Virus record (IMG/VR): IMGVR_UViG_3300031823_000008
Coordinates: 1 to 64,000 of that record
DNA: 64,000 nt
Source of the DNA: a virus
Direction: 5' to 3' (one strand)
Shown: positions 1 through 64,000 of the stretch, one piece after another
Numbering within the stretch: the stretch's first letter is position 1
How the letters are laid out: each line of letters starts with the position of its first letter
Notes under the pieces: generated by a model
Told to the model about the DNA's origin: nothing
Databases searched by the model: none
The model's input: the letters and a program-made list of their open reading frames with translations, nothing else
Program-made: the position numbers and the translations under genes

Positions 1-1
1 T

Positions 2-280
2 GCCTTCGAGATCTTCGGCGGCAAGGTGAAGCGCAACGAGGAAGGCGCGTTTGTGGGCAACGATGGAACGCCGCTGGCTCAGTTCCTCGAAGAGGGTCTT
101 CGGTCGAAGCCCTATTTGCTGGCACCCAAAGACGTCGGGGGCGCCGGCGCACGCGGTGGACGGACCCAGGCCGGCGACAAACCGGTGCAGTTCGAATCGA
201 TCAAGCCCGGCATGTCGATGGCGGAAATCAACGCCGCGGCCGCCCAGATCAGCGCTGTCCTGCAGAACGGGCAGCGCTAA
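2..280 (+). CDS. probable capsid scaffold protein, C-terminal part (gene starts before window)
   Basis: The reading frame is open to the left edge, so this is the 3' end of a longer gene. The visible 92 residues are hydrophilic, with a glycine-rich stretch and a helical tail (AEINAAAAQISAVL). It lies 52 bp upstream of the coat gene and shares its strand, the usual place of a phage scaffold or scaffold-protease gene between portal and coat. The assignment rests on position and on the segment with FVGNDGTPLAQFLEE, which resembles C-terminal parts of phage scaffold-like proteins; the function is an inference. Confidence 0.5.
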   Translation, partial: AFEIFGGKVKRNEEGAFVGNDGTPLAQFLEEGLRSKPYLLAPKDVGGAGARGGRTQAGDKPVQFESIKPGMSMAEINAAAAQISAVLQNGQR

Positions 281-332
281 GGCAGTTCAATTCCGGGGGG
301 CTTCGAGCCCCCTTTAACTGGAGATATCAATA

Positions 333-1256
333 GTGCCCGACATTACTTCCGCCAATGTGGCGAATGCGATCGTGAAGTTTGTGGCGGTACAGGCCATGCC
401 CGCCCTGCTGTCCAACCTGGTGATGGGGAACCTGGTCAACCGGGACTTCGAGGCCACCTTGGGGAATAGCGGCGACACGATCAACGTGCCGATCCCGCCC
501 ACCCTGGTCGCCAACGACATTGCCGAAGGCGGATCGGTCCAGACCCAAAACCCCTCGCTCGGCAACGCCCAGATCGTCCTCAATACGCATGCCGAGGCGA
601 CCTTCCAGATCCCCGATGTGACGAAAGTACTGGCATTCCCCGCGCTCATGGCGACGCTCATGCAGCCCGCGGTCAATGCCATTGTGACCAAAGTCGAATC
701 GGATCTTCTGGCCACCTGGTCGCTGTTCACGGCGAACGCCGCGATCGGGGGCACCTCGGCGATGGATGAAGCCCGCGTCGACTTGGCCGAGAAGACGTTG
801 TTCGACAATTTGATCCCCCAGGGCGAGCCGAAATTCCTGGTGATCTCCAGCAGCTCGGCCAGTGCGGCGCGCCAGATCGGCCGCTTCACCGAATTTCAGA
901 CCGTCGGACCCGACAAGGGCGACGCCATCCTCTCGGCCTATCTGCCCGGTGGAAGTCCCGCCCTCTTCGGCAAAATCAAAGACTTCTATGTCTTCCGGTC
1001 GCAGTTGGTGGTCAACTCCACCAATTACAAGAACCTGGCCTTCCACCGTAACGCCTTGGGCATGGTCATCCGCCGGCTTCCTATTCCCCTTCCAGGGACG
1101 GGCGCGATCGCCGAGTACGGAGAGCTGGGCAACTTCGGCTTCCGCATCGTGATGTCCTACCAGCCCAACACGCTGGCGCAGCAGTTTACGGTCGATATCC
1201 TCTACGGAATCGGCATGCTGCGAAACACCCACCTGGTGGTCGTTCAGTCGACCTAA
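333..1256 (+). CDS. major capsid protein (P22 coat-like HK97 fold)
   Basis: A 307-residue protein with the layout of P22-type coat proteins: an N-terminal helix with ALLSNLVMGNLVNRDFE, a strand region with GDTINVPIPP, a spine helix region around residues 95-135, and a C-terminal strand-rich half. It should form the icosahedral shell. The start is GTG at 333, preceded by ACTGGAG about 10 bp upstream. It sits between the scaffold-like gene and small head genes, as expected for a coat gene. The fold family is judged from pattern, not from an alignment. Confidence 0.88.
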   Translation: MPDITSANVANAIVKFVAVQAMPALLSNLVMGNLVNRDFEATLGNSGDTINVPIPPTLVANDIAEGGSVQTQNPSLGNAQIVLNTHAEATFQIPDVTKVLAFPALMATLMQPAVNAIVTKVESDLLATWSLFTANAAIGGTSAMDEARVDLAEKTLFDNLIPQGEPKFLVISSSSASAARQIGRFTEFQTVGPDKGDAILSAYLPGGSPALFGKIKDFYVFRSQLVVNSTNYKNLAFHRNALGMVIRRLPIPLPGTGAIAEYGELGNFGFRIVMSYQPNTLAQQFTVDILYGIGMLRNTHLVVVQST

Positions 1257-1259
1257 AAC

Positions 1260-1643
1260 ATGGGACAGGACCTCAACAAGTACTGGAACGATGTCCGCGC
1301 CGTTCAGGCGCAGCTTCCCAAAGCGCGGATCTATTACCTGGTCACGATCGACAACCCTGAGAAGGATGTCGCCGCCGGCCGGGTAATGGATTTCGGCGAT
1401 TCCAAACAGGCGGCCCGCCGGATCGTGGAACGGACGCACGTCCTCGCCACTGCCGAACAGGTTGCTGCCTGGCAGGCGCAGCAGCAAAAGCAGGTCGAGG
1501 AATTGGCGGAGGCCGAACTGAACCGCAAGGGCCAGCTCGCCATGCCCAAGGAACTTCAGGATCTGGTGCGGCTGGCCGCCCAGTCCGTCCAGAAACAAAC
1601 CGAACCGGCGCCCCCGCCGGCGAAAACCAAGGAGAAATCGTAA
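1260..1643 (+). CDS. small head-region protein, unknown function
   Basis: 127 residues, starting 3 bp after the coat gene stop and ending directly at the next start codon. The middle is a glutamine/alanine-rich helix (about residues 60-90) that probably forms a coiled coil, and the C-terminus is proline- and lysine-rich. Position suggests a virion-assembly or capsid accessory role, but no family was recognised. Confidence 0.75.
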   Translation: MGQDLNKYWNDVRAVQAQLPKARIYYLVTIDNPEKDVAAGRVMDFGDSKQAARRIVERTHVLATAEQVAAWQAQQQKQVEELAEAELNRKGQLAMPKELQDLVRLAAQSVQKQTEPAPPPAKTKEKS

Positions 1644-2015
1644 ATGGCTGTACCGAAAGACATCACCACCGGCGAACAGGCCGTCACCGCCGCCGGCGCC
1701 GTAACGGGCTCGCTGTCCACGGCCGCCCTCACGGCTTTCAAGACGATTAAGCTCATGTGCCGCGGCCTGGCTGCCGGCAAGCGGGCGCTCTTCTCGATCG
1801 AAGATACCGCCAACGTCACGCCTTTCAGCGATGCGCTGCAGGTAGGGGTGGCCCATTTCATCGGCTCGCAACCGACCGAGGGCAGCGTCCGGGAATGGCA
1901 GACCTTTGACATTCCATTGACAAGATTCGGGGTGACGAACTCCGCGCTCCGGGTGAACTGTCTGTCGATCGATGCGACTCCGGGCACAGTTCTGGTTCAC
2001 GGCTGGCTGGAATAA
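1644..2015 (+). CDS. probable virion structural protein (unknown family)
   Basis: 123 residues, directly following the 1260-1643 gene with no gap. The N-terminus is alanine/threonine-rich and the rest looks beta-rich, with strands around residues 40-60 and 85-123 ending TVLVHGWLE. This is compatible with a capsid decoration or head-completion protein. It is the last gene before a strong terminator, so it closes the coat transcription unit. No specific family was recognised. Confidence 0.72.
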   Translation: MAVPKDITTGEQAVTAAGAVTGSLSTAALTAFKTIKLMCRGLAAGKRALFSIEDTANVTPFSDALQVGVAHFIGSQPTEGSVREWQTFDIPLTRFGVTNSALRVNCLSIDATPGTVLVHGWLE

Positions 2016-2046
2016 CGTTTTCGTCTCCTTGTTGAATTTCAACACC

Positions 2047-2085
2047 GGCGCGGGGGCTTCTGCATAGGCCCTCGCGCCGCCTTTT
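2047..2085 (+). terminator. intrinsic terminator after the coat gene unit
   Basis: A GC-rich hairpin (GGCGCGGGGGC pairing with GGCCCTCGCGCC, loop ttctgcata) is followed by GCCTTTTTC. It lies 32 bp after the 1644-2015 stop and would separate highly transcribed capsid genes from the connector genes. Confidence 0.72.
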
Positions 2086-2106
2086 TCATTTCTTCAGAGG
2101 GCTTGC

Positions 2107-2352
2107 ATGCTGAAAGCGGTTACGGATTCGTTGGATTTCCTCCTGCACCAGGAGATGTCGCGAGCGGTTGCTCCGGCTGCGCATAAACGCGCCGAAGAGC
2201 TGGTCGAGCAGCTCCATGTGGCCCTGGCGGAGACCATGTTCGACCTGATGCCGGCGCGGCCGCTGAAAGAGGATCCAGCCGGCGAGATGACCGCCGAGGA
2301 TCACGAGGCGCATGACTCTGAAGGCGGACCGGCGGTGAAAACGAAAACCTAA
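2107..2352 (+). CDS. small hypothetical protein
   Basis: 81 residues, mainly helical at the N-terminus and acidic then lysine-rich at the C-terminus. The ATG at 2107 follows TTCAGAGGGC, a plausible ribosome binding site. Its stop overlaps the start of the next gene by one base (TAATG), suggesting translational coupling. No family was recognised. Confidence 0.65.
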   Translation: MLKAVTDSLDFLLHQEMSRAVAPAAHKRAEELVEQLHVALAETMFDLMPARPLKEDPAGEMTAEDHEAHDSEGGPAVKTKT

Positions 2353-3317
2353 TGTTGTTCACAGACGGAGATATCGTCACTTCCGCGAATCTGTCGCAAA
2401 TTGACAGCGAAGTCTTGTCAGTGGCTTCCACCTCAAAGCCCGCGATTCAACTGGACGGTCCGGGCTCCCTCTGCGCCCAGGCATGGCAGGAATGCGGTGG
2501 AAAGATCGCCTCAGCCATGCAGATGTATACCTCATACCTTGCCAGCCCGGGTATGAGCGGTGGCGGAGTGGCGGCCATCTATAACGTCGGGACGGCGGCA
2601 CGCAACCAGGTCAGAGCACGGCTCAATCAGGTGGTGGCGACCGAATCGCAGTACGGACAGACCTCTTCCATGCTGCAGCTCTGGCTTTCGTACACAGCGT
2701 TACGGCTGTTCTTCCGCGATGCCAGCGCGCGGATGGGCAAGGACCGCCTCGAAACCAAATACGAGCGCTATTCGGCGGATGCGGACTACGCCTGGCGGCA
2801 GTTGCGGCAGAATGGCCTTCCCTATATCGCGAGTCCGATGGAAGCGCCCGGGGCGAAGCACGGCGCCAATGCCGGTAGCTGGTCAATCGCGAATCTTTCG
2901 ACCGTGGCGGGGACGGGTACCGCTCCCACCGTGGGGGTGGCAATCACCTATTACGACGCTTCAAAGTATGTCTCTGAGGCGAACACGATGAACGCCGAGA
3001 GCGGGCCGTCGGACATTCTGCAGATCGCGATTCCCGCAGCTTCCGTGCTTCAGGTCTCGATTGCCGGCTTGAATCCGCCCAACGGCACGATGGACCAGGT
3101 GGGGCTCTCACAGGGTGCGTGGACGCCTCTGAACGCGACTCATTGGATTCTCTGGGTCGGCCTGGCCGGATCGCCGCTCTATTGGCAGGCGGCAATCCCG
3201 ATCGCGACGAAGACATACACGCTCGCGGGCGATCCGGTGGCGACGGGAAACATCCTTGGCCTCGGTCAATGGCCGGACTTGAATCTGACCTTCCAGGCGA
3301 CGGTGGGGAGGGGATGA
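2352..3317 (+). CDS. probable head-tail connector/adaptor-region virion protein
   Basis: 321 residues. The N-terminus has LFTDGDIVTSANLSQIDSE, a long helical region spans about residues 70-150 with many Arg and Tyr (KYERYSADADYAWRQLRQNG), and the C-terminal half is beta-rich. Such a helical N-domain with a beta tail in this genomic slot (after coat, before head morphogenesis) fits an adaptor or head-closure protein, but the precise role is an inference. Confidence 0.7.
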   Translation: MLFTDGDIVTSANLSQIDSEVLSVASTSKPAIQLDGPGSLCAQAWQECGGKIASAMQMYTSYLASPGMSGGGVAAIYNVGTAARNQVRARLNQVVATESQYGQTSSMLQLWLSYTALRLFFRDASARMGKDRLETKYERYSADADYAWRQLRQNGLPYIASPMEAPGAKHGANAGSWSIANLSTVAGTGTAPTVGVAITYYDASKYVSEANTMNAESGPSDILQIAIPAASVLQVSIAGLNPPNGTMDQVGLSQGAWTPLNATHWILWVGLAGSPLYWQAAIPIATKTYTLAGDPVATGNILGLGQWPDLNLTFQATVGRG

Positions 3318-3601
3318 ACATGCTTCGCGCGGGACTCGCCCAAGATACTCCCTGGTTTAGCGGGATGCGTTTCATTCTTGCCAGGGCATTGGATCGATGC
3401 GCCGACTTTATCCGCCCGACGGCGAGCATGTCCGATATTCGGATGGGCATGACGCCAAAGCAGGACCGCAAAGTTAGAGCGGCAATTGTTGGAACATTCG
3501 GACCCCGCGAACCTATCTGCCTCCCGTTGCGATATGCCATTCCGGTAAGCGACTTGACGGCAAAGGACATCTCCGAATACCAGGAGTGGGGAGGCCGTTG
3601 A
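3314..3601 (+). CDS. small hypothetical protein
   Basis: 95 residues. The ATG at 3314 overlaps the previous stop (ATGA) and follows GGGGAGGGG, so this start is preferred to longer in-frame starts inside the upstream gene. Rich in Arg and Met, with no recognised domain. Position in the head module suggests a minor virion or assembly role. Confidence 0.62.
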   Translation: MNMLRAGLAQDTPWFSGMRFILARALDRCADFIRPTASMSDIRMGMTPKQDRKVRAAIVGTFGPREPICLPLRYAIPVSDLTAKDISEYQEWGGR

Positions 3602-3606
3602 AAACT

Positions 3607-4668
3607 ATGCTATTCTCATTTCGGAGTTCTCGAAGTCGCCTGCGATCAGCAGGTAGTCGTACCAGGGCTACCCTCGCAGTTTGTACAGAGTTACTCCTCG
3701 CGTTATTCCTGTGCGGGTGCGTCCTGCCCGCTCAGGAGATTAGCGACCACTCCGTCGATTCCAAAACCATCCCCTGGCGATTTGCATATCTCGAACCGGG
3801 ATCCTGTGCCCTCGGCGAAGCCTATCTGAACGTCACGACGGGGCATTTGCGATGGTGCTCTTCGCCCAATACCTGGACCGATCTTCTCGGCGGCGGCGCC
3901 GGAATCTCCGCATGTTCCACGACCCCTCCCACCGCGGGAACCGCAGGACAGGTCTGCCTCGATAGCACCAGCACTCTCCAGGCGTGCCATCAGTCGGGCG
4001 CATGCTCGGTGAGCGGCGATTGGCACGCGGCCGGGAGTTCGTCTCTCACCAATTACTCGACGATTGCGGCACTGACCGGGTATCCGGCCTCCTTTACTCC
4101 GACTGCCCATGCGGCGAGTCATGCGAGTGGCGGAACCGATGCCGTGACGCTGATAGAGTCGCAGGTGACGAACCTACCCTCCGACCTTGCGGCGAAGCAG
4201 GCGACGCTGACCAATTATTCGAGCGTCTCGGCATTGACCGGGTATCCGGCGTCATTCACTCCCACCGCTCACGCGGCATCTCACGCCTCGGGCGGAAGCG
4301 ATCCCGTCACGCTGCTGGAATCGCAGATCACCAACCTTACGGCAGATCTCGCCGCAAGGGCGCTAACGGTGGCCACCGGGACCACTGCTACGAGCGGAGC
4401 CGGGTCAATCAGCAATTTGGGATCGATCACGAGCGCCACCTGTCAAACCCTGACCATCACTTCAGCCAGCGTTTTGAGCACCGATGTTTTGAGCGCGAGT
4501 GCCGTGGGGAACATCGGAGCACTGACTGGGTTCGTTCCAGCGACGACGGGTGGATTGACGATAAGCCCCTGGGCAGGCAGCGGAAACGTAAATTTCGAGG
4601 TCTGCAACTGGACGGCCAGCGCCATCACTTCGGGGAATGTCCGACTTAACTGGAGGGTGGCCCGATAA
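3607..4668 (+). CDS. exported fibre-like protein with tandem 54-residue repeats
   Basis: 353 residues from the ATG at 3607 (GGGGAGG 12 bp upstream; a GTG at 3586 in the same frame is an alternative). After a basic N-terminus there is a hydrophobic segment with LLLALFLCGC, resembling a signal peptide with a possible lipobox. Residues about 147-254 are two tandem 54-residue repeats with AHAASHASGG, a motif common in phage tail and head fibres. A signal peptide on a fibre-like protein is unusual and recurs later in this genome. Probable role: surface fibre or decoration. Confidence 0.65.
   Translation: MLFSFRSSRSRLRSAGSRTRATLAVCTELLLALFLCGCVLPAQEISDHSVDSKTIPWRFAYLEPGSCALGEAYLNVTTGHLRWCSSPNTWTDLLGGGAGISACSTTPPTAGTAGQVCLDSTSTLQACHQSGACSVSGDWHAAGSSSLTNYSTIAALTGYPASFTPTAHAASHASGGTDAVTLIESQVTNLPSDLAAKQATLTNYSSVSALTGYPASFTPTAHAASHASGGSDPVTLLESQITNLTADLAARALTVATGTTATSGAGSISNLGSITSATCQTLTITSASVLSTDVLSASAVGNIGALTGFVPATTGGLTISPWAGSGNVNFEVCNWTASAITSGNVRLNWRVAR
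4045..4368 (+). repeat. two tandem 162-bp coding repeats in fibre-like gene
   Basis: Units at 4045-4206 and 4207-4368 each encode 54 residues beginning LTNYS and containing TGYPASFTPTAHAASHASGG. The proteins are about 80% identical, whereas the DNA has diverged at many synonymous sites, so the duplication is not recent. Confidence 0.85.
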
Positions 4669-4681
4669 ATCGGGAGGGATC

Positions 4682-5527
4682 ATGCCTGACCTCCAGCCCA
4701 TCATCGCGAGGCACAACGCGGCGCAGGATAGCCTCGTAGCTCATTTCGAGTCGCACCTCCGCGAGATCACCATGCGCGCGCAAGGGCGCGTGATTGCCCG
4801 CCTGCAGGCCGCGCTCTCGATCACCGACGGCGCAATCGATTCAACCGCCGGCAACATGTTGATCCTCCGGAACTCCGGCAAGATGTTCATGGACGAGATG
4901 GACAAGGCTGGCTACCAGCGCCTCGTTGCCGCCTTCGTCGCAGAGTTCCGAGGCACGCTGCCGTTTCTGCAGGAGACCATCGAAACGCTGGGCGATCAGA
5001 TCGGCCAGAACTGGGGACCGCAGCTCGGGTTCACGGCGCGGGATCTATCTCTTCTCGGAGCGGTGCAGGCAAACACGGTGGCAGCGCTCGAAGGGGCGAT
5101 GCAGGCTTCCGCCGGCGCGGCGATTACGCGCGGGCTGTTCGGTGTCGCGGGGCTGAAGTTCGGCTCGCTGGTGGAAACATTGAGCACGCGGTTTGAGATG
5201 GGAATCGGGCGGGCGCGGACGGTCGCGGACACCGCGATGTCTGTCTGGTATGCGACGGCCAGCGATCGCGCGTTTCAGATTATCGCCAAGGATCTTCCGC
5301 AACAGGAACTGCGATACCGATATTCAGGTCCTACGGACAAGCTGGAGCGGCCATTCTGCCGGCATTTGACGGACGTGGCTAAGGCTTACACGCGCGAGCA
5401 AATCGGGGGGATGAATAACGGGCAGATCCCCAATGTGATGCTGAGCCGCGGTGGATTCAACTGCCGGCATCAGTGGAACCTGGACACTAAGGCTCTGGTT
5501 CTTCAGATGCCGCGGGCGGTGGCGTGA
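4682..5527 (+). CDS. phage head morphogenesis protein (SPP1 gp7 / Mu gpF-like minor head protein)
   Basis: 281 residues. The helical N-terminal two thirds is followed by the family's C-terminal module with spaced Cys and His: PFCRHLTDVAKAYTREQI, then GGFNCRHQW near the end. These minor head proteins associate with the portal during procapsid assembly. The ATG at 4682 has GGGAGGG just upstream and is preferred to one at 4637. The gene lies among head genes, consistent with the role. Confidence 0.83.
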   Translation: MPDLQPIIARHNAAQDSLVAHFESHLREITMRAQGRVIARLQAALSITDGAIDSTAGNMLILRNSGKMFMDEMDKAGYQRLVAAFVAEFRGTLPFLQETIETLGDQIGQNWGPQLGFTARDLSLLGAVQANTVAALEGAMQASAGAAITRGLFGVAGLKFGSLVETLSTRFEMGIGRARTVADTAMSVWYATASDRAFQIIAKDLPQQELRYRYSGPTDKLERPFCRHLTDVAKAYTREQIGGMNNGQIPNVMLSRGGFNCRHQWNLDTKALVLQMPRAVA

Positions 5528-5636
5528 TGACGGTGAGAGGCGTGGGGATCGTAGGGCGGAGTGGGTCCAGCTTGTATGCCTTGCCCATCAGCCGCACGGT
5601 AATGATGGGGCGCGGTAGTTCGATGGGGTCAGGCAC
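5487..5636 (-). CDS. small proline-rich hypothetical protein
   Basis: 49 residues from a GTG at 5636 that overlaps the end of the upstream reverse-strand gene (GTG within CGTGCCTGA). Proline-rich, with an acidic end PPPAASEEPEP. It overlaps the 3' end of the head morphogenesis gene by 41 bp in convergent orientation. Supported mainly by the overlap arrangement; function unknown. Confidence 0.42.
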   Translation of the reverse strand: MPDPIELPRPIITVRLMGKAYKLDPLRPTIPTPLTVITPPPAASEEPEP

Positions 5637-5775
5637 GCTCTCGCCTCGCCTTCTGGCGCGCTTTGAGCGTGTGAACCTTCTCCTCAAGAGAGACCAGCCG
5701 CATCTCGCGCAACATCTCTTCGATAGCATCAAGCCGCTTGCGGATCCATTTCTTGTCTTTGTCGGTCAGGCTCAT
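5629..5775 (-). CDS. small helical basic protein
   Basis: 48 residues: MSLTDKDKKW, then a continuous charged helix ending QKARRERA. The ATG at 5775 follows TCAGGAG on the reverse strand. It lies in a three-gene reverse-strand island inside the structural module. Likely a small coiled-coil or nucleic-acid-interacting protein; function unknown. Confidence 0.55.
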   Translation of the reverse strand: MSLTDKDKKWIRKRLDAIEEMLREMRLVSLEEKVHTLKARQKARRERA

Positions 5776-5888
5776 GTGGCTCCTGAGAAGTTACCGGAGC
5801 TTGCCTACTCCGATTGCTCGGTTTTCCTCCGAGAGGCTCCGTCGAATGCGGAGACCGCGTTGCGGCGAGGCACGCGGCGGAGACTAAC

Positions 5889-6206
5889 TCAGTTTCTCGA
5901 TTTCCCGTTGCTGTGCTCAGCGGTAATGGCGCGAATCAGCCCGTCGAGGTTTTCCTCCAGCCGCTTCATGCGGGCGTCGGACGAATCGACGTATTTCGAA
6001 ATCGACTCGGTCAAGGTCGCCATGGATCGCTGGCCCACTTCCTGGGCCTCGATGACGCGGGCCATTGCGTGGTTGTGCTTCGCCTGCCATGCATCACTGG
6101 CTGCGGCGGATTCCTTGCGCCAGGCGGCATTTTCTGCAGCGGAGGCGCGCTGGATTTCGGTGATGGCCAATAAATTGGCCTCGATGCGGTCGAGTCTTTC
6201 GGTCAA
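5889..6206 (-). CDS. coiled-coil protein
   Basis: 105 residues, almost entirely helical with heptad-like spacing; C-terminal part SSDARMKRLEENLDGLIRAI. The start is TTG at 6206, decided by AGGAGAG 6 bp upstream. The C-terminus resembles that of the coiled-coil protein at 48914-49153 (TDARIAEIGERIDKLVSGI), so the two are probably distant paralogues. It lies antisense to the head/tail genes as an independently expressed small gene, like a moron. Role unknown. Confidence 0.7.
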   Translation of the reverse strand: MTERLDRIEANLLAITEIQRASAAENAAWRKESAAASDAWQAKHNHAMARVIEAQEVGQRSMATLTESISKYVDSSDARMKRLEENLDGLIRAITAEHSNGKSRN

Positions 6207-6281
6207 GTTGTTACTCTCCTGTGCGGTTGAATGTCCGCACTCCTTCTATTCTAGCTCGCGCGCATTGGGAAAGGTGGCAAT

Positions 6282-6548
6282 TTGAGGCCGATTTCCCCAG
6301 TTATTCCGGGCTGGAAGGAACCGCTAACACGGGCCGTCTTCGCTGAACACCAGCCTGAATATATCGCCCTTCCCGCTGTCCTCTTGCCGGATGGAACGGT
6401 CATCACGCGCTGGCGTTTGACCTGGGCGGAGTGCTTCCGACTTTTACGCACTCGTCAGCTCTGGTTAACGATACTGACGTTCAACCACCCGCTGCAGCCC
6501 GTCAAGCTCGACACAATTTGCCCAACGCCCGGGGTCAATCATGGCTGA
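6282..6548 (+). CDS. conserved small phage protein
   Basis: 88 residues starting at TTG 6282 after AAAGGTGG. The pattern MRPISPVIPG, AEHQPEYIALPAV, DGTVITRWRLTWAEC and LTFNHPLQPVKLDT matches a small protein often seen in tailed phages, near connector or lysis genes, whose function is not established. It overlaps the next gene by 8 bp. Confidence 0.7.
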   Translation: MRPISPVIPGWKEPLTRAVFAEHQPEYIALPAVLLPDGTVITRWRLTWAECFRLLRTRQLWLTILTFNHPLQPVKLDTICPTPGVNHG

Positions 6549-7221
6549 TTTCGCCACATTCCTGGGTCCCCACGGCGCGCCGGCCCCGGCCGCGATCCGC
6601 GCCACCGTCGCCGCTATCGGCACCATCACCGTGGGCGATCTGCTGTATGTCGGCCAGGGCTACAAGTCGCGGATTCGCGAGCGCACCTTCGCCGGGATCG
6701 ACGTCAACGGCGCGCCCTTTGCACCGTACTCGGAGCGCGGCCCCTTTTACCTGTACGTGAACCAGGACGCAACCACGGGCCGCGCAGCGCGTGCGGTGGC
6801 CTCGGCAAATCGTCATGCCAAGACAGGACGCATCGGGATCCGGACGCCGACGGGCATCAAGTATGAAAGCTATGCGGCAGCAAAGAGCGCGCATGGGTCA
6901 GGAGTCAATCTCTATGGAATGGAGCAGCATCCCCACATGCTGGATTTGATTACGGTGCGAGCCGGTGGATCCGAGATCTCGGGAACGACCGGCGCTTTCG
7001 ATTTTGGCAGTGAATTCGAAGCGTTCAGCGGCAATCAGCCCTGCAGCAACTTGACGCTCGGATTCTACGGCGATGAAGCGCTGCGCGCCGAGGGCAACAA
7101 CGAAGGTACGGGCAAGGGCGGCGTGAAACGCGAGTTCTTCGCGCTGAGTGCGGCGGATCTGACGTGGGGCGAAAAGGCGATCGCGGAGCGTCTGGTGATT
7201 CGCGCGAGGGCGGCGGCATGA
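6541..7221 (+). CDS. probable virion morphogenesis / tail completion protein
   Basis: 226 residues. The N-terminal helix is followed by KSRIRERTFAGIDVNGAPFAPYSERG, reminiscent of the Mu gpG / P2 gpS family of tail completion proteins, then an extended middle with HMLDLITVRAGG and a C-terminal helix. Its place between connector genes and the tail terminator fits this. The family call is from pattern only. Confidence 0.65.
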   Translation: MADFATFLGPHGAPAPAAIRATVAAIGTITVGDLLYVGQGYKSRIRERTFAGIDVNGAPFAPYSERGPFYLYVNQDATTGRAARAVASANRHAKTGRIGIRTPTGIKYESYAAAKSAHGSGVNLYGMEQHPHMLDLITVRAGGSEISGTTGAFDFGSEFEAFSGNQPCSNLTLGFYGDEALRAEGNNEGTGKGGVKREFFALSAADLTWGEKAIAERLVIRARAAA

Positions 7222-7487
7222 GCCAATTCCTCGATCTCAGCGAGCGCGAAAAGCAGATTCTGTGGGACCTGTTCCTCGGGTTCAGCATGCCGGAAATCGC
7301 CGCCCGTCGAGGCCTCACGCGGTGCTCGCTCGCTGCAAGGTTCAGCCGGACCTCCGCGCGGGAAGGCTGCAGGAACACGCAGTGCCTGCTGGTGCGATTC
7401 ATCCAGGAGTATCTCGGCGTGGGCGAACCGTTCCCGGCGATCGCTGAGCCCTACGATCCTGTCATCGCGAGAGGGGCGGCCGCGTGA
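7218..7487 (+). CDS. small LuxR-type helix-turn-helix protein in the connector cluster
   Basis: 89 residues from the ATG at 7218, which overlaps the previous stop (ATGA). Residues about 7-60 fit a GerE/LuxR DNA-binding domain (LSEREKQILWDLFLGFSMPEIAARRGL). No sensor or receiver domain is present. Finding it between the tail completion and tail terminator genes is odd; it may autoregulate late genes or have been recruited as an assembly factor. It overlaps the next gene by 4 bp. Confidence 0.68.
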   Translation: MSQFLDLSEREKQILWDLFLGFSMPEIAARRGLTRCSLAARFSRTSAREGCRNTQCLLVRFIQEYLGVGEPFPAIAEPYDPVIARGAAA

Positions 7488-8011
7488 TCTCAAAGACCAT
7501 CCGCGATGCCATTCTCGCGCAGTTGTCGGCCCCTGGAAGCGGCATCAATGACCGGATGCTGTTGCTGGCGGCGAACTACGGGCAGGACGCCTACGCGATC
7601 GATTGGTCGGATGCCAGCCCGAATTTCCTGTTCGGTCGGATCGATCCGGATTCGATCGAAGAGTCGAGCGTCCTTACCTATCCCCTCGTGACCATCGATA
7701 CCGGCGCAGCGGTGGGGCAGGACATCATTTACGACTCGACCTTCTCGGGTTCGGTGATGGCTCTGATAGACATCCACCATAGCTGGCCGAATGAATCGGT
7801 GCTGTCGGACTTCGCCTCCCTGGTCGACATGACCGAAGATGCCGTGATTTCCTGCCTTCACGATCCCAACCAGCAAAACATCTGGAGCAGCTTTGGGAAC
7901 CTCCTTCTTGCCAAGGGCGGCATCACTTCGCAGCGGGGCAGGATTACATTCGGCGGCGAGAATTGGCGGCAGAGTTTGCGGATTTCGTGCCGCATGGAGT
8001 TGACGGTTTGA
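7484..8011 (+). CDS. probable tail terminator / head-tail joining protein
   Basis: 175 residues, starting GTG/ATG-coupled at the end of the LuxR-like gene. An N-terminal helix (SKTIRDAILAQL) is followed by beta strands and a long helix, ending SLRISCRMELTV, the general alpha-beta layout of tail terminator proteins. It is placed directly before the tail tube region. Assigned from gene order and fold impression. Confidence 0.58.
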   Translation: MISKTIRDAILAQLSAPGSGINDRMLLLAANYGQDAYAIDWSDASPNFLFGRIDPDSIEESSVLTYPLVTIDTGAAVGQDIIYDSTFSGSVMALIDIHHSWPNESVLSDFASLVDMTEDAVISCLHDPNQQNIWSSFGNLLLAKGGITSQRGRITFGGENWRQSLRISCRMELTV

Positions 8012-8021
8012 GAGGAATTCT

Positions 8022-8339
8022 ATGCTTTACGTGAACGTTGGCGGACCGTTTGAAATCACGGATACGCCCCACAAGATCGAGACCTGGGGGCAGCCTGTCG
8101 AGATCCCCGAAGATCTGGCGCGAGGCGCGATCGCAGACGGAGCGCACCTGCTGCCGAAAGATCATTTCGACCGCATGGGCTTCTCGGCCGAAGAACTGAA
8201 GCTCACCAATGCGCGCCTGCAGGCCAATGCGCCCGCTTCATTCCATCAGAAACATGCAGCCGCGATTCAGGCGGCGCGGCAATATCGCGAGACGCTCAAA
8301 GCCGAGACGTCCACCGAAGCTATCGAGAGTAAGGAGTAA
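8022..8339 (+). CDS. hypothetical protein of the tail module
   Basis: 105 residues. The first 60 look like a small beta domain (MLYVNVGGPFEITDTP) and the rest is a basic helix. GAGAGGAATTC precedes the ATG. It sits immediately before the tail tube gene. No family was recognised. Confidence 0.68.
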   Translation: MLYVNVGGPFEITDTPHKIETWGQPVEIPEDLARGAIADGAHLLPKDHFDRMGFSAEELKLTNARLQANAPASFHQKHAAAIQAARQYRETLKAETSTEAIESKE

Positions 8340-8342
8340 TTC

Positions 8343-9374
8343 ATGTCGCAGTTTACGTCTCCTTTTGTTGAGCGGCTGGTCATCGCGCCGCAGACCTCTT
8401 TCGCCCTCGTACCGAATAGCGCCGGCGTGTGGACCAGCACCGGCGCGAAGCTCTTGCGCGCGGGATCCGGCTGCAAGATCAAGGCGGATCCGACGCTGAT
8501 TACCAACCCGATGAAGACGGGCACCCGCTCCATGCAGCCTGGCGTCGCGGGGCGAAAAAGCAACAATACCTTCTCGCTTCCCAACGTGCCCATCGTGCCC
8601 TCGGGAACGGGAGGCACGCCCCCTGACATGGATATTCTCATCCAGTCCATCTTCGGCCAGGCGCCAACCGGCAGCGCGTATACGTTGCTCGACACCGGGA
8701 TTGTGCCTTTTATCCTGGCGCGCTTCCAGCATCTGGCGACCACGCTTTCCCAGCAGTTCGCTATCGGTTGTATCACGACGGACTGGTCGATCCTATTCAA
8801 TGGCGACGTCTTCAGCATCTCGGCGAATGGGAAGTGCTTCTGGGTCTTGGACTCGGAGAACTTCGCCAATGAAGACACGACGGGCGCGGGCGGCTTGACC
8901 GCATTCCCGCTGGAACTGGTATCGCCCACGTCTCTCGGCACCTTGCGGCAAGGATTCATCGGTACGGCGACGTTCGACGGTAACGGCGTGGACTCGACCA
9001 CTTTCCCGCTTCTGAAATGCGAGATCAAGGGAAAGACCGGCAACGATTACACGCTCGATGCTTATGGCACGTCCTACGGCGCGCTCCCGTCCGGCGGCCG
9101 GCGCATGGCGAGCCTCAGCTTTACCTTCCAGGATTGCGACACGGCAGCGCTGAACAATCTCAAGGTCAAGGCGAAGGCAAAAACGCCCATGACCATCACG
9201 TTGGTAAACGGCACGCTCACGGGGAACATCACCACGGTCGCGATCAAGGGCGTGCAGCTTGCGGTGCCGGAGTACTCGGACGAAGCAGCGCGCGTCGTTA
9301 CGGCGTTCGGCGACTCACAGGCCAGCGCTTCGACAGCAACAGCGGTGGACGAATTTACGATGACTTTCAGCTAG
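8343..9374 (+). CDS. major tail tube protein
   Basis: 343 residues, beta-rich, with alternating Thr/Gly/Ser strands and the closing region TGNITTVAIKGVQLAVPEYSDEAARVVTAFGDSQAS, typical of long-tailed phage tube proteins. It would polymerise into the tail tube around the tape measure. It precedes the chaperone pair and tape measure in the standard order. AAGGAG lies just upstream of the ATG. Confidence 0.75.
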   Translation: MSQFTSPFVERLVIAPQTSFALVPNSAGVWTSTGAKLLRAGSGCKIKADPTLITNPMKTGTRSMQPGVAGRKSNNTFSLPNVPIVPSGTGGTPPDMDILIQSIFGQAPTGSAYTLLDTGIVPFILARFQHLATTLSQQFAIGCITTDWSILFNGDVFSISANGKCFWVLDSENFANEDTTGAGGLTAFPLELVSPTSLGTLRQGFIGTATFDGNGVDSTTFPLLKCEIKGKTGNDYTLDAYGTSYGALPSGGRRMASLSFTFQDCDTAALNNLKVKAKAKTPMTITLVNGTLTGNITTVAIKGVQLAVPEYSDEAARVVTAFGDSQASASTATAVDEFTMTFS

Positions 9375-9385
9375 GAGGTTTTCAG

Positions 9386-9619
9386 ATGATTCCGGTAGTC
9401 ACACAGGCGGATGGTCCGGCGCTTGTGGAGCGTGGGTTGAAGATGGCCAAAAAAAGAAACCCGGTTTACCTCGAAAAGCAGGCGGGTCCCTTCGAGGTCC
9501 AAACCACCGAGGGCGTACTCACCGGAAAGCCGGGCGACTTTCTCGCTTACGATCCGATCAGCGGGCACGTATGGCCCGTCGCGGCGAGCTATGTAGCGAT
9601 TCATTATGAGGACTTTTAA
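9386..9619 (+). CDS. small hypothetical protein of the tail module
   Basis: 77 residues from the ATG at 9386, chosen because AGGAGG sits 9 bp upstream. A short beta-rich protein with KKRNPVYLEKQAGPFEVQTTEG and ending VAIHYEDF. Follows the tail tube gene. No family was recognised. Confidence 0.72.
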   Translation: MIPVVTQADGPALVERGLKMAKKRNPVYLEKQAGPFEVQTTEGVLTGKPGDFLAYDPISGHVWPVAASYVAIHYEDF

Positions 9620-9622
9620 AGC

Positions 9623-9877
9623 ATGCCGGTAGACATCAATCGAGCGGCAGGCGTAACGCCTGAAGTGTCGGCGACCGTCGACGACATGTTCGAGTACCAC
9701 CCATGGACCGAGCCCCAGGTCGCTGCGGGTAAGGCCGTCCGCGAAGCCCTCCGCAATGCCGTCAAAGTCATCATCGATAACGTCCCTCCGTCGCCGGATC
9801 GCACCGTCGCGATTCGAAAGCTGAGAGATGCGCGGGCCGACTGTAATAGCGCCATCACCCACGGAGGAAAGTACTAG
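9623..9877 (+). CDS. candidate Acb2/Tad1-type hairpin protein (cyclic-nucleotide sponge, anti-CBASS/anti-Thoeris)
   Basis: 84 residues. Residues 22-84 follow the pattern F-x-YH ... Q ... R-x-A ... I-x-x-x-PPSxxRT-AIRKLRxA ... CNxAI, which matches the two-helix hairpin family known from phage Acb2 and Vs.4-like proteins. Those bind cyclic di- and trinucleotides and so blunt CBASS signalling, and related forms block Thoeris signals. Here the gene sits between tail tube and tail chaperone genes, a place where small inserted genes are common. Its last codons contain GGAGGAAAG, which also serves as ribosome binding site for the next gene. Family membership is recognised by eye; activity is an inference. 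Confidence 0.6.
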   Translation: MPVDINRAAGVTPEVSATVDDMFEYHPWTEPQVAAGKAVREALRNAVKVIIDNVPPSPDRTVAIRKLRDARADCNSAITHGGKY

Positions 9878-10622
9878 CGCCATGCGTTTGAACCTAGTAA
9901 AGACAGGGGTTTCAGCGCAGACTGGAGTTATGGGACGCCCATTTATTCCAAGATCCGATTGTCTGTCATGCGGCGCGAAAGTTAAGCGCTTCGGTAAGAA
10001 GTTTTGCTCCCGAATATGCGCCGCAAAATTTCGGGTGCAACCGATATTGGAGCGGCGCGAGCACCGTGAATGCCTGGTATGCCATCGCATGTTTTCCGAA
10101 AAACCTGCGCTCATGGAGCGCGGCAGAAAATATTGCTCTAAAGCATGCCATGACAAATCACAGGAAAAGCACCACGATTTTGTGTGCTCGAAATGCAAGA
10201 TCCCTAAGACGGCCCTCGATTTCTATGTGGACAGGACCAAGGCGCGGGGGCATGTCGCGCGGTGCAAACAATGCTATTCGGAGACCAGCAGTAAGGTTTT
10301 GGCATTTAAGCCATACCGACGTGAAGCATCGCTTCAGGCGGGAGCTGTCAGACGAGGGCTCGCCTATGAACTAACGCGCGAGCAGTTCATGACGTTCTGG
10401 CAAAAGCCCTGCACGTATTGCGGTGATGCCATCCCGACAGTGGGGCTCGATCGCGTTGAGAACGATAAGGGATATACGCTCGACAACCTTGTTTCGTGCT
10501 GCGCGGTTTGCAACTCCATGAAATCGAGCATGACCATGGCACAGTTTCTTGCGCGGTGCGGTCGGATAGCCGCAAGAACGTCGGATTGCAACTCGGCAAT
10601 TACGCATGGAGGGAAGTACTGA
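9839..10622 (+). repeat. recoded duplicate of the acb2-like gene tail at both sides of the HNH gene
   Basis: Positions 9839-9877 and 10584-10622 both encode the same 12 residues (DCNSAITHGGKY) plus a stop, but 10 of 12 codons differ by synonymous changes, including an AGC/TCG serine switch, and the stops differ (TAG/TGA). Each copy ends with a Shine-Dalgarno-like GGAGGAAAG or GGAGGGAAG that lies just before the following gene's ATG. Confidence 0.9.
9882..10622 (+). CDS. HNH homing-type endonuclease with N-terminal zinc fingers
   Basis: 246 residues from the ATG at 9882. Residues about 25-125 hold three Cys-rich modules (CLSCG...CSRIC, CLVCH...CSKAC, CSKCK...CKQC). The C-terminal part is an HNH domain: CTYCG, then GLDRVENDKGYTLDNLVSCCAVCNSMK. 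Such stand-alone nucleases cut phage DNA and spread by homing into the cut site. The last 12 residues copy the end of the upstream acb2-like gene, so the gene was inserted at, or recombined into, that gene's 3' end while keeping both the upstream protein and the downstream ribosome binding site. Confidence 0.82.
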   Translation: MRLNLVKTGVSAQTGVMGRPFIPRSDCLSCGAKVKRFGKKFCSRICAAKFRVQPILERREHRECLVCHRMFSEKPALMERGRKYCSKACHDKSQEKHHDFVCSKCKIPKTALDFYVDRTKARGHVARCKQCYSETSSKVLAFKPYRREASLQAGAVRRGLAYELTREQFMTFWQKPCTYCGDAIPTVGLDRVENDKGYTLDNLVSCCAVCNSMKSSMTMAQFLARCGRIAARTSDCNSAITHGGKY

Positions 10623-10626
10623 CGGC

Positions 10627-11244
10627 ATGCCCTTCTCGCCCACCATCACGCGCGAATCGACGGCCCTCCCAGGCGTCAAGTTCACGATCCGGAGAATGGG
10701 CCTATCCCGACGCACGGACCTCGACTTCGAAACCCTGAAACTCCGTCAGCGATTGCGGGAACTCGAAGCCGACCATCCCCCGCGCACTGACCAGGAGAAG
10801 GAACTCAGCGAGCAACTCGCGATCGCGGTCAGGAAAGCCGGCGCGGTTTCGGCTGCGGAATACGACGGCGTAATGAAGGCGGACGTGGAACCCCTGGCGG
10901 CGGAGCTGGCGGCATGCGTGCCGGCGGACGTAAAGAAGGCGAGGAGTGTCCTCAACGAGGAATACGTCCAGGTCGAAAACCGGATCAGTGCCGCGTGGAT
11001 CCGCGCGGGCTTCGTGTCGATCGAAGGCGGCGACGTGGACGGGATGACGGCGGAGCAGCTCCTGGATTATGGGCCTCCCGCGCTGGCGGGTGAGATCTAT
11101 GAAGCGCTGACTTCGGATGCACGCTTGGGTGGAATTGAAAAAAAAGTCTCGTTACCGCCTATCACTTTTGGCGAGGCGGAGGCTGGGGAAAAGATGAGTA
11201 TAACTGCGGGCGATGTCGGGGTCCTGCCGGTGGTTACTACTTAG
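10627..11244 (+). CDS. tail assembly chaperone (lambda G-like, short form)
   Basis: 205 residues from the ATG at 10627 (GGAGGGAAG upstream). The protein is acidic and helical in its middle (residues 35-110), and lies between the tail tube and the tape measure, the invariant place of tail chaperones. A slippery run A-AAA-AAA at 11139-11145 allows a -1 shift after residue 173 into the frame of the next reading frame, giving a longer G-T-type product. Confidence 0.78.
   Translation: MPFSPTITRESTALPGVKFTIRRMGLSRRTDLDFETLKLRQRLRELEADHPPRTDQEKELSEQLAIAVRKAGAVSAAEYDGVMKADVEPLAAELAACVPADVKKARSVLNEEYVQVENRISAAWIRAGFVSIEGGDVDGMTAEQLLDYGPPALAGEIYEALTSDARLGGIEKKVSLPPITFGEAEAGEKMSITAGDVGVLPVVTT
11137..11179 (+). 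promoter_or_regulatory. programmed -1 ribosomal frameshift signal
   Basis: The codons GAA AAA AAA GTC contain the heptamer A-AAA-AAA (11139-11145) followed by G. Nine bases later CCGCCT (11155-11160) can pair perfectly with AGGCGG (11174-11179) across a 13-nt loop. The -1 frame is open from here to 11600 without a stop. Slippery site, spacing, stem and an open downstream frame all agree. Confidence 0.85.
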
Positions 11245-11600
11245 ATCGCAATTGCTTTAAGTACTTCGCTCGGGACGTGGATCCGCGGCGAGGGAAGTGG
11301 TGGTGGCCGAGGTATACGGCGTTTCGACGGACGTGGCCGGAAGGGCAGAAACAGTGGATCAAGGAGGCCTTTCACTGGATGCTGCCGGGAATCCGGGAGT
11401 CGGAGTGCCCGGTGTCCTTGATCACGCAGAAATCGTTTGAATTGGTGCAGATCGTGAATCAGATGCAGGGAGCTTACAAATCGACGGGTTCGACGATGGG
11501 CGCGGATGAGATGCCGGGGTATCTGCTGGATGCAGTGCGGGTGTGTCAGAGCGAAGGCGTGTCCGTCGATAACGCGATGGATGAGGCGGCGAACGAATGA
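11145..11600 (+). CDS. tail assembly chaperone T-part, expressed by -1 frameshift (10627-11145 joined to 11145-11600)
   Basis: The -1 frame gives 151 further residues after residue 173 of the 10627 gene, for a fusion of 324 residues. The extension starts KSLVTAYHFW in part from the shift, carries CGRC and a third Cys, then WWWPRYTAFRRTW, and ends VDNAMDEAANE. A GTG at 11277 could start a short independent product but lacks a clear ribosome binding site. As in lambda G/GT, the extension should contact the tape measure. The stop is overlapped by the next gene's start (ATGA). Confidence 0.8.
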   Translation, partial: SLVTAYHFWRGGGWGKDEYNCGRCRGPAGGYYLDRNCFKYFARDVDPRRGKWWWPRYTAFRRTWPEGQKQWIKEAFHWMLPGIRESECPVSLITQKSFELVQIVNQMQGAYKSTGSTMGADEMPGYLLDAVRVCQSEGVSVDNAMDEAANE

Positions 11601-11704
11601 GGCGCGTGGCTTTCTGGCTATCCAATGTCGCCTCAGGCATTTTGCTCCTGACGTGGATCGGAGTGTGTCTGGTGAGGCGGCGGATTGTGGGGCTTGATTC
11701 GTGA
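11597..11704 (+). CDS. 35-residue single-pass membrane peptide
   Basis: This tiny gene overlaps the preceding stop (ATGA at 11597-11600) and the following GTG start (GTGA at 11701-11704). Its product has one hydrophobic segment (SGILLLTWIGVCLV) flanked by Arg residues. The two 4-bp overlaps argue that it is translated. It might be a tail-tip or injection-related membrane peptide; no family was recognised. Confidence 0.6.
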   Translation: MRRVAFWLSNVASGILLLTWIGVCLVRRRIVGLDS

Positions 11705-14649
11705 GCTACGAACTCAACGTAAATGCAGGCGTTACCGGCCAAAGCTCCCTCTCCGCGCTGACTGCGGCGACGGAGAAGCAGTCCGCTTCCACCCAGGCTC
11801 TGAATAACGCGCTCTATGGCGCGAGCGCTGCGCAGGAAAAGTATACCCTCGGCGCTCAGAAGCTGGCCATTGAACAGGCGAAAATCGAGCAGCTCACGAT
11901 TCAGTACCGAATCGCGCTTCTGGGGCAGACGACGGCCACGGATGGAGCGACGGCATCGACAGAGCGATTGAGCGGGGCAACAGCGGGCGCTACGGGCAAC
12001 GTGCGGAATATGACCGCGGCGTTGCGCGGGCTCGAAGGCGGCATGCCGATCCGGTCGGCGGCGATGTTCCTGAGCCAGATTCAAGGGATCAACACGGCGA
12101 TGCAGTTCGCGTTTCCGGTGTTCGGGGCGATCGCGCTCTTCGGGGTGGCCGAGCAGATCGTCGACAAGCTGGGGTCGCATCTAACGGCGTGGAAACAGAT
12201 CGACGAGGCCGAAAAGGAAGCTACCAGCGACCTCAAGAAATATTCCGATGAGGCGCAAAACAGCCTGAGAGGGTTGCGAAGCATCCAGACTGAACTCGCC
12301 GCTCACAGGGCGGGCCCAGCGGTTGCGGCAACGATGACCGCGGAGAGCCTGAAGGGCGAGCTGGCTCAATCCGAGCAGCGGGCCGCCATGCTCGAAAAGC
12401 AGCGCGCGGCACTCCAGTTATTCATCTCTAATACCCAGGGCGGCAGCTTCCATGCCCTGACGGGGGAGCAGCGGGCGCTCGTCGGGGCGGTGGTCCCGGA
12501 TGTGGAAACCGCGCTCAATCAGGACACCCCGATCAGCTCGGCTTTCAACTCTAGCCAATTGAAGCTCGCCCAGACCGGCCTGAAGGATATGGGGGCGCGG
12601 ATCTATGCGGCGAATACGGACGTAGAGCAGAAACGCGCGCTGGTGACACAGGCCGGAACCGCTACGGAACCGAGCCAGCAGCAGAGACAGGATCGCGAAA
12701 ACAGCGACGCCAAAAAAGCGGAGACGGAGGCCCTCGAAAAGGCGAGACGCGCGGCCCAGGAATTCGCGTCAATGCTGGAGCGCGCAACAGATGCAGCGAC
12801 CAAATTCCAGCAGGGCTATACCAACAAGCTGATTTCCGGAGGCGATGCCCTTTTTCAGCAGACCCACGATCCGTTTGAAGCGAACCAGGGATTCGGCACG
12901 CAGATGAACTCGCGGATGATGGACAACGTCTCGAAGAGCCTGACGCTTTCGACCATCGGGCAGAATCGCAACCCGTGGAGTCAGGATGCAGACGTAACTG
13001 GCTTCTACAGCAATGTCCAGAATCAAAATCGGATCAGCGACGAGCGACAAATCGCCGTGCTCAAGCAGGGATCGCAGGAGCGTGGCACTGGAATGGACCC
13101 TTCGGCGGCGCTTCAAAATACGCTGCAAATGCTGGACCTGGAAGTGAAGATCAAGGCAGCCCATCAGGACATTTGGGACATCGACCAGGCGCGCTTCGTG
13201 GCCGGCCTCGAGGCGGGCAAGGCGGAATTCGATTACGCGCAGAAAATCATCGCCCTCAAGAAACAGCAGGCCGACCAACAGGCGCAGCAAGCGCGTTCCC
13301 TCGCCGATGGCCTGTTCGATGCTCTCCACTCGCGCACGACGGGCACATGGTTCAAGTCCTTTGCGCTGAATCAGGGGAAACAGCTCTTCAGCAACGCCGC
13401 AACCCCAATCCTCGAAGGCGCAACCCATGCGCTCGGCAGCGTCATCCCCGCATCGGCGCAAACCGGGATGCTCGGAGGCCTCCTACACGGGACCGTCTTC
13501 GATTCCGCCAATGCAGCACCGCAGCAGACCGCAAATAATACCCTCGAAACGGTGAAGCAGGTGCTGGGATTGCGTGGCGATCTGAAGGGTATCTTCACCG
13601 GAAACAATGACCCGAATGCCCAGGTCCCTCCAGGCGGGGCAGGATCCGGCGGCGGGAGCGCCTTCAATCCGTTTATGGGATCCGGAGGCGGTCTGATGGG
13701 CACTGGAATCGGCGCGGGAGGGGGCGGCACGGGTCTCTATGGTCTGCCGAACACGTTCAACGCCTTCAGTCCGTCCCTTTCCTCGACCGGGAGCCTCAGC
13801 GTCGCGAGCAGCGCTCTGGCTCAGTTTGCATCGGGAGTATCGGGCGGTCCCAGCATGGCTCTGGCGCGTTTCATGGGGACGCAGCCTCCTGCGGGGACGG
13901 TAGGGTATGGCGCCGATGGCACGCCCCATGACGATATGGGCAATCCGATTGTCGCCTCTACCGCAACCCAGATCGGGCAAGGCGTCAGCATTGCGGGCGC
14001 TGTGGCATCAGGCACAGTATCCGCCATCAAATCCTTCGAGAAAGGCGGAGCCTCCGGAGCCCTGGGAGGCGTCGCGGCCCTCGCCGGTATGGCGTCCCTG
14101 ATCCCCGGAGCTGGACTCATTGCGGCGCCTATCGCGGCCATTGCCGGGCTTTTCAGTGCAGTCTTGTCGACCGGTCCCCAGCAGCGCGCTCAGCAGATTA
14201 CCGACGACATCAACAAGGGCGCTTATCTCGCGCCGACTGCGTTGAATGTCACCCAGGGCATGAACGGCACCTATGAGGATTTCGATGCACGGGGCAATCT
14301 TCGAACGTCGAACCTTTCCGCCGTCCCGACAGTAGCCGAGCCGTACATTACCAAACGGACATTGAACGGGCAGCAGGGTTGGTATGACGCTCCGGGTGTT
14401 GTCACAGCGCCCTACTCGGGCAGTGCGACGGGGTCAGGATTGACGCCAGTTTCGAATGCTCCGGGAGCCGGGACGGGCGGCATCACGATCAATGTTGCGG
14501 GCGGGATTAACGCGATGGATTCCAGTTCATTCCATGACTTCCTGCAGAAGCCCGGAAATTCAATGGCTGTCGGGGATTCCCTCGCGACCCATTTGCAGTC
14601 GCATGAGGGGCGAGCGAGTAACGCAATTCGCTATGTGGCGGGGGCGTGA
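11701..14649 (+). CDS. tail tape measure protein
   Basis: 982 residues starting at GTG 11701. Long helical coiled-coil regions (about 15-90, 160-260, 315-480) alternate with hydrophobic segments near residues 120-160 and a long Ala/Gly-rich hydrophobic stretch near residues 760-830, typical of proteins that set tail length and assist DNA entry. At about 0.15 nm per residue the tail would be near 150 nm. It follows the frameshifted chaperones, as expected. Confidence 0.9.
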   Translation: MSYELNVNAGVTGQSSLSALTAATEKQSASTQALNNALYGASAAQEKYTLGAQKLAIEQAKIEQLTIQYRIALLGQTTATDGATASTERLSGATAGATGNVRNMTAALRGLEGGMPIRSAAMFLSQIQGINTAMQFAFPVFGAIALFGVAEQIVDKLGSHLTAWKQIDEAEKEATSDLKKYSDEAQNSLRGLRSIQTELAAHRAGPAVAATMTAESLKGELAQSEQRAAMLEKQRAALQLFISNTQGGSFHALTGEQRALVGAVVPDVETALNQDTPISSAFNSSQLKLAQTGLKDMGARIYAANTDVEQKRALVTQAGTATEPSQQQRQDRENSDAKKAETEALEKARRAAQEFASMLERATDAATKFQQGYTNKLISGGDALFQQTHDPFEANQGFGTQMNSRMMDNVSKSLTLSTIGQNRNPWSQDADVTGFYSNVQNQNRISDERQIAVLKQGSQERGTGMDPSAALQNTLQMLDLEVKIKAAHQDIWDIDQARFVAGLEAGKAEFDYAQKIIALKKQQADQQAQQARSLADGLFDALHSRTTGTWFKSFALNQGKQLFSNAATPILEGATHALGSVIPASAQTGMLGGLLHGTVFDSANAAPQQTANNTLETVKQVLGLRGDLKGIFTGNNDPNAQVPPGGAGSGGGSAFNPFMGSGGGLMGTGIGAGGGGTGLYGLPNTFNAFSPSLSSTGSLSVASSALAQFASGVSGGPSMALARFMGTQPPAGTVGYGADGTPHDDMGNPIVASTATQIGQGVSIAGAVASGTVSAIKSFEKGGASGALGGVAALAGMASLIPGAGLIAAPIAAIAGLFSAVLSTGPQQRAQQITDDINKGAYLAPTALNVTQGMNGTYEDFDARGNLRTSNLSAVPTVAEPYITKRTLNGQQGWYDAPGVVTAPYSGSATGSGLTPVSNAPGAGTGGITINVAGGINAMDSSSFHDFLQKPGNSMAVGDSLATHLQSHEGRASNAIRYVAGA

Positions 14650-14843
14650 TGCCGTCAATCCTTCCTCGCCTTAATCGCATCAACCTCACTGAGCTTCATG
14701 GGGCGCGGCATTCGCTCCCCCCCATACACCCGGGCCACCTGATATTCGTGTATCGCGCTAAAGTGTCACTTTTTGCAACAGTCTGCGCGCCCGCAGCATC
14801 GCTCCGGGACGTATCCGAAAAAGAAACTGAGGGCGCTGCTTAA
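14649..14843 (+). CDS. small hypothetical protein between tape measure and distal tail genes
   Basis: 64 residues. The ATG at 14649 overlaps the tape measure stop by one base (TGATG), and the stop abuts the next ATG. The sequence is basic at the N-terminus with a moderately hydrophobic centre (HLIFVYRAKVSLFATVCA). No family was recognised; supported by the tight packing. Confidence 0.5.
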   Translation: MPSILPRLNRINLTELHGARHSLPPIHPGHLIFVYRAKVSLFATVCAPAASLRDVSEKETEGAA

Positions 14844-15611
14844 ATGCCCACAGCCCTCCCAGTCATCCGTGGACCCTCGACAGCCCTCTATCCTTTCACC
14901 CAGGTCTATCAGTGTCAGACAAGCTGCTCAGATTCACAGAGCGGCAATCCCGCGCGCCACGTCAGCGGCCTTCCCCGATTGCATTTCGAATTCAGCTATA
15001 ACCCATTGAGGCAGGCCGACAAGAACACCCTGAAAGCAGCGATCGCGGGGGCCAAGGGACAGTTCACCGGAGGAAGTGGAAGCGCAGGTTTGACGGCGAC
15101 GACGGATATCACCTACACCGACCTGGGCTTCGATGCGGATGAATTCTCAGCAGTCGAACAGGTGAGCACGCAATACGGCGTGAAGTGGACGCTCAGCCAG
15201 GCGCTACCTCAGAATCTCAGCCCCGGAACGAGTGGCGGCGCATATCCCGTGATTGCGACGGGCGTGATTGCGAAGCTTCCCTACATGCAAAAGAAACGCT
15301 GGCAGACTGTCGCTTCGATGATGCCGACCGGACCCAAGTACACCATGGCCGAATTCTCGGGAGGGCTGACAAACTTTCCGACGGATGGCCTGATGGGCTG
15401 GGAGTTCGATGAAACGGTGCTCTCGGACTCGATCGTGAATACCAAGGTTTCGCACTTCCTTGCGAACTGGGGCCGGGCATTCCCTTTCACGTTCAAGGAT
15501 GAAGACGGAGTGACCTACAGCAACGTGTATTACGCCTCGGACACGATGTCGATCCTGCGCGCTGATTTCGGTCTCTCGCGGATCAACACGGTCTTGGTGC
15601 AGATGAACTAA
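14844..15611 (+). CDS. probable distal tail protein
   Basis: 255 residues directly after the tape measure region. A beta-rich protein with an N-terminal domain (about 1-75), a middle with GSGSAGLTATTDITYTDLGF and a C-terminal domain ending SRINTVLVQMN. Gene order (tape measure, distal tail, hub) as in Gram-negative siphoviruses supports the assignment. It overlaps the hub gene's start by one base. Confidence 0.68.
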   Translation: MPTALPVIRGPSTALYPFTQVYQCQTSCSDSQSGNPARHVSGLPRLHFEFSYNPLRQADKNTLKAAIAGAKGQFTGGSGSAGLTATTDITYTDLGFDADEFSAVEQVSTQYGVKWTLSQALPQNLSPGTSGGAYPVIATGVIAKLPYMQKKRWQTVASMMPTGPKYTMAEFSGGLTNFPTDGLMGWEFDETVLSDSIVNTKVSHFLANWGRAFPFTFKDEDGVTYSNVYYASDTMSILRADFGLSRINTVLVQMN

Positions 15612-18600
15612 TGGGCGGCTTCACCATACTGACGGGCAAGGAAGGAGCTTCGCCGAAGAAGCCTCTTTTCCTGATCCAGATCACCTCGCCCGATGGAACC
15701 AACGTCTACCTGACCACAGCAGCCTATTACGGCGCGCCGAACATCGTCTACAGCAGCCGGACCTATCTCGCCCGCATTTTGAACGATGACATTCAGGCCA
15801 TCATGGCCATGTCGCCGCAAGGCTATGACTCCGTTTCGGGATTGACTCTCGTCCTCGCAGACGGCGACAAGATGCTGTGGAACACCTACTGCATCCCGCA
15901 TGGCTGGAGAGGCTCGACGGTAGTGCTCACGGCGATCCTGTGGGACATCGTGGCGAATGCCTACTCGACGGATTCGCTGCAATGGGTTTTCATCGGTGGC
16001 AATCCTTCCCATAATCACGCCAAGGGCGAGACGACGTTCGATGCGATCAGCGCCAACAACTTCACCCGGATCAAGCTGCCGAGTGTGCCTTTGGAATTCC
16101 GGTGCCCCTGGGACTTCCCGACGACGCTCGCGGAACGCACGGCGGCGCTGAACGATCCCAGCTCCAACTTTTATCAGTGCGGATATTCGGTGGATGTTTC
16201 GGGCGGCGTCGGGAATTATGCGACAGGGACAACGCCCTTCACCTCATGCGATTTGACGCGGTCAGGCGGTCCCGTCGGCCTATCCACTACCGACCAGTCG
16301 GTAGGCTGCATGGCGCGACTGGGAAATGGTACGGCGTCGGGCTCGCCGGTAGGAAACAGCATCGCCATTGACGGCGATCTTGAGCACGATAAGGCTGGTC
16401 ATTTCACCGCCCGTTTCGGCGGCGTTACCTTCCTTTCGCCTTCGAGCTATCAGGGACGGCAATATCTTACAGGCAACAAGGTATTCGGATTCAACACGCC
16501 GAATGCTGGTATTGCGGGTGCCTTCTATAATTTCGTCGCGGGCTCGCAGTGGGTGAGCGGCCTGGTGCTCGCGCCCTGCGGCGATCCAAATTCCTGGCGC
16601 AGCGAAGTCGCCGTCTGTGTCGCCGCTTTTGGCCCCGCGATTGTTCAACTGGTCGTCGTTAATGGGGTGAAGGTGACCCGTGACAATTCCGACGTGCTCT
16701 TTACATGGCGCTTCGCCGGTGGACCAGGATCAAGCCAAGGCTCCGGAGGCAGAAGCGGCAAGCTCAACGGCGACAAGTATTTCTCGAATCTCCCGGCCGA
16801 GGTCGCAATGGGCGATCCTCACGGCTCGATGTGCGTAATTGAGATTGTGGTTCCGGCCCAGTTGGCGGCTCCAGGGAGCGTGCCGACGGTCGAGGTCCTG
16901 GTGACGTCAGGCCCCATCCTGAGCGTGAATTCCTCGGGCGCTTTCCAATACCTTCCGCCAGGGCTGACCGATGGAGCGGGGACACTTGCGCTGCCTGCGG
17001 CCCACCCTCCCTTCCAATATTTGGAGTTGATGAGCTGGGGAAACATCCTAACCTCGCAGATTGAACCGACGAGCTGGTATAACGCGGCGCAAATCTGCGC
17101 GACCTCGATCAGCTACGTTTCCGCCGATGGCTCGATCCAATACCATCCCCAGTTCAAATCCAGCTTCCAGATAGCCGGGAACCAGCGGCAGACTCTGGCG
17201 CAAATCCTGACGGCGCTCCGCAACAGCGCCAACATGATGGTCGGGCAGAACCCTTTGACGGGCCTGTTCGAGTGCTGGATCCGGCAAACGATGGCGGATC
17301 AGCAGTCCTCTGCCGTACCCGGCTCAAACAGCAGCTCTCCGATGGCTTCGATGACGGCGGCCGGCGGGACTGCCAACGGTTACCCGGCCTATCTTTTCGA
17401 TCCGACCAATATCGAAAAGGACAGCTTCAAAATCACCACCACGAGAATCGAGAGCACCCCTAACACGGTGGCGTGTGGTTTCCAGGACGAAAACAACGCC
17501 TACCAGCAGGATTCGATTACTGAGATCGACCCGGTGTCCTACGCCTACAGCGGCAATCAGGAAGTCGGCGTTCCCGTCCCAATCATCGGCGCGCCGAACT
17601 TCGATCAGCTCACGCGCGTCGCCAACGTGCAGCTCGCCGAAGCGCTCTATGGCAATCCGCGCAACGATCCCGGCGGCACGCTGTACTTCGAGTTCACCAC
17701 CAACCAGCGGGTCTTGCACCTGGCCAACCGCCTCGGCTATATCTGCGCCCTGAGCTGGCCGATGGAAAGTATCGGTGTCAGCACATATCAACCCTGTCGC
17801 CTGCTTTCCCTCAAACCCGATACCGACGGAGAGCACTGGGCAGTCAAGCTGGCTTGGCATAACGACGAGTGGTACACCTACGCCTACGGCCAGAATCCGA
17901 CGCCGTATCAATCGAATCCGCTGCTCGCGCCTCCTCTCCGTCCTCCGTATCCATGGCGGCCTGGTCAAGCAGTCTGGGGCGCAGGCGATGCGCTTTTCCC
18001 CAACCAGGATGGCTTCAGCTTCAATGTCGATACCGGGCAATATCCGGCACAGATCGCGATTACCGGCTCGCTCCCGGTCAATGCGGCGCCGTCAGGTAAT
18101 GCTCCGCTGACTCCCTGGCAAGCGAGTACTCCGAGCACCGGAGGGACGATTCCCCCGGGCACCTACTTCATCGCCTTCTCGACGAATGACGGGCAGGGAC
18201 CGGTCTCCAATTTCGTCACTGCTGTCGTTCTGACTGGCACGAGCACCAACCAAATCGTCGTATCGGGCATCCGCTGGCGCTATGGCACGATGCCGTCGAT
18301 CCTGCCCTATATCGGCACATCCAGCATGAACATGAGGGCCTGCGCCTCGGCAAGCTACGTGGGATCGTCGCCTGATGCTCACGGCAATCCGACCGTCTAC
18401 ACGTTCAGCTCGGTGACTCCGGACGGCCTGGGACTTCCGGACATCAACGCCAGCGAACTGCTGGTCGAGGAATACGGGATCGAGCATGGCGGTGTGTGGG
18501 GCGACGATATCACGTCAGTCACCGGGGCCGTGCTCAGCTTCCCCGAAGTGGCCTGGACTGCGAACCAATGGGCCGGGTATGTCCTCTCGCTCTATTACCG

Positions 18601-19675
18601 CCCTGGTGCGACGCTGCAGCCGGCGTTGAACCTGGTGGTTTCCTCCAGCACCGTGAACACGCTGACGATGGCGTCCACCGGATTCCTGCAAGGCGACGTC
18701 GTGGTGATGCGGATGAAGAGCGGCAACTTCGGCACGGGTAACAACACGGTGGGCGATGCGAACCTGGTCAACTGGTACGCCTCCTCCGGCCTGGTTGTGA
18801 ATGGCGAGATCGGCAACCTCATCCAAGTCATCGCCGGCACGGGAGCCTGGCAGACTCCGAAGTCGATTCAATCCAATACCGCGACCGTTTTCACAATCAA
18901 CGGAACCTTCGACATTGCGCTCGATGCGACCAGCGTCTTCATTGTGCTGGAACCCGGCATCGCCTATTCCTACACTACTCAGGCCTTTACAAATGGAGGC
19001 GGAGGGACTGCCGGCGTAGTCGCGACGACTCCCGCGGTCACCACCCTCGCTCAATCGCTGCTCGTCCAGGTGGCAGTCGTCGATTCGAACGGCAATTCCT
19101 CGCCGATGCAGTATCAGCCGGCGCGCGAGGTCTACATTCCTCCGCAGCCTCTGGCCGGCCTGCCTCGCCTGGTGACAGTCAGCGGCGACCAGGTGGGCTC
19201 CGATGGCACGGTGACCTTCGATACCTCCGGGATTACACAGCCAACCCCCGACATCCTGAACGGCACTATCACGAGCTCGCAGACGACGCTGACTTTGACA
19301 ACGGGGACTAATTCGGTGAACGGTACCCAGATCCTGATCGGCACGGAACGGATTCTGATCCTCGCCGGCGGAGGGACCGTCAATATCACCAACTGCATCC
19401 GCGGCTTCGGAGGGACGACGGCGGCGGCGCATACCTCGGCGGCCGCGATCACTCTTCCCGGCGGCCTGATCTTCACCTTGCTGCCGATCATCGACTGGCC
19501 GGCCTGGATGCTGTCGATGAATAAAGTCACGAACGATATCAATTACGTGGCGCTGGTTTGCAGTGGGAGCGACACGTTCCCATCCGACAACCCCAGTGTT
19601 TCGCTGACCACGATTATTCTGGCTGACACCTCGGCGGATAGAGGGACGAGCGTTCTGAAAGCACCCACCTCATGA
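15611..19675 (+). CDS. tail tip / central hub protein (J-like)
   Basis: 1354 residues. The N-terminal part (about 1-210) resembles the small distal-tail accessory domain with conserved Cys around PLEFRCPWDF and NFYQCGYSVD. Residues about 480-800 look like the baseplate hub core, with ITTTRIESTPNTVACGFQDE and TRVANVQLAEALYGNPRNDPGG. The C-terminal third contains fibronectin-III-like and other beta domains. This protein would close the tail tube and bear receptor-contact parts. Fusion of accessory and hub functions in one chain is notable but seen in other phages. Confidence 0.82.
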   Translation: MGGFTILTGKEGASPKKPLFLIQITSPDGTNVYLTTAAYYGAPNIVYSSRTYLARILNDDIQAIMAMSPQGYDSVSGLTLVLADGDKMLWNTYCIPHGWRGSTVVLTAILWDIVANAYSTDSLQWVFIGGNPSHNHAKGETTFDAISANNFTRIKLPSVPLEFRCPWDFPTTLAERTAALNDPSSNFYQCGYSVDVSGGVGNYATGTTPFTSCDLTRSGGPVGLSTTDQSVGCMARLGNGTASGSPVGNSIAIDGDLEHDKAGHFTARFGGVTFLSPSSYQGRQYLTGNKVFGFNTPNAGIAGAFYNFVAGSQWVSGLVLAPCGDPNSWRSEVAVCVAAFGPAIVQLVVVNGVKVTRDNSDVLFTWRFAGGPGSSQGSGGRSGKLNGDKYFSNLPAEVAMGDPHGSMCVIEIVVPAQLAAPGSVPTVEVLVTSGPILSVNSSGAFQYLPPGLTDGAGTLALPAAHPPFQYLELMSWGNILTSQIEPTSWYNAAQICATSISYVSADGSIQYHPQFKSSFQIAGNQRQTLAQILTALRNSANMMVGQNPLTGLFECWIRQTMADQQSSAVPGSNSSSPMASMTAAGGTANGYPAYLFDPTNIEKDSFKITTTRIESTPNTVACGFQDENNAYQQDSITEIDPVSYAYSGNQEVGVPVPIIGAPNFDQLTRVANVQLAEALYGNPRNDPGGTLYFEFTTNQRVLHLANRLGYICALSWPMESIGVSTYQPCRLLSLKPDTDGEHWAVKLAWHNDEWYTYAYGQNPTPYQSNPLLAPPLRPPYPWRPGQAVWGAGDALFPNQDGFSFNVDTGQYPAQIAITGSLPVNAAPSGNAPLTPWQASTPSTGGTIPPGTYFIAFSTNDGQGPVSNFVTAVVLTGTSTNQIVVSGIRWRYGTMPSILPYIGTSSMNMRACASASYVGSSPDAHGNPTVYTFSSVTPDGLGLPDINASELLVEEYGIEHGGVWGDDITSVTGAVLSFPEVAWTANQWAGYVLSLYYRPGATLQPALNLVVSSSTVNTLTMASTGFLQGDVVVMRMKSGNFGTGNNTVGDANLVNWYASSGLVVNGEIGNLIQVIAGTGAWQTPKSIQSNTATVFTINGTFDIALDATSVFIVLEPGIAYSYTTQAFTNGGGGTAGVVATTPAVTTLAQSLLVQVAVVDSNGNSSPMQYQPAREVYIPPQPLAGLPRLVTVSGDQVGSDGTVTFDTSGITQPTPDILNGTITSSQTTLTLTTGTNSVNGTQILIGTERILILAGGGTVNITNCIRGFGGTTAAAHTSAAAITLPGGLIFTLLPIIDWPAWMLSMNKVTNDINYVALVCSGSDTFPSDNPSVSLTTIILADTSADRGTSVLKAPTS

Positions 19676-19677
19676 AG

Positions 19678-20157
19678 CTATCGACCCATTTCGGATTCGA
19701 TAGCTGCGACGGCGGCCGCAGTCAGTCCGCGATTCTGCCGGGTATGGCGCTCCATGATCTCCACGACGGCCTGAAGGCCAGCAATCTTGTCCCGATGCCG
19801 ATTGTTCAGGCTCTTCACGTAGGCTCGGATCTGTGTCACGGTGCACTTGGCCAGCAGCGGCCTCTTCCCCTCCGGGGTGACGATGCGGCGGGGCACGGGA
19901 AGTTCCAGATCAGGGAAAAGGGGCGCGGTTTCCAACTTCGGGCGCAGTTTCCGGCGTTCCGCGTTGATGATGCGCTCAAGGTGCCGTCTCATGAGAATCC
20001 CGGCCATCGGGCGCAAGGCGTCTTGCCCCTCCTCCAGCCAGATTGTGTCAGCCAGAATAGCTGCCGGCATCTTCGGCCGCAAAATCATATTGTTCCTGAC
20101 GAGTTCAAGGATTTCGGCCTCGATTTCCCCGACAGACCCCGGCTTCGTTTTGCCCAT
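19678..20157 (-). CDS. reverse-strand moron gene, unknown function
   Basis: 159 residues from the ATG at 20157, with GGGAG 11 bp upstream. Predominantly helical and basic, with RRHLERIINAERRKLRP, a central PEGKRPLL segment and a helical C-terminus ending AAIESEMGR. It lies antisense between the hub and fibre genes with its own short upstream region containing a palindrome, the layout of a moron expressed independently, perhaps in the prophage. A DNA-binding or host-modifying role is possible; no family was recognised. Confidence 0.68.
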   Translation of the reverse strand: MGKTKPGSVGEIEAEILELVRNNMILRPKMPAAILADTIWLEEGQDALRPMAGILMRRHLERIINAERRKLRPKLETAPLFPDLELPVPRRIVTPEGKRPLLAKCTVTQIRAYVKSLNNRHRDKIAGLQAVVEIMERHTRQNRGLTAAAVAAIESEMGR

Positions 20158-20250
20158 TTCGGACAGCTCCCTTATTTCGAAATCGAAATTAGTGTAGCGC
20201 CCGGGCCACAGTCTGTAAATCGGCAAAAGGTCCGAAAAAGAACCTGAAAT
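20158..20250 (-). promoter_or_regulatory. upstream region of the reverse-strand moron gene with palindromic sites
   Basis: The perfect palindrome ATTTCGAAAT lies at 20174-20183 and is followed on the forward strand by a second half site TCGAAAT (20183-20189). The stretch is AT-richer than its surroundings. It is a candidate operator/promoter for the 19678-20157 gene; no clear -35/-10 pair was identified. Confidence 0.4.
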
Positions 20251-23200
20251 ATGGCGCGATTCATCCAAGTCAACGGGGCGGGTGCGGCCGGAGCGGCGGG
20301 AAGCGGAAGCACGCCGGCGTCTCTGTCGATCTCGTTTCTCGGGGGCGGCGGCGGCGTAACAACTCCCTATGGCGCGGCGCTCACGGCTCTGGGCGGGGTC
20401 TATCCGTATACCTATTCGATCAGCATCGGAACTCTGCCTGGAGGCCTGAGCCTCAACACCGGGACGGGTGCTATCACCGGCACACCGACAACCGCAGGCA
20501 CTTCCACTTTCACCGGGAAGGTTGTAGATTCGGCCTCGACATCGGCAACGGTGGTTTGCACGATCGTCATCACGGGCGCCGCAGCAGTCCCTTATCAGGT
20601 GGCGCTGACAGAGATCGGGCCCCGGACGCTGGACCTGACCAATCAATCCACCCATACCACGATGCAGGCGGTGGTGGAAGAGACGATTTCCCTCGGTTCG
20701 GCCCTCGGCACCCAATTGCACGTGCAGTTTTCGAGCGATAACGGCGCGACCTGGGGCTATGACCAGATCGTGGCCAGCGATCGCGTGCACATGGACGGCA
20801 CCTCGACATATTGGCAGACCACGGTGAGCGTCGGCGGCGCGCTGGTGTGGGTGCAAACGACGGCGACAAACTGGAAGGCGCGGGCCTGGGCGCTCAACTC
20901 CTTCGTCGATCTGGGCCCCGGAATAGCATCGGCGAATTGCGCGGTCAGCTCGGCTTATTCCGTGGCGTTGATCGGCCCTCCTAGCGCAACCGGCGCAACC
21001 TTGAGCGTGTCCGGCTATACGCTCCTGCCGGCGGATCCGACCAGTGGGGCCCAGCAATGGCAGCAGACCGTGACGATCCAAACCGCGGGCGCGGCGGATC
21101 CGTCCTGCTGGCAGTATCAGCTCACCGGTTTTGGCTGCAACACCTCAGGTACCGGCTACCCTTCCGCGGGCGGCTATCCGGCAGCGACGGAAACGTTGAT
21201 TGCCGGAATCCCGAATGATGGGAACTCGCATTCGATCACCGTCACGGGAGGATATTTCCCCATCGGTTGGACCTACAATTCGGATCGCTTTAAGGTCTAC
21301 GGAATCAGCCGGTCAGCCAACCCGTCCTACTCGCCGAATCTTTTCAACGATCCGACGTATTCTGTCGCGCAGAAGTGGCCGTCGACGCTGACTTATAACA
21401 TCCAGACGTTCGGCCCTCCCGGCAGCACTCCCGGCGTCCTGCAGGTCGGGTTCGCAGTCGGCCTGCCGCAGGTCGGAATCCCTTACTCCTCCGCGGTTTC
21501 GGTCGCCAACGGAAAGGGCCCATACACCTATGCCGTCACCTCCGGCGCATTCCCGTCTGGAGTATCGCTCCTCACGTCCGGGGTGGTCTCCGGCACGCCT
21601 CTGTTCTATTCCACAACCGCCATCACCATCACCGTCACCGATTCGCTCGGAAGCACGGGCACGATATCGGTCACCTTCACTGTCACGACAGCGCTGAATC
21701 CAGTGGGCACCGCGCAGATCACCTCCGTGTCGGCCGCCGTTTCCTTCCTCACCGTAAACACCGACAGCAGTTTCAGCGCGCAGATTGCCGTGACGCCCAC
21801 CTGGAGTGCGAATCTCGGCGTGCAGAGCGTCACTCTTTTCCTGTTCTACCGGCGAAGCGCGCTGTTCAACACTCCCTCCTGGTATTGGCAGGAATACACG
21901 ACGATGTTCGTGAGCACCTCGTCGCCGGCAACGGTCTACATCAACGTTCAGGTGGCAGTGGGCGCATCCTTTACCGCATATGTCGCAGTCGCTCCAGGGC
22001 AGATTAACGGCGATGCCAGCACCGCGCTCGGCACCGTCGGCACCACGGTTCCGGTGACCGGCGCGATTCTCTCCAATAGCTTTTCGCTTGGCGCGGTGAC
22101 TCCCGGAAGTGGAGCCGTTACCGGCGCTGTTGCCTCCGCCGCTCGAAATTTCGTGGATGCGGACGGCGCTCAGGATTGGGAGATTCCCTCCGTCACTGTT
22201 CCGATGCCTGGGTCAGGCAGTCCGAATACCTATTACATTTCACTCACGGGTTACGCGGTCAACAGCTCCGGAGCGGCGGCGCCCACTGCCGATGGCGGCG
22301 TGGAAGTAGAGATTGACCGGTTCTACAATCTGCCGCAGGCCTATACTGCCATCTGCAACACGATCAATTCCTGGGGCTACCAGCCTCGCACGGCAGCGAC
22401 GTTTCATTATTTGCGCCTGCAGCTCTATAGCGTGAATCGCAACGGTATCGGATGGAATGATGTCTCAGGCAACGCCACCAAGCAGGCGGCGCCATGGACC
22501 GGTCTGGGCACGCCTAATAACGATGTGAATTTCGGGGTGGCTCCTCCAGGCGTCCTGGATCCGACCCGGCAGGATCCTTCCCTGCTCAATGGCAGTGTGG
22601 GAACCAATAGCGCTGGAACCTACGGCACCACCAGCCAAGGCTCGGAGATGTTCAGCAATCCGACCTTCGATTCCGAGGACGCAAGCGGGAATCCGTTGGG
22701 CTGGTATATAGGCCCCGCGGCTTCGGTGAACACGAATCCCACGTATACCAAGACCTCACCCAACAGCATTCTGCTGGCGGCATCCGGAGGTGCAGCGCCG
22801 CGCTTCTATCCGGGCACTCCGGGAGTTCCACTCACCAGCGGGACTGTCGGGCTCTTTCCGTGTAACCCTGGAGACCAGCTCGTTGCTTCCGCATGGATCA
22901 TCAGCGATGGATCCGCTTCCGGCATCTTGAGTGGCATTTTCTATTACTACAATGCCAGCGGAGGTTTCGTAGGCCAGAGCGCCGCCTGGACAATATCCGC
23001 GCCTTCAGGCGGAGTTTGGACCCCATTCCAGGGCCCGATCATCACCATCCCTTCTATTTCCGGCCTCGCCTTCTGCCTCGCCGTTCCCGCATGGGTGAAC
23101 GCGGGCGCCGCTGCCGGCAACTGGTACGTGGATAACGTGTCCTGCCAGCGGGCGGCCAGCGCCAGCAATACCAGTCTGGGTTCCGGCCTGAAAGGTGGAA

Positions 23201-24282
23201 CCAACAGCGCCGGCCAGCCCGCCGTCGTTCTCGCCTACGGCGCAGCCCTCACCGACGACGGGACTGGCAAAGCAACAATTCTCGTCAATGTGGGGAGCGC
23301 GCTTTACACCACGACGCTCGGCCTCAATATGTATGTCGCCTCGGATTTCGTGGTGAGCGGAAGCCCTCCGACACTGAACGTAGCGAGCATCAATCTGGCG
23401 AAGTCGGTCGGCTTCGATGTCACTGGCCTGTCGGGTGGCTCGACATTCTCGACCGCCAGTGGGTACCTCGCCCTCACGGCCTTGGCATTAAACAGGCTCG
23501 TGGCCGGCACAGCTTTGTTCACCGCCTCGGCGACGTTCGCGAACTCCTCCTCAAATAACGCCGTTGTGATCGGGTCCGCCGGCGTCACGCTCTGTGACAA
23601 CTACGCGTCGCCCACGACTACCGTCACGGTCACCTCCGGCGGCATCGTGATTACCAAGGGCTCCAACACCGTGCAGGTGAATGCGAGCGCGGTCTCCATT
23701 TTCAGCAGCTCGATGTCTTTGACTGCTACATCGTCGGGCATCGCCATCACCGGCACAAATGCCAGCGTCTCTGTCAGCGCGTCTCTGATCCAGCTCATTT
23801 ATTCCGGCGTTGGCGGAATGAGCATCGCGTCGACGGGCATCAGTATGTCCGCAGGATCCTGCACGCTGACGATAAATGCTTCCAGCATTAACTTCTCGAA
23901 CGGCAGCAGCAGCGTTGTGATTTCGGCTTCATCCGTCGCGATCAGCAACGGGTCTTTCGCTGTAAGCGATGGCACCAATACCCTGACGATCAGTAAGACC
24001 ATCAGCACTGCGTTTGGGACTATTACCGGCATCTATTTTTTCACGTCCGGAAACAACATCGTCATGTATCCCGGAACCATTTATATCGGCGGGCCCAGCG
24101 GCACTTCGGGCGCCTATTTGAATCTCAACGCCACCAACATGCAGATTCGCAGCGGTTCGTCGATATGGGCGGCTACCACCTCGTCGATGACGATGAGCGG
24201 CCTTCCGAGCAGCAACCCCGGAGCCGGATCGAAGCAGTTTTATTACAATCCCGGGACCAACGCCGTGTTCTATGCCCCATAA
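20251..24282 (+). CDS. large tail fibre with Ig-like (He_PIG) domains
   Basis: 1343 residues. Two putative-Ig (He_PIG) domains are recognisable near residues 30-110 and 390-480 by the pattern PYTYSISIGTLPGGLSLN / TGTPTTAGTSTF and FPSGVSLLTSGVVSGTPL. Residues about 800-960 (FDSEDASGNPLGWYIGP onward) look like a carbohydrate-binding beta-sandwich. The last 250 residues are short Ser/Thr/Ile repeats typical of a beta-helical or triple-beta fibre shaft. Probable host-recognition fibre attached to the hub. No signal peptide. Confidence 0.8.
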   Translation: MARFIQVNGAGAAGAAGSGSTPASLSISFLGGGGGVTTPYGAALTALGGVYPYTYSISIGTLPGGLSLNTGTGAITGTPTTAGTSTFTGKVVDSASTSATVVCTIVITGAAAVPYQVALTEIGPRTLDLTNQSTHTTMQAVVEETISLGSALGTQLHVQFSSDNGATWGYDQIVASDRVHMDGTSTYWQTTVSVGGALVWVQTTATNWKARAWALNSFVDLGPGIASANCAVSSAYSVALIGPPSATGATLSVSGYTLLPADPTSGAQQWQQTVTIQTAGAADPSCWQYQLTGFGCNTSGTGYPSAGGYPAATETLIAGIPNDGNSHSITVTGGYFPIGWTYNSDRFKVYGISRSANPSYSPNLFNDPTYSVAQKWPSTLTYNIQTFGPPGSTPGVLQVGFAVGLPQVGIPYSSAVSVANGKGPYTYAVTSGAFPSGVSLLTSGVVSGTPLFYSTTAITITVTDSLGSTGTISVTFTVTTALNPVGTAQITSVSAAVSFLTVNTDSSFSAQIAVTPTWSANLGVQSVTLFLFYRRSALFNTPSWYWQEYTTMFVSTSSPATVYINVQVAVGASFTAYVAVAPGQINGDASTALGTVGTTVPVTGAILSNSFSLGAVTPGSGAVTGAVASAARNFVDADGAQDWEIPSVTVPMPGSGSPNTYYISLTGYAVNSSGAAAPTADGGVEVEIDRFYNLPQAYTAICNTINSWGYQPRTAATFHYLRLQLYSVNRNGIGWNDVSGNATKQAAPWTGLGTPNNDVNFGVAPPGVLDPTRQDPSLLNGSVGTNSAGTYGTTSQGSEMFSNPTFDSEDASGNPLGWYIGPAASVNTNPTYTKTSPNSILLAASGGAAPRFYPGTPGVPLTSGTVGLFPCNPGDQLVASAWIISDGSASGILSGIFYYYNASGGFVGQSAAWTISAPSGGVWTPFQGPIITIPSISGLAFCLAVPAWVNAGAAAGNWYVDNVSCQRAASASNTSLGSGLKGGTNSAGQPAVVLAYGAALTDDGTGKATILVNVGSALYTTTLGLNMYVASDFVVSGSPPTLNVASINLAKSVGFDVTGLSGGSTFSTASGYLALTALALNRLVAGTALFTASATFANSSSNNAVVIGSAGVTLCDNYASPTTTVTVTSGGIVITKGSNTVQVNASAVSIFSSSMSLTATSSGIAITGTNASVSVSASLIQLIYSGVGGMSIASTGISMSAGSCTLTINASSINFSNGSSSVVISASSVAISNGSFAVSDGTNTLTISKTISTAFGTITGIYFFTSGNNIVMYPGTIYIGGPSGTSGAYLNLNATNMQIRSGSSIWAATTSSMTMSGLPSSNPGAGSKQFYYNPGTNAVFYAP

Positions 24283-24295
24283 AGGAAAGCTTTAG

Positions 24296-24652
24296 ATGAA
24301 AACTTTGACGGTCACATTCGAGCAGCGCATCAAGCTTTTGGGCATTCTCGGAAGCATTACCGGACCCCTGGGAAGGATCGCGCCCCTCCTGCAGGTATGG
24401 GAGAAGGTAAAGTTCAGCGAGGACGAGTTCAAGAAAATCAAAGTGGAGCAACAGGCGCCGGGCGTAGTGACCTATACGCCTCCCTATCCGTTATTCGGGT
24501 TTCTTCGCGTCCAGATTGAAGACGCGCAGGCATCGGCTGTGGTCTTGGAATTCGATCAGTTCCAGGGATTCAAAGTTACGGATATCGGCTGGGTCGAAGA
24601 CGTGCGCAAACAGTTGACCACTGAAAGCCAGGAAATGGCGAAGGAGGCTTAG
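24296..24652 (+). CDS. hypothetical protein following the tail fibre
   Basis: 118 residues; AAAGGAAAG precedes the ATG. The N-terminus is helical and amphipathic (FEQRIKLLGILGSITG), the middle proline/tyrosine-rich and the end helical. It overlaps the next GTG start by one base. Perhaps a fibre chaperone or regulator; no family was recognised. Confidence 0.7.
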   Translation: MKTLTVTFEQRIKLLGILGSITGPLGRIAPLLQVWEKVKFSEDEFKKIKVEQQAPGVVTYTPPYPLFGFLRVQIEDAQASAVVLEFDQFQGFKVTDIGWVEDVRKQLTTESQEMAKEA

Positions 24653-25899
24653 TGCCAGTCGGACTTGAAAACATCATCACGTTATTCGGAGGGGGCGCGG
24701 CGTTCAGCGCTACTGTGTCAGGCGGCGGCATCGCCACGGTTCCGATTCTGCGCGGCGGGTGCTATTACGCCGCGGCGCCGACTCTGGCCGCCGTACCGAA
24801 TGGGGGCGACGTCATCACGACACCGGCGGTGCTCACAGCCGTATTAACGAACGGTGTCGTTACCGGCGTGACAATCGGCGTTGCCGGAGTCGGATACGCA
24901 CATGTTCCTACCATTACGGTCACACTCGCCGTGGGTGCCTCCTCGCTGATCAACTCCTTCATGAGCACCGACGCTCTGTATTCCGTCGAGCAATACCGTC
25001 AGGCCCAGACGGCATGGACCACCGTCGGCGGAATCTCGGTGTTCGCCCCCATCTATCCCGATGTCCCGTCAATGATGATTGCCGCGATCAGGGATAACGT
25101 CGTCACTCCGGCGCTCAAAATGTTCCCGACCGGTCCCGTCGTCATGGCTCAAGCAGTGGCGACATCTGCAGTTGTGACCGTGGAGAGCCTCATTACCGGC
25201 TCCCTGGCGACGCCGATCGTTCCCATCCAGTCTGTGGCTGGCTCAACCGCACCCGGAAGCACCACGGCCTCCCTGAGCCTCGCGGCGGCGACCTACAGCG
25301 ACACGCTCATTGTCTGCATCAGCACCGCGGCAACCTCAGCGCCGGCGACTGTGACCTCGATCGTTTGCAGCAATGTCGTGTTTACCCGAGTTTCGAATAA
25401 ATCGAGTCTGGATACCCTCTGGGGCGGGTACCTGAATCTGGAAGTTTGGGCGGGCACGGTAAACGGCAGCCTCTCAGGTACTTCCATCGCCGTCACATTT
25501 TCCCTCGCAACCGATACCTATTACACCGAGATGACGGCCGCGGAATTCAGCGGAGTCGCCTTCCAGCAGTCCGGATCCTCGGCGGCGCCGGAGATCGACG
25601 GTGCGCCCGTGCAATTCCAAATTCAGACGAGCCTCTCCGCCGTCACGGTGGGCCCATATTTCAATACCGACCCGTCGGATCTGATCTTCGCCGTCCTGCA
25701 AGCTGACATTGCCGGCCCTCCGACCACGCCCGCGGGATTCACCGCTCTGGCCAGCGGGGTCCATTCCGGCTCCTGGGGCCTCTGGCCGGTCTTCCAGGTT
25801 GCCGGCGTGATCGGTTCCTTCTCGCCGGACTGGTCAGGTGGCTTCGGGGGCGGGGCGACCGATGCGTGCGCGATCGTCGTCGGGTTCCCGGGCGCTTAA
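24652..25899 (+). CDS. probable tail fibre/appendage protein
   Basis: 415 residues from GTG 24652. Almost entirely beta, rich in Val, Thr, Ala and Gly, with repeated parallel-strand-like stretches in the first 110 residues (GVVTGVTIGVAGVGYAHVPTITVTL) and a C-terminal jelly-roll-like region. It sits between the fibre and the exported spike cluster and lacks a signal peptide. Probable fibre component. Confidence 0.65.
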   Translation: MPVGLENIITLFGGGAAFSATVSGGGIATVPILRGGCYYAAAPTLAAVPNGGDVITTPAVLTAVLTNGVVTGVTIGVAGVGYAHVPTITVTLAVGASSLINSFMSTDALYSVEQYRQAQTAWTTVGGISVFAPIYPDVPSMMIAAIRDNVVTPALKMFPTGPVVMAQAVATSAVVTVESLITGSLATPIVPIQSVAGSTAPGSTTASLSLAAATYSDTLIVCISTAATSAPATVTSIVCSNVVFTRVSNKSSLDTLWGGYLNLEVWAGTVNGSLSGTSIAVTFSLATDTYYTEMTAAEFSGVAFQQSGSSAAPEIDGAPVQFQIQTSLSAVTVGPYFNTDPSDLIFAVLQADIAGPPTTPAGFTALASGVHSGSWGLWPVFQVAGVIGSFSPDWSGGFGGGATDACAIVVGFPGA

Positions 25900-25900
25900 C

Positions 25901-26461
25901 ATGATGAAACTTCCATTCCTCTTCCTTCTCGCGATCGGCGCCTTCGCCCAGATGACCACGGTCACCGGGAAGCTCGCAGTTCCCACTGAGGATTTGCTGA
26001 ACGGCACCTGCTCGATTCAGGCCGCGGCCTCCTTCTCGTCGGGAAGTGGCTACCGGATCCTCGGTGCGCCCGTGGTGGTCAAGTTTCAGAACGGCATCCT
26101 GAAGGTGCAGCTCGCCCCGACCGATACCGTTTCGCCTCCCGGCATGTATTACCGGGTGCAGTGCACCGCGCCCCTGCAGGCGATCAATGGGCACTCGGCG
26201 GGTCCGTGGACCTCTCCGGTATGGACCTGGAACGTGCCGACCTCGAGTAGTCCCGTGGATATCGGCGTGGTCAACACAGGCGCGCTCCTCAACGTAATCG
26301 GCCTGGGGAATGGCTCCTACTGCGTCACGGTCGCGGGCGGCGCTGTCTCGGGCGTGTCAACCGGCTCCTGCAGCTCCGGGACTCCCTTGTCATGGGGAAC
26401 GCTGACCCTTGCCGAGTGGGCTTCGCTCACCGGCTCAGCCTGGAGCACTCTCGTTCATTGA
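25901..26461 (+). CDS. exported beta-rich protein of the spike cluster
   Basis: 186 residues from the ATG at 25901 (a second ATG follows at 25904). A clear Sec signal peptide, MMKLPFLFLLAIGAFAQ, is followed by a beta-sandwich-like domain with paired Cys and a C-terminal tail with LSWGTLTLAEWASLTGSAW, a motif seen at junctions of fibre proteins. First of four consecutive genes encoding signal-peptide proteins. Probable appendage or adaptor for the spikes. Confidence 0.68.
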   Translation: MMKLPFLFLLAIGAFAQMTTVTGKLAVPTEDLLNGTCSIQAAASFSSGSGYRILGAPVVVKFQNGILKVQLAPTDTVSPPGMYYRVQCTAPLQAINGHSAGPWTSPVWTWNVPTSSSPVDIGVVNTGALLNVIGLGNGSYCVTVAGGAVSGVSTGSCSSGTPLSWGTLTLAEWASLTGSAWSTLVH

Positions 26462-26472
26462 AGAAGAACACT

Positions 26473-29400
26473 ATGCGTAAACTATTCTTGTTGTTGGGCC
26501 TGACGATCGCGGCACACGCCCAGTACACCCCTGTTCCCAGCACCGGTTATCCGGCGCTCGAAGCAATTCTCAATGGCAAGCTGGCGCTTCAGACGTCCGC
26601 GGGCTCCTGCGCCTCATTGGCTGGCACCGCCGGCAAGGACATCTGCTTCGACACCACGAACCTGGTGCTCTACGACGCCACAGTTACGGGCGCTCCCGCG
26701 ACGTGGGTCCTCCGATCGAACTTCACCAATGCCAAAGTCTTTGCAGCGCTCGCGACGTCCGGGACTCTGACGGCTCCCCTGGCTACCGGGAGTTCCGCTG
26801 ATTACGGCGTGATTTCAACCGCATTGGCCACCTCCGGGATTGCCACGGTGGTTCTCCCGAACAATGGAACGGCCTACTGGCTGAATGCCTCGATCAATAT
26901 CCCTGCCGGCAAGACGCTGGCCTGTCAGGCGGGCGCGGTCATCCAGAAGCATGGCAACTTCGATATGGCGGCGCTGACGAACAGCAATATCGCCGTCACG
27001 AACTGCATCTTCGACGCCAACCAGGGAGGCGGATTCACCGGCAGCGCCGTCACGGCGACTTCGCTCAGCAATCTGAAACTGACGGGCAATACCTTCGAGG
27101 GCTCGGCAAACTGGGCGGTTTATCTGTCATCGGTTGCGGGCGGCGTGATCGAAGGGAATACCTGCCCCAGCTCCAACAAGTTCGATTGCATCTTTGGAGA
27201 GCACAACACGACCGGCATCCTGGTCAGCAAAAATGTCATCGATACGACCGGGATCACGGCAGGCCTGCAGCATGGCATCGCGTTCCACTCGACCACCGGC
27301 GGCAACACCGTGGCGAACATCACGATCACCAATAACCAGATCACCAACGGGTACAGCCTGCCGATCGAGGTGGGGGGATTTGGGGGCAATCAGCCGACCG
27401 GAATCATCGTCGCAAATAACACCGCCAGCCAGGTGGGCACTCCGGCAGCATATGGCGGATACTCCTTCTCCGGGGTGACGGCCTCCTCCATCACCGGGAA
27501 CTTTTACTACTCAAATTCGCTTTGTACCAATCCAGGGCTGGAGCTGACGAGCGGCTTCCAGAACATCGCGGCGAATAACACCGTTTATTGCGGCGCCACG
27601 GTGACGGCCCAGACGAATTCCGAGTTCACGGCCAATACGGTTTTCGGGCAACTGACGACGGGATCTTCCATTGCGGCGAATGCCAACCACAACCTCTTTG
27701 CTCACAACTGGATCTCCCCCACCGGCACGAGTTCCCCGGCGAATACGCAGGCCATTCACCAGCAGTGCAATTTTTCGAGTGCAGATTGCGGCAACAACAC
27801 CTACAGCGAGAACACTCTGGTGGGGGGCGGGTCAACGAGCTCGGGATTCTATAACGAGCTGGACACCGGGACGAGCCTGAACGTTCTATTCCAGGGCAAT
27901 AACATCAGCGGGTTCACGGGAGGGTGCATCACGCTCAATGCGGTTTCGGGCACCTATACGACTTCCGTGCTGGACAACATCGAAGGATGCAGCGGGTCCG
28001 ACGTGATCAACGGGAACGTCTACCGGCCCATCGCTACGCTGCTGCAGGCCTCGAACAACCTGAGCGATCTGCCGAGCGCGCCAACGGCCCGGACGAACCT
28101 CGGGTTGGGAGCGGCGGCACTGCAAGCCAACAGCTTCTTCCTGCAGGCGTCAAACAACCTGTCTGACCTCGGGAATGCAGCGACGGCAAGGACGAATATC
28201 GGGTTTGCAGCGGGGATGGCCGCCGGCAATGCCGGAACCGCAAGCGCCCTCGCCGCCCTGCCGACTCCCTGCACCACGGGGCAGGCTCCTACCGGGATCC
28301 TCGCCAACGGCAACTCCACCGGCTGCGCTGCCCTCGGCGCAGGTATCGTCACGATGGTGACGCAGGCAGGAGCGCCTACCAGCGCGTGCACCGCGCCGGG
28401 GACCGCGAATCTGGCGTTGTCTTGGGACACAACCAATCACTACCTGTATTTCTGCACGGCGGTGACGCCGACGTGGCGCCAGTTCCTGGATAACGGCACC
28501 GGATCCGGCTTCACCAGCGCAATGGCGCTCAGCGGTATCTCGAGCGGCGCCGCCGGCTTCACGGTGGACGACGCAGCCGGCACGGCGATCCTCTATATCC
28601 TGCCCAGCACCAACGGCGCCGCCGGACAGACCCTGCAGGACAACGGATCCGCCACATGTCCAACCCTCGCGGCCGGCCTGCCCAGCACCTGCCATCAGTT
28701 GATTTGGACAACCCTCACGGCCACGATGCCTCAGAAGTTTTTCGGGACGGCCGCCCCTGGCTCCATAGCCGGCAACCTGCCGGGTGACTTTTTCAGCGAC
28801 AGCACCAACCACAACGAGTATTGGTGCAACGCTACTAGCGGCACACCGGCCCCGGCTTGTACGTCGGTCACTGCCGGCGGCTGGACGCTTACCAACAGCG
28901 GCGGAAGCATGGTCTACCCGGGCGCCGGCATCGCCAATTCCACCGGCTCGGCCTGGGGAACGAGTTACGGGTCCTCTGGAACTGGCAGCGTTTGCCTTAC
29001 GACCTCCTGCACGATGACCACTCCGGCACTGGGAACGCCCTCGGCAATCGTTCTAACCAGCGCCACCGGCCTGCCCACCGCGGGCCTGGTGAATAACGCT
29101 GTGACGTCGCCAAAGCTGGCAGTCGTCAACACCTACCGGGTGTGCGATCTCGCCTTCGGTGACACGAGTTCATCGAGCGTGATTGCCAACGCCCAACTCG
29201 GGCCGCAAGTGGGAGGATGCTTCATCCCGGGTGCCTCCACGGTGGTCGAAATGGATGTCCGCGCCGATGGCGGCACGCCCAATATCATCATTGGCGGCGA
29301 GCTCTCGGGCACGGTGAGCAATCTGGTTTCGGGCGCACTCGCCACTGCCGCATCAGGCGCAAGGGCCTGCTCCAAAACGACTGCCGTGGCGGGCATTGAT

Positions 29401-29529
29401 GGAACCACCTGCAGCGCCACCCTGCAGAACACCTCCCTTGCAGCAGGCACCTATATTCAGGCTGTCAGCGGAACCGCAGGTGGAACAGCGAAGTGGATGA
29501 CGGTCCACGTGATCTATACGGTTAACTAG
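26473..29529 (+). CDS. exported right-handed beta-helix tail spike-like protein
   Basis: 1018 residues from the ATG at 26473. The signal peptide is MRKLFLLLGLTIAAHAQ. Residues about 120-540 read as a pectate-lyase-type beta helix: turns of 20-25 residues rich in Asn with repeats such as NLKLTGNTFEGSANW, IEGNTC, NITITNNQITNG. Residues about 545-600 carry the phage fibre repeat NNLSDLPSAPTARTNLGL twice. Such helices usually bind or cleave polysaccharides. Fibre repeats show it belongs to the phage, although the signal peptide would export it from the infected cell. Confidence 0.78.
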   Translation: MRKLFLLLGLTIAAHAQYTPVPSTGYPALEAILNGKLALQTSAGSCASLAGTAGKDICFDTTNLVLYDATVTGAPATWVLRSNFTNAKVFAALATSGTLTAPLATGSSADYGVISTALATSGIATVVLPNNGTAYWLNASINIPAGKTLACQAGAVIQKHGNFDMAALTNSNIAVTNCIFDANQGGGFTGSAVTATSLSNLKLTGNTFEGSANWAVYLSSVAGGVIEGNTCPSSNKFDCIFGEHNTTGILVSKNVIDTTGITAGLQHGIAFHSTTGGNTVANITITNNQITNGYSLPIEVGGFGGNQPTGIIVANNTASQVGTPAAYGGYSFSGVTASSITGNFYYSNSLCTNPGLELTSGFQNIAANNTVYCGATVTAQTNSEFTANTVFGQLTTGSSIAANANHNLFAHNWISPTGTSSPANTQAIHQQCNFSSADCGNNTYSENTLVGGGSTSSGFYNELDTGTSLNVLFQGNNISGFTGGCITLNAVSGTYTTSVLDNIEGCSGSDVINGNVYRPIATLLQASNNLSDLPSAPTARTNLGLGAAALQANSFFLQASNNLSDLGNAATARTNIGFAAGMAAGNAGTASALAALPTPCTTGQAPTGILANGNSTGCAALGAGIVTMVTQAGAPTSACTAPGTANLALSWDTTNHYLYFCTAVTPTWRQFLDNGTGSGFTSAMALSGISSGAAGFTVDDAAGTAILYILPSTNGAAGQTLQDNGSATCPTLAAGLPSTCHQLIWTTLTATMPQKFFGTAAPGSIAGNLPGDFFSDSTNHNEYWCNATSGTPAPACTSVTAGGWTLTNSGGSMVYPGAGIANSTGSAWGTSYGSSGTGSVCLTTSCTMTTPALGTPSAIVLTSATGLPTAGLVNNAVTSPKLAVVNTYRVCDLAFGDTSSSSVIANAQLGPQVGGCFIPGASTVVEMDVRADGGTPNIIIGGELSGTVSNLVSGALATAASGARACSKTTAVAGIDGTTCSATLQNTSLAAGTYIQAVSGTAGGTAKWMTVHVIYTVN

Positions 29530-29531
29530 CC

Positions 29532-30683
29532 ATGCGAAAATTCACTATTCTCATTTTGGCGCTCGCCTCTCTGGCAACTGCTCAGCCCCGATGGAGCGCT
29601 CAGGAGCAGTTGAGCCGGCTGCTCTTTCCCCTGATACCGCAGGTGAGGATCCCTGGCCCTGGTGGAGTCGCCAATAGCGGCGGCGGCGGAGCTCCGTGCA
29701 CGCCGGTCAGCGGATACAGCCATTGCCGTCTTTTGACTCTGGCCGCGACCACCGCGAACCTTACCGCGTTTCCGGTGGCGACCGTGAACAGTAGCGGCGC
29801 GATGGTATTAGGCAGCAGCCGCATTCAGAATTCAAGCTGTTACGATGTGGTGTTCACGTCGGACTCTGGTGGCTCGACGAAAATCCCGTGGGAGATCGAA
29901 TCCTGCACGTCCTCGACCGGGGCCGTGGTCGCGTGGTTTCCGACGGCCCTGTCGTCCTCAACCACGACGATTGTATATGTTTCATACGACAACGCCTCGA
30001 TCAGCACGGCGCAGAATACCGGCAGTCTCGCTCCAGCGAACGTGTGGGACAGCAACTTCGGGATGGTACAGCATCTGGCTGCCTTAACCCTGCTCGATTC
30101 CACGTCCAATGCCACCACGGGCACCAACACCAGCCTGACGACTACCACCGGCCTGATAAATGGAGGAGTGAACGATGCCGCCAGCGGGTATGCTAATTTT
30201 GCGGCCAGCTCGAGCACCAACCCGACAAGCGCCATCTCGGTGAGCTTCTGGCTCAACACCGGGAGTACCAACAGCAGCGCCTATTTCTTCGACAATGATA
30301 TTGATTCCGCGACATACGGGACGACATTTCAGCTCTCAGGCGGCAGCCTCTATTGGTCGCTGGGAAGCGTCGGGAACAATCAATTCATCTATGCCTACTC
30401 GTTTGACAGCAACTGGCACTTGTTCGATTTCACCTACAGCGGGTCCACGATGCTGATGTATATCGACGGGGCACAGGTAGCCACCTCGAGCAAGACGGGA
30501 AGCATCGTGTGGAATGGCAACTCGTTGGCGCTCGGGGCCAGCGTGAGCGGGACCAATAAAGCGTCCGGCAAGTTTGATGAGTTTCGGATTTCCGGGATTG
30601 CCCGGGCCGCAGGCTGGGTGGCCGCGGAATATGCCAATCAGAAAGCCAGCAGCACATTTCTTACGGTGGGATCCGAGAACTAA
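29532..30683 (+). CDS. exported LamG/concanavalin-like lectin protein
   Basis: 383 residues. Signal peptide MRKFTILILALASLATAQ. Residues about 60-165 resemble a DUF2341-type beta domain (SSCYDVVFTSDSGG...IPWEIESC). Residues about 190-380 are a LamG-like jelly roll ending FDEFRISGIARAAGWVAAEYANQ, a hallmark of this lectin group. It likely binds glycans on the host surface or in its matrix. Second of the exported spike-cluster pair; the neighbouring genes abut within 2 bp, so they form one operon. Confidence 0.78.
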   Translation: MRKFTILILALASLATAQPRWSAQEQLSRLLFPLIPQVRIPGPGGVANSGGGGAPCTPVSGYSHCRLLTLAATTANLTAFPVATVNSSGAMVLGSSRIQNSSCYDVVFTSDSGGSTKIPWEIESCTSSTGAVVAWFPTALSSSTTTIVYVSYDNASISTAQNTGSLAPANVWDSNFGMVQHLAALTLLDSTSNATTGTNTSLTTTTGLINGGVNDAASGYANFAASSSTNPTSAISVSFWLNTGSTNSSAYFFDNDIDSATYGTTFQLSGGSLYWSLGSVGNNQFIYAYSFDSNWHLFDFTYSGSTMLMYIDGAQVATSSKTGSIVWNGNSLALGASVSGTNKASGKFDEFRISGIARAAGWVAAEYANQKASSTFLTVGSEN

Positions 30684-33600
30684 ATGAAGACAATTATCTT
30701 GTTGCTGCTGGCATCTGTGGCTTGGGCTGTTCCGACGCCCATTCTGTATTACAGCGACATCACCTCGGGCCCGAACACCGGGAGCCGGAACAACAACGGC
30801 GCGATCGTCTGCGTGTATGGGGTATTTTTCGGCTCGACGCAGGGAAGCTCCACCCTCACGATAGGCGGGGGAGCGGCGGCTGAAATCATCTGGTGGGGCG
30901 ACAACGTGCATTTGGGCAAGTCACAGGTGTGCTTCAGCCTGGGAGCGGCGGCGGCTACCGGGAACATCGTGATGACGACTTCTGGCGGCACGAGCAACGG
31001 ACTGCCGTTTACGATCAGATCCGCGCCGATCTATTGGGTCGGGGATACGTTTAATATCGGCGGGTCTACCTTGCCGTCCGACAGCAATTCCGGGGCCTTC
31101 GCCACGCCATTTGCCACGATCGCTAAAGGCGTCAGCCAGCTAACCTCTGCATCGGGCGCGCTGGTCTATGTTCGCGGTACCGTTCCAGCAGCAACGGGCG
31201 TGGTGGCCTACAGTTCGACCGTGGTGCTCAACAACGCCGGGACGTCCTCCGCCCCGCTCTCTCTGATTGCGAACTGGCCTGGAGATGCCCAGCCCGTGAT
31301 AGGCGAGTACAACAACCCATCGGCCGTCAACGGGATTTACAATTTCAACGGCGACCACTACGCGATCGTGGGATTCGCTTTGCGGGGTTACGGTTCCGCC
31401 ATCCAGATGGCGTTTGGTCAAACCGACTGGCGCCTGGTCAACAATACGATCGAGTGCCCGGCCGGAAATGGTCAGGCTGGATGCCTGTACGCCCTCTTCG
31501 ACAACAACAATCCCAGCCTGACTCAGAGCTATAAAATATACGGAAATGAACTGAAGAATATTGGCTGCGGCTTCGGCCCCACCGGAGGCGCGGACGACAG
31601 CACGACCCTGAACGGTCAGCAGATATATTTTCCATGCGCTACGAGCGCTGTGCAGTCCGGAACCCTCGCGAGCACGGACGGCATCACGCTGACGCTCAGC
31701 GGAGCAACGTTCAATACCAGCAATATGAACGTCGGCGACCACTTGCTGGTCGATACCACAGGTACCGGAGTCTACGAATCCAGCATTGTCAGCTCCGTGG
31801 GAAGCACGACGTTCGTTCTCTCCTCAAATTCTTTCAGCACTGTTTCGTTCTCCGGGAGAGCATGGAAATTTACGAACCACATGTCGAGCAAGCTCTACCA
31901 TACGACCTATTTCGGCACCGATACCAACGGAGTGGACTTCGCCTGGAATTCGATTCATAACAACAGCTCTTTCCATGGATTCAATGTGCACAGCACTCCT
32001 GGCAGTTCGGCAGAAGCGCTGCTCTCCGCCAACGCGGGCACGCCCGGAACAGTGACCTTCACCTCGACCTCGCCGGGTCTTTTCGTTTCCGGGCAATACA
32101 TCGAAATCGTCGGGAACAACGTCATCGCGAGCGCGGGATACTATGTGGGCAGTCCGGGAATAGTCGGGAGCGTGGAGACAGTCTCCCTCTACAACGATGC
32201 CGCGCTGACCTCGCCATATACTGTCACTTCCGGGGGTACAGCGTCCGGCACGATAGCGTGGCATGGATTCTCGCAGTTCAACATCACAGCACACAACAAC
32301 ACCATCGACCACCAGAACGGCGCGTGCATGTCGCTGGCCAACGTCTCTCCCGCACGCGGTACGGTTGCGGTGTACAACAACGTTCTCTCGAACTGCGGCA
32401 CTGGCCCCCACGTGTTTGGAGATGCCCCTGAGCATTACGCGGCATTTTACCCGATCGACGGTCCGGACAACCCGACCAATAATCTCTATGCCTCTGGCAC
32501 GGCAAGTTTTTATAACAACACCATTTACAACGGCGGCAGTTTTGCGACTGTGAGCAGCTCCGATATTTATGCAGCTATCAACGAGGCAGTCGGCAACGGC
32601 GCTCTGTACTGGAATTTCAAAAACAACATCGTCAGCCAGCCCAACGGCATCCCGTTCTTTGTGGCGACCGGCGGAAACAATCAGATCGTCGGCAGTAACA
32701 ACATCTGGTTCGGCACTGACAGTTCCACGATTCCTCCAATGCCAACCGGAAACATCACGAGCGACCCGCTGTTCGTCAACACCGCCTACGGGAACTTCAC
32801 GCTGGGATATGGCAGTCCCGCAGTGGGCGCCGGGACTTCGAGCCTTGCGCCAGCGAATGACATCTTGGGCCATCCACAATCCAGCCCGCCGTCAATCGGG
32901 GCGTACAACAACTATCCGTTCAGGACCTATTACGTGAGAACGGATGGAGGGACCTTTGCCCAATGCACTGGCCTGGTGGATGCGGCCTATGGTGGGAGTG
33001 GCAGTTCCCAACCATGTGGCTGGCGGCACCCGTTCGTCGCCCTGTCGGCCCCGCTGGTTTGGAGGATCGCGTCCGGAGATCATCTTCTCATCGAGAACGG
33101 CTCATACCAGATCTCGTATTACAGTACGGACGCATTGCCACTGTTCAACGGCTATTCGGGTTTCGATATTCACTTGCCCCCACTTCCAGGCGGGTTGACT
33201 GCAATGGAACCGACGGTGCTCGCAGGAATCAATTACCAGAGTGGCTGCGCGACCCGTCCCGAGCTGTGGTCAGCCAACGGAGTGCTCGCCATCATCACCA
33301 TGACGGGAGGGTTTGAGCAACTCGGGTGCATGCAATTTGACGATCACAGCTCATGTATCTACGTCAATCCGAATGTGCGGTGCGACGATTCAGGCTACAC
33401 CGGAGCCTGGGGCAAATACGGAGTCTTTTTCAACGATTATTCCGCTCACGACATCACTTTGACCGATGTCAACATCCACGGTTTCGGCGCTGAAGGGATT
33501 CATGGCAGCGGGTCGAACATGACCCTCACCAACGTGACAATCCGCGGCAATGGCCTGGCCGGGTGGAACCTGGATGAAGGCACCGACATCATCGTCAATT

Positions 33601-34658
33601 TCGGCCACATGAATTTGACGAATGTCTTAGTCGAGTGGAACGGCTGCGGAGAAGTCTACGATCCTGGATTTCCGGACAACCTCACGATTGCGCATTGTTG
33701 GGGTCAGCAGACCGGCGGATATGGAGACGGCGTGTCGCCCTGGAACTCCGTCGCAAACTGGGTCATCAATAAATCGACCTTCCGATATAACACGCAGGAA
33801 GGCTTCGACGTGCTGTACAACGATTACGACTTTCCAATGTGGGGTTCGGTCACCGTGGACCAGTCCCGGTTTTACGGCAACTCAGGCAATCAATTGAAGG
33901 CGAGCGGGACGCTAACGTTTACGAATAGCTTTGCCATTGGGAACTGCACGTATATCAGCAAGCAGTCGTTCTCGGACCTGGTCGGCCAGACAACGGATAT
34001 AGGAGGCAATTATGTGGAGGGCGATATCTGTAGGGCGACCGGATCGGCAATCGTCAATGGCACGGTGGACAACGGCGCCAGCGTCATCGCAAATTCCTAT
34101 GTTTCCGGTGAGGGTCTGAACGCCATTGAGCTGCGGTGCACAGGAAGCGAGCCACAATGCGGGACGAATAGCCGAAATTCCAGTGTCACGATCGTAAACA
34201 GCATCGTGGAAGGGGCCGTGAGCACCTACGACAACGTGGGCGGATGGGGGCTCGCTGTTGGACAGCATTCAAACTACGTGTACAGCGAGGCGGGCTCGTT
34301 CGCCGGGTTGGAGTTCATTTACATGAACAACAACATCTGGTTCAACGGGTTCGGGGTCTCCTATGACGGCGACGCACCCACCATCCCCACAACCTGCACC
34401 TACGGCGCGGCTTCTTTCTGCGCTTCTCCTGGCCTGGTGAACGACGTTTTCGATCCCGTCGCGATCAACGCGCACCTTACCTCCGGTTCGATCGCGCGCG
34501 GAGCAGGGACCGGGGCGTACACGAATCATGACATGGATGGAGTCGCCCGGCCGGCGAGTGCTCCGGACATCGGCCCCTACCAGTATGTTCCGGGAGCGCC
34601 CACGCCCGGGGGAGGCACATTCTTCCTGCTCCTGAAGGGCCTCGGCATTATTCACTGA
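30684..34658 (+). CDS. exported giant beta-helix protein (tail spike or polysaccharide-binding)
   Basis: 1324 residues, starting directly after the previous stop. Signal peptide MKTIILLLLASVAWA. Residues about 20-115 look like an IPT/TIG Ig-like domain. Two right-handed beta-helix regions follow (about 125-720 and 740-1300), with Asn/Gly turns such as HNNTIDHQNGACMSLAN and LTNVTIRGNGLAGWNLDEG and the ending DIGPYQY common to secreted bacterial right-handed helices. The architecture resembles secreted host proteins, suggesting capture of a bacterial surface glycan-binding gene. Confidence 0.75.
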   Translation: MKTIILLLLASVAWAVPTPILYYSDITSGPNTGSRNNNGAIVCVYGVFFGSTQGSSTLTIGGGAAAEIIWWGDNVHLGKSQVCFSLGAAAATGNIVMTTSGGTSNGLPFTIRSAPIYWVGDTFNIGGSTLPSDSNSGAFATPFATIAKGVSQLTSASGALVYVRGTVPAATGVVAYSSTVVLNNAGTSSAPLSLIANWPGDAQPVIGEYNNPSAVNGIYNFNGDHYAIVGFALRGYGSAIQMAFGQTDWRLVNNTIECPAGNGQAGCLYALFDNNNPSLTQSYKIYGNELKNIGCGFGPTGGADDSTTLNGQQIYFPCATSAVQSGTLASTDGITLTLSGATFNTSNMNVGDHLLVDTTGTGVYESSIVSSVGSTTFVLSSNSFSTVSFSGRAWKFTNHMSSKLYHTTYFGTDTNGVDFAWNSIHNNSSFHGFNVHSTPGSSAEALLSANAGTPGTVTFTSTSPGLFVSGQYIEIVGNNVIASAGYYVGSPGIVGSVETVSLYNDAALTSPYTVTSGGTASGTIAWHGFSQFNITAHNNTIDHQNGACMSLANVSPARGTVAVYNNVLSNCGTGPHVFGDAPEHYAAFYPIDGPDNPTNNLYASGTASFYNNTIYNGGSFATVSSSDIYAAINEAVGNGALYWNFKNNIVSQPNGIPFFVATGGNNQIVGSNNIWFGTDSSTIPPMPTGNITSDPLFVNTAYGNFTLGYGSPAVGAGTSSLAPANDILGHPQSSPPSIGAYNNYPFRTYYVRTDGGTFAQCTGLVDAAYGGSGSSQPCGWRHPFVALSAPLVWRIASGDHLLIENGSYQISYYSTDALPLFNGYSGFDIHLPPLPGGLTAMEPTVLAGINYQSGCATRPELWSANGVLAIITMTGGFEQLGCMQFDDHSSCIYVNPNVRCDDSGYTGAWGKYGVFFNDYSAHDITLTDVNIHGFGAEGIHGSGSNMTLTNVTIRGNGLAGWNLDEGTDIIVNFGHMNLTNVLVEWNGCGEVYDPGFPDNLTIAHCWGQQTGGYGDGVSPWNSVANWVINKSTFRYNTQEGFDVLYNDYDFPMWGSVTVDQSRFYGNSGNQLKASGTLTFTNSFAIGNCTYISKQSFSDLVGQTTDIGGNYVEGDICRATGSAIVNGTVDNGASVIANSYVSGEGLNAIELRCTGSEPQCGTNSRNSSVTIVNSIVEGAVSTYDNVGGWGLAVGQHSNYVYSEAGSFAGLEFIYMNNNIWFNGFGVSYDGDAPTIPTTCTYGAASFCASPGLVNDVFDPVAINAHLTSGSIARGAGTGAYTNHDMDGVARPASAPDIGPYQYVPGAPTPGGGTFFLLLKGLGIIH

Positions 34659-34965
34659 GGCTCAGAGCGGATCCATTCCGATATCCAAAGCTTCCTTGAC
34701 CCACTGCTCGATATCCCGACGGCTCGCGATCGCGCCGGCCGCCTTGCGAAGCCTGGTGCAGTTCCGCTATCGATTCGCGGGTATAGTACGGGTTCTGATC
34801 CCAGACGGGGGAATTGACCCACTGCTCGAAGTAGGCGCGGATCAGGGAGACGTCCCGGACAGTTAAGAGGACATTGTTCAGGTAGCGTTCAATGGCTGGG
34901 GCCAATACTCCGCTCGGTTCGTGGCGCCAGAATTTAGGGGCGAGGGGATGGAGGGCTGGGTTCAT
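34648..34965 (-). CDS. small phage protein with an apparent frameshift
   Basis: As read, 105 residues from the ATG at 34965. The first 71 residues (up to SIAELHQ) look genuine, with IRAYFEQWVNSPVWDQNP. The rest is compositionally odd, while skipping one base at 34752 restores a frame reading LRKAAGAIASRRDIEQWVKE and ending GMDPL with a stop at 34662-34664, giving a 100-residue helical protein. Either a 1-base insertion mutated the gene or the sequence has an error. It is the last gene of the reverse-strand early operon. Confidence 0.7.
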   Translation of the reverse strand: MNPALHPLAPKFWRHEPSGVLAPAIERYLNNVLLTVRDVSLIRAYFEQWVNSPVWDQNPYYTRESIAELHQASQGGRRDREPSGYRAVGQGSFGYRNGSALSLSE

Positions 34966-35302
34966 GGTGCGTTTCCTTCAGAGCTTCTTCCACAGCTCTT
35001 TGTATTTTCTTTTGGGTTTCCGGCGACTGGAAGTCGTCGATTTCAATGATCCGAGTGGCAGCGCGTTTCAGCGCCTCAGGGAGCTTGCTGCCCGAGAAGG
35101 ACAGGATGATCAGGGGTTTGTCAAATAGAATGGCGGCTCCGACTTCGAGCGCCAGTTTCGCATCAAATTTGCCGTCGCTGATTACCAGCGAGAGGGCGGA
35201 TCCCTTCATTTTTGGAAACATCTCCGCCTCGGCGCGATGCAGATAATCCTTCACCTCGGATTGATTCAACAAGTCTTCGAAGTTCGCTTCGTCCCAGTTC
35301 AT
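34934..35302 (-). CDS. nucleoside-deoxyribosyltransferase/TIR-like fold small protein (tentative)
   Basis: 122 residues from the ATG at 35302, which overlaps the upstream gene (ATGA). The core SALSLVISDGKFDAKLALEVGAAILFDKPLIILSFSG, then a second helix-strand RAATRIIEID, gives an alternating beta-alpha pattern like small phage proteins related in shape to nucleoside deoxyribosyltransferases. The catalytic Asp/Glu set of that family was not confirmed, so it may only share the fold. It is in the early operon. Confidence 0.6.
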   Translation of the reverse strand: MNWDEANFEDLLNQSEVKDYLHRAEAEMFPKMKGSALSLVISDGKFDAKLALEVGAAILFDKPLIILSFSGSKLPEALKRAATRIIEIDDFQSPETQKKIQRAVEEALKETHHEPSPPSPRP

Positions 35303-35490
35303 TCCGTTTTCTCCCGTTCGGCTTTGAATTCCGCGGTCTGCTGTAACTTTGATGCGGCAATCCGCAGGTGGTGGAAGGCCAGTTTCAGGGCTTCGGCGCA
35401 AGAGTCGTTATCGAGAGGAGAGACCTCTGTTGCCAGATCGCGGGCTCTTGCGGCGAGGGCTGCATAATCCTTTGCTGTTTTGGGGCTCAT
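35299..35490 (-). CDS. small helical protein
   Basis: 63 residues, alpha-helical throughout (YAALAARARDLATEVS, LAFHHLRIAASKLQQ). Overlaps the next gene by 4 bp (ATGA), and GGAAG is just upstream of its ATG. Function unknown; early operon member. Confidence 0.68.
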   Translation of the reverse strand: MSPKTAKDYAALAARARDLATEVSPLDNDSCAEALKLAFHHLRIAASKLQQTAEFKAEREKTE

Positions 35491-35507
35491 GACTTCCTTT
35501 CTTGGAT

Positions 35508-35669
35508 TTACGAGGTGGGCCGTGGGTGCCTGTCATCGGCTTCGAAGTTTTCGATGATCTTACCGAGCCATTGCCAGGCGCGCAGCTCTTTGGGGCTGAG
35601 GGCGCGCCGCTCGGATTCATAGACGAGTTGGGCATAGGCGCGGGCGATGGCATATTCCATCCAGGTCAT
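35508..35669 (-). CDS. 53-residue helical protein
   Basis: The ATG at 35669 overlaps the stop of the 35666-35884 gene, and the product is MTWMEYAIARAYAQLVYE followed by a helix and a short polar end. Too short to classify. The overlap arrangement and the good helix support it as a real gene. Confidence 0.55.
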   Translation of the reverse strand: MTWMEYAIARAYAQLVYESERRALSPKELRAWQWLGKIIENFEADDRHPRPTS

Positions 35670-35884
35670 ACCGGCCCCCATTCCGGACGCCAGCGTTCGA
35701 TGGCGCGCTGGTCGAGTTCTTCATCGGTGACAGAAGTTTGACCGCGCCTTGGATGGCTGCTCCGGTACTCGGCTGTCCGTTGTTTCACGAGTTCAGAATG
35801 TTTTTGGTAATGGCGCCTGCTTGCCAGTCTCTGAGTGCAGAGCCGGCACTCGCCACACTCGCAGGTTGGAGGGATGCCGGGCAT
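35666..35884 (-). CDS. small Cys-rich (zinc-finger-like) protein
   Basis: 72 residues with CECGECRLC near the N-terminus followed by a basic region (ASRRHYQKHSELVKQR). Reminiscent of small phage zinc-finger proteins that may bind nucleic acid. It directly follows the 35885 gene by 1 bp. Specific role unknown. Confidence 0.68.
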   Translation of the reverse strand: MPGIPPTCECGECRLCTQRLASRRHYQKHSELVKQRTAEYRSSHPRRGQTSVTDEELDQRAIERWRPEWGPV

Positions 35885-36352
35885 TTACGTTTCCGCCTTC
35901 CGATAGGTGATCTGGATCCGCGTCCTGAACTCGCGGCGGTAGAGTTCGATATGCTCGATCGATTCCCAGTCGGTGCCGATCTCGGTTCCGACCACTTCGA
36001 ATCCAGCCAGGCCGGCGGCATTGGCCTTCTTTGCGACCTCGCGGAATTCCGCCGGCAGATGGGTGATGCCGCCCTGCATTTCGATTTCATCGGGCGCGTG
36101 ATCGAATTCCGGCGCTTGGCGGGGGAATTTGATGCCTTTGGTTCCCCAGTCTGTGACTACCCACTGGCTCAGGAATTGGATGGTGCGGCCGCACTTCTGG
36201 CAGTGGATGATCGAGACTCCGTCCTGGCTGTTCAGGACTACCGGGAGTTCGCAGCAATAGGGGATGCCGACCGATTCGCCATCGATAGTGAACCAGAAGT
36301 CCTGGCCGGGCTCCATGCGGTCGAAGAGCTTGATTGCTTCCGCGAGTGTCAA
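35885..36352 (-). CDS. hypothetical protein with zinc-ribbon-like motif
   Basis: 155 residues. An N-terminal domain with PYCCELPVVL and IIHCQKCGRTIQF gives paired Cys suggestive of a zinc ribbon; the C-terminal half has helix HLPAEFREVAKKANAAG and strand/charged end FRTRIQITYRKAET. Overlaps its upstream neighbour (ATGA at 36349). Probably an early nucleic-acid-related protein. Confidence 0.65.
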   Translation of the reverse strand: MTLAEAIKLFDRMEPGQDFWFTIDGESVGIPYCCELPVVLNSQDGVSIIHCQKCGRTIQFLSQWVVTDWGTKGIKFPRQAPEFDHAPDEIEMQGGITHLPAEFREVAKKANAAGLAGFEVVGTEIGTDWESIEHIELYRREFRTRIQITYRKAET

Positions 36353-36558
36353 TTGAGTTTCTCCTGGGAAACGGGCTGGAGGGCCAGTCCGGAAGTTCCA
36401 TGGACCAGGGCGCAGTCAGGCGAACGCATGGCGTGCTCGATGACTACTTCCTGAAATAATGCGTCACAGGCTTCGTTTGTGGAGATGGATACTACTCCCG
36501 AGGCTGGGCAGTGGGTGCAGCGCCAGGAGGTTTCATACGTCAGATTGGGAGGTTTCAC
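36349..36558 (-). CDS. small Cys-rich protein
   Basis: 69 residues with WRCTHCPASG near the N-terminus and HAMRSPDC further on, a possible zinc site. The ATG at 36558 overlaps the stop of the upstream gene (ATGA). Function unknown. Confidence 0.62.
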   Translation of the reverse strand: MKPPNLTYETSWRCTHCPASGVVSISTNEACDALFQEVVIEHAMRSPDCALVHGTSGLALQPVSQEKLN

Positions 36559-37214
36559 CTCCGACTCGCTTTTTTCTTTTCCGCCGGTTGTTCCGCGCGG
36601 TAGACGCGGATGGTTTCGCGCGCTATTTCCTTTGCCTCGCTTTTGGCGCCAGGGTCGGCCAGCACGGCCTCGGCTTCGGATATCTGAGCCAGTATGGAGG
36701 CGCGGTACGCTTCGAACGCGGCCTCATCGATTTCCATTGCGGGCCGATCCTTTTTCCGATTGAACGATTTGCCGTTAATCAGGTCGAGCCATCGTTCGCC
36801 CAGGGCCGGATCTGTCGCCATTCTCTGCCCCTGCAGGCACTCACAGTACCCGGTTCCCCCTGGAGTTGCCACCAGACCGGAGTCATTGCAGACGGAGCAT
36901 TCCACCGGAGGCTTCGGGCCCAGATTCACCTCTTTCAGTTCCGGCCGGTGCTGGAGCTTGAATTTCGCGCGGAACATCTGAAGCAGGGGAAAGGGTCCGA
37001 GCCACTTCTCCCAATTCTCCTGGGCCTCGGTGACCAACCATTGTGCCTGCCTCTCTGCGGGCCAGATGCGGCCGTCCAGGAAGGCTCCCTCGCACCAGCG
37101 CACCAGGTGGTGAGCATGGGCCACGATGACATCCTCGTCCCAGGGAAAGTTCGGAATGGATTTTAGCTGTCGGGCAAAGCTCAGGGCTTTGTCGAAATCT
37201 AACTGGTCTCCCAT
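36555..37214 (-). CDS. replication-associated protein with zinc site (possible helicase-loader-like)
   Basis: 219 residues from the ATG at 37214 (GGAGAAAATC upstream), preferred to an in-frame start at 37337. Residues 1-95 are helical (FDKALSFARQLKSIPNF, IVAHAHHLVRW). Residues about 108-128 have CSVCNDSG and YCEC, a zinc-binding motif, and the C-terminus is a long charged helix. It overlaps the 3' end of the replication initiator-like gene by 16 bp, which suggests a loader or primosome partner; this is an inference. Confidence 0.62.
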   Translation of the reverse strand: MGDQLDFDKALSFARQLKSIPNFPWDEDVIVAHAHHLVRWCEGAFLDGRIWPAERQAQWLVTEAQENWEKWLGPFPLLQMFRAKFKLQHRPELKEVNLGPKPPVECSVCNDSGLVATPGGTGYCECLQGQRMATDPALGERWLDLINGKSFNRKKDRPAMEIDEAAFEAYRASILAQISEAEAVLADPGAKSEAKEIARETIRVYRAEQPAEKKKASRR

Positions 37215-38620
37215 GATTTTCTCCTTTCGGCCTCTTCCTTCATGCGCTTCAAGAGCGGGTCTTCTTTTTGACCGGCGCCCGGGGCCACCGGACCGCGCGC
37301 GGCAACCTGTTTGGCAATCGATTCGTACACTGCCCACTTGCGCGGGTTCTTCACATCGTCGGCGACTTTCACGAACTGCCCGAACAGTTCCGGGGTCAGA
37401 GGGGCGCGGATCCGCTGGAACATGACGTCGTCGAGCGGGGTGGCGACCGCGGTTTGGAGCAGATAGTTTTTCAGTTTTTGGTCGAATTCACTTTGCGGGC
37501 GGGCGGGTGGGTCTGGCGCTGGCCTGTCCGCTTCTTCTACCTTTTCCGCCCGCCCGCTCAAGTGGGATCTGGAACCCCTACTGGAACTACTACTAATACC
37601 TTGTCGTGATTTGACGCCTACCTTAGGGGCGCCCGTGGGGACTACGTCGGGTGTGCCTGGAGCGTCTACCTTGTCCGTTTCTGTTGGTAGGCCTGGAGGG
37701 CTTACCTCCGCCTCGGCGGCAACGATTTCCCGAAGCTTGGAAAGCAGAGCCTTGCGCGAATTCTCCCAGATGCCGCGGAGCGCGTCGTGGTATTCTGGCT
37801 TCGCGATCATAGCCGCAAGGGCCTTCGCGGCCTGCTTTTCGGGGAGCTGATTCAGAGGTAGGCAATTAGCAAAAATCTCTCCGAGGCCTACCTTTAACCC
37901 CTTTAACATCAACGGAATTTCTCTTTTAGGTAGGCAAATTATGCCTACCTCCGGGTCAGCATCTGACCCAGGCGGATTGCCGTTGGGGTGCAGGATACTT
38001 TCCCACATAGAGGCCCACTCTTTCTTCACCCCTCCCGGATCGGCCTCCTTCGGAACGAAAAAGAAGGAGATCTCAACCTGGCCGCCGGACAACATCCTGC
38101 ACTGGTCCGGCGTCATGTCGCGGAGAAGCTTGCCATCACCCTTTCGCCTTCTCTCGGCCAAGCCATCCAGTTCGAGTTGCGCGAGGCCGCGACGGATGTT
38201 CTCTTTCGAATATTCCTTCTCCCGGAGCCGCTGCCGCAGCAGCTTTCCCTGTTCCTCGGAAAGCTCGGCCGAACCGTAATATTCCACGGCTTCGTTGATG
38301 AGAAAAGCCGCCATGTCTCCCGGCGTCATGGTCCGAAATTTCCATTGCTCCTTTTTGCTTTTGGGGTTGTTTTTGTACCAGACGATGCACAATTCCTGCT
38401 TATTTCTCGGCCCGTGAAGCATGCCGACGGCCCAGAGTTGGGACTTGAGCGTGTGGCCGGGGCCCGGGCGCGCCTGGCTTCGCAGCTCCGCTTCCGTGAT
38501 GAACTGCCAGCCGCCTTTCCCGCTTAAATCGAATTTCGAAGGTCTGCGGATTCCGGCTGCGTAGAGGTAATCCGGAACCCCGTCAATCCACCGCTCACCC
38601 TTGGTCCGTTGCGCGCTCAT
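37199..38620 (-). CDS. probable replication initiator / replisome organiser (winged helix)
   Basis: 473 residues. The N-terminal half holds a winged-helix-like region around residues 95-160 (MAAFLINEAVEYYGSAELSEEQGK, ENIRRGLAQLELDGLAERRR). A low-complexity Pro/Ser/Thr linker at about 290-375 precedes a helical C-terminus (TPELFGQFVKVADDVKNPRKWAVYESIAKQV). This domain order (DNA-binding, linker, loader-contacting tail) fits phage initiators such as lambda O. The linker-coding DNA contains repeated GGTAGGC motifs, a candidate origin. Confidence 0.65.
   Translation of the reverse strand: MSAQRTKGERWIDGVPDYLYAAGIRRPSKFDLSGKGGWQFITEAELRSQARPGPGHTLKSQLWAVGMLHGPRNKQELCIVWYKNNPKSKKEQWKFRTMTPGDMAAFLINEAVEYYGSAELSEEQGKLLRQRLREKEYSKENIRRGLAQLELDGLAERRRKGDGKLLRDMTPDQCRMLSGGQVEISFFFVPKEADPGGVKKEWASMWESILHPNGNPPGSDADPEVGIICLPKREIPLMLKGLKVGLGEIFANCLPLNQLPEKQAAKALAAMIAKPEYHDALRGIWENSRKALLSKLREIVAAEAEVSPPGLPTETDKVDAPGTPDVVPTGAPKVGVKSRQGISSSSSRGSRSHLSGRAEKVEEADRPAPDPPARPQSEFDQKLKNYLLQTAVATPLDDVMFQRIRAPLTPELFGQFVKVADDVKNPRKWAVYESIAKQVAARGPVAPGAGQKEDPLLKRMKEEAERRKSWETS
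37616..37950. repeat. iteron-like GGTAGGC repeats inside the initiator gene (candidate origin)
   Basis: Exact GGTAGGC/GCCTACC copies lie at 37616, 37686, 37857, 37886, 37929 and 37943, with near copies at 37664 and 37700. The last two form a perfect inverted repeat, AGGTAGGCA (37928-37936) and TGCCTACCT (37942-37950), spaced by AATTA. Repeats within an initiator coding region recall the lambda origin in gene O. Confidence 0.6.
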
Positions 38621-38889
38621 ATCCCACCTCCCGCCGCATCCGCGGTCCCCAGCGCCCGCCGCTCGACCTCACGCCACAATGCCGCCTTATCAGGCCGTCT
38701 CGCACGGAGCGCCCATTCCGCCACGGCTTGCACGGTGAAAGCGCAGAGTGAGCATAAGCCCGGCTCCTGCCAGGTGCAGCCTCCTATGCAGGTTTGAAAT
38801 GAGTCGCAGCCGCAAACGCGACAAGGGACAACGGAGTCTGAATTTGTTTCGCTTTGCCTCTTCGTGTCGAGCGTGCCAGCCTGATTCAT
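38617..38889 (-). CDS. small zinc-binding phage protein
   Basis: 90 residues. The Cys cluster CRVCGCDSFQTCIGGCTW followed by GLCSLC near residues 23-47 matches a small Cys-rich phage family usually found among early genes. The ATG overlaps the upstream stop (ATGA) and its own stop overlaps the initiator start. Function unknown. Confidence 0.72.
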   Translation of the reverse strand: MNQAGTLDTKRQSETNSDSVVPCRVCGCDSFQTCIGGCTWQEPGLCSLCAFTVQAVAEWALRARRPDKAALWREVERRALGTADAAGGGI

Positions 38890-39404
38890 CGGGCGCCTCC
38901 GGCCGGCTGATCGGGCTGGATCCCAATCATCGCATCCAGCAGCCCAATACAGGAATCTCTGAGGGCAGCGCGGGCAGCGAGGGCAGCGAGGGCAGCGCGG
39001 GTAGCGAGGGCAGCCGAATCTGAGTCCGTCACCGGCCTCAGATTGCGCAGCGACTCGGCCTCAGCGTTGCATCCGAACGCGTCCAGCAAGATTGGCATCG
39101 TCTTCCGGATCGACCAATCGACCGCCAGGAATGCCCGCTTCCGCTCCATTTCAATCGGCGCGGTGGTGCCGGTCAGGCGCGGAATAAACGGCACCAGTAG
39201 TTGCCGGTCCTCGTCGTTGAGCCTGTCATTGAGCACGCGCGCATAGGCCGCGATTACCGGGGATGAACAGGCTGGATGATCCGAGTGCGGCTCGTGGGCC
39301 TTTTTTGCTACAGCCTCCATGAGGCAGACTCCGTCGTTTGCTGGGTGGTTGCCGCGGAGCAGGAAGATTGCTTCCTCTGATTTTGTTTTCTGTTTACGTG
39401 TCAT
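38886..39404 (-). CDS. early phage protein with C-terminal Ala/Arg repeats
   Basis: 172 residues from the ATG at 39404. The core FLLRGNHPANDGVCLMEAVAKKA, HSDHPACSSPVIAAYARVLND and FIPRLTGT resembles a conserved phage protein of unknown function with the same CLMEA and DHPAC motifs. Residues about 132-152 are short Ala-Ala-Leu/Arg repeats encoded by a 9-bp tandem repeat, a variable stretch prone to slippage. Confidence 0.68.
   Translation of the reverse strand: MTRKQKTKSEEAIFLLRGNHPANDGVCLMEAVAKKAHEPHSDHPACSSPVIAAYARVLNDRLNDEDRQLLVPFIPRLTGTTAPIEMERKRAFLAVDWSIRKTMPILLDAFGCNAEAESLRNLRPVTDSDSAALATRAALAALAARAALRDSCIGLLDAMIGIQPDQPAGGAR
38961..39015. repeat. 9-bp tandem repeat in coding sequence
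   Basis: About six units of GAGGGCAGC / GCGGGCAGC in tandem, in frame with the 38886-39404 gene, encoding AAL/AAR-type triplets. Copy number probably varies between isolates. Confidence 0.85.
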
Positions 39405-39407
39405 TTT

Positions 39408-39521
39408 TTGGCTCCGGCTAGGTACAGGTGTCCGAAGTGCAAACAGCCGAATTGGGATAGTCCATCGATGGGGCGCGGGCGTCCACCGAAGAAGGCGGGG
39501 AAGAAGAAGGTCAGACGATGA
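39408..39521 (+). CDS. 37-residue AT-hook/half-zinc-ribbon peptide
   Basis: From a TTG at 39408 the frame reads ARYRCPKCKQPNWDS followed by GRGRPPKKAGKKK, an AT-hook-like end. The stop overlaps the next ATG (ATGA at 39518-39521). It starts only 3 bp from the divergent 39404 start. The half zinc ribbon (one CPKC pair) suggests either a very small DNA-binding peptide or the remnant of a larger one. Confidence 0.42.
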   Translation: MAPARYRCPKCKQPNWDSPSMGRGRPPKKAGKKKVRR

Positions 39522-39823
39522 GCGAGGATAAAAACATGAGCACCGAAGACCACGCGCGATTTGTTGGCGATACCGTGCTCGCCTTTGTCGCCTCCAAACA
39601 CAAACTCGCTGCTCTCCAGTCCGAGGTCGCCCGCATGGCCCAGCAGCTTGAGGAGGGGGCCGCGGCACTGCGCGATCGCGCCAGCGAGCCGGCGATTTGT
39701 AACAGCTTTATCGGCCTTGCCACATACGACAAGATCCGGGTATTGACGGACGACCTGCACGCCGAACAGCGACGCTATGAAGGCCTGTTGAGCAGTATCA
39801 GGGGTTTTGGGTTGGAGGTTTGA
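39518..39823 (+). CDS. coiled-coil hypothetical protein
   Basis: 101 residues from the ATG at 39518. Long helix with heptad-like spacing (HKLAALQSEVARMAQQLEEG), then helix YDKIRVLTDDLHAEQRRYEGLL. Coupled to the preceding 37-residue frame. A longer reverse-strand open frame in the same place was judged an antisense shadow. Function unknown. Confidence 0.6.
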   Translation: MSEDKNMSTEDHARFVGDTVLAFVASKHKLAALQSEVARMAQQLEEGAAALRDRASEPAICNSFIGLATYDKIRVLTDDLHAEQRRYEGLLSSIRGFGLEV

Positions 39824-40296
39824 CGGGCTGGGCTGAAGGAGGCAGGGACAGGGCTGCCAGAAGAAGGTGTGGTCGATCTGTTGTAGGACTGTCATTTTTC
39901 CAAAACGCTCTCTATCGGACATCTGCCCGATGATTCAAAAAACTCAATCAGCGCGATGGAAAAATGGGGGGGATTCGTGTCAGAATAGAATCCGTCCGGA
40001 CCTTCCAGGGCGCGTAAATTCGGCTCGATTCTGCGTCAACTTTCCACGGCGGACGCAGGTCGAGAAAAATAAGCATACCTGGGAGGAGATCTTCCGGCAA
40101 GGCTGCGGACGGCATTTACAACGAGGTATCGGCGTTCTCGCGGTACAATCCGAGTTTCCGCCGCGCTTAGGAATAATCCCTCAGGAATCCGGTTTCTGAA
40201 GTCCTGACCAGCTAACCTCAAAGTAACGGGCCGCAGATGCGCTATGAACGCACCCGCGGCCCTGACCACAACCCACGCTTCAAAGGAGCGCAGACG
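39824..40296. other. non-coding region between the coiled-coil gene and integrase
   Basis: No convincing gene is seen in this 473-bp stretch. An open frame at 39867-40199 (+) has no ribosome binding site and irregular composition. The region is AT-richer around 39890-39990 and could hold the integrase promoter and attachment site, but no repeat or core identifying attP was found. Confidence 0.4.
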
Positions 40297-41238
40297 ATGG
40301 CTGTTCCAGATTCTCTCATCCTGCTTCAGGCTGAACGCTCGAAGTTCACCGGCGCGCTGGTGGCGCCAAATACCAAGTCCGGATACAAATACGACCAGGC
40401 CGCATTCGCGCTCTGGGCCTCTCAGATGGATCGCAGTTCCCTGCCCGCCTCCGTGGACACCCTGGGGCTCTGGATGACCAGCATGCTGGTCAGGGGTCTC
40501 AAAACGAGCACCTGCGGACGGCGCGCCGCGGCCGTGGCTCACCTGCACCGCACAAACGGGTATCCCTCTCCCGCCACTGACGAAATCAGGAGCCTGCTCC
40601 GCGGGGCCAGGCGGCAGCGAATTGAGCAGGTCGAGCGGGTGCTGCCGTTGGCTCTCGAAGAACTGCGCGCCATCTCGGTGCTGCTGGTGGGGGATGACAC
40701 GCCCGTCAGCATCCGGAACTGGGCCATGCTGCTGACCGGGTTTACCGGAGCTCTCCGCAATTCCAACACCGCCGCCTTGCTGCTGGCCGATGTGGAGTTT
40801 TCGGAGAAAGGCGCGACATTGAAGATACGCAGTTCGAAGGCCGATCAGGAGGGCCGACGCGCGCAACTGATCGGGCTGCATCATGCCAAACACTCCGAAA
40901 CGTGTCCGGTGATCGCCCTGAAGAAATGGATTGAACGGAGGGGATCTTTCGCCGGCCCTCTTTTTTCCCGGTTCGACGGAGGCCAGAGGGGAAGGGCGCT
41001 GCTTCCGGAGCGCATTGGCCAAATCGTGCAACAGTGTATCCGGCGAATCGGCCTCGACAGCAAGCTGTATGGGGGGCATTCGCTGCGTTCCGGATTCTGC
41101 ACCGAAGCTGGGCAAAGCGGCGCCGGTGAGTTACTCATTGCGGCCACCACCGGGCACACCGACATGAGCACTTTGCGGCAATACTTCCGGAGGCGCGATG
41201 CATTCGCCGGGAACGCTCTGGGGATGTCGGATTTGTAA
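40297..41238 (+). CDS. tyrosine recombinase / phage integrase
   Basis: 313 residues from the ATG at 40297 (AAGGAG upstream). The N-terminal SAM-like helical domain (about 12-105) binds core sites. The catalytic domain shows the first Arg in GALRNS (R154), HSLRSG with the His and second Arg, the GHTD His, and Tyr in LRQYF near the C-terminus. It should integrate and excise the prophage. It lies next to a divergent helix-turn-helix regulator, forming the lysogeny module. Confidence 0.88.
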   Translation: MAVPDSLILLQAERSKFTGALVAPNTKSGYKYDQAAFALWASQMDRSSLPASVDTLGLWMTSMLVRGLKTSTCGRRAAAVAHLHRTNGYPSPATDEIRSLLRGARRQRIEQVERVLPLALEELRAISVLLVGDDTPVSIRNWAMLLTGFTGALRNSNTAALLLADVEFSEKGATLKIRSSKADQEGRRAQLIGLHHAKHSETCPVIALKKWIERRGSFAGPLFSRFDGGQRGRALLPERIGQIVQQCIRRIGLDSKLYGGHSLRSGFCTEAGQSGAGELLIAATTGHTDMSTLRQYFRRRDAFAGNALGMSDL

Positions 41239-41309
41239 ACGGCCGATTGAAAACCGGTGAGAGTCCGGGTAGACTTTCGGCGTAGGACTATGCCGCTTAT
41301 TGCTTGATT

Positions 41310-41345
41310 GGGGAGGGGTGGTAACGGCCGCTCTTCCCTGTTTTT
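41310..41345 (+). terminator. possible terminator after the integrase
   Basis: GGGGAG (41310-41315) can pair with CTTCCC (41333-41338, one G-U pair), followed by TGTTTTTG. The loop is long (17 nt), so the call is weak. The rest of 41239-41493 shows nothing recognisable. Confidence 0.35.
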
Positions 41346-41493
41346 GTTCCGTAACCCTACTTTCGCAGAACTCCACAGGAGCTGTAATTCAGCAACGGAC
41401 GCGATAAACTGAAATCTACCAATCGAATAGACTTTCACATTCCAACAGTGGCCGGAACCAAACCGCCGGCCACTTCCCCTTCCAACCCAGAAA

Positions 41494-41727
41494 TTACAAT
41501 CCCAATTCTATGCCCCTCACGCGCCGGTGGCGTGGTGTGAAGCTCGGGCCGGAGCGAAGAGTAGGCGAATCAGCGCTTCCCCTGAGCGAGAAAAGCCGCG
41601 CCGCATCGAAGTCACTCTGCCGCTTGACCGGATCAACGGGCTTCCAATAGGCCTGAAGAAATACCCAGATGATCCACAATTCCCGGGCCAAAGAATCGGG
41701 CGCTGTCTCAGACCGCCAGGGAGTCAT
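41494..41727 (-). CDS. hypothetical protein coupled to the regulator gene
   Basis: 77 residues; its ATG at 41727 overlaps the stop of the 41724-42284 regulator (ATGA). The N-terminal third is Trp-rich and hydrophobic (LARELWIIWVFLQAYW), the rest is basic and irregular. The overlap is the main support. It might be a small membrane-associated partner of the regulator or a chance frame. Confidence 0.4.
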   Translation of the reverse strand: MTPWRSETAPDSLARELWIIWVFLQAYWKPVDPVKRQSDFDAARLFSLRGSADSPTLRSGPSFTPRHRRVRGIELGL

Positions 41728-42284
41728 CGCAATTTGTCCAAATCAGCACGGACCACCCGCGTGTAGCCTTTCACGCTTGCCGTCGGCACAACCCCACTCG
41801 CAATAAATTCCCTGAGCCGACGTTCCGGCACGCCGGTATATGCGACCGCTTCCCGCACGGTCAGAAAGACCCGGCATTGCAATGGCACTTCAGGCTTTGG
41901 CTGTTTCCGCGAAGGTGTGAGAGCTTTCTGAGAACCGGCGGCATCGAGGAGCGCGCGGAGGAACAGTTCCACGGCTTGAGACGGGTTCACTTTAGCGAAG
42001 TCCTGGGAAGAGTTCGCAGGTATTTCGCTGATATCTTCTGACCGCATGACGACGGCCGTCGGGGGAGTATAGACCCGCTCCGCGCGGAGAGCTTCCACGT
42101 CGCCCGGGTGGTAGACCATGATTTTCGGACCGCCGCTCGGCCGGCGCCAACTCACGGCATGAAGCTTTCCATCCGCCCGGAATTTCTCGACGGACTTTGT
42201 CGATACCTTGAGCACCTTCGCGGCTTCGGCTTTGGTAATCCAGAAGCTGTAATCATCGATCTGCGTTTGAGCGTTTGCGGCCAC
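41724..42284 (-). CDS. regulator with two excisionase/MerR-like helix-turn-helix domains
   Basis: 186 residues. Residues about 13-65 (WITKAEAAKVLKVSTKSVEKFRADG) and 135-185 (FLTVREAVAYTGVPERRLREFIASG...) both read as winged helix-turn-helix domains of the excisionase/MerR type, separated by a linker. Divergently arranged from the 42469 gene, with inverted repeats in between, and next to the integrase. A role as lysogeny regulator or excisionase is inferred. Confidence 0.72.
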   Translation of the reverse strand: MAANAQTQIDDYSFWITKAEAAKVLKVSTKSVEKFRADGKLHAVSWRRPSGGPKIMVYHPGDVEALRAERVYTPPTAVVMRSEDISEIPANSSQDFAKVNPSQAVELFLRALLDAAGSQKALTPSRKQPKPEVPLQCRVFLTVREAVAYTGVPERRLREFIASGVVPTASVKGYTRVVRADLDKLR

Positions 42285-42402
42285 GGTTCCTCACTCTCGG
42301 AAGACTTTTCAGAAAAACGACGGAAGTCTTCCGTGAACTTCTCAGGCAGCATACCCCCGTTCTTCCGAGAACGCGATTTAAAACGTAAACCGGAGTGGCG
42401 CT
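42285..42402. promoter_or_regulatory. divergent control region with repeated TCGGAAGA-type sites
   Basis: TCTCGGAAGA (42295-42304) and TCTTCCGAGA (42361-42370) form a perfect 10-bp inverted repeat, and midway lies the near-palindrome ACGGAAGTCTTCCGT (42320-42334). Together they look like three operator sites between divergent genes, probably bound by the neighbouring helix-turn-helix regulator. Confidence 0.6.
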
Positions 42403-42468
42403 ATGGCCCAAATGCAACGACCGTTTCACAACGTAACGAGGGGAGTATCCTGGTTACGAGGTGAGCAA

Positions 42469-42723
42469 ATGCATGCCTTTCTGGGCAATCTGATCAACTC
42501 CGTGAAGCAGGAGAAAACCGTCCCGGCGTCATTCGATGCCTATAACCACGGAATCGCCCGCCAAATGAAGGCCCTCGTCAAAAAGGAAGACTGGGGAGAG
42601 CTCAAAATCTTCGCCGAGGAAGTGGACCGCGAGACCTCGACATTCAGCGCGGCCATCCTCGAAAATACGCCTCTCGCCATGGGTGCAACCGGCCAACAAT
42701 CCAGCGGCGCCAAGGGTACCTAA
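42469..42723 (+). CDS. small hypothetical protein divergent from the regulator
   Basis: 84 residues from the ATG at 42469, chosen because GAGGTGAG lies 7 bp upstream. An in-frame ATG at 42403 would add 22 residues. Mainly helical (ARQMKALVKKEDWGELKIFAEEVD). Position across the operator region suggests a role in the lysis/lysogeny decision; no family was recognised. Its 3' end overlaps a convergent gene by 4 bp. Confidence 0.6.
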   Translation: MHAFLGNLINSVKQEKTVPASFDAYNHGIARQMKALVKKEDWGELKIFAEEVDRETSTFSAAILENTPLAMGATGQQSSGAKGT

Positions 42724-42890
42724 CGTTCGGCGGCGCAGATTACCAGCAGCACCACCAGCAGCACCACGTTCACAAATACGGCGAAGAGGAACCGCCGGCG
42801 CCACAGTCGTGCTTCCGCCCAGGGCGTTAAGCCGGCTTCGCGGATCCGCCGGGCGTTGTAGCTGACGTCGCGCTCCCAGGAAGATCTCAT
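42720..42890 (-). CDS. 56-residue membrane protein
   Basis: The product starts with a polar, Arg-rich stretch, then a hydrophobic segment (FLFAVFVNVVLLVVLLVIC) near the C-terminus, ending AAER. One transmembrane helix with the N-terminus probably inside. No strong ribosome binding site was seen. It is the last gene of the reverse-strand early operon. Confidence 0.5.
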   Translation of the reverse strand: MRSSWERDVSYNARRIREAGLTPWAEARLWRRRFLFAVFVNVVLLVVLLVICAAER

Positions 42891-42913
42891 TGTGGATGCC
42901 GGTTTCTGGCGAT

Positions 42914-43450
42914 CTATTCCTTACCCGGAAAACCGGGAGGGAGTTCCCCGCCAAAGATTTTCATGAGTGGGTTGGCCGACCGTTCGCGGGTCTTAACCGT
43001 CATCCAACCGCTGCGCAGACCAATCGACTGTTCCAGCCACACGCCAATATCCTCTCTCACTTGGGTCCAGAACAGTTCGCGAAGGCAATCTTCCATGGAG
43101 TCGAAACGGGCGGCCTGTTCGAGCTGAAACCGCGATTCTTCTTCGCTATCCGCTTTCGACGTGGCGTAGAGGCGCGATTCGAAACAGCGGGTGCGCATTT
43201 GATCGGCCAGCGCCCAGGTACGCCGAACCTCATGACTATGAATCACGCCGAGCTTGGTATCGTCCTCGCCGGCCGGTTTGAGATTCCGGGCCGAGCGGTC
43301 AATGTCCGGATCGGTAATTGCCTCCCAGGCTCGGACCATTTCTTCGAGGATGGGAAGGAACTCCGGCAACTTCACGCCGGCGCTTTTCGGTTTATGCCTG
43401 AACGGATTCCACTTCGCTTTCGGATTCCACTTCACTTTCGCGCCCTCCAT
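42914..43450 (-). CDS. hypothetical early protein
   Basis: 178 residues. N-terminal KVKWNPKAKWNP repeat, then helices EFLPILEEMVRAWEAI and a conserved-looking HSHEVRRTWALADQMRTRC. C-terminal region Trp- and Gly-rich. It lies in the early operon downstream of the zinc-site genes. No family was recognised. Confidence 0.7.
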   Translation of the reverse strand: MEGAKVKWNPKAKWNPFRHKPKSAGVKLPEFLPILEEMVRAWEAITDPDIDRSARNLKPAGEDDTKLGVIHSHEVRRTWALADQMRTRCFESRLYATSKADSEEESRFQLEQAARFDSMEDCLRELFWTQVREDIGVWLEQSIGLRSGWMTVKTRERSANPLMKIFGGELPPGFPGKE

Positions 43451-43471
43451 ATTCTGAACCCACGAAACTCC

Positions 43472-43816
43472 CTAGCCCTCCGGTCCTTTCTCCGGCTCCG
43501 CATCGGGGTTCACGGGGGACTGGATCGCCATAAAAGTCTTCAGCGCCGACTGCGCCGCCTGACGCTTGGTCATACCCTGAGGGTCGCCTTCGTCGGAACC
43601 GGCGATGAAACAACTGCAGCGGCCTTCAATGTGCGCCACCGATCCGACGACGGAGCGAAAGCCGCACTCAAAATGCACGGCATCCGAAAATGCCGGATGC
43701 CGGTCGTATTGCTCCAGGGCTTCTCCGCACCAGGTACAGCGCGTTAACCCGACCCGCGATCCAGTCCCTCGTGAACCCACGCCGGCGGAAGACAGCATCT
43801 CAGGGCTAAACCTCAT
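43472..43816 (-). CDS. zinc-binding early protein
   Basis: 114 residues from the ATG at 43816, supported by GGAGGAG directly upstream. The motif CTWCGEALEQ..., HFECGFRSVVGSVAHIEGRCSCF gives two Cys pairs plus His, matching a small phage/bacterial zinc-binding family of unknown function. The C-terminus is helical then Pro/Glu-rich. Confidence 0.7.
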   Translation of the reverse strand: MRFSPEMLSSAGVGSRGTGSRVGLTRCTWCGEALEQYDRHPAFSDAVHFECGFRSVVGSVAHIEGRCSCFIAGSDEGDPQGMTKRQAAQSALKTFMAIQSPVNPDAEPEKGPEG

Positions 43817-43889
43817 CTTCTCCTCCACAGTCGAAATCTATTCGCCTGCCACCGATACCACAGCAGAGCCAGACGGCCAAACCACCCCG

Positions 43890-44237
43890 TCATTGGAGCG
43901 CACTCCATTGGACGAAGTATCCTTCCACAACCAGGTCGAAGTCTATCCCGTGAATCCGTTCGAATTCATCCCTTCCCACCTGGTGGTAAAGCCGGTGACA
44001 CTTCCAAAATAAAGGCACACAGCTAAAATCAGATGCCTTTTGGCTCGTACCTCCATCATGCCCCGTGTGAGCTGCTTCCGAAGGCCCCCGCCTGCAACCA
44101 CAGCAGCACGCCTGCAATCGAATCCACGCCTTGTAATCGCGACTGCGGGCAGGTCCACGACGCACCCTCGAACGCCGCGGCGCCCTTACGACCTGGTCGA
44201 GCACGGCATACCGCAAAAACCGGGACAGGCGCGTCAT
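43890..44237 (-). CDS. HNH-type nuclease (DUF968/recombination nuclease-like)
   Basis: 115 residues from the ATG at 44237, which overlaps the preceding tiny gene (ATGA). After a basic N-terminus, DYKAWIRLQACCCGC, EAAHTGHDGG, SCVPLFWKCHRLYHQVG and FERIHGIDF follow the layout of HNH proteins in phage recombination regions (Cys pair, H-x-G, C-H-x-x-H). It would process DNA junctions or ends. It lies in the operon with the RecB/Cas4-like nuclease. Confidence 0.72.
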   Translation of the reverse strand: MTRLSRFLRYAVLDQVVRAPRRSRVRRGPARSRDYKAWIRLQACCCGCRRGPSEAAHTGHDGGTSQKASDFSCVPLFWKCHRLYHQVGRDEFERIHGIDFDLVVEGYFVQWSALQ

Positions 44238-44311
44238 CGAATCACCTTCGCCAGAATCCAGAGAACAGTAACGATGCTCCAGGTCCACCGCGAGGAAAGG
44301 AAGCGCATCAT
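44234..44311 (-). CDS. 25-residue membrane peptide
   Basis: The ATG at 44311 overlaps the upstream stop (ATGA) and the stop at 44234-44236 overlaps the HNH gene start (ATGA). The product (MMRFLSSRWTW then a hydrophobic helix IVTVLWILAKVI) is one short membrane-spanning segment. Precise tiling between two genes supports translation. Function unknown. Confidence 0.5.
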   Translation of the reverse strand: MMRFLSSRWTWSIVTVLWILAKVIR

Positions 44312-44502
44312 GCTCGGCCTCCGGCGCTGCTCCGGAATACATAGGCGGGGTGGATGATGGCCTGCCCGGAGCGCAGAATCATGCCGGCGATCGGAGGGTC
44401 GAGCCCGGTGAGCTGCTCAATCAGCGAGAAGTAACATTCCTCCCACACCGCGGGAACCTGCCACTCCCGTCCATCTTCTTTCCGGGTTAGGAAGTAGGTC
44501 AT
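44308..44502 (-). CDS. small hypothetical protein
   Basis: 64 residues from the ATG at 44502, chosen over one at 44535 because GGGGGAG precedes it and it overlaps the upstream stop (ATGA). Begins MTYFLTRKEDGREW and contains YFSLIEQLTGLDPPIAG. No family was recognised; early operon member. Confidence 0.6.
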   Translation of the reverse strand: MTYFLTRKEDGREWQVPAVWEECYFSLIEQLTGLDPPIAGMILRSGQAIIHPAYVFRSSAGGRA

Positions 44503-44615
44503 CGCTCCCCCAATCCGAACGCGATAATAATCCATACCGCGAGGAGGACCAATCCGGGGAGTGCCTGTCGGAAGGCCTGGAGCTGGAGGCGCAGCTCGCG
44601 CGTGAAGTTATTCAC
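44499..44615 (-). CDS. 38-residue membrane peptide
   Basis: Starts at GTG 44615 overlapping the previous stop (GTGA) and ends overlapping the next start (ATGA). A basic amphipathic N-terminus (FTRELRLQLQAFRQAL) precedes a hydrophobic helix PGLVLLAVWIIIAFGL. One transmembrane segment is likely. Function unknown. Confidence 0.52.
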   Translation of the reverse strand: MNNFTRELRLQLQAFRQALPGLVLLAVWIIIAFGLGER

Positions 44616-44806
44616 TTGGGCACCGCGATGAAATCACTGGGATCGAGAGAATCCGCCTCTCCCCAGACGCATGGCGCGCAAGCTGTCCAACTGAGTGCCT
44701 TTGACAGGTCCTTCGAGGCCGGATTATCGCAGTTGTCGCAGAGCACCAGGCCGTCGCGGATCCGCTTCTGCCGGCGGGCGCGTTCGATGATTTTGTTGAC
44801 GGTCAT
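44612..44806 (-). CDS. small zinc-finger protein
   Basis: 64 residues from the ATG at 44806, overlapping the nuclease gene's stop (ATGA). After a basic helix (NKIIERARRQKRIRDG) come LCDNCDNPASKD and ACAPCVWG, a four-Cys zinc site. Probably nucleic-acid binding; coupled to the RecB-like nuclease by overlap. Confidence 0.66.
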   Translation of the reverse strand: MTVNKIIERARRQKRIRDGLVLCDNCDNPASKDLSKALSWTACAPCVWGEADSLDPSDFIAVPK

Positions 44807-45588
44807 TCGCTCACCGTCCCGCCGAAATCCTTCTGACAATTCCTCCACGCGCCGCAGTATTTCCTGGAGCACATGAAGTGCGATCTGTTGGGGAGCCAGA
44901 CTCCGGCGCGAATGCTCTGCTGCACCAGCGGATAAAGCTTCTCGGTGGCGTCGATGGCGGCCTGTTCCGATTTGCAATCGAGCCGGATGAGCTGGGGGGC
45001 TTTCGTCTTCACCAGCGTGTCGAGCCTCGCCTCTCCGGAAGCCTCCGGACAAAGCTGCTGATATGTGGCCAACTGAAAACGGTAATCGCTTCCAATCTCG
45101 GTCGGTTTCTTGGCGGCCGTCTTCAGATCGATAATTCGTCCGGAGACGTCCATCAGATCGATGAAGCCTTGCACCAACACCCCGCCAATGCGTCCAGAGA
45201 CGTGCCGTTCCACCGCGGCCGGCTGGATCGAGGGACAGGCCTCGTCCAGATATTTCAGCGCCAGGGCGAGCCCTTGAGCCTTCATGGTGGCCGGATCTTC
45301 ATCGTCGCGGAACTCGGTGTCTTTGGCCTTTTCCGCCCAGGCGCTGTTATAGATTGCGCTCACGCCGGCAATATCCAGATCCTGGTGAGTTTCCAGCTTC
45401 TGAGCGAAGTTCTCGCCGATCGCCGAATGGACAGACGAACCCAGGGTCAGGGCACCGGTGGGCGGGTCGTCGATCTTGACCACCTTGCGGTAGTAATACT
45501 TGGCGGAGCATCCCAGGTATTGGGAGGCGCTGCTGGGGGAGAGAATGTCCCCCGGAGCGTCGTAGAGAATTGCGGTGCGGGTGCTCAT
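44803..45588 (-). CDS. RecB/Cas4-family PD-(D/E)XK exonuclease with Fe-S-type cysteines
   Basis: 261 residues. The family motifs are in order: SPSSASQYLGCSAKYYYRK with the first Cys (about residue 27), GSSVHSAIGENF, GFIDLMDVSGRIIDLKTAAKKP (catalytic D...D-x-K), YRFQLATYQQL, and a C-terminal Cys trio FMCSRKYCGAWRNC. The Cys set matches the 4Fe-4S cluster of AddB/Cas4-type nucleases. It would resect DNA ends for phage recombination, with the adjacent 45585 protein as probable partner. Confidence 0.85.
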   Translation of the reverse strand: MSTRTAILYDAPGDILSPSSASQYLGCSAKYYYRKVVKIDDPPTGALTLGSSVHSAIGENFAQKLETHQDLDIAGVSAIYNSAWAEKAKDTEFRDDEDPATMKAQGLALALKYLDEACPSIQPAAVERHVSGRIGGVLVQGFIDLMDVSGRIIDLKTAAKKPTEIGSDYRFQLATYQQLCPEASGEARLDTLVKTKAPQLIRLDCKSEQAAIDATEKLYPLVQQSIRAGVWLPNRSHFMCSRKYCGAWRNCQKDFGGTVSE

Positions 45589-46316
45589 TTCGCACCCCGA
45601 TTCCAGCAGGACAGAAAACCGTCGCGGGAAGCCTGGATCATGAGAGTGCTCACCATATCCTGCTTGGCGGCATCACTCCATTGCTCATGCGCGGCGGCCA
45701 GGCCGTCCACCACCACGCCCAGCAATTCGCGGAAAGCGATGTCGTACGGGATCTTGGCCGGAATGCCTGCCACAGCGTAAGGCTTCGGTGCTCCGTTCCC
45801 ATTGACTGGTGGTGCGCTGTGTCCGTTGCTGGTACCATTGCCATTGTTTGAAGGTGGCTGTGCTGGTAGACGTGATGGTGTAATTGCGGTAACTGGCGCA
45901 GTCGGGGCCGGGGCGGCTGACACCGCTTCGGCCTTTTTCTTGCGCTCAATCTCGGCGAGCGATGCGCGGAGCTGCTGTTCGAGTTCCGACTCGGGAAGCC
46001 CGGTGGCGCATGCGGAGAGCGGGGGATGTGCGGGCTTCATCTCATCTTTGGCGACGGGCCAGAAGTCCCACACCGGTAAATCGCTTCTCTTCCCGGTCCA
46101 CCGCTTGCATGCCCAGAAGAGCTGCCCCCTCCGGAGGCCGAGCATGTTGATGGTCTGCGCTACTCCCAGGTCGAGGTAGAGGCAGGAATCGGGCGGTTCC
46201 GCGAGCGAGAAGTAGACCTGGTCGCCAAATCGCCCCTCTACAATTTTGCCTTCCGGGTATTTGAGGGCGATCTGGATGGGAACGTTCGGCGTGATTTCAA
46301 GCTTTTGTGTGGGCAT
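45585..46316 (-). CDS. probable ssDNA-binding/recombination partner protein
   Basis: 243 residues. An N-terminal beta domain (about 1-80; IQIALKYPEGKIVEGRFGDQVYFSL, LGLRRGQLFWACKR) looks like an OB fold. A disordered Pro/Ala/Asn/Gly linker (about 130-180) precedes a helical C-terminus (IPYDIAFRELLGVVVDGLAAAHEQW). It starts right after the previous stop with GGGGAGG upstream, and overlaps the exonuclease gene (ATGA). Pairing with an exonuclease suggests ssDNA binding or annealing; this is an inference. Confidence 0.62.
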   Translation of the reverse strand: MPTQKLEITPNVPIQIALKYPEGKIVEGRFGDQVYFSLAEPPDSCLYLDLGVAQTINMLGLRRGQLFWACKRWTGKRSDLPVWDFWPVAKDEMKPAHPPLSACATGLPESELEQQLRASLAEIERKKKAEAVSAAPAPTAPVTAITPSRLPAQPPSNNGNGTSNGHSAPPVNGNGAPKPYAVAGIPAKIPYDIAFRELLGVVVDGLAAAHEQWSDAAKQDMVSTLMIQASRDGFLSCWNRGAK

Positions 46317-46601
46317 TTAGAGCCTCCCCTGGATGCTGCTCGCCCGCTGCTTCAGCTCGCTGAAATGCGCGCAGCACTGGCAGCCCGCTCCGGAATGCGC
46401 GGAGCACGCGCCCGTGGTTTCGCGGATCGCGTTCTCGGTGAACCACCAGGCCAGGTCGACCAGCTTTTCCGCCTCCGGGCAGAGCGTCCCGCAGTCTCGC
46501 GCCAGGGACGAAGCCTGGTCGAGATCTTCATTGAGCTGCTCCAGCGCCTTGAGTTCGCTGCGCATTTCGTCTTCTCCCGCATCGGTGACTGAGTAGGACA
46601 T
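46317..46601 (-). CDS. Cys-rich helical early protein
   Basis: 94 residues from the ATG at 46601 (TAATG overlap with the upstream gene). Helical N-terminus (MRSELKALEQLNEDLDQAS), then Cys residues in RDCGTLC and ACSAHSGAGCQCCAHF. Possibly metal binding. Function unknown. Confidence 0.68.
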   Translation of the reverse strand: MSYSVTDAGEDEMRSELKALEQLNEDLDQASSLARDCGTLCPEAEKLVDLAWWFTENAIRETTGACSAHSGAGCQCCAHFSELKQRASSIQGRL

Positions 46602-46888
46602 TACGCCACCTCCCCGAACAGCTCGCCCTGCTGGCGTGCGATGCGCGCGGGCTTTACGACCACGGCGAGGAACGCTTCGGCTTCCTGCAGAGTGCAGCCG
46701 GTTTCGGCGAGGAACGCGGTCTCTCGCGCGATGACGGCCATCGCCTCCTCGACGCAAGGGTCGCAGCCCAGATAATCGAATTCGGGTATCTGGGTGAGAC
46801 GCTCGGCGACCTCTCCGCAGTTCTGGCAGCGGAGTATGGCGACGGAGTCCAGGATGTCGGGCGAGCCGTCTTCGTTGCGGTCTATCAT
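46601..46888 (-). CDS. first gene of the early operon, zinc-ribbon protein
   Basis: 95 residues. LRCQNCGEVAERL and LGCDPCVEEAMAV give a four-Cys ribbon, followed by helices (LQEAEAFLAVVVKPARIARQQ). The ATG at 46888 follows AGAGGAAACAAAGC and is the first start after the promoter at 46942-46971. Function unknown, perhaps a regulatory or host-takeover protein. Confidence 0.7.
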   Translation of the reverse strand: MIDRNEDGSPDILDSVAILRCQNCGEVAERLTQIPEFDYLGCDPCVEEAMAVIARETAFLAETGCTLQEAEAFLAVVVKPARIARQQGELFGEVA

Positions 46889-46941
46889 GCTTTGTTTCCT
46901 CTGCGCTTTAAGGTGTCGCCACCGTGTTGATCTACTCCTTA

Positions 46942-46971
46942 AGAATAGCAGCTAGCGCTAGCACCTGTCAA
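46942..46971 (-). promoter_or_regulatory. strong early promoter with palindromic operator in its spacer
   Basis: On the reverse strand TTGACA (46966-46971) is followed after 18 bp by TATTCT (46942-46947). The spacer contains the perfect 12-bp palindrome GCTAGCGCTAGC (46951-46962). A repressor bound there would block RNA polymerase. It points into the reverse-strand early operon. Confidence 0.75.
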
Positions 46972-47016
46972 TAGCAGTAAGCAGCAAAAAGCGGTTCCTG
47001 ATAGAATAAATCCCCG

Positions 47017-47172
47017 ATGGCAAGAAAAAAGAATGCCGCCGCCGTAGAACTCGGACGGAAGGGTGGCGCGGTAAAAGTACCAAAAGGATTCGCGACGATG
47101 AGCGATGAGGAGCGAAAGAGGATTCAGTCCGCTGGCGGCAAAGCCCGCTGGAAGAAGAAATCAGGAAAGTGA
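47017..47172 (+). CDS. 51-residue KGG-type basic protein
   Basis: From the ATG at 47017: VELGRKGGAVKVPKGF, SDEERKRIQSAGGKARWKKK. This RKGG/GGKARW layout matches small KGG-motif proteins frequent in Acidobacteria and other soil bacteria, thought to be stress- or DNA-related. Its stop overlaps the next ATG by one base (TGATG). It is divergent from the early operon; TAGAAT at 47002-47007 could be its -10 element. Confidence 0.68.
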   Translation: MARKKNAAAVELGRKGGAVKVPKGFATMSDEERKRIQSAGGKARWKKKSGK

Positions 47173-47468
47173 TGGATTACTATCGAGCGCGTGATGCTGC
47201 CACAACCGGAACGCCTCCGGCGCTTAAAATGTTGCCGATTGTGAAGGTGCTCTACTGCGCTGCCGCGAGTGCCCTTGGCGCGTCAGCAATCCTATTCATC
47301 GGCCTACAGATGCAGGATGCCGGGACCTCGGGAGGAACGCGGCTGGGAGACTTCTTCATCCCCTTGGCGGGCGCCGTCGCCTCGGTTCTGCTTTTCGCCA
47401 GCGGCGCGGCCCTCGGGCTCCTTCAGCGGATTGCGGAAGCGGTGGAAAATCGCGAGGTATCGAAATGA
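47172..47468 (+). CDS. two-helix membrane protein
   Basis: 98 residues with two hydrophobic segments (about 25-45, VLYCAAASALGASAILFIGL, and 60-85, PLAGAVASVLLFASGAALGL) and a polar loop. Size and topology recall class II holins, but it sits far from the endolysin, so a lysogenic membrane role is equally possible. Overlaps the next gene by 4 bp. Confidence 0.65.
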   Translation: MDYYRARDAATTGTPPALKMLPIVKVLYCAAASALGASAILFIGLQMQDAGTSGGTRLGDFFIPLAGAVASVLLFASGAALGLLQRIAEAVENREVSK

Positions 47469-47758
47469 TGCAATTGAAAGAGCACGCCGGAACTATCACG
47501 GCTCTCAATATATTCGGCTGGATTGCAGCAATTCTCGCGCCCCTCCTGGGAGCATACTGCTGGCTCGTGGCTCAAAACGGCGCGGAGGATAGCGCGGCGA
47601 TGCGGCCGCTCCTGTTCGCAGCGGGGGCCAGCTTCATATTCGGTCTCGTGCTGATTGGCTTGTCTGCCTTAATCGAAATCTCCGCGGAAGTTTCCAGGGC
47701 GGCGCATCTATTACTCGAAGAATCGAGATCGCGAGCAGCGGAGGCCACGCTGAAATAG
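47465..47758 (+). CDS. two-helix membrane protein, possible partner of the 47172 gene
   Basis: 97 residues with two hydrophobic segments (LNIFGWIAAILAPLLGAYCWL and LLFAAGASFIFGLVLIGLSAL) and an acidic/basic helical tail. Same topology and length as the preceding protein, so the two may act together. No family was recognised. Confidence 0.66.
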   Translation: MMQLKEHAGTITALNIFGWIAAILAPLLGAYCWLVAQNGAEDSAAMRPLLFAAGASFIFGLVLIGLSALIEISAEVSRAAHLLLEESRSRAAEATLK

Positions 47759-47763
47759 CCCCC

Positions 47764-48107
47764 TTGCAGAGTGTGGGTAGAAATGAGCATTGAAGAAAAT
47801 CTGCTTCTCGACTTCTCGGAGCTACGCTGGCTGGTAATCTCCTGTACGGATTGCCACACGGAAGTATCCATTGACGCCGCAGAGACCAGTACCGCAATCC
47901 CATCTCAGTGCCCAAGCTGCAACAGGAGCTATGAGGGTTCCGTTCGCCAGAACCTCGACACCTTTCGCCGGCTCTACGCTACGGCCAGGTGGAAAGTCCG
48001 GGTCGTCAAAGGGAGCGAACCCCAGAAATAGGCCGCTTGCAGAGTGTGGCTGAAAGTGACGGTTTAGGATGAAAAAACTCTTAAGTCGGCCCTTTTGCAG
48101 AGTGTGG
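47764..48107 (+). repeat. three 13-bp direct repeats TTGCAGAGTGTGG
   Basis: Exact copies lie at 47764-47776, 48037-48049 and 48095-48107. The first two each follow a stop codon closely (AAATAG then GC-rich bases) and flank the 47783-48031 gene, like boundaries of a small cassette. The third lies inside the 31-residue frame at 48069. Confidence 0.85.
47783..48031 (+). CDS. small zinc-ribbon protein
   Basis: 82 residues from the ATG at 47783. ISCTDCHTEVSID...SQCPSCNRSY is a standard four-Cys zinc ribbon, followed by a basic helix (NLDTFRRLYATARWKVRV). Probable nucleic-acid-binding or regulatory protein. It is flanked by 13-bp direct repeats. Confidence 0.7.
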   Translation: MSIEENLLLDFSELRWLVISCTDCHTEVSIDAAETSTAIPSQCPSCNRSYEGSVRQNLDTFRRLYATARWKVRVVKGSEPQK

Positions 48108-48164
48108 CTTCAGCGCTACACGCAGAGTTTTAGCACGCTACGCCAGTGGCAGGAGGTGTACTGA
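48069..48164 (+). CDS. 31-residue basic peptide (leader-like)
   Basis: The frame from ATG 48069 (TTTAGGATG) encodes a basic, aromatic peptide (KKLLSRPFCRVWLQRYTQ) and stops overlapping the next ATG (TGATG). It could be a translated leader for the 48164 gene or a chance frame. Confidence 0.33.
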   Translation: MKKLLSRPFCRVWLQRYTQSFSTLRQWQEVY

Positions 48165-48487
48165 TGAAAACAACGCCAAAGCTATCCGTAGGCGATCTTC
48201 AATCTGCATCGGAGGATCTCGCGCGCAACGCGCTGACTCTTCATCCAAATCTCCCGCCCGCACAGCTCGTGGACAAAATCGCGGATCTCGCCGATTCTGA
48301 AGTCAGGTCGGAGATCGAGCAATTTCTCTGGACTCAGTATTTTCTGCGAACTATTCGGCGCGTTCGATTTCAGGAGCGCCCGGTGCCCGCGCCTCTGTTC
48401 CATTACGCTCCGATACAGGAGGCATCGTCCCACCTTCCTGCGAAGCTGAAGCTAGGGGGTCCGCACTTTCCCGCCAGAATCTCTTGA
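48164..48487 (+). CDS. hypothetical protein
   Basis: 107 residues from the ATG at 48164, supported by GGAGG 9 bp upstream. Helical N-terminal two thirds (VGDLQSASEDLARNALTLHPN, LVDKIADLADSEVRSEIEQFLW), then a basic proline-rich end. No family was recognised. Confidence 0.66.
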   Translation: MKTTPKLSVGDLQSASEDLARNALTLHPNLPPAQLVDKIADLADSEVRSEIEQFLWTQYFLRTIRRVRFQERPVPAPLFHYAPIQEASSHLPAKLKLGGPHFPARIS

Positions 48488-48512
48488 CTTCAATCGGGCC
48501 GCATGGTATATT
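48484..48512 (+). promoter_or_regulatory. sigma70-type promoter
   Basis: TTGACT (48484-48489), a 17-bp spacer and TATATT (48507-48512) lie 41 bp before the TTG start of the 48553 gene. A near-consensus promoter with correct spacing. Confidence 0.75.
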
Positions 48513-48552
48513 CTAAGAGTAGCCCGCCACCAACGGGCAAGGAGAAAACCAA

Positions 48553-48798
48553 TTGAACGATCAACAGCTTTTGACTCTCGCCATCGCCATCGTCTTTCCG
48601 TTGTCGATGCTGATCTACTCCAACAGCCGCATCACCGAAGCCAAAGAGACGCTCCGCGCCGAAATGGGCGCTCTTCGAGCGGATATGAGACTGGACTTCG
48701 AGCGCGTCACCAATAAGATCGACCATCTGGCGGGCGAGGTCGCCACCTTAAAAGACTTGATGTCTACGCACCTGCGTGAGCATCACAACGTCAAATAA
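48553..48798 (+). CDS. membrane-anchored coiled-coil protein
   Basis: 81 residues starting at TTG 48553 (AAGGAGAAAACC upstream). One N-terminal membrane segment (LLTLAIAIVFPLSMLIY) then a coiled coil (EAKETLRAEMGALRADM...). Its own promoter suggests expression outside the lytic cascade. Similar short anchor-plus-coil proteins occur in many bacteria and phages; function unknown. Confidence 0.72.
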   Translation: MNDQQLLTLAIAIVFPLSMLIYSNSRITEAKETLRAEMGALRADMRLDFERVTNKIDHLAGEVATLKDLMSTHLREHHNVK

Positions 48799-48913
48799 AT
48801 CAAGCTCCGCCGCGCGGCTCTTCCGCTCGTTCGCGGTCCTCTCCGTAAGCGGAGCCTTCTGGGGTGGTACCCGGACCGGGGAGTAGGTAAGCTCCCCGAA
48901 AAGGAAATCAGAA

Positions 48914-49153
48914 ATGGCCGATATGACGATGAAAGAATTGCAGGACACCCTCGCTGTGGTTGTAGGGATTCAGGCCAGGCAGGCCGAGCTGATAAAGGGC
49001 CATGGCGAGTGGTTGCAGCAGCACGACCAAGCCATTTTGGATATCAGAGAGAACGGGCGCAGGACAGATGCGCGCATCGCCGAGATCGGGGAGCGGATCG
49101 ACAAGCTGGTGAGCGGCATCGGCGAATTCATCCGCGGGGAGTCGCGTCAATGA
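48914..49153 (+). CDS. coiled-coil protein
   Basis: 79 residues; AAAAGGAAATC precedes the ATG. Helical throughout; C-terminal half TDARIAEIGERIDKLVSGIGEF resembles the reverse-strand coiled-coil protein at 5889-6206. It overlaps the next gene by 4 bp. Function unknown. Confidence 0.7.
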   Translation: MADMTMKELQDTLAVVVGIQARQAELIKGHGEWLQQHDQAILDIRENGRRTDARIAEIGERIDKLVSGIGEFIRGESRQ

Positions 49154-49464
49154 GCGCGCGCATTTCCGATCTCGCCGGCCGCCGATTCGGAAGGCTTAAA
49201 ATCCCGCCGCGGAGTGAGCCCGAAATCCGCGACCGCCATGCCTACTGGCCCTGCATCTGTGATTGTGGCGGGAGAACCATCGCCAGAGGATCGAAGCTGC
49301 TGGCCGGCGTTACCATATCCTGCGGCTGCTACCGCGCGGATTCGGCGGTTCGCCAGGGCGCCAGTATGACGATATCGCCTCGGAAGCGCATCGCGCGGGC
49401 CAAACTCGGGGGTGCTGCTTATGCCGCCAAATATGCCGGCAAACCGAAGCCGCTGGGCAGGTAA
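49150..49464 (+). CDS. phage CDCG-motif zinc protein (AP2/HNH-associated type)
   Basis: 104 residues from the ATG at 49150 (ATGA overlap). LAGRRFGRLKI, YWPCICDCGG, ARGSKLLAGVTISCGCYR is the N-terminal module common to AP2-domain and HNH homing proteins and to many small phage proteins. Here no nuclease domain follows, only a basic Ala/Lys tail. Likely a DNA-binding remnant or stand-alone module. Confidence 0.7.
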   Translation: MSARISDLAGRRFGRLKIPPRSEPEIRDRHAYWPCICDCGGRTIARGSKLLAGVTISCGCYRADSAVRQGASMTISPRKRIARAKLGGAAYAAKYAGKPKPLGR

Positions 49465-49553
49465 TATCATACCCTCAGGCGGCCGGCGAGTTCCAAGAGC
49501 GCGTCTGAAGATCGCTTGGGGTGGGAAAAACGCGTGGAGGAAACACGGCCGCC

Positions 49554-49736
49554 CTACGCCCCCGCCGCCCTCGGCTTCCGGCGCGACTTCTCCCGTTCGA
49601 GCACGTCGCGCAGCTCAGGAACATGAAGCAGAATCCGCCGCTCCCGGCTCAGTTCCTCATCGGTGAGGCCTTTCAATGCTTCGACGTAGGCGTCCAGACT
49701 TTGATTGAGGGCTTCACGGCGCAGTTGGGCAATCAT
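49554..49736 (-). CDS. small helical protein, start region split from its operon by an insertion
   Basis: 60 residues from the ATG at 49736 (MIAQLRREALNQ, LTDEELSRERRILLHVPELRDVLEREKS). The start codon lies in a 25-bp direct repeat whose other copy (50136-50160) sits 26 bp beyond the receiver gene; there the same start reads only MIAQL before a stop. The gene therefore probably belonged to the 50878-50186 operon before the 49751-50135 segment was inserted. Confidence 0.6.
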   Translation of the reverse strand: MIAQLRREALNQSLDAYVEALKGLTDEELSRERRILLHVPELRDVLEREKSRRKPRAAGA

Positions 49737-49773
49737 ATGTGCAGGATACACTTTCAAAAATCAGGAAGAAGCT

Positions 49774-49992
49774 TCAAGGCGTGATTCGCGGCAACGGGGT
49801 GTGATCTGCTGACCGGAATTCTCGGCCCGGGGTAGACGCCATGCGGCCAAACCGTCGGCGAAGCGCCGCTGGCCGATGGCGCGGACAGCGCTTCGATGGA
49901 CCCGGAGCCAGCGGCTTCAACGGGATGGGTCCGAGGCAGTAGGGGCAGCCGTGCAGCGGCACGATCCGCCGGCAGCGGCGGCATCTCTTCAT
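49774..49992 (-). CDS. small zinc-finger cargo protein inside the cassette
   Basis: 72 residues: MKRCRRCRRIVPLHGCPYCLG gives a CxxC/CxxC ribbon, followed by a basic Pro/Arg-rich tail whose coding sequence overlaps the 49785-49881 hairpin element. The ribosome binding site is unclear. Resembles small phage zinc-ribbon proteins. Confidence 0.45.
   Translation of the reverse strand: MKRCRRCRRIVPLHGCPYCLGPIPLKPLAPGPSKRCPRHRPAALRRRFGRMASTPGREFRSADHTPLPRITP
49785..49881 (+). repeat. two-hairpin element, copy A1
   Basis: Starts TTCGCGGCAAC. CGCCAT (49837-49842) and CGGCC (49844-49848) pair with GGCCG (49871-49875) and ATGGCG (49876-49881), enclosing AAACCGT and an inner hairpin CGGCG-AAG-CGCCG (49856-49868). 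It differs from copy A3 only by paired changes in the inner hairpin. Confidence 0.8.
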
Positions 49993-50011
49993 GCTCCATC
50001 ATGCGCCCAAT

Positions 50012-50113
50012 GCCCGGCGGACGGGCAGCGCTGCATCGGCGACGGTTTGACCGTCCGCTCTCCCCCCGGGCGCACCGTCCTGCCCCAGCAGCACCCACCT
50101 TGTTGCCGCGATA
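50012..50113 (-). repeat. two-hairpin element, copy B1 (reverse)
   Basis: GCGGACGG (50017-50024) pairs with CCGTCCGC (50051-50058) around an inner hairpin CGCTG-CAT-CGGCG (50029-50041). A second hairpin (CTGC-CCCA-GCAG type) lies near 50080. The outer end reads TTGCCGCG, the reverse of the A-type end. The conserved internal loop reads TCAAACCGT on the reverse strand. Confidence 0.75.
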
Positions 50114-50185
50114 AACAGGAGCATGCCGTCACAACTGGGCAATCATATGTGCAGGATACAGGGAATTGGCAGGTAGGCTGGAAGG

Positions 50186-50584
50186 TTATCGGCCGGAGCC
50201 GGCATGCGATCCCGGTTCAGCCTTCACCCGCTCCAGCAGAGCTTTCACCCGCGCCAGCAGATCTGCCTTCAGGTGATCCTTCTCGAGGATCTGCCACCCG
50301 CCATGCAGCACGGCCAGGTCCCCGTCGGCCTTCCCGGTTAGCAGGATCACCCGCATCGCCGGCCACGCCTCCTTCAATTTCTCCGCCACATCGGTGCCCA
50401 GGATCCCCGGCAGGATTACGTTGGCCAGCAAGAGATCGATGGGGCGCGGAAAGGCGAGCCCGATGCGAAGACCGTCCTTTCCGGTTTTGGCCGACAGGAT
50501 TTCATAGGCCTCCGCCTCGAGCAGGATGCTCTTTACCAGCTTCAGGATGGCTGGATCGTCTTCGACAATCAGAATCGTTCTCAT
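50186..50584 (-). CDS. degenerate response-regulator receiver protein
   Basis: 132 residues with the receiver fold: acidic pocket VEDD (8-10), LLLANVILPG where the phosphoacceptor Asp is replaced by Asn55, switch Thr in LLTGKA (T83) and the conserved Lys in LEKDH (K102). Without the Asp it cannot be phosphorylated normally, so it may act as a constitutive or decoy receiver. A stand-alone LuxR domain gene lies 3 bp upstream. Probably captured from the host. Confidence 0.8.
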   Translation of the reverse strand: MRTILIVEDDPAILKLVKSILLEAEAYEILSAKTGKDGLRIGLAFPRPIDLLLANVILPGILGTDVAEKLKEAWPAMRVILLTGKADGDLAVLHGGWQILEKDHLKADLLARVKALLERVKAEPGSHAGSGR

Positions 50585-50587
50585 AGC

Positions 50588-50878
50588 TCAGGCAGCGCTC
50601 CTCATGCCTTTGCAAAACGGCGAATCACAGGCGCACCCTTTGGGATGCAACCCGGGCAAACAGTCCCTCCCCCGGATCAATGCGGCGGGATGCTGGAGTG
50701 CATAGACTACCAGTTGGGACCTCGAAACTTGGGCTTTCCTGCAGATATCGGCAATGTGGGAGTTTACGGTGTTAACGGTGATTTCGAGCTCGTGTGCGAT
50801 TATCTTCGCCGGTGAGCCCAGGCAGATCAATTCGAGAATCTCGCGTCTGCGCCTGCTCAACGTGAAGGTTTGCCTCAA
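50588..50878 (-). CDS. stand-alone LuxR/GerE helix-turn-helix protein
   Basis: 96 residues. LSRRRREILELICLGSPAKIIAHELEITVNTVNSHIADICRK is a full GerE domain; the C-terminus has CACDSPFC, a possible metal site. It immediately precedes the receiver gene, so the two halves of a NarL-type response regulator appear as separate proteins. Likely a transcription regulator of phage or host genes. Confidence 0.78.
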   Translation of the reverse strand: MRQTFTLSRRRREILELICLGSPAKIIAHELEITVNTVNSHIADICRKAQVSRSQLVVYALQHPAALIRGRDCLPGLHPKGCACDSPFCKGMRSAA

Positions 50879-50973
50879 ATAAACTTCCGCATTTCATACG
50901 CCAGTCTCCAGAATACCCAGATTTAAAGCTTATACACATAGCCCGCAACCTCCGCCGGGCGCATCATTGGACC

Positions 50974-51387
50974 GTGGCAACTTCCGAACAGATCGCCATA
51001 TTTGATGAATTTGGCGATCTTTATCAGGAAAGTCAGATATGGGCACCCAAGCAAAAGCGCCTCGACGCTCTCAAAGAAACGATCCGAAGCTGGTACCCCG
51101 ATGAGGAATTGCATCCGAGCCGTTGGGCTTACCCGGAAGGCAACCGGTTCGTAATCCAGATCGATCCCCGGCCTTTCGAGAAGTCCTGGGTCTCCATGGC
51201 CAAGGTCTGCAAGGCCGCCGGCGGGATGCGAGCCGTTCTCGCAATTTGCGACGTGACATTCAAGGCATTGGCCGGAGTAGTCGGCAACTCCGCCGCGGAA
51301 GCGCTCCAGATCGAAGCCCGCACCGGCAAACGCAAGATCAAAGCCATTCAGCGATTGATTGCTGTCGAAATGCCCAAGGCAGCGTAA
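50974..51387 (+). CDS. hypothetical phage protein
   Basis: 137 residues from GTG 50974. N-terminal IAIFDEFGDLYQESQIWAPKQKRLDAL, then a compact alpha-beta region and a basic C-terminus (KRKIKAIQRLIAVEM). Divergent from the LuxR gene across 95 bp. No family was recognised. Confidence 0.7.
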   Translation: MATSEQIAIFDEFGDLYQESQIWAPKQKRLDALKETIRSWYPDEELHPSRWAYPEGNRFVIQIDPRPFEKSWVSMAKVCKAAGGMRAVLAICDVTFKALAGVVGNSAAEALQIEARTGKRKIKAIQRLIAVEMPKAA

Positions 51388-51473
51388 GACCTCACCGTGA
51401 GATTCGGAAAGTAACCCTTTCGATCCCACAAGACCGCCGGGCCGGTCTCTAAAATAGTCCGCCCCCCAAAATC

Positions 51474-51806
51474 ATGAACACAGTCGCGTCAACTCGCATT
51501 CCCGTATGCAATGGCGAGGGTGTCATTGTCGAACGTGTGGGGCAGGACTCGGTTCGCGCACGCCGTCTGGCCGAAGCGCCGAACGCGACCGTGGTCCGCA
51601 AGCGCAGGGGGCCAATCGTCAGGATCCTGCTGAAATCCGTGGCGGATAATTCGGGAGAAACTTCCCTCCGCGGCAATCCGCGCGCGATGAGCCACGATCA
51701 CGAGACGGATGTGAATCCTCGGAACGTGTGGATATTGAAACATATCGTCAGCTCCGCAGCCGATCTCTTCGACACTGTTGTCAATGAGTTGAAAACGGCC
51801 GCCTGA
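51474..51806 (+). CDS. hypothetical protein
   Basis: 110 residues. A conserved-looking N-terminal part (NGEGVIVERVGQDSVRARRLAEAPNATVVRKRRGPIVRILL) seems to be a small beta-rich, basic domain. It shares one base with the next gene (TGATG). Function unknown. Confidence 0.66.
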   Translation: MNTVASTRIPVCNGEGVIVERVGQDSVRARRLAEAPNATVVRKRRGPIVRILLKSVADNSGETSLRGNPRAMSHDHETDVNPRNVWILKHIVSSAADLFDTVVNELKTAA

Positions 51807-52075
51807 TGCCGAATCGCAATAACCGCTGCTCCTGCGGAATCTGTCCGGCCTGTGCGCGCAGCATCGCGTTCTCCGCCATGCGCTCCGGCCGTTCCGTCTG
51901 CCGGTGTGGCTTCGCAAATTGCGATTGCGCCCGATGGGAACGGATCTATCGCGAGAAGTTCGAGGATCCGGATTATTACGACCTGGTCGACCAGCTCAAG
52001 TATCCCAGAACTTCGAACATCACCGAGCAGTATCGCTTTCTTCCGCCGCACAGCGGCCCCTCCGAGACCCTATGA
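51806..52075 (+). CDS. Cys-rich zinc protein
   Basis: 89 residues. CSCGICPACARS and CRCGFANCDCARW give at least eight Cys, then an acidic/aromatic helix (EKFEDPDYYDLVDQLKY). It overlaps the glycosyltransferase gene by 4 bp (ATGA). Zinc-binding; role unknown. Confidence 0.72.
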   Translation: MPNRNNRCSCGICPACARSIAFSAMRSGRSVCRCGFANCDCARWERIYREKFEDPDYYDLVDQLKYPRTSNITEQYRFLPPHSGPSETL

Positions 52076-52842
52076 AATTAGAAGCAGTCATCACGTGCGT
52101 GAATTACGGGGATTTTCTCGCTCACACCCTCCCCTACAACAAGGCGCAGTTCGACAATCTCGTGGTTGTCACCGCGCCAACTGACAACCTGACCCGCCGA
52201 GTCTGCGAATTCCATCACGTCACCTGCATCTTGACGGATGAATATCAGGCCCACTGGGGCAAGTTCAGGAAGGGGGCGGGAATCAATGTTGGCCTGAAGG
52301 CTTTGGAGTGCTCGGACTGGATCGTGCAGCTCGATGCCGACATGGCTATGCCTCCGATGTTCCGCCGCGTGATTGAAACTGCGGACCTGGACAAGTCCTG
52401 CCTCTATGGCATCGACCGCTTCATGGTGCCCTCCTTTGATGCGTGGCTGCAATTCATGACCTGCCCGGCGCTCCAGCATGAGAATGGCTCGTGGATACAC
52501 ACCGAAGCGTTCCCGCTGGGCACGCGCGTGTGGCTGCCGCACACCGGCGGCTATGTGCCGATCGGGTTCTTCCAGCTCTGGAATAAAGCTGCAGGCGTCG
52601 AAGCCTATCCGGCGACGCATGACACGGCTGCCCGCGGAGACATTCAGTTTGCGCAACTCTGGCCCCGCAACAAACGCCACATGCTGCCCGAGATTATCGG
52701 CTATCACCTGGAAAGCGAAGCGGCAACCCACGGCGCGAATTGGAATGGGCGTGTGACCAATCGCTTCGGGCCCGATCCGATCTTCAGCCCACCGGTGGCT
52801 CGGCCGAAGCCTCCCCAGAGCGATCCGGAAGAGGACTACTAG
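52072..52842 (+). CDS. GT-A-fold glycosyltransferase (family 2-like)
   Basis: 256 residues from the ATG at 52072. The Rossmann-like start EAVITCVNYGDFL, the nucleotide-sugar region (VVVTAPTDN...), and LDADMAMP (D88-D90, DxD-type metal site) identify a GT-A glycosyltransferase. Phage-borne enzymes like this modify the host surface to exclude other phages or glycosylate phage DNA or proteins. The substrate cannot be told from sequence. Confidence 0.78.
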   Translation: MKLEAVITCVNYGDFLAHTLPYNKAQFDNLVVVTAPTDNLTRRVCEFHHVTCILTDEYQAHWGKFRKGAGINVGLKALECSDWIVQLDADMAMPPMFRRVIETADLDKSCLYGIDRFMVPSFDAWLQFMTCPALQHENGSWIHTEAFPLGTRVWLPHTGGYVPIGFFQLWNKAAGVEAYPATHDTAARGDIQFAQLWPRNKRHMLPEIIGYHLESEAATHGANWNGRVTNRFGPDPIFSPPVARPKPPQSDPEEDY

Positions 52843-52863
52843 GGCTCGGGTACGATTTCTGCG

Positions 52864-53154
52864 ATGCAAATTGATTACAAAATCGACCTCGGGCACATCC
52901 TGACCGCGGCGGTACTCTTGCTCGGTTTCGCCGTCCAGTACGGGTCCCTGTCGAATCGTCTGACCGTGGTCGAAGTACAAGCAGCAAAGGCGTCCGCCAC
53001 CAACGAGACGCTGGTGCTGACGCTGAATTCCCTCCAGGTCACCATCACGCGTGTGCAGACCCAGATGGATGAAAGAGAGAAGCGGATTGACGAATCGGTC
53101 ACCGCCCAGAATCTGCTCGAAGACCGGCGCGATATCCGCAGGGGCATCAAGTGA
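52864..53154 (+). CDS. membrane-anchored coiled-coil protein
   Basis: 96 residues: a hydrophobic segment near the N-terminus (ILTAAVLLLGFAVQYG) followed by a coiled coil (RLTVVEVQAAKASATNETLVL...QTQMDEREKRIDE). The same anchor-plus-coil design as the 48553 protein. Might be a spanin-like or superinfection-related protein. Overlaps the next frame (GTGA). Confidence 0.68.
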   Translation: MQIDYKIDLGHILTAAVLLLGFAVQYGSLSNRLTVVEVQAAKASATNETLVLTLNSLQVTITRVQTQMDEREKRIDESVTAQNLLEDRRDIRRGIK

Positions 53155-53252
53155 TTCCGATCGAGCAATGGCCGGAACCTGAGATCTATGAGCTGTTGAG
53201 CTGGGATCTTCCTGGTCAGCGCTCGAAGATCAGGCAGCGGCCTAAGGTGTGA
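53151..53252 (+). CDS. 33-residue peptide ending in repeat element A2
   Basis: Starts at GTG 53151 overlapping the previous stop (GTGA) and encodes MIPIEQWPEPEIYELLSWD and a basic tail, stopping at TGA 53250-53252, directly at the left edge of the A2 element. It may be the 5' part of a gene truncated when the element arrived. Confidence 0.4.
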   Translation: MIPIEQWPEPEIYELLSWDLPGQRSKIRQRPKV

Positions 53253-53303
53253 TTCGCGGCAAGCGGGTGTGATCTGGTCGCCTAAGAGGCGCTGGCCGAT
53301 GGC
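53253..53303 (+). repeat. two-hairpin element, truncated solo copy A2
   Basis: TTCGCGGCAAGCGGGTGTG joins directly to the inner hairpin CGCCTAAGAGGCG and the right half of the outer stem (GGCCGATGGC). About 46 bp present in A1/A3, including the left half of the outer stem, are missing. No facing B copy was found nearby. Confidence 0.72.
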
Positions 53304-53305
53304 AG

Positions 53306-53617
53306 TCAGGCTGACGCGATCGCGGACCGAAAGTAGACGATCTTTTGGAAACAGGCCATATGGAATTGTGCCTGTTTCACGTGCTTGCCCTTGCCCTGAA
53401 ATAAGATCACCGGCACCCGATCACGGCATAGCCCGCAATCACCGCAATCCTCCGGGTGGTCATCCCATCGAGGATCGTCTTCCGAAACGCCGATAGGCTC
53501 CCGGCATAGGGCGCAGCAGCACTCCGGATCTTTGCATCCAGGCTCGCCGCATGAACCGCGCGACGACCAGCGAATAGCGCCAAGGTATTGGGGCTTTATC
53601 TGGAAATCAAGAGCCAT
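53306..53617 (-). CDS. Cys-rich zinc protein
   Basis: 103 residues. Many Cys in CGEPGCKDPECCCALC and DCGDCGLCRDR, a further His/Cys pair (FHMACF) near the C-terminus, and no membrane segments. Resembles small phage zinc proteins with a FHxxC end. It lies directly right of the solo A2 element. Function unknown. Confidence 0.66.
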   Translation of the reverse strand: MALDFQIKPQYLGAIRWSSRGSCGEPGCKDPECCCALCREPIGVSEDDPRWDDHPEDCGDCGLCRDRVPVILFQGKGKHVKQAQFHMACFQKIVYFRSAIASA

Positions 53618-53623
53618 AGAACC

Positions 53624-54505
53624 ATGAATATCAAACCCATTCGCGACGTGCTGGTCTGCCTCGCCCTCGCCGCGTTACTCGCAGTCCTGGTGCAGACCGC
53701 CCTCGCTGTCCATTCCGTCAATCTCGCCGTGGCCAGTCTGCCGGCGCAGCTCACCGGGATCCGCCAGGATCTGACCTCCCAGCTTTCGCGTGTGGTGGAC
53801 GGCGATCCGCGAAGCCTGGATATCGAAGACAAAGTACCGTTGCGCGCGCTCTTACTGACGTTTCTGAACGGCCAGATTCGCGGTTTGCGAAGCGATACCA
53901 GCAAACAGCTTACCGCCATCGAATTCGATGCCATGACAGCGATTCGCGAGCAGGGTTCAGCCCTGAACGGCCAGGTGGCCGAAGCGTTGAAGATCACCAA
54001 TGCGCGGACCGGGCAGGCCCTCGACCAGCTCGCTGAATTGCGCGCCGATCTGGCGCCGACGTTCAAGAACATGACCAGCATCACGGCTCATGCCGATGAG
54101 GCCGCTGCAATTCTCTTCCGGCGCGACGCGCTTCCGGCGCAAACCCTCGGATTGATCGCGGCCGCCAAAGTCGCCACGGGGCAGACGGCACTGACAATGC
54201 GCGATGTCCAGGACGCGATGCCTCAGATGCTCGCGAGCTTCCAGAAAATCGGCAATAACTCGGACAAGCTCACCGCCGAGACCATCGCCACCGCCAAGGA
54301 ATCGACCAGGCTGGTAAAGAATCTCGCGGACAATACCACCCCGCTGCCGAAGTGGATCCGCTACCCGGCGCAGGTCGTCGGGCTTTTGGGAAGTGCCGCC
54401 CTCCCTGTCATCGGCATTGAAAAGCTGGCCACTACCAGCACCATTTCGAGCACCGTCGTGCAGGTGGTCAACGGCAAGTCCGCTACCGCCAAGTCCAAGG
54501 AGTAA
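53624..54505 (+). CDS. membrane protein with long coiled coil
   Basis: 293 residues from the ATG at 53624. N-terminal membrane segment (VLVCLALAALLAVLVQTALAV), a long helical region (about 35-245) and a second hydrophobic stretch near residues 250-275 (AQVVGLLGSAALPVIGI). It heads a forward group of three genes. Such proteins recur in phages next to small membrane genes; possible lysis or membrane-remodelling role. Confidence 0.68.
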   Translation: MNIKPIRDVLVCLALAALLAVLVQTALAVHSVNLAVASLPAQLTGIRQDLTSQLSRVVDGDPRSLDIEDKVPLRALLLTFLNGQIRGLRSDTSKQLTAIEFDAMTAIREQGSALNGQVAEALKITNARTGQALDQLAELRADLAPTFKNMTSITAHADEAAAILFRRDALPAQTLGLIAAAKVATGQTALTMRDVQDAMPQMLASFQKIGNNSDKLTAETIATAKESTRLVKNLADNTTPLPKWIRYPAQVVGLLGSAALPVIGIEKLATTSTISSTVVQVVNGKSATAKSKE

Positions 54506-54511
54506 TACCCA

Positions 54512-54934
54512 ATGACGTTTTTCACTTCTTTCGAGCATGCGGTAGCCAAGGGCTACGGTGCGCTGAAATCGCTCGGTGTGAGCGATCTTCCCAAGGTTCA
54601 GGCGGCTGTAGCCTTCGCCACCAAATCCATTCCTACCGCTGTAGCTGTGGCCACCGTGATCGATCCGGCGGCAGGCTCGATTATCTCCGCAGTCGGCAAT
54701 GCGTCCAATGCCATGCTGGCGAAAGTTACCGTGGCTCTCAATGACGAGGCGACCATGCAGGCCGCTCTGGCTTCCGGCACTCTGACCATTCAGATCGCAG
54801 CCGACGAAATCAATGATGTGAAGGCTTTGACGCCTTCCGTCCTCGGAGTAGTTTCGGCAATCGGTCTCGGCCACACGATCCCCGTTGTTGTCGCCCCCGT
54901 GGTCCCTTCCGCCCCTCATCCGGTCGCAGGGTAA
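54512..54934 (+). CDS. Ala/Val-rich hypothetical protein
   Basis: 140 residues. Helical with hydrophobic stretches (PTAVAVATVIDPAAGSIISAVGNASNAML) and a Pro-rich hydrophobic end. Likely amphipathic or membrane-associated. Overlaps the next gene by one base (TAATG). Function unknown. Confidence 0.65.
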   Translation: MTFFTSFEHAVAKGYGALKSLGVSDLPKVQAAVAFATKSIPTAVAVATVIDPAAGSIISAVGNASNAMLAKVTVALNDEATMQAALASGTLTIQIAADEINDVKALTPSVLGVVSAIGLGHTIPVVVAPVVPSAPHPVAG

Positions 54935-55083
54935 TGTCTCAAACTCCCATCATCATCGCTCTGGTAGCTCTGGTGCTGGGATTGTCTGCGATTGGAATCG
55001 TGTCAGGGAATGCTGCCGTCCTTACGTTGGCGGCAGCAGCCCTTACTGGATTATTTGCGTTCCTCCAGCATGAGGAGAAGTAG
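54934..55083 (+). CDS. 49-residue two-helix membrane protein
   Basis: From the ATG at 54934: two hydrophobic helices (IIIALVALVLGLSAIGIV and AVLTLAAAALTGLFAFL) and a charged end HEEK. Holin-like in size and topology but several kb from the endolysin. Coupled to the 54512 gene. Confidence 0.6.
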   Translation: MSQTPIIIALVALVLGLSAIGIVSGNAAVLTLAAAALTGLFAFLQHEEK

Positions 55084-55203
55084 GGGCTTTTCGCGGCAAC
55101 GGGGTGTGATCTGCTGACCGGAATTCTCGGCCCGGGGTAGACGCCATGCGGCCAAACCGTCGCCTAAGAGGCGCTGGCCGATGGCGAGAAAGAAAGAATT
55201 TCG

Positions 55204-55650
55204 ATGTATCCGTGTTTCCTGATTGAAGCGATCTACGATGAGCCCGGCAGCATGCTCCCGGACAAAGGATGGGACCCGCTCGGGCGCTCCATCATGGGCT
55301 GGATAAGGAAAGACACGGGCGAGGAACGCCAGCACAACAGTCAGTTCGGCGTCGGCGCTATGTGGTTCGCCACATGGCAATCTCGCAATTGGGACTGGGA
55401 AAACGAGACAGAGCCGCACTTGCTTGTGCGCTGTCCAAACGGCGAGGGTACGCGCGATTGGGATATCGATTCGCGCTGTAGTAACTGCGGGCTCCCCTCA
55501 GACAAAATTCACCGCTGCTGGGTCCGGCACGGAACGCCGCCTCTGATCACCGTAGACAAACACGGCGTCACCTGCAATGCCGGCGCGGGAAGCATAGCGC
55601 TCCCGAAGTGGCATGGGTTTCTCCGCAACGGCAGTTTAGTGCTGGCTTAG
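55204..55650 (+). CDS. conserved phage protein of unknown function (cassette cargo)
   Basis: 148 residues. Conserved-looking parts are WDIDSRCSNCGLP, IHRCWVRHGTPPLITVDKHG and GAGSIALPKWHGFL, which match a protein seen in many phages without known function. The Cys and His residues suggest a metal site. It lies between facing hairpin elements A3 and B2. Confidence 0.7.
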   Translation: MYPCFLIEAIYDEPGSMLPDKGWDPLGRSIMGWIRKDTGEERQHNSQFGVGAMWFATWQSRNWDWENETEPHLLVRCPNGEGTRDWDIDSRCSNCGLPSDKIHRCWVRHGTPPLITVDKHGVTCNAGAGSIALPKWHGFLRNGSLVLA

Positions 55651-55662
55651 CGGTTTCATCAG

Positions 55663-55836
55663 TCAGTCGCCTTCCTTCAACGCCCGGATCGCCCGTTCAG
55701 TGATTGCGAGGCTCGCCTCCAACTTCCCGCGCCGTTCTCCGTGCGCGAACTGCAACCGATAAATGAGAGCCTGCCGATAATCTCTCCTATCTTTTAACTG
55801 CAGCTCCGCCCGGCCTTTCGCGGTCCTCATCCTCAT
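55663..55836 (-). CDS. 57-residue basic helical protein (cassette cargo)
   Basis: From the ATG at 55836 (a second in-frame ATG is at 55830). Arg-rich helix (ELQLKDRRDYRQALIYRLQF...) then LEASLAITERAIRALKEGD. It converges on the 55204 gene inside the cassette. Good helical coding character but no ribosome binding site was confirmed. Confidence 0.48.
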   Translation of the reverse strand: MRMRTAKGRAELQLKDRRDYRQALIYRLQFAHGERRGKLEASLAITERAIRALKEGD

Positions 55837-55957
55837 ACAGCAACCCTACACCCGGCGGACGGGCAGCGCCGCACCGGCGACGGTTTGACCGTCCGCTCTC
55901 CCCCGGGCGCACCGTCCTGCTTAAAGCAGACCACTCTCCGTTGCCGCGAATAACAAA

Positions 55958-57352
55958 ATGAAACTCCTTACTTTATTTCTCATCTCCCTCGCACTCTGCG
56001 CACAAACCCCCGCACACATAGTCCTGATGCAGTATGAGGCATGGTTCGGTCCCTCAGCAGTAGGCTTCGAATGGAGCACGTCCCAGCCCCTCTTGACCAG
56101 TCCCTCCATGCAAGCTGCAGGGCTGAAGGGCTACGACAGCGCAGACCCCCTGGTAATCAAGCAGCACGCCGCATGGCTGGAACAGATGGGCGTCGACGGC
56201 GTCCTGGTCGACATGACGAACGGCGTCAACTGCTCCTTCTTCCAAGCCTGGCAGCCCTACTGCGAACAGGCCAACTGGACTTCCTTCCAGGAGATCCGAG
56301 CAAACACCGCGAACCTCTACCCCGCATTCACGCAATTGGGAGCACCGCTCAAAATCGTGCCCCTGGTGGGCGGCGGCGACCCGTCCTACTTCGACCTCGA
56401 CACCAACGGGAAAACGGCAGTGGAAGAGCAGCTCGACTGGTTCAGCGTTCTGATCGCGCAATACCCGGCAATGAACGTCACCTTCCAAGGCAAGCCCCTG
56501 GTAATCGCCTATATCGGTTGCCCGACGGACATCACCCCAACCGCAGCCTGGCGACAGATGACGGCGATCGCGGCGAAGTATCCAAACCTGACCATCAAAC
56601 TCATGGGCGGATTCCAGGACAGCCAAAGCGAACTCTGGGACAACCCGAGCGGCCTGGACGGACTGAGGGAAATGAGCGCGCAATACCCCGACTGGTCATG
56701 GGTCGATCGCCTGAATTCAGCCAGCAGCCTTCTGCCGACGTATGTTCTCAATCAAGGGCAACCCGAAAACCTGACCGCTTCCATGGCAACCCCCGGGCAG
56801 GCCGGCTGGGGAAACGCAACCACCGGAGTCTATGATCCGGAAACCGGCCAAAACCAGAACGGCAGCACCTTCAACGGATTCATCGCGATCGCAAGCAAGC
56901 TGCAGCCCTCGGTCCTGATTCTTCACCAGTTCAACGAATTCAGTGAAAACGGCTGGGACGTGGTGACCGATACCGACATTGAACCGAGCACCTTCACCGG
57001 AATGGCGAGCCTCACCGAAGTCCAGAATGGAATCGCGGCTTACCGGCTGGCATTGATTCCCCCGGCCACACCGCCCGTCACCGTCACACCCCCGCCCATC
57101 ATCGTTACGCTGGCCTCCATGCCAATGACAATGGTGCAGGGCACCCAGACAGTGGCCCTCTCCTACAACCCCTCAAACGGAGTCTGGACAGGCACACCGG
57201 CCCCGGTGCAATTCGGAATTCCGGGAGATATGCCGCTCATCATCGAATGGCAGGGGGGCAACCACATCGCTGTATGGCGCCCCGGGACCAATCAGGTGAT
57301 AGTGAACTCCGATAACACCTCCTACCACGGTAGCAACCAGGTGATTCTGTAA
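55958..57352 (+). CDS. exported glycoside hydrolase-like protein (GH99/GH71-like)
   Basis: 464 residues. Signal peptide MKLLTLFLISLALCAQ. Residues about 22-360 look like a TIM barrel: VLMQYEAWFGP, GYDSADPLVIKQHAAWLEQMGVDGVLVDM, IVPLVGG, LVIAYIGC, LIMGG-like and LHQFNEFSENGWD, a pattern shared with GH99-like and WbsX-type glycan enzymes; Asp/Glu candidates are in VDGVLVDM and QFNEFSE. A Pro-rich linker leads to a small C-terminal beta domain. A secreted glycan-degrading or glycan-binding enzyme is likely. Confidence 0.66.
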   Translation: MKLLTLFLISLALCAQTPAHIVLMQYEAWFGPSAVGFEWSTSQPLLTSPSMQAAGLKGYDSADPLVIKQHAAWLEQMGVDGVLVDMTNGVNCSFFQAWQPYCEQANWTSFQEIRANTANLYPAFTQLGAPLKIVPLVGGGDPSYFDLDTNGKTAVEEQLDWFSVLIAQYPAMNVTFQGKPLVIAYIGCPTDITPTAAWRQMTAIAAKYPNLTIKLMGGFQDSQSELWDNPSGLDGLREMSAQYPDWSWVDRLNSASSLLPTYVLNQGQPENLTASMATPGQAGWGNATTGVYDPETGQNQNGSTFNGFIAIASKLQPSVLILHQFNEFSENGWDVVTDTDIEPSTFTGMASLTEVQNGIAAYRLALIPPATPPVTVTPPPIIVTLASMPMTMVQGTQTVALSYNPSNGVWTGTPAPVQFGIPGDMPLIIEWQGGNHIAVWRPGTNQVIVNSDNTSYHGSNQVIL

Positions 57353-57633
57353 TGAAGGCCCTGGGAGATCTCCCCCGCGCCATACGGATGGCCTTTCGCA
57401 TCGCCTGGAATTGCATCCACCCGCGGCGCGATCGCCGCGAACTCATCATCCTGCGCGACACCCTGGTGAGCAATTTCAAACGGGCATTTCCCGCGCGCTT
57501 CCCAGGCGATTCCCAGGACATGATCGAACTTCTGGCCGCGACCGTGATGGTCCAACGGCAGGATATCCGGGCACTCCGACAGATTCTGGCAGCGGTGCGA
57601 GCCAGAAAAGGAAACAATGAAGCGAATTCTTAG
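57352..57633 (+). CDS. hypothetical protein
   Basis: 93 residues, basic and helical (PRAIRMAFRIAWNCIHPRRDRRELIILRD), sharing one base with the previous stop and overlapping the patatin gene by 17 bp. Possibly membrane-peripheral. No family was recognised. Confidence 0.62.
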   Translation: MKALGDLPRAIRMAFRIAWNCIHPRRDRRELIILRDTLVSNFKRAFPARFPGDSQDMIELLAATVMVQRQDIRALRQILAAVRARKGNNEANS

Positions 57634-58522
57634 CCTGGATGGCGGCGGAGTCCGCGGCGCCCTGACCACCTGCTTCCTCGTCGAGCTGGAAAGGCGCACC
57701 GGCAAACTCTGCCGCGAGTACTTCGACCTGGTCGCCGGCACTTCCACGGGCGCTCTGATTGCCACGGCTATCGCTGCCGGCATTCCAGCGACCACCATCC
57801 TCGAAATCTATCAGCAGGACTGCCCGAAGCTGTTCCACCTCTCCACGGTCGAGTCCTGGGCGGAGCGCATCCTCAAGGGTTATGCCTATCACCCGGAAGC
57901 GGTTAAGCAGATCCTGGTGAACCGGCTGGGAGCCTCAGCATCCTGGAAGCTCAACGACTCGCCAGTCCGTCTCCTCCTCACCGCCAAAGGGATGAATGGC
58001 CACCCCTGGTATTTCGTGCGCGACAACCCGAAGAACGCCGGCACCACAGGCGGGCTCTCTCTTCTCGATTGCGCGATCGCCTCGGGAGCAGCTCCCACCT
58101 ATTTCGCGCCCTGGTATGTTTCGCCCGTCTCCATCCTGGTCGGCTGGTGCTTCGACGGAGGAACCGGCATCACCGGCAATCCAGTCCACCAGGCCGTCGT
58201 GGAAGCTTTCCGCTACGATGATTTCGACCCTGCGGATACGCGCGTCATCTCCCTAGGCACCGGCTTTGTTCCGGATCTCCAGACGAATCCGCCTGCAGGT
58301 CTGCTCGACACATTGACCTGGACCATCGACACTTTGCTCGACGCGCCCATCGATGAGCAGAGCAATCTCGTGAATCTCTACTACGCGGGCATCCTGCAGC
58401 GGTATAACTGGCAACTTCCCGCGGCGGTGGATATGGCGGACGCAGGTGCGATCCCCGGCCTTGTGGAGCTGGGCCAAAAGGTCGTGCCGGCGATGGACTG
58501 GGACGCCATTCTCAAGGATTAA
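57617..58522 (+). CDS. patatin-like phospholipase
   Basis: 301 residues. Oxyanion loop DGGGVRG (8-14), nucleophile elbow GTSTG (Ser43) and the catalytic Asp in FDGG near residue 180 make a complete Ser-Asp dyad. No signal peptide, so it acts inside the cell. Patatins hydrolyse membrane lipids; in bacteria they serve as CBASS effectors (CapV), and in a phage one might aid lysis or interfere with host signalling. It lies just before the lysis genes. Confidence 0.85.
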   Translation: MKRILSLDGGGVRGALTTCFLVELERRTGKLCREYFDLVAGTSTGALIATAIAAGIPATTILEIYQQDCPKLFHLSTVESWAERILKGYAYHPEAVKQILVNRLGASASWKLNDSPVRLLLTAKGMNGHPWYFVRDNPKNAGTTGGLSLLDCAIASGAAPTYFAPWYVSPVSILVGWCFDGGTGITGNPVHQAVVEAFRYDDFDPADTRVISLGTGFVPDLQTNPPAGLLDTLTWTIDTLLDAPIDEQSNLVNLYYAGILQRYNWQLPAAVDMADAGAIPGLVELGQKVVPAMDWDAILKD

Positions 58523-58773
58523 GCGGCCCGCTTCGCCGCGGCCCAGCGCCTCTTCTGCGCAAGGCTGATTGCCCGTCTGCCGGCGGCGGTCATTGTGCGA
58601 CGCTTAGGTCTGTTCACCGAGACGCTCGCAGGTCTACTGCCGGGCATCAGGGACGGCTCCAGCATTTCCCGAAGTTCTCGAATCTTCTGATCTATCTGGG
58701 ACTTTTGAAGTTCCATGCCCGCGATCGCCGCTCGCGCTATTGCGGGAGTGAGTTTGTTCGGCATGCCCGACAT
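58519..58773 (-). CDS. small basic DNA-binding-like protein
   Basis: 84 residues from an ATG at 58773 (others in frame at 58764 and TTG 58788). A helical middle (QKSQIDQKIRELREMLEP) is followed by a basic tail RPKRRTMTAAGRRAISLAQKRRW, a pattern common at the C-termini of small soil-bacterial DNA-binding proteins. It overlaps the end of the patatin gene by 4 bp in convergent orientation. Confidence 0.6.
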   Translation of the reverse strand: MSGMPNKLTPAIARAAIAGMELQKSQIDQKIRELREMLEPSLMPGSRPASVSVNRPKRRTMTAAGRRAISLAQKRRWAAAKRAA

Positions 58774-58799
58774 TCTGTCTCGCGACAAACAGGAAATAA

Positions 58800-59279
58800 A
58801 TGAAGACCTCTTCTGTCGGCATAGCCCTGATCTGCCATTTCGAAGGCTGCAAATTGACAGCCTACAAATGCCCGGCCGGCATCTGGACCGTCGGATACGG
58901 CCACACGGGAGCGGGCGTTACCTCCGGACTCACCATCACGCAGGACCGCGCCGAGCAGCTCCTGGCCGCGGATCTCCTGAACTTCGAGACCGGCGTTTAT
59001 GGAATGACGGGCAGCATCCTGCAGTGCCGCTTCGACGCGCTCGTGTCCTTCAGCTATAACCTCGGCCTCCACACGCTCGAGGGCTCGACCCTCCTGAGGA
59101 AATTCAGACTGGGCGACATTGCGGGCGCAAGCGCAGAGTTCCCCCGATGGTGCCATGTCGGCGGCGCCGGGGTGGTCCTCGAGGGCCTGGTGAGACGGCG
59201 CGCCGCGGAGCGAGTGCTCTTCGATGCCGGCGACTGGATGTCGGCCGTTCAGCCGATTCAACCGAAGCTCGCAGCTTGA
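58800..59279 (+). CDS. endolysin, T4-lysozyme family (GH24)
   Basis: 159 residues. The catalytic spacing E-8-C-5-T fits the family exactly: Glu15, Cys24, Thr30 within FEGCKLTAYKCPAGIWTVGYGHT; Cys in place of Asp is an accepted variant in phage R21-type enzymes. Muramidase activity on peptidoglycan is expected. The N-terminus is not a signal-arrest-release segment, so a holin is needed for release. Confidence 0.88.
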   Translation: MKTSSVGIALICHFEGCKLTAYKCPAGIWTVGYGHTGAGVTSGLTITQDRAEQLLAADLLNFETGVYGMTGSILQCRFDALVSFSYNLGLHTLEGSTLLRKFRLGDIAGASAEFPRWCHVGGAGVVLEGLVRRRAAERVLFDAGDWMSAVQPIQPKLAA

Positions 59280-59290
59280 TATAAGGGACC

Positions 59291-59392
59291 ATGCGCATCG
59301 TGCGCTCGATTCTCTGGATCGCTCTGACCATCGTAGTGATGGCCGCGTTCTTCTATTTGCAGATCCGGATCCTGCTGATTGGTCACAAATGA
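59291..59392 (+). CDS. 33-residue membrane peptide next to the endolysin
   Basis: The ATG at 59291 follows AAGGGACC. One hydrophobic helix (ILWIALTIVVMAAFFYLQIRILL) with a basic start. It overlaps the recombinase start (ATGA). Because it directly follows the endolysin it may be a small holin/pinholin or spanin-like component, but this is an inference. Confidence 0.58.
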   Translation: MRIVRSILWIALTIVVMAAFFYLQIRILLIGHK

Positions 59393-60012
59393 GAATAGCC
59401 ATCTACGCTCGCGTCAGTACTTCTGATCAATCGTGCCAAATGCAGTTGAGCGAGCTCCGATCCTACGCGCAACGCATGGGCTGGGAACCTCCAGTTGAAT
59501 ACGTGGAGACTGCCAGCGGCAAGGCCTTGAGCAAACGTCCGGTTCTGGCGAAGCTCCTGGCCGATGCGCGGCTGCGCAGGTTCGACGTGCTGCTGGTCTG
59601 GAAGCTGGACCGCTTCGGCCGAAGTCTCAAACACATCTGCGAGAATATCGAAACCCTGGACGCTTCCGGAGTCCGCTTCCTATGCCCCTCTCAGGGAATC
59701 GACACCGACAACCGCTCGCCGATGGGCAAGTTCTTCGTTCAGATTCTGGGCGCCTTCGCGGAGCTCGAGCGGGAAATCATCAAAGAGCGGACGATGACGG
59801 GCAAAGCGGAATACAACAAGGCCTTCGACCGCGGCGACATCGGCAAGGTGCGGAACTCGAGGAGCGGGAAGAATCTGCCCAGCCACCGGCCGAAGAAAGT
59901 CTTCCGTCGCGACCTGGCGAAGGAGCTCCGCGAGAGCGGGATGAGCTGGCGCGCCATCGGAAAGCAGCTCGGCGTTCCCCAATCCACGATTCGCCTGGCA
60001 CTGTCGATTTAG
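59389..60012 (+). CDS. serine recombinase (resolvase/invertase family)
   Basis: 207 residues from the ATG at 59389. The catalytic start IYARVSTSDQS holds the nucleophile Ser10; VWKLDRFGRS and AELEREIIKERT are the conserved catalytic and dimer-helix motifs; the C-terminus SWRAIGKQLGVPQSTIRLAL is the Hin-like helix-turn-helix. Small enzymes of this type invert or resolve DNA segments. It lies between lysis and packaging genes and is the genome's second site-specific recombinase. Confidence 0.88.
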   Translation: MRIAIYARVSTSDQSCQMQLSELRSYAQRMGWEPPVEYVETASGKALSKRPVLAKLLADARLRRFDVLLVWKLDRFGRSLKHICENIETLDASGVRFLCPSQGIDTDNRSPMGKFFVQILGAFAELEREIIKERTMTGKAEYNKAFDRGDIGKVRNSRSGKNLPSHRPKKVFRRDLAKELRESGMSWRAIGKQLGVPQSTIRLALSI

Positions 60013-60013
60013 G

Positions 60014-60118
60014 TGTGCAGAAAGCCGTTCGAGCGTTTCCCCCGGACCGCGTTGCAAACAGGCATTCACCCGGGCGATTTCGGTAGGGCGAAAAGCTGAA
60101 ACTTCCTGCACATTTTTT
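60014..60118 (+). other. long-range inverted repeat before terminase (structured RNA, terminator or packaging site)
   Basis: TGTGCAGAAAG (60014-60024) pairs at 10 of 11 positions with CTTCCTGCACA (60102-60112), immediately followed by six T. The enclosed 77 nt are GC-rich with further short complementarities. It could end transcription of the lysis unit, form a structured RNA, or be part of the packaging site next to the small terminase gene. Confidence 0.4.
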
Positions 60119-60187
60119 GCATTAAAAGCAACGAGTTACCGGCACTCCGGCCCTCGTTTCCCTTCGGCGCGCCCCCAATGAAACCCA

Positions 60188-60754
60188 ATGTCCCTCGCGC
60201 GCGCGAACCGCGCATCTTTTATGACCCGCCGCTTTGGCCCCAAGATTACCGCGTTTTTGAAAGCCATCCGCGCCTGCCCCTCCGTCGCGCGCGCTGCTCG
60301 AGCTGCGAAAATCAATCCCAGTTCCCACTATGAAAAGCTGAAAACCTCGCTCGAGTACCGCGCCGCTTTCGATGCCTGCTTTGAAATTGGCTGCGACGCG
60401 CTCTCGGACGTCGCCGTGGAACGCGCGCAGATCGGCTGGGAAGAGCCCGTCATCTACAAAGGCCAGCTGTCCTATCCCGAAGTCTGGAATGACGAACTGG
60501 GCGAGATGGTGCCAGACCGGACCCAGGAGCCGTTCAGCGTCCGCAAGATCGATAACCAGCTTCTGCAGTTCGTCCTGAAGAATCGGCACCCGGATTACCG
60601 CGAGAACAAGGAAGCGGAGAAGCCGCAAACGGCCGAAAAGGTCATCTACCAATGGGTACCGAGATCAGACGCAGAATCGAGTATCAACCCCTCTTCAGCC
60701 AGGCCCGATTCCACGACAGCACCGCCCGATTCAAAGGATTCTCCGGACCCGTAG
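60188..60754 (+). CDS. terminase small subunit
   Basis: 188 residues. An N-terminal helix-turn-helix-like part (ITAFLKAIRACPSVARAARAAKINPSSHYEKLKTS) resembles small terminase DNA-binding domains, and the remainder matches TerS proteins with EPFSVRKIDNQLLQFVLKNRHPDYREN. It overlaps the large subunit gene by 103 bp, unusually long. It recognises the packaging site. The start is 60188, with 60221 as an alternative. Confidence 0.8.
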   Translation: MSLARANRASFMTRRFGPKITAFLKAIRACPSVARAARAAKINPSSHYEKLKTSLEYRAAFDACFEIGCDALSDVAVERAQIGWEEPVIYKGQLSYPEVWNDELGEMVPDRTQEPFSVRKIDNQLLQFVLKNRHPDYRENKEAEKPQTAEKVIYQWVPRSDAESSINPSSARPDSTTAPPDSKDSPDP

Positions 60755-62001
60755 GCAGCGGTAAGTCCATGGCGCTGGTGCAGGAGGCCATCCGGCTCTC
60801 GGTGGTCAATGGCGGCCTTCTGGGCCTGATCGGCGCACCCACCTATGCGATGCTCCGCGACGTCACCCAGCGCGCGTTCTTCGAGGAATTGGAACGAAGC
60901 TTCATCCCGTTCGTGTTCAAGAAGCAGGAGAACCTCCTGACCTTGACCGATATGGGAAGCGAAATCATCTTTCGATCGCTGGACAATCCCGACAGGCTCC
61001 GAGGAACCAATCTCGCCTGGATGGGGATCGATGAGCTGACATATTGCCAGGAGAAAGCATGGCTTCGCCTGCAGGCGCGCCTTCGTCACCCACTCGCAAC
61101 CGAATTGTGTGGCTTCGGCGTCTGGACCCCCAACGGATTCGATTGGGTCTACGACCGGTTCATCGGCCCTGAGGCACTCTCGGGATACGAAGCGATCCTC
61201 GCCAAACCATATGAGAATCGCTACCTCCCCGGCGATTTCTATGAAACGCTGAAGCACTCATACGACGAGAAGTTCGCCAACCAGGAGGTTCTCGGGCAGT
61301 ACCTGAATCTTCTCAGCGGCCAGGTTTATTACGGTTTCGATCGTTCGGCGAACATCAAGCCGACGAACTACCTCTCGCGCCTGCAACTCTGCTGGAGCCT
61401 CGATTTCAATGTCAACCCGATGGCGAGTGTAATCTGCCAAACCGAAGATACGACCACGCGCGAAATGGCCATGATGGGACGGCGCTCCTCGATGGTCCAC
61501 GTCCTCGACGAGATCGTCCTGCCGAATTCCAATACCCAGGAAGCCTGCGAGGAATTCCAGCGCAGGACGGCGCCGTGGATCGCCCGACAGGGGCAGATTT
61601 CGGTGAAACTGTACGGTGATGCCGCCGGCGGCGCGCGATCGACCGCTGGCAAGAGCGACTACCAGATCATCCGCGAATTCTTCCGCCGCGCCCCGGAATA
61701 TCAGGTCAGCTATCACGTTCCGCTGGCGAATCCCGCGGTGCGCGATCGCGTCAACGCGGTAAACGCCAAGCTGAAGAACGCCTCGGGGCAGATTGGCCTT
61801 CTGGTGGATCCGCGGTGTAAGCGCCTGGTGAAGGATCTGGAGCAGGTGGCCTGGAAAGCGGACTCCAACGGCAACATGACGGGTGACATCGATAAGAGCA
61901 ATTCGGAGCTGACGCACATTTCGGATGCTCTGGGGTACCTGGTCGAAGCGGAGTACGGGCTGAAGCAGAGCGGCGGACCGCGGAGCGCGCTGGTGATTTA
62001 G
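60652..62001 (+). CDS. terminase large subunit
   Basis: 449 residues. The ATPase domain shows Walker A GPVGSGKSM (residues 32-40), Walker B LAWMGIDELTY, and the C-terminal RNase H-like nuclease has LDFNVNP and YGDAAGG as metal-binding Asp sites. It drives DNA packaging through the portal. It follows the small subunit, and its stop overlaps a convergent gene. Confidence 0.92.
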   Translation: MGTEIRRRIEYQPLFSQARFHDSTARFKGFSGPVGSGKSMALVQEAIRLSVVNGGLLGLIGAPTYAMLRDVTQRAFFEELERSFIPFVFKKQENLLTLTDMGSEIIFRSLDNPDRLRGTNLAWMGIDELTYCQEKAWLRLQARLRHPLATELCGFGVWTPNGFDWVYDRFIGPEALSGYEAILAKPYENRYLPGDFYETLKHSYDEKFANQEVLGQYLNLLSGQVYYGFDRSANIKPTNYLSRLQLCWSLDFNVNPMASVICQTEDTTTREMAMMGRRSSMVHVLDEIVLPNSNTQEACEEFQRRTAPWIARQGQISVKLYGDAAGGARSTAGKSDYQIIREFFRRAPEYQVSYHVPLANPAVRDRVNAVNAKLKNASGQIGLLVDPRCKRLVKDLEQVAWKADSNGNMTGDIDKSNSELTHISDALGYLVEAEYGLKQSGGPRSALVI

Positions 62002-62372
62002 GCCGGAAGTCCTTGCTTCTCGGGGATTACTACAACAGGCGTCTGAAACAGGTTTCCCACCACTACGCAGTGCGCGCACGTCATCCACAAATAGGAATCC
62101 ATGTGGCATGGGCCCGACGAATGTCGCCCGAACATGAAGGCCCCATTGTGAAAGCCCACCTGACAGATTGGCAAGTCTCCGCCGATCATTTCCCGCCACG
62201 CGTCATCTATCGAGATCAGGTCGCCTTCGTAAATCTCGATGCCGTTCCTGTCCACGAGTCCGGTGAATTGCATCCTCGGCATCCCGGAATCGATTATTGG
62301 AAGGTGCACCGGCTGGACCATCTCGCGTCCATCCCAAATGCGGAATTTGACGGGCCTGTTCATTTCGGTCAT
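61998..62372 (-). CDS. YopX-family protein
   Basis: 124 residues. The pattern KFRIWDGREMVQP, MQFTGLVDRNGIEIYEGDLISID and VGFHNGAFMF is that of YopX proteins found in many phages, of unknown biochemical function. It converges on the terminase gene with a 4-bp overlap and follows the 62369 gene by overlap (ATGA). Confidence 0.82.
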   Translation of the reverse strand: MTEMNRPVKFRIWDGREMVQPVHLPIIDSGMPRMQFTGLVDRNGIEIYEGDLISIDDAWREMIGGDLPICQVGFHNGAFMFGRHSSGPCHMDSYLWMTCAHCVVVGNLFQTPVVVIPEKQGLPA

Positions 62373-62638
62373 TCCGAGACTACTTTATAGAAGCGAAGAT
62401 CAAACTCACGGCACAGATGGCCCAAACCGAGGTAGCGAAGCTGCTGCGCTTCCCATTCCTCGCGGGTCGCGCGACCGATTACGGCCATCGGACCGGATAG
62501 CCTTTCGCCGTCGACGTTGTTTCCATTGGTCGACTGGATAATTCCCGGCGGTTCCGGATCCTCCGCGTTCACACAGACTATCAGGAAGCCCTTCTCGTCG
62601 AGGATGCGTTGCGCCTGCGTTCGTGAGCTTTCCATCAT
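62369..62638 (-). CDS. hypothetical protein
   Basis: 89 residues, starting with two consecutive ATG codons (62638, 62635). Alpha-beta pattern (KGFLIVCVNAEDPEPP, MAVIGRATREEWEAQQLRYL). Upstream partner of the YopX gene in a two-gene reverse unit. No family was recognised. Confidence 0.65.
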   Translation of the reverse strand: MMESSRTQAQRILDEKGFLIVCVNAEDPEPPGIIQSTNGNNVDGERLSGPMAVIGRATREEWEAQQLRYLGLGHLCREFDLRFYKVVSE

Positions 62639-62649
62639 TCGATTCCATT

Positions 62650-62820
62650 ATGATCCTCGACTCCCAGGGAACGCCGCTCAGACGGGCAGCCGGATTCATC
62701 GCGCGGTGGGAGCCCGTAAGCAGAATTCTCCCTGCGATTGATGCTTTGGCAGTAGTGGGTTCCGAAGCGAAAAAGGAAGAGGAAGAAGAGGAATCTGACG
62801 CCGCGCCTGCACGCCCGTGA
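62650..62820 (+). CDS. small phage protein of the packaging-portal region
   Basis: 56 residues from the ATG at 62650. MILDSQGTPLRRAAGFIARWEP resembles short proteins encoded before phage portal genes. The rest is acidic (KKEEEEEESDAAP). No ribosome binding site was seen and it is only 11 bp from a divergent start, so expression is uncertain. Confidence 0.42.
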   Translation: MILDSQGTPLRRAAGFIARWEPVSRILPAIDALAVVGSEAKKEEEEEESDAAPARP

Positions 62821-62833
62821 GACGCGGCGCGGG

Positions 62834-62920
62834 CTACTTCGCCTTTCGCGAAGCAGTCTTTTTCGTCGCCTTGGCCGTCGTGGAAGCTTTCGCGGCGGGC
62901 TTTGCAGCTTTCTTTGGCAT
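62834..62920 (-). CDS. 28-residue Lys/Ala peptide (histone-H1-tail-like)
   Basis: From the ATG at 62920, supported by AAGGAG on the reverse strand. MPKKAAKPAAKASTTAKATKK then ASRKAK is the composition of histone H1-like C-terminal tails. A tiny basic peptide could bind DNA. Too short for family assignment. Confidence 0.5.
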   Translation of the reverse strand: MPKKAAKPAAKASTTAKATKKTASRKAK

Positions 62921-62983
62921 TAAGGTGATTCTCCTTTCCTCCGAATGTAGCGCATCATAGTTCCAGGGAGTTAATAAAATCGC

Positions 62984-63307
62984 ATGGGCATGGTTACGCA
63001 GATTCTCACCTTCGGGGCGAGCGCAGTGCAGTTCCCTGTGCCAAACGACATCCCGACGGTGCACACCGTTTCGGCCGAGCCCCTCCGAACGAACACGCAT
63101 CCGTGCTGGATCGGAACTTCAGCCGTGACGAACGATGGCAGCGGTACGGGAGTGATGACGCAGCTCGCCACGCCTCCCGCAGCGACTGTGCCCGTGGACC
63201 GCTGGAGCTATCAGCCCTCGACGGATGGAAATCGCGTGGATCCTACCGGATTCTGGGCGCACGGGACCTCGGGAGAGAAGCTCATCGTGAGCTACCTAAA
63301 GGTATGA
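62984..63307 (+). CDS. probable small virion/decoration protein
   Basis: 107 residues from ATG 62984, beta-rich (LTFGASAVQFPVPNDIP, GTSGEKLIVSYLKV). Short beta proteins of this type near the portal are often virion decoration or head components; no family was recognised. Overlaps the next gene (ATGA). Confidence 0.6.
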   Translation: MGMVTQILTFGASAVQFPVPNDIPTVHTVSAEPLRTNTHPCWIGTSAVTNDGSGTGVMTQLATPPAATVPVDRWSYQPSTDGNRVDPTGFWAHGTSGEKLIVSYLKV

Positions 63308-63438
63308 CCGAGATGCACGTCACCGAAGCCCGTGACAGGCACCCACGATTCACCAAAGTGGTCATCTCCGTCATGGTCGCGTCCTACCTCGCCCTGTTCA
63401 TCAACATTCTCGTTTCAATGCCCGGTTGCACCAAATGA
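63304..63438 (+). CDS. 44-residue membrane protein
   Basis: From the ATG at 63304 (ATGA overlap). A polar N-terminus (HVTEARDRHPRF) precedes a membrane helix (VVISVMVASYLALFINILV). Its stop overlaps the portal start (ATGA). Packing between two genes supports it; function unknown. Confidence 0.6.
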   Translation: MTEMHVTEARDRHPRFTKVVISVMVASYLALFINILVSMPGCTK

Positions 63439-64000
63439 CCTTCCCTCCCTCCCTCTCCATCAAAGACCTCAAAACCACCGCCTCGGACTATAACCAATAT
63501 GCCGAGACGTACCGCACCGTTTCCGACCTTTACCAGGGCGGCAGCGTACTGCGGGACAAGGTGATCAAGAGCGGCTACTACCTCCTGCAGAAGCCCAAGG
63601 AAGTCAGCGAAGTGTTCCGCACGCGCCAGCAGCGCTTCACCTACACAAACCTCCTCTCGAACATCGTAGGCTGGTTCGGCGCCGCGCTCTTCAAGGTGCC
63701 CGCGCAGATCGTGAAAACCACGGAGAATGCGCAGCCGGGAACCGTCCCGAAGATCCCCTCCGACGCGACGACTTTCTGCGAGGCCCTCGAAAAGGACTGC
63801 GATCGCGCCGGAACCTCCTTCGTCGACTTCTGGCGGAAGCCGTTCGAATCGCTGATCCTGAACCGCGCCGCCTATGTCCTGATCGATCTTCCGTCGCCCG
63901 ATGATGGCGATGCGCCCGCCCTTTCGCTCGGGGAACAGCAGCAGAGCGGCGCCCTCGATCCGTTCCTGGTGCTCTATACGCCTGCTCAGGTGATCAATTG
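63435..64000 (+). CDS. portal protein, N-terminal part (continues beyond window)
   Basis: 188 residues are visible. DLYQGGSVLRDKVIKSGYYLLQKPKEVSEVFRTRQQRFTYTNLLSNIVGWFGAALFKVP fits the N-terminal part of DUF4055-like phage portal proteins, which form the dodecameric DNA gate. Gene order after terminase supports this. The gene is cut by the right edge; the window's left edge starts in the gene that would be expected soon after it. Confidence 0.75.
   Translation, partial: MTFPPSLSIKDLKTTASDYNQYAETYRTVSDLYQGGSVLRDKVIKSGYYLLQKPKEVSEVFRTRQQRFTYTNLLSNIVGWFGAALFKVPAQIVKTTENAQPGTVPKIPSDATTFCEALEKDCDRAGTSFVDFWRKPFESLILNRAAYVLIDLPSPDDGDAPALSLGEQQQSGALDPFLVLYTPAQVIN

What the first reader, a model, noticed from the sequence alone, without database searches (positions are those of the whole stretch)
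49726..50160. Insertion bounded by a 25-bp direct repeat separates a gene from its operon
The same 25 bp occur at 49726-49750 and 50136-50160. One copy holds the start codon of the 49554 gene; the other lies right after the receiver gene and gives a dead 5-codon frame. Between them is a 385-bp segment with facing A1/B1 elements and a small zinc-finger frame. The simplest reading is that a cassette was inserted at the gene start and duplicated 25 bp of target.
Basis: partly seen in the sequence, partly recalled or inferred. Interest (0 to 1): 0.72.

Follow-up and report, generated by a model that had tools for sequence, protein, structure and literature searches.

The report
Phage mini-cassette bounded by inverted hairpins
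In a soil-type phage genome, a 385-base mini-cassette carrying a tiny zinc-ribbon-like gene sits at the start of another gene, flanked by an exact 25-base repeat; it is one of several small gene cassettes in this phage and its relative that are bounded by inverted hairpin-bearing ends and lack any transposase gene of their own.

Summary
Observation confirmed: the 25 bp are identical at 49726-49750 and 50136-50160. The segment between carries facing ends A1 and B1, whose ~90-nt imperfect inverted repeat beats 1000 shuffles. The insertion reading is largely supported. A ~73%-identical relative (L006, 41-kb IMG/VR contig) has the receiver gene and the 60-aa gene 14 nt apart with no trace of the element, but its start region has diverged, so a single 25-mer cannot be shown. 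E1 is one of three family members in the window: E3 (55090-55950) has a 96%-identical A end and different cargo; E2 (~53223-53625) is decayed. E1 and E2 share 31 nt outside the A tip; this homology begins 3 nt from the direct repeat in E1 and at the L006 breakpoint in E2, placing the left end of the mobile unit. A1 and A3 differ at 4 of 97 positions, all as two compensatory pairs in the end hairpin. A second family (F) with unrelated ends occurs in both phages, with cargo swapped at an orthologous locus. Most likely a non-autonomous, hairpin-ended mini-cassette moved in trans. The mobilising enzyme is unknown; no further copies were found in IMG/VR, GTDB genomes, phages or plasmids.

The parts
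49726..49750 (.). direct repeat copy 1; on the minus strand holds the start codon (49736-49734) of the 60-aa gene
50136..50160 (.). direct repeat copy 2, behind the receiver gene; minus strand reads MIAQL*
49554..49736 (-). 60-aa gene displaced from the receiver gene; 75% identical to L006 8390-8572, no family match
50186..50584 (-). receiver-domain gene (PF00072, E=9.5e-15)
49754..49784 (+). outer left segment of E1, homologous to the outer left segment of E2 (53223-53252); 0 of 2000 shuffles reach the score
49785..49881 (+). end A1: tip TTCGCGGCAACG, GTAG at the foot of the hairpin 49837-49881
50015..50111 (-). end B1 (inverted): same tip, GGAG at the hairpin foot, hairpin 50015-50058
49774..49992 (-). 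72-aa Cys-rich frame (two CxxC pairs), likely cargo; its last third is encoded by A1
   Evidence: no Pfam, PHROG or phage match
53223..53303 (+). E2: outer segment plus decayed A end (about 45 nt missing from the middle of A)
53306..53617 (-). E2 region: 103-aa Cys-rich ORF; stretch 53228-53602 absent from L006
55090..55186 (+). end A3 of E3, 96% identical to A1; all 4 differences are two compensatory pairs
55204..55650 (+). E3 cargo: 148-aa phage protein, relatives in other phages without E ends
55663..55836 (-). E3 cargo: 57-aa ORF facing the 148-aa gene
55853..55950 (-). end B3 of E3; ends 7 nt before the start codon of the 464-aa gene
43473..43808 (.). F cassette: a second family, inverted ends 43473-43528 / 43756-43808 round a 118-aa Cys-containing ORF (minus); orthologous F locus in L006 holds different cargo

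Best explanation
E1 (49751-50135) is a small non-autonomous mobile cassette that inserted at the start of the 60-aa gene and duplicated 25 bp of target. Shown: the repeat, the inverted hairpin-bearing ends, sister copies with other cargo, and absence of the element from a relative with the same gene order. Inferred: its ends are recognised as folded hairpins by an enzyme supplied in trans (by the Acidobacteria-type host or a co-resident element); cargo between the ends can be replaced; and insertion between genes is tolerated because it leaves both neighbours readable. The cargo is small Cys-rich proteins in E1 and E2 and a common phage accessory protein in E3. The phage's own exonuclease-based recombination may swap cargo through the shared ends.
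For: Exact 25-bp repeat. L006: receiver stop at 8375, 60-aa gene ATG at 8390, no E ends in the 41-kb record. Ends A and B are inverted copies in E1 and E3 (scores 33 and 38 against shuffle maxima 20 and 17). In a scan of the window for inverted-repeat pairs 100-1500 nt apart, E3, E1 and F are the only hits above shuffle level. A1 and A3 differ only at sites 74/82 and 76/80, G-C to C-G and G-C to T-A; about 4e-6 by chance under random substitution. Hairpins A1, A3 and B3 are more stable than shuffles. E1 and E2 share the outer 31 nt, starting where L006 homology stops in E2 and 3 nt from the repeat in E1. E copies are 96% alike at A while the phage backbone is about 68-88% identical to L006, so the spread is recent. 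The 127-bp overlap of the record ends exceeds every exact E repeat, so the assembly word should resolve them. Cargo swap at the orthologous F locus, and E3 and F2 beside the same 464-aa gene.
Against: No direct repeat at E2 or E3. The inverted ends are 24-34 nt inside the E1 repeats. Y1 (HUH) transposons, which the hairpin ends resemble, are not expected to make target duplications (own knowledge). No transposase of that kind in the phage, and no copy of the ends found elsewhere. Only one relative, about 73% identical at the locus, is available.
Confidence: 0.62

Rival explanations
1. The ends are not transposon ends but shared 5' leaders or start-associated repeats (as in Cluster K mycobacteriophages): structured sequences in front of accessory genes, duplicated with them by ordinary recombination.
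For: A3 lies 17 nt before the 148-aa start codon, and B3 and B1 lie directly before the starts of inward ORFs; in L006 F2 two convergent ORFs both begin inside F ends. Start-associated inverted repeats are known in phages (PMC3203893).
Against: Every complete cassette has a second, inverted end also where no convincing inward ORF starts: E1 left end, window F and L006 F1, where the far end encodes the C-terminus. E1 is flanked by a direct repeat and E1/E2 share sequence outside the tips.
Confidence: 0.17
2. Site-specific integration: the 25 bp are attL/attR-like copies made by a tyrosine recombinase, with the cassette arriving as a small circle.
For: Exact 25-bp repeat without terminal inverted repeats at its borders; the phage encodes a tyrosine integrase and a serine recombinase.
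Against: No further copy of the 25 bp in the window or L006; sister elements lack such repeats; both recombinases have other expected roles in a temperate phage.
Confidence: 0.1
3. Local duplication of the gene start by replication slippage or illegitimate recombination, with the E1 DNA captured in the same repair event.
For: Direct repeat seen only at E1; E1 keeps 34 and 24 nt outside the inverted tips, as a captured fragment would.
Against: The outer left segment begins at the L006 breakpoint in E2 too, so it behaves as part of the element.
Confidence: 0.11

Closest known systems
MPME1/MPME2, ultra-small mobile elements of mycobacteriophages
   Same: about 440-bp phage elements with inverted repeats, seen by comparison with empty sites (PMC3029335); small ORF and no recognised transposase (own knowledge)
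   Different: MPME1 copies are identical in sequence and add 6 bp at the left end; E copies keep the ends and change the cargo, have ~90-nt hairpin-bearing ends, and E1 has a 25-bp direct repeat
GTAG-tagged REPs/REPINs and TIR elements of RAYT/TIRYT tyrosine transposases
   Same: hairpin with GTAG or GGAG at its foot, in inverted pairs; B ends contain GGGGAGAG, fitting the TIRYT TIR motif GGGGWSAS, and A ends 7 of 8; TIRYTs form a distinct group in Acidobacteria (PMC3733652), the host lead here (Soli_cterm domain in L006). Several Planctomycetota Y1 genes fetched here are flanked by ~85-110-nt imperfect inverted repeats
   Different: no Y1 transposase in the phage, unrelated cargo between the ends, 25-bp direct repeat at E1, internal loop CAAACCGT not seen in the REPs inspected
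IS1202-group insertion sequences
   Same: unusually long target duplications, 16-28 bp (PMC10132070)
   Different: 1.5-kb elements with terminal inverted repeats and a DDE transposase; E1 has none and its inverted repeats are subterminal
SAS/ESAS repeats of Cluster K mycobacteriophages
   Same: repeats and imperfect inverted repeats tied to gene starts in phages (PMC3203893)
   Different: 13- and 17-bp repeats, not flanking whole cassettes

Membership tests
MPME | about 440-bp element with inverted repeats, variably present among close relatives | tested here: inconclusive
   size and layout similar; presence/absence seen against one distant relative only
MPME | sequence identity with MPME1/2 | tested here: not met
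   blastn of E1 and E3 against 50,697 phage records found no match; that collection should hold MPME-bearing mycobacteriophages, though this was not checked record by record
REPIN / RAYT-TIRYT element | hairpins tagged GTAG/GGAG in inverted pairs | tested here: met
REPIN / RAYT-TIRYT element | cognate Y1 tyrosine transposase with matching ends | tested here: inconclusive
   no PF01797 in the phage or in L006; an acidobacterial host genome could not be reached
REPIN / RAYT-TIRYT element | insertion without target duplication | tested here: not met
   E1 has a 25-bp direct repeat; E2 and E3 show none
IS1202-group derivative | terminal inverted repeats with 5'-TGT ends at the duplicated target | tested here: not met
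   E1 borders CTTTC.../...CACAAC; inverted repeats 24-34 nt inside
described structured RNA (Rfam) | match at gathering score | tested here: not met
   0 matches in the window; E1 and E3 searched permissively gave only sub-threshold hits

The most novel reading that the evidence does not exclude
These phages use an exchange system for small genes: several families of inverted, hairpin-bearing ends (E, F) act as interchangeable sockets between genes, in which unrelated small cargo genes are swapped; an integron-like role carried out without a resident cassette integrase, and partly with the ends translated into the cargo proteins.
Probability: 0.17. Interest if true: 0.8.

Novelty: new variant of a known kind. 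Interest (0 to 1): 0.52.

Why it matters
Phage genomes gain and lose small unexplained genes constantly, and the vehicle is seldom visible. Here the vehicle's ends can be read: near-identical structured ends with unrelated cargo, one copy flanked by an exact target repeat, and an uninterrupted site in a relative. If confirmed, it gives a testable route by which tiny accessory genes spread within a phage lineage.

Tried and rejected
Exact A-tip and B-core patterns in IMG/VR: none. A pattern matching all four ends: none in IMG/VR; 27 hits in GTDB genomes, none with extended similarity to the ends and near the number expected by chance. A looser tip-to-loop pattern: one chance hit inside a tail-type gene, L041. 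Relatives by receiver, LuxR-type and 60-aa proteins: only L006 each time. Distant blastn of E1 in phages and plasmids and of E3 in phages: none. E3 cargo relatives: seven viral contigs and six phages, none with E ends in those inspected. Rfam: nothing. Model R1 was built with a misplaced structure and serves only as a sequence profile; it finds the four ends and E2 and nothing else convincing. E. coli RayT against plasmids gave no acidobacterial record among those named. Inversion of the loop as the cause of the A1/A3 differences was rejected: one version is not the reverse complement of the other. Tandem duplication of the whole 60-aa gene was rejected: the insert shows no further similarity to it.

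Full report
What was checked. The 25-bp repeat is exact at 49726-49750 and 50136-50160. On the minus strand the order is receiver gene (50186-50584, PF00072), upstream repeat copy reading MIAQL*, insert, downstream repeat copy starting the 60-aa gene. The record is a virus of 66,246 bases whose ends overlap by exactly 127 bases, as in a circular assembly with a 127-base word; this is longer than any exact E repeat (73 nt), so misassembly through these repeats is unlikely (inference).

The insert belongs to a family. Its inner part from 49785 to 50111 has inverted ends A1 and B1, 68% identical over 91 nt. E3 (55090-55950) has A3, 96% identical to A1 over 97 nt, and B3, about 80% identical to B1, round unrelated cargo. 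E2 (from 53223) has a decayed A end. All four complete ends match one pattern that no shuffle of the window yields. A scan for inverted-repeat pairs 100-1500 nt apart in the window returns only E3, E1 and F above the shuffle level.

The ends carry a maintained hairpin. A1 and A3 differ at four of 97 positions, 74, 76, 80 and 82; these are two base pairs of the apical stem, both changed on both sides. Random placement would give this with a probability near 4e-6; templated correction of a quasi-palindrome could also produce it, so selection is likely but not proven. A and B have different lower stems that both pair, with the conserved unpaired CAAACCGT in between and GTAG or GGAG at the foot. 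B1 alone is only weakly more stable than shuffles (z -2.4 as RNA, -1.0 as DNA).

The uninterrupted site. L006, from a 41-kb IMG/VR contig about 73% identical round the locus and collinear over most of the genome, has the receiver gene ending at 8375 and the 60-aa gene starting at 8390, and no E end anywhere in the record. It also lacks E2: homology stops at 53227 and resumes at 53603-53627. E1 and E2 share 31 nt outside the A tip (0 of 2000 shuffles). In E2 this shared part starts where L006 homology stops; in E1 it starts 3 nt from the repeat. The two estimates of the left boundary agree, which is the best evidence that the 25-bp repeat borders the mobile unit.

A second family. Window 43473-43808 and two places in L006 (about 14500-14800 and 2440-3060) carry other ends, consensus TAGCCCT...TCTTCCGC...GGGTTCACGAGGGACTGGATCGC, again inverted at both sides. 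The window F and L006 F1 are at orthologous places with unrelated interiors; in both, the ends are translated at the N- and C-terminus of the single ORF (read). L006 F2 lies directly before the 464-aa gene, the place that E3 holds in the window, and like E3 holds two facing ORFs. So alternative cassettes with different ends occupy the same site.

How it most likely works. A non-autonomous cassette with hairpin ends inserts between genes through an enzyme supplied in trans. The anatomy resembles REP/TIR elements of RAYT/TIRYT transposases: tag at the hairpin foot, inverted pairs, GGGGWSAS motif in B, an Acidobacteria group of such transposases (PMC3733652), and a host lead to Solibacter-like bacteria from the Soli_cterm domain in L006. 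A sample of Planctomycetota Y1 genes shows inverted repeats of 85-110 nt flanking the gene in roughly a quarter to a third of 30 loci (no control set was run). Against it stands the 25-bp repeat, since Y1 transposition is not expected to duplicate its target. Long duplications of 16-28 bp are known for the IS1202 group (PMC10132070), but E1 lacks that group's terminal ends. The mobiliser therefore stays open. The phage encodes a PD-(D/E)XK exonuclease (44803-45588), a tyrosine integrase and a serine recombinase; exchange of cargo through shared ends by homologous recombination is possible without a transposase.

What is ordinary. The E3 cargo is a phage accessory protein found without E ends elsewhere. 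Small non-autonomous phage elements are known (MPME, PMC3029335). What is new is the family: conserved structured ends with changing cargo, in at least two unrelated end types in one phage lineage.

Noticed in passing
window 9839-10622: An HNH/endonuclease-VII-like gene (phrog_1035, E=1.8e-22) is inserted at the 3' end of a phage gene relative to L006's genome. The last 12 residues DCNSAITHGGKY* are encoded twice with 13 of 39 bases different and the peptide unchanged: the upstream gene has a recoded tail, and the endonuclease ORF ends in the original tail (40/40 identical to the relative). The insertion seems to have brought its own recoded gene end.
   Followed up: partly
window 43473-43808; L006 2440-3060 and 14500-14800: Second family (F) of inverted-ended cassettes whose ends are translated into the cargo proteins (GSRGTGSR at the N-terminus, IQSLVNP at the C-terminus).
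   Followed up: partly
window 57617-58522: Patatin-like protein with similarity to CBASS phospholipases (NF041079 E=1e-36, below its cut-off), in a phage.
   Followed up: no
window 47752-47786 and 48025-48059: 35-nt direct repeat, 83% identical, 273 nt apart, at gene boundaries.
   Followed up: no
window 3318-4671: 1.35-kb stretch absent from the relative, holding a 162-nt tandem repeat in a probable tail-fibre-like ORF.
   Followed up: no
window 50588-50878 and 50186-50584: Adjacent LuxR-type HTH protein and lone receiver domain, well conserved with L006 (89% for the HTH protein): a possible phage-borne signalling pair.
   Followed up: no
L057, L059, L063, L065 and others: Y1 transposase genes of Planctomycetota flanked by 85-110-nt imperfect inverted repeats made of REP-like hairpins.
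   Followed up: partly

What the first reader, a model, noticed from the sequence alone, without database searches (positions are those of the whole stretch)
49785..55951. Family of ~100-nt two-hairpin elements with compensatory base-pair changes
Five related elements (A1 49785, B1 50012 reverse, A2 53253 truncated, A3 55090, B2 55850 reverse) share the end TTCGCGGCAAC, an internal loop AAACCGT and nested stems. A1 and A3 are near-identical over 97 nt; the only four differences I see are two pairs of changes in the inner hairpin (CGGCG/CGCCG versus CGCCT/AGGCG) that keep pairing. A- and B-types keep the outer stem with different sequences. This indicates selection on folding, either as RNA or as single-stranded DNA ends of a mobile element. 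I know of no described family that fits.
Basis: seen in the sequence. Interest (0 to 1): 0.85.

Follow-up and report, generated by a model that had tools for sequence, protein, structure and literature searches.

The report
Hairpin end-repeats bounding phage gene cassettes
A soil phage carries a small family of about 100-base repeats, each with one bulged DNA/RNA hairpin, that sit as inward-facing pairs around small accessory genes missing from a related phage; they resemble the ends of known bacterial REP/TIR mobile repeats, but no relatives and no transposase were found.

Summary
Five related ~97-nt elements exist (A1, A3; A2 with an internal 45-nt deletion; B1, B2 inverted). A1 and A3 differ at four of 97 positions, and these form two compensatory base pairs (simulation: 5 of 400,000 random placements). 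Only the 3' hairpin (H2) is supported; the "first hairpin" is not shared, and whole elements fold no better than shuffles.

The missing piece is context. A and B are the left and right ends of small-gene cassettes (A1...B1, A3...B2; A2 alone). A syntenic relative (L018/L052, ~73% DNA identity) lacks the elements at all three places: two empty sites, one site with other cargo.

H2 has a 3-nt loop and conserved unpaired bases (AACC, U). A conserved G-rich patch lies one base 5' of its stem: GTAG in A; GGAG in B, within GGGGAGAG, which fits the GGGGWSAS motif of TIRs around RAYT-like transposases. It therefore works most like a REP/TIR-type repeat moved in trans. This is inferred: neither the phage nor 12 related records encode a Y1 transposase, and no homologue turned up in IMG/VR, phage or plasmid records, or (one exact-pattern scan) GTDB genomes. 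A leader-RNA role (SAS/ESAS- or PeSL-like) remains open.

The parts
49751..49784 (+). left extension of A1; shares ~28 nt with the left flank of A2 (TCAAAAATCAGG...GTGA), so the unit's left end probably lies here
   Evidence: pairwise alignment
49785..49881 (+). element A1 (left end of cassette 1); hairpin H2 at 49837-49881
49774..49992 (-). cargo ORF of cassette 1, 72 aa, Cys-rich (MKRCRRCRRIVPLHGCPYC...), start 23 nt after B1; no Pfam or phage match
50016..50112 (-). element B1 (right end of cassette 1, inverted); H2 at 50016-50059
49726..49750 (.). 25-nt direct repeat, left copy (start region of the minus-strand gene at 49554-49733)
50136..50160 (.). 25-nt direct repeat, right copy
53253..53303 (+). 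element A2, internal deletion of element positions 25-69; left end of the inserted block 53248-~53605, no B end found
53306..53617 (-). ORF in the block inserted at A2 (103 aa, Cys-rich, no family)
55090..55186 (+). element A3 (left end of cassette 3); H2 at 55142-55186
55204..55650 (+). cargo ORF of cassette 3, 148 aa, start 17 nt after A3; relatives in other phages, no named domain
55663..55836 (-). cargo ORF of cassette 3, 57 aa, start 17 nt after B2
55854..55950 (-). element B2 (right end of cassette 3, inverted); H2 at 55854-55897

Best explanation
The repeats are the two structured ends (A left, B right, facing inward) of small accessory-gene cassettes gained by this phage. Each end carries a conserved outer sequence (TTCGCGGCAAC..GG.G.GTG..CTGC), a conserved G-rich tag (CCCGGGGKAGA) and, one base further, a bulged hairpin (variable stems; constant AACC and U bulges; CGTC before the inner stem; 3-nt loop). 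I infer that the hairpin is read as folded single-stranded DNA, as in REP/TIR repeats of the Y1 (HUH) RAYT/TIRYT transposases, and that a transposase supplied in trans, presumably by the host, moved or multiplied the ends; the cargo in between was exchanged. Shown: copies, inverted pairing, absence of the elements at the three places in the relative, compensatory pairs. Inferred: mobility, single-stranded DNA as the acting form, enzyme type.
For: A copies are all on +, B copies on -, paired A1...B1 (~330 nt) and A3...B2 (~860 nt) with unrelated insides. The syntenic relative L018/L052 lacks the elements at all three places: A1-B1 and A2 blocks are gaps, A3-B2 is replaced by other genes. A1/A2 similarity starts where the direct repeat (A1) or the homology to the relative (A2) ends. 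H2: two compensatory pairs A1/A3, 5/400,000 by simulation; DNA folding gives one shape in A1, A3, B2 and, with a mismatch, B1. Tag: A has GTAG, B has GGAG inside GGGGAGAG; GGGGWSAS occurs only 3 times on that strand of 64 kb, two of them B1 and B2. Literature: GTAG/CGTC-tagged REPs with short loops, compensatory stems and head-to-head dimers, TIRs sharing GGGGWSAS and flanking RAYT-like genes (PMC3733652); TnpA-REP needs tag plus hairpin, and a bulge in one group (PMC8266576).
Against: No Y1 transposase in the phage or 12 related records. No homologous repeat elsewhere, whereas REPs are usually abundant in a host genome. A2 has no B partner. The 25-nt direct repeat does not abut the repeats, and Y1 transposition normally makes no target duplication (own knowledge). 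A similar start-region duplication surrounds another small gene without A/B (47752/48025). The tag resemblance was noticed after the fact; B's GGAG and the ~100-nt length differ from REPs. The A/B outer-stem covariation is not significant alone.
Confidence: 0.45

Rival explanations
1. They are mobile leader elements: structured 5' untranslated regions travelling with phage accessory genes and controlling their expression, and serving as homology for shuffling (functionally like T4 PeSLs or mycobacteriophage SAS/ESAS).
For: A3, B1 and B2 sit 17-23 nt upstream of small ORFs read in the element's direction. The same phages carry a second inward-facing repeat (TTCACGAGGGACTGGATCG), mostly at gene 5' ends, with exchanged cargo. 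SAS/ESAS precedent in PMC3203893.
Against: No sigma-70-like promoter or terminator-like site in the elements. No shared ribosome-binding motif next to the start codons. A1 and A2 lead no convincing gene. Common RNA folding is cleaner on the opposite strand.
Confidence: 0.3
2. They are long terminal inverted repeats of a non-autonomous DDE-type transposon (MITE-like), the hairpin being incidental or a cruciform.
For: Inverted ends of 97 nt, 71% identical; inserted blocks absent in the relative.
Against: Compensatory change without sequence conservation in the stem is not expected for duplex-binding TIRs. No short abutting target duplication at any of the three sites. No DDE transposase among the 26 proteins scanned with Pfam.
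Confidence: 0.1
3. They are recombination sites for the phage's own serine recombinase (59392-60012), which inverts or exchanges the cassettes.
For: A resolvase-type serine recombinase is encoded nearby (PF00239 E 7e-40), and the sites form inverted pairs.
Against: The recombinase is 90% identical in the relative L018, which lacks A/B repeats. A always lies left and B right, with no sign of inversion.
Confidence: 0.05

Closest known systems
GTAG/CGTC-tagged REP repeats and their RAYT (TnpA-REP) transposases
   Same: Short tag one base 5' of an imperfect hairpin, short loop, compensatory stem variants, conserved unpaired bases, inverted (tags outside) pairs.
   Different: ~97 nt with a conserved 50-nt outer part; 4-5 copies, in a phage; B's tag is GGAG; no RAYT in the phage; pairs enclose cargo genes.
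TIRs of TIRtrons (TIR-flanked tyrosine transposases; one sharply defined group is in Acidobacteria)
   Same: Long inverted repeats, some self-complementary, sharing GGGGWSAS; B has GGGGAGAG, A matches 7 of 8.
   Different: No Y1 gene between the repeats; sequences otherwise not comparable here; host phylum not established here.
T4-type PeSL mobile regulatory cassettes
   Same: Repeated intergenic stem-loop modules at borders of shuffled accessory genes.
   Different: PeSLs join a promoter and a terminator stem-loop; neither was detected here.
Cluster K mycobacteriophage SAS/ESAS
   Same: Phage-specific repeats with inverted-repeat parts upstream of small non-structural genes, rare in other phages.
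   Different: SAS is a 13-bp Shine-Dalgarno-like box 3-7 bp from the start codon; A/B have no such box, end 17-23 nt away and come as inward pairs.

Membership tests
GTAG-tagged REP | GTAG tetranucleotide at one end, 5' of the palindrome | tested here: inconclusive
   A: GTAG one base before the stem; B: GGAG
GTAG-tagged REP | short hairpin (20-40 nt) with short loop and compensatory stem variants | tested here: met
   H2 is 44-45 nt (slightly longer), 3-nt loop; A1/A3 double changes
GTAG-tagged REP | high copy number in a genome | tested here: not met
   five copies in the 66-kb phage, none elsewhere found; host genome unknown
GTAG-tagged REP / TIRtron | associated Y1 tyrosine transposase gene | tested here: not met
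   PF01797 absent from the phage and 12 related records; a host gene acting in trans is not testable with these tools
TIRtron TIR | GGGGWSAS motif in the TIR | tested here: inconclusive
   B exact, A 7 of 8; two of only three occurrences on the minus strand
T4 PeSL | early promoter plus terminator stem-loop | tested here: not met
   no promoter- or terminator-like site in the elements; a non-sigma-70 promoter cannot be excluded
SAS/ESAS | Shine-Dalgarno-like 13-bp box 3-7 bp before the start codon | tested here: not met
   elements end 17-23 nt before the ATG without a shared box
any Rfam family | score above the gathering cut-off | tested here: not met
   0 matches in the window
DDE MITE | short target duplication abutting terminal inverted repeats | tested here: not met
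   only a 25-nt direct repeat 34 nt and ~23 nt outside A1/B1; none at the other two sites

The most novel reading that the evidence does not exclude
A phage-borne end-repeat system that packages exchangeable accessory genes between two specialised, structured ends (left type A, right type B), mobilised as single-stranded hairpins by a host HUH transposase. It would be a REP/TIR-like system turned into gene cassettes, with an analogous second family (TTCACGAGGGACTGGATCG) in the same phage lineage.
Probability: 0.2. Interest if true: 0.75.

Novelty: new variant of a known kind. Interest (0 to 1): 0.45.

Why it matters
How phages gain and swap their small accessory genes is mostly unexplained. 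Paired, folded end-repeats around such genes, with sites lacking them in a relative, give a concrete and testable mechanism. They would link phage accessory-gene exchange to the REP/RAYT world, whose own mobility is still debated.

Tried and rejected
Rfam scan: nothing. Homologues by exact patterns in IMG/VR: CCCGGGGN{3,14}CGGYCAAACCGTC and GGYCAAACCGTCGN9CGCTG gave one chance hit each; TCGCGGCAACN{40,64}AAACCGTC gave 24 chance hits by inspection; CAAACCGTCGN9CGCTG gave 57 stretches, none combining outer stem, inner stem and outer motif. GTDB genomes by the outer motif: 0. Blastn of phages and plasmids: none or weak hits; the two plasmid hits looked at (Sinorhizobium, Allorhizobium) lie in reading frames, one of them a repetitive Gln/Glu-rich frame. 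Covariance model on relatives: only the five copies plus marginal hits of score <19 lacking the intact inner stem. The terminase query in genome contigs found no prophage, so host genomes could not be reached; three plasmids of an acidobacterium hold no Y1 gene and cannot serve as a phylum centre. Genes related to cargo 55204 in other phages show no convincing inverted-repeat pair around them. A 7-nt flank repeat at A3/B2 was judged chance.

Full report
The observation. The window is 64,000 bases of a 66,246-base virus record. Five related copies are present as described. A1 and A3 are identical at 93 of 97 positions; the four differences (74, 76, 80, 82) are two base pairs of the inner stem, G-C/C-G and G-C/T-A. 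Random placement of four substitutions gives two or more compensatory pairs in 5 of 400,000 trials. B1 and B2 are 87% identical, and A against B is 71% over 93 nt. H2 is the long 3' hairpin: outer stem, AACC bulge, G-C pair, U bulge, 5-bp inner stem, 3-nt loop. Its DNA folding z-scores are -3.7 (A1), -5.0 (A3), -1.8 (B1), -2.9 (B2). Counted on an alignment, 93.8% of cells pair, against at most 62.5% when partners are slid. Limits: the 5' half has no common fold and whole elements fold like shuffles; the A/B outer-stem changes alone are not significant (null P about 0.3); B1 has a C.A mismatch and both B copies a U.C mismatch. A2 has an internal 45-nt deletion, not an end truncation.

Surroundings. 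All A copies lie on the + strand and all B copies on the - strand, as pairs facing inward: A1 ... B1 around a 72-aa Cys-rich ORF on the minus strand, and A3 ... B2 around a 148-aa ORF (+) and a 57-aa ORF (-). Outside the ends the two cassettes share little beyond a few tens of bases next to the ends. A relative, IMGVR_UViG_3300031718_000022 (L018/L052), is syntenic from about 44.8 to 62 kb at roughly 73-83% DNA identity. At the A1-B1 place it has a short intergenic stretch; at the A2 place homology stops at GCTCGAA and resumes just before the next start codon; at the A3-B2 place it has other genes. So the repeats bound DNA that differs between the two phages. The similarity of A1 and A2 extends ~28 nt to the left of TTCGCGG and begins where the flanking repeat or the homology to the relative ends, so the unit is somewhat longer than the element as described. 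A 25-nt direct repeat flanks cassette 1 but does not abut the ends. A similar 35-nt start-region duplication flanks another small gene at 47771-48031 without A/B, so it may reflect how small genes enter this phage in general.

Relatives of the repeat. None were found in IMG/VR (four pattern scans), GTDB genomes (one exact pattern), phage or plasmid records, or by covariance model in related phages. The pattern scans need exact matches and would miss diverged copies; host genomes could not be reached.

A second repeat of the same style. The relative has four copies of TTCACGAGGGACTGG as two inward-facing pairs. One pair lies at the same locus as a pair in the window (43509-43527 and 43757-43775), with arms 80-87% alike and different cargo between. 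The other sits in the slot that A3-B2 occupies in the window. This suggests that inward repeat pairs around exchangeable small genes are a habit of this phage lineage.

How it may work. Stems vary while the loop size, the AACC and U bulges and the G-rich patch just 5' of the stem are kept. That is the design of REP repeats: a GTAG or CGTC tag next to a hairpin with a short loop and compensatory stems, often in inverted pairs (PMC3733652). It also resembles the long TIRs that flank RAYT-like genes in some species, several of which share GGGGWSAS; the transposases of that kind form a well-defined group in Acidobacteria. A carries GTAG one base before the stem; B carries GGAG inside GGGGAGAG, and GGGGWSAS occurs only three times on that strand of the window, two of them B1 and B2. 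TnpA-REP reads folded single-stranded DNA, needs the tag and, in one group, an unpaired region in the stem (PMC8266576). I therefore favour ends recognised as single-stranded hairpins by a Y1-type transposase supplied in trans. Against it: no Y1 gene in the phage or 12 related records, few copies, B's non-standard tag, and a resemblance noticed after the fact.

Main rival. Three of the elements stand 17-23 nt before small ORFs in their own direction, so they could be leader RNAs that travel with the genes. Against: no promoter, terminator or shared ribosome-binding box, A1 and A2 lead no convincing gene, and as RNA the common fold is cleaner on the opposite strand, where B1's mismatch becomes G.U. 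The two roles can coexist, as many REPs are plausibly transcribed (PMC3733652).

Verdict. A real, small, phage-specific repeat family with one well-supported structured hairpin. Most likely it marks the ends of exchanged accessory-gene cassettes and works like REP/TIR repeats; mobility and the enzyme are unproven.

Noticed in passing
window 43509-43527 (+) and 43757-43775 (-): Inverted pair of GGGTTCACGAGGGACTGGATCG-like arms around a small Cys-containing ORF; the relative L052 (reverse complement 3466-3721) has the same arms with different cargo, and a second pair elsewhere.
   Followed up: partly
window 58519-58788 (-): Small gene (MPNKLT...AISLAQKRRWAA) that in the relative sits in another slot, upstream of the homologue of gene 55958, inside a TTCACGAGGGACTG pair: the same cargo gene at two positions.
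   Followed up: partly
window 47752-47786 and 48025-48059: 35-nt direct repeat (83%) covering gene start regions around a small zinc-ribbon-like ORF, like the 25-nt repeat around cassette 1.
   Followed up: no
L055 1931-3198 and 482-835: Related contig with 50-nt and 37-nt direct repeats at gene borders, spacing about 320-750 nt; another sign of gene shuffling by border repeats.
   Followed up: no
window 59392-60012: Resolvase-type serine recombinase next to the terminase genes, 90% identical in the relative; role unknown.
   Followed up: partly
window 50186-50878 (-): Response-regulator receiver protein and LuxR-type DNA-binding protein encoded next to each other in the phage; the LuxR-type gene is kept in related contigs.
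   Followed up: no
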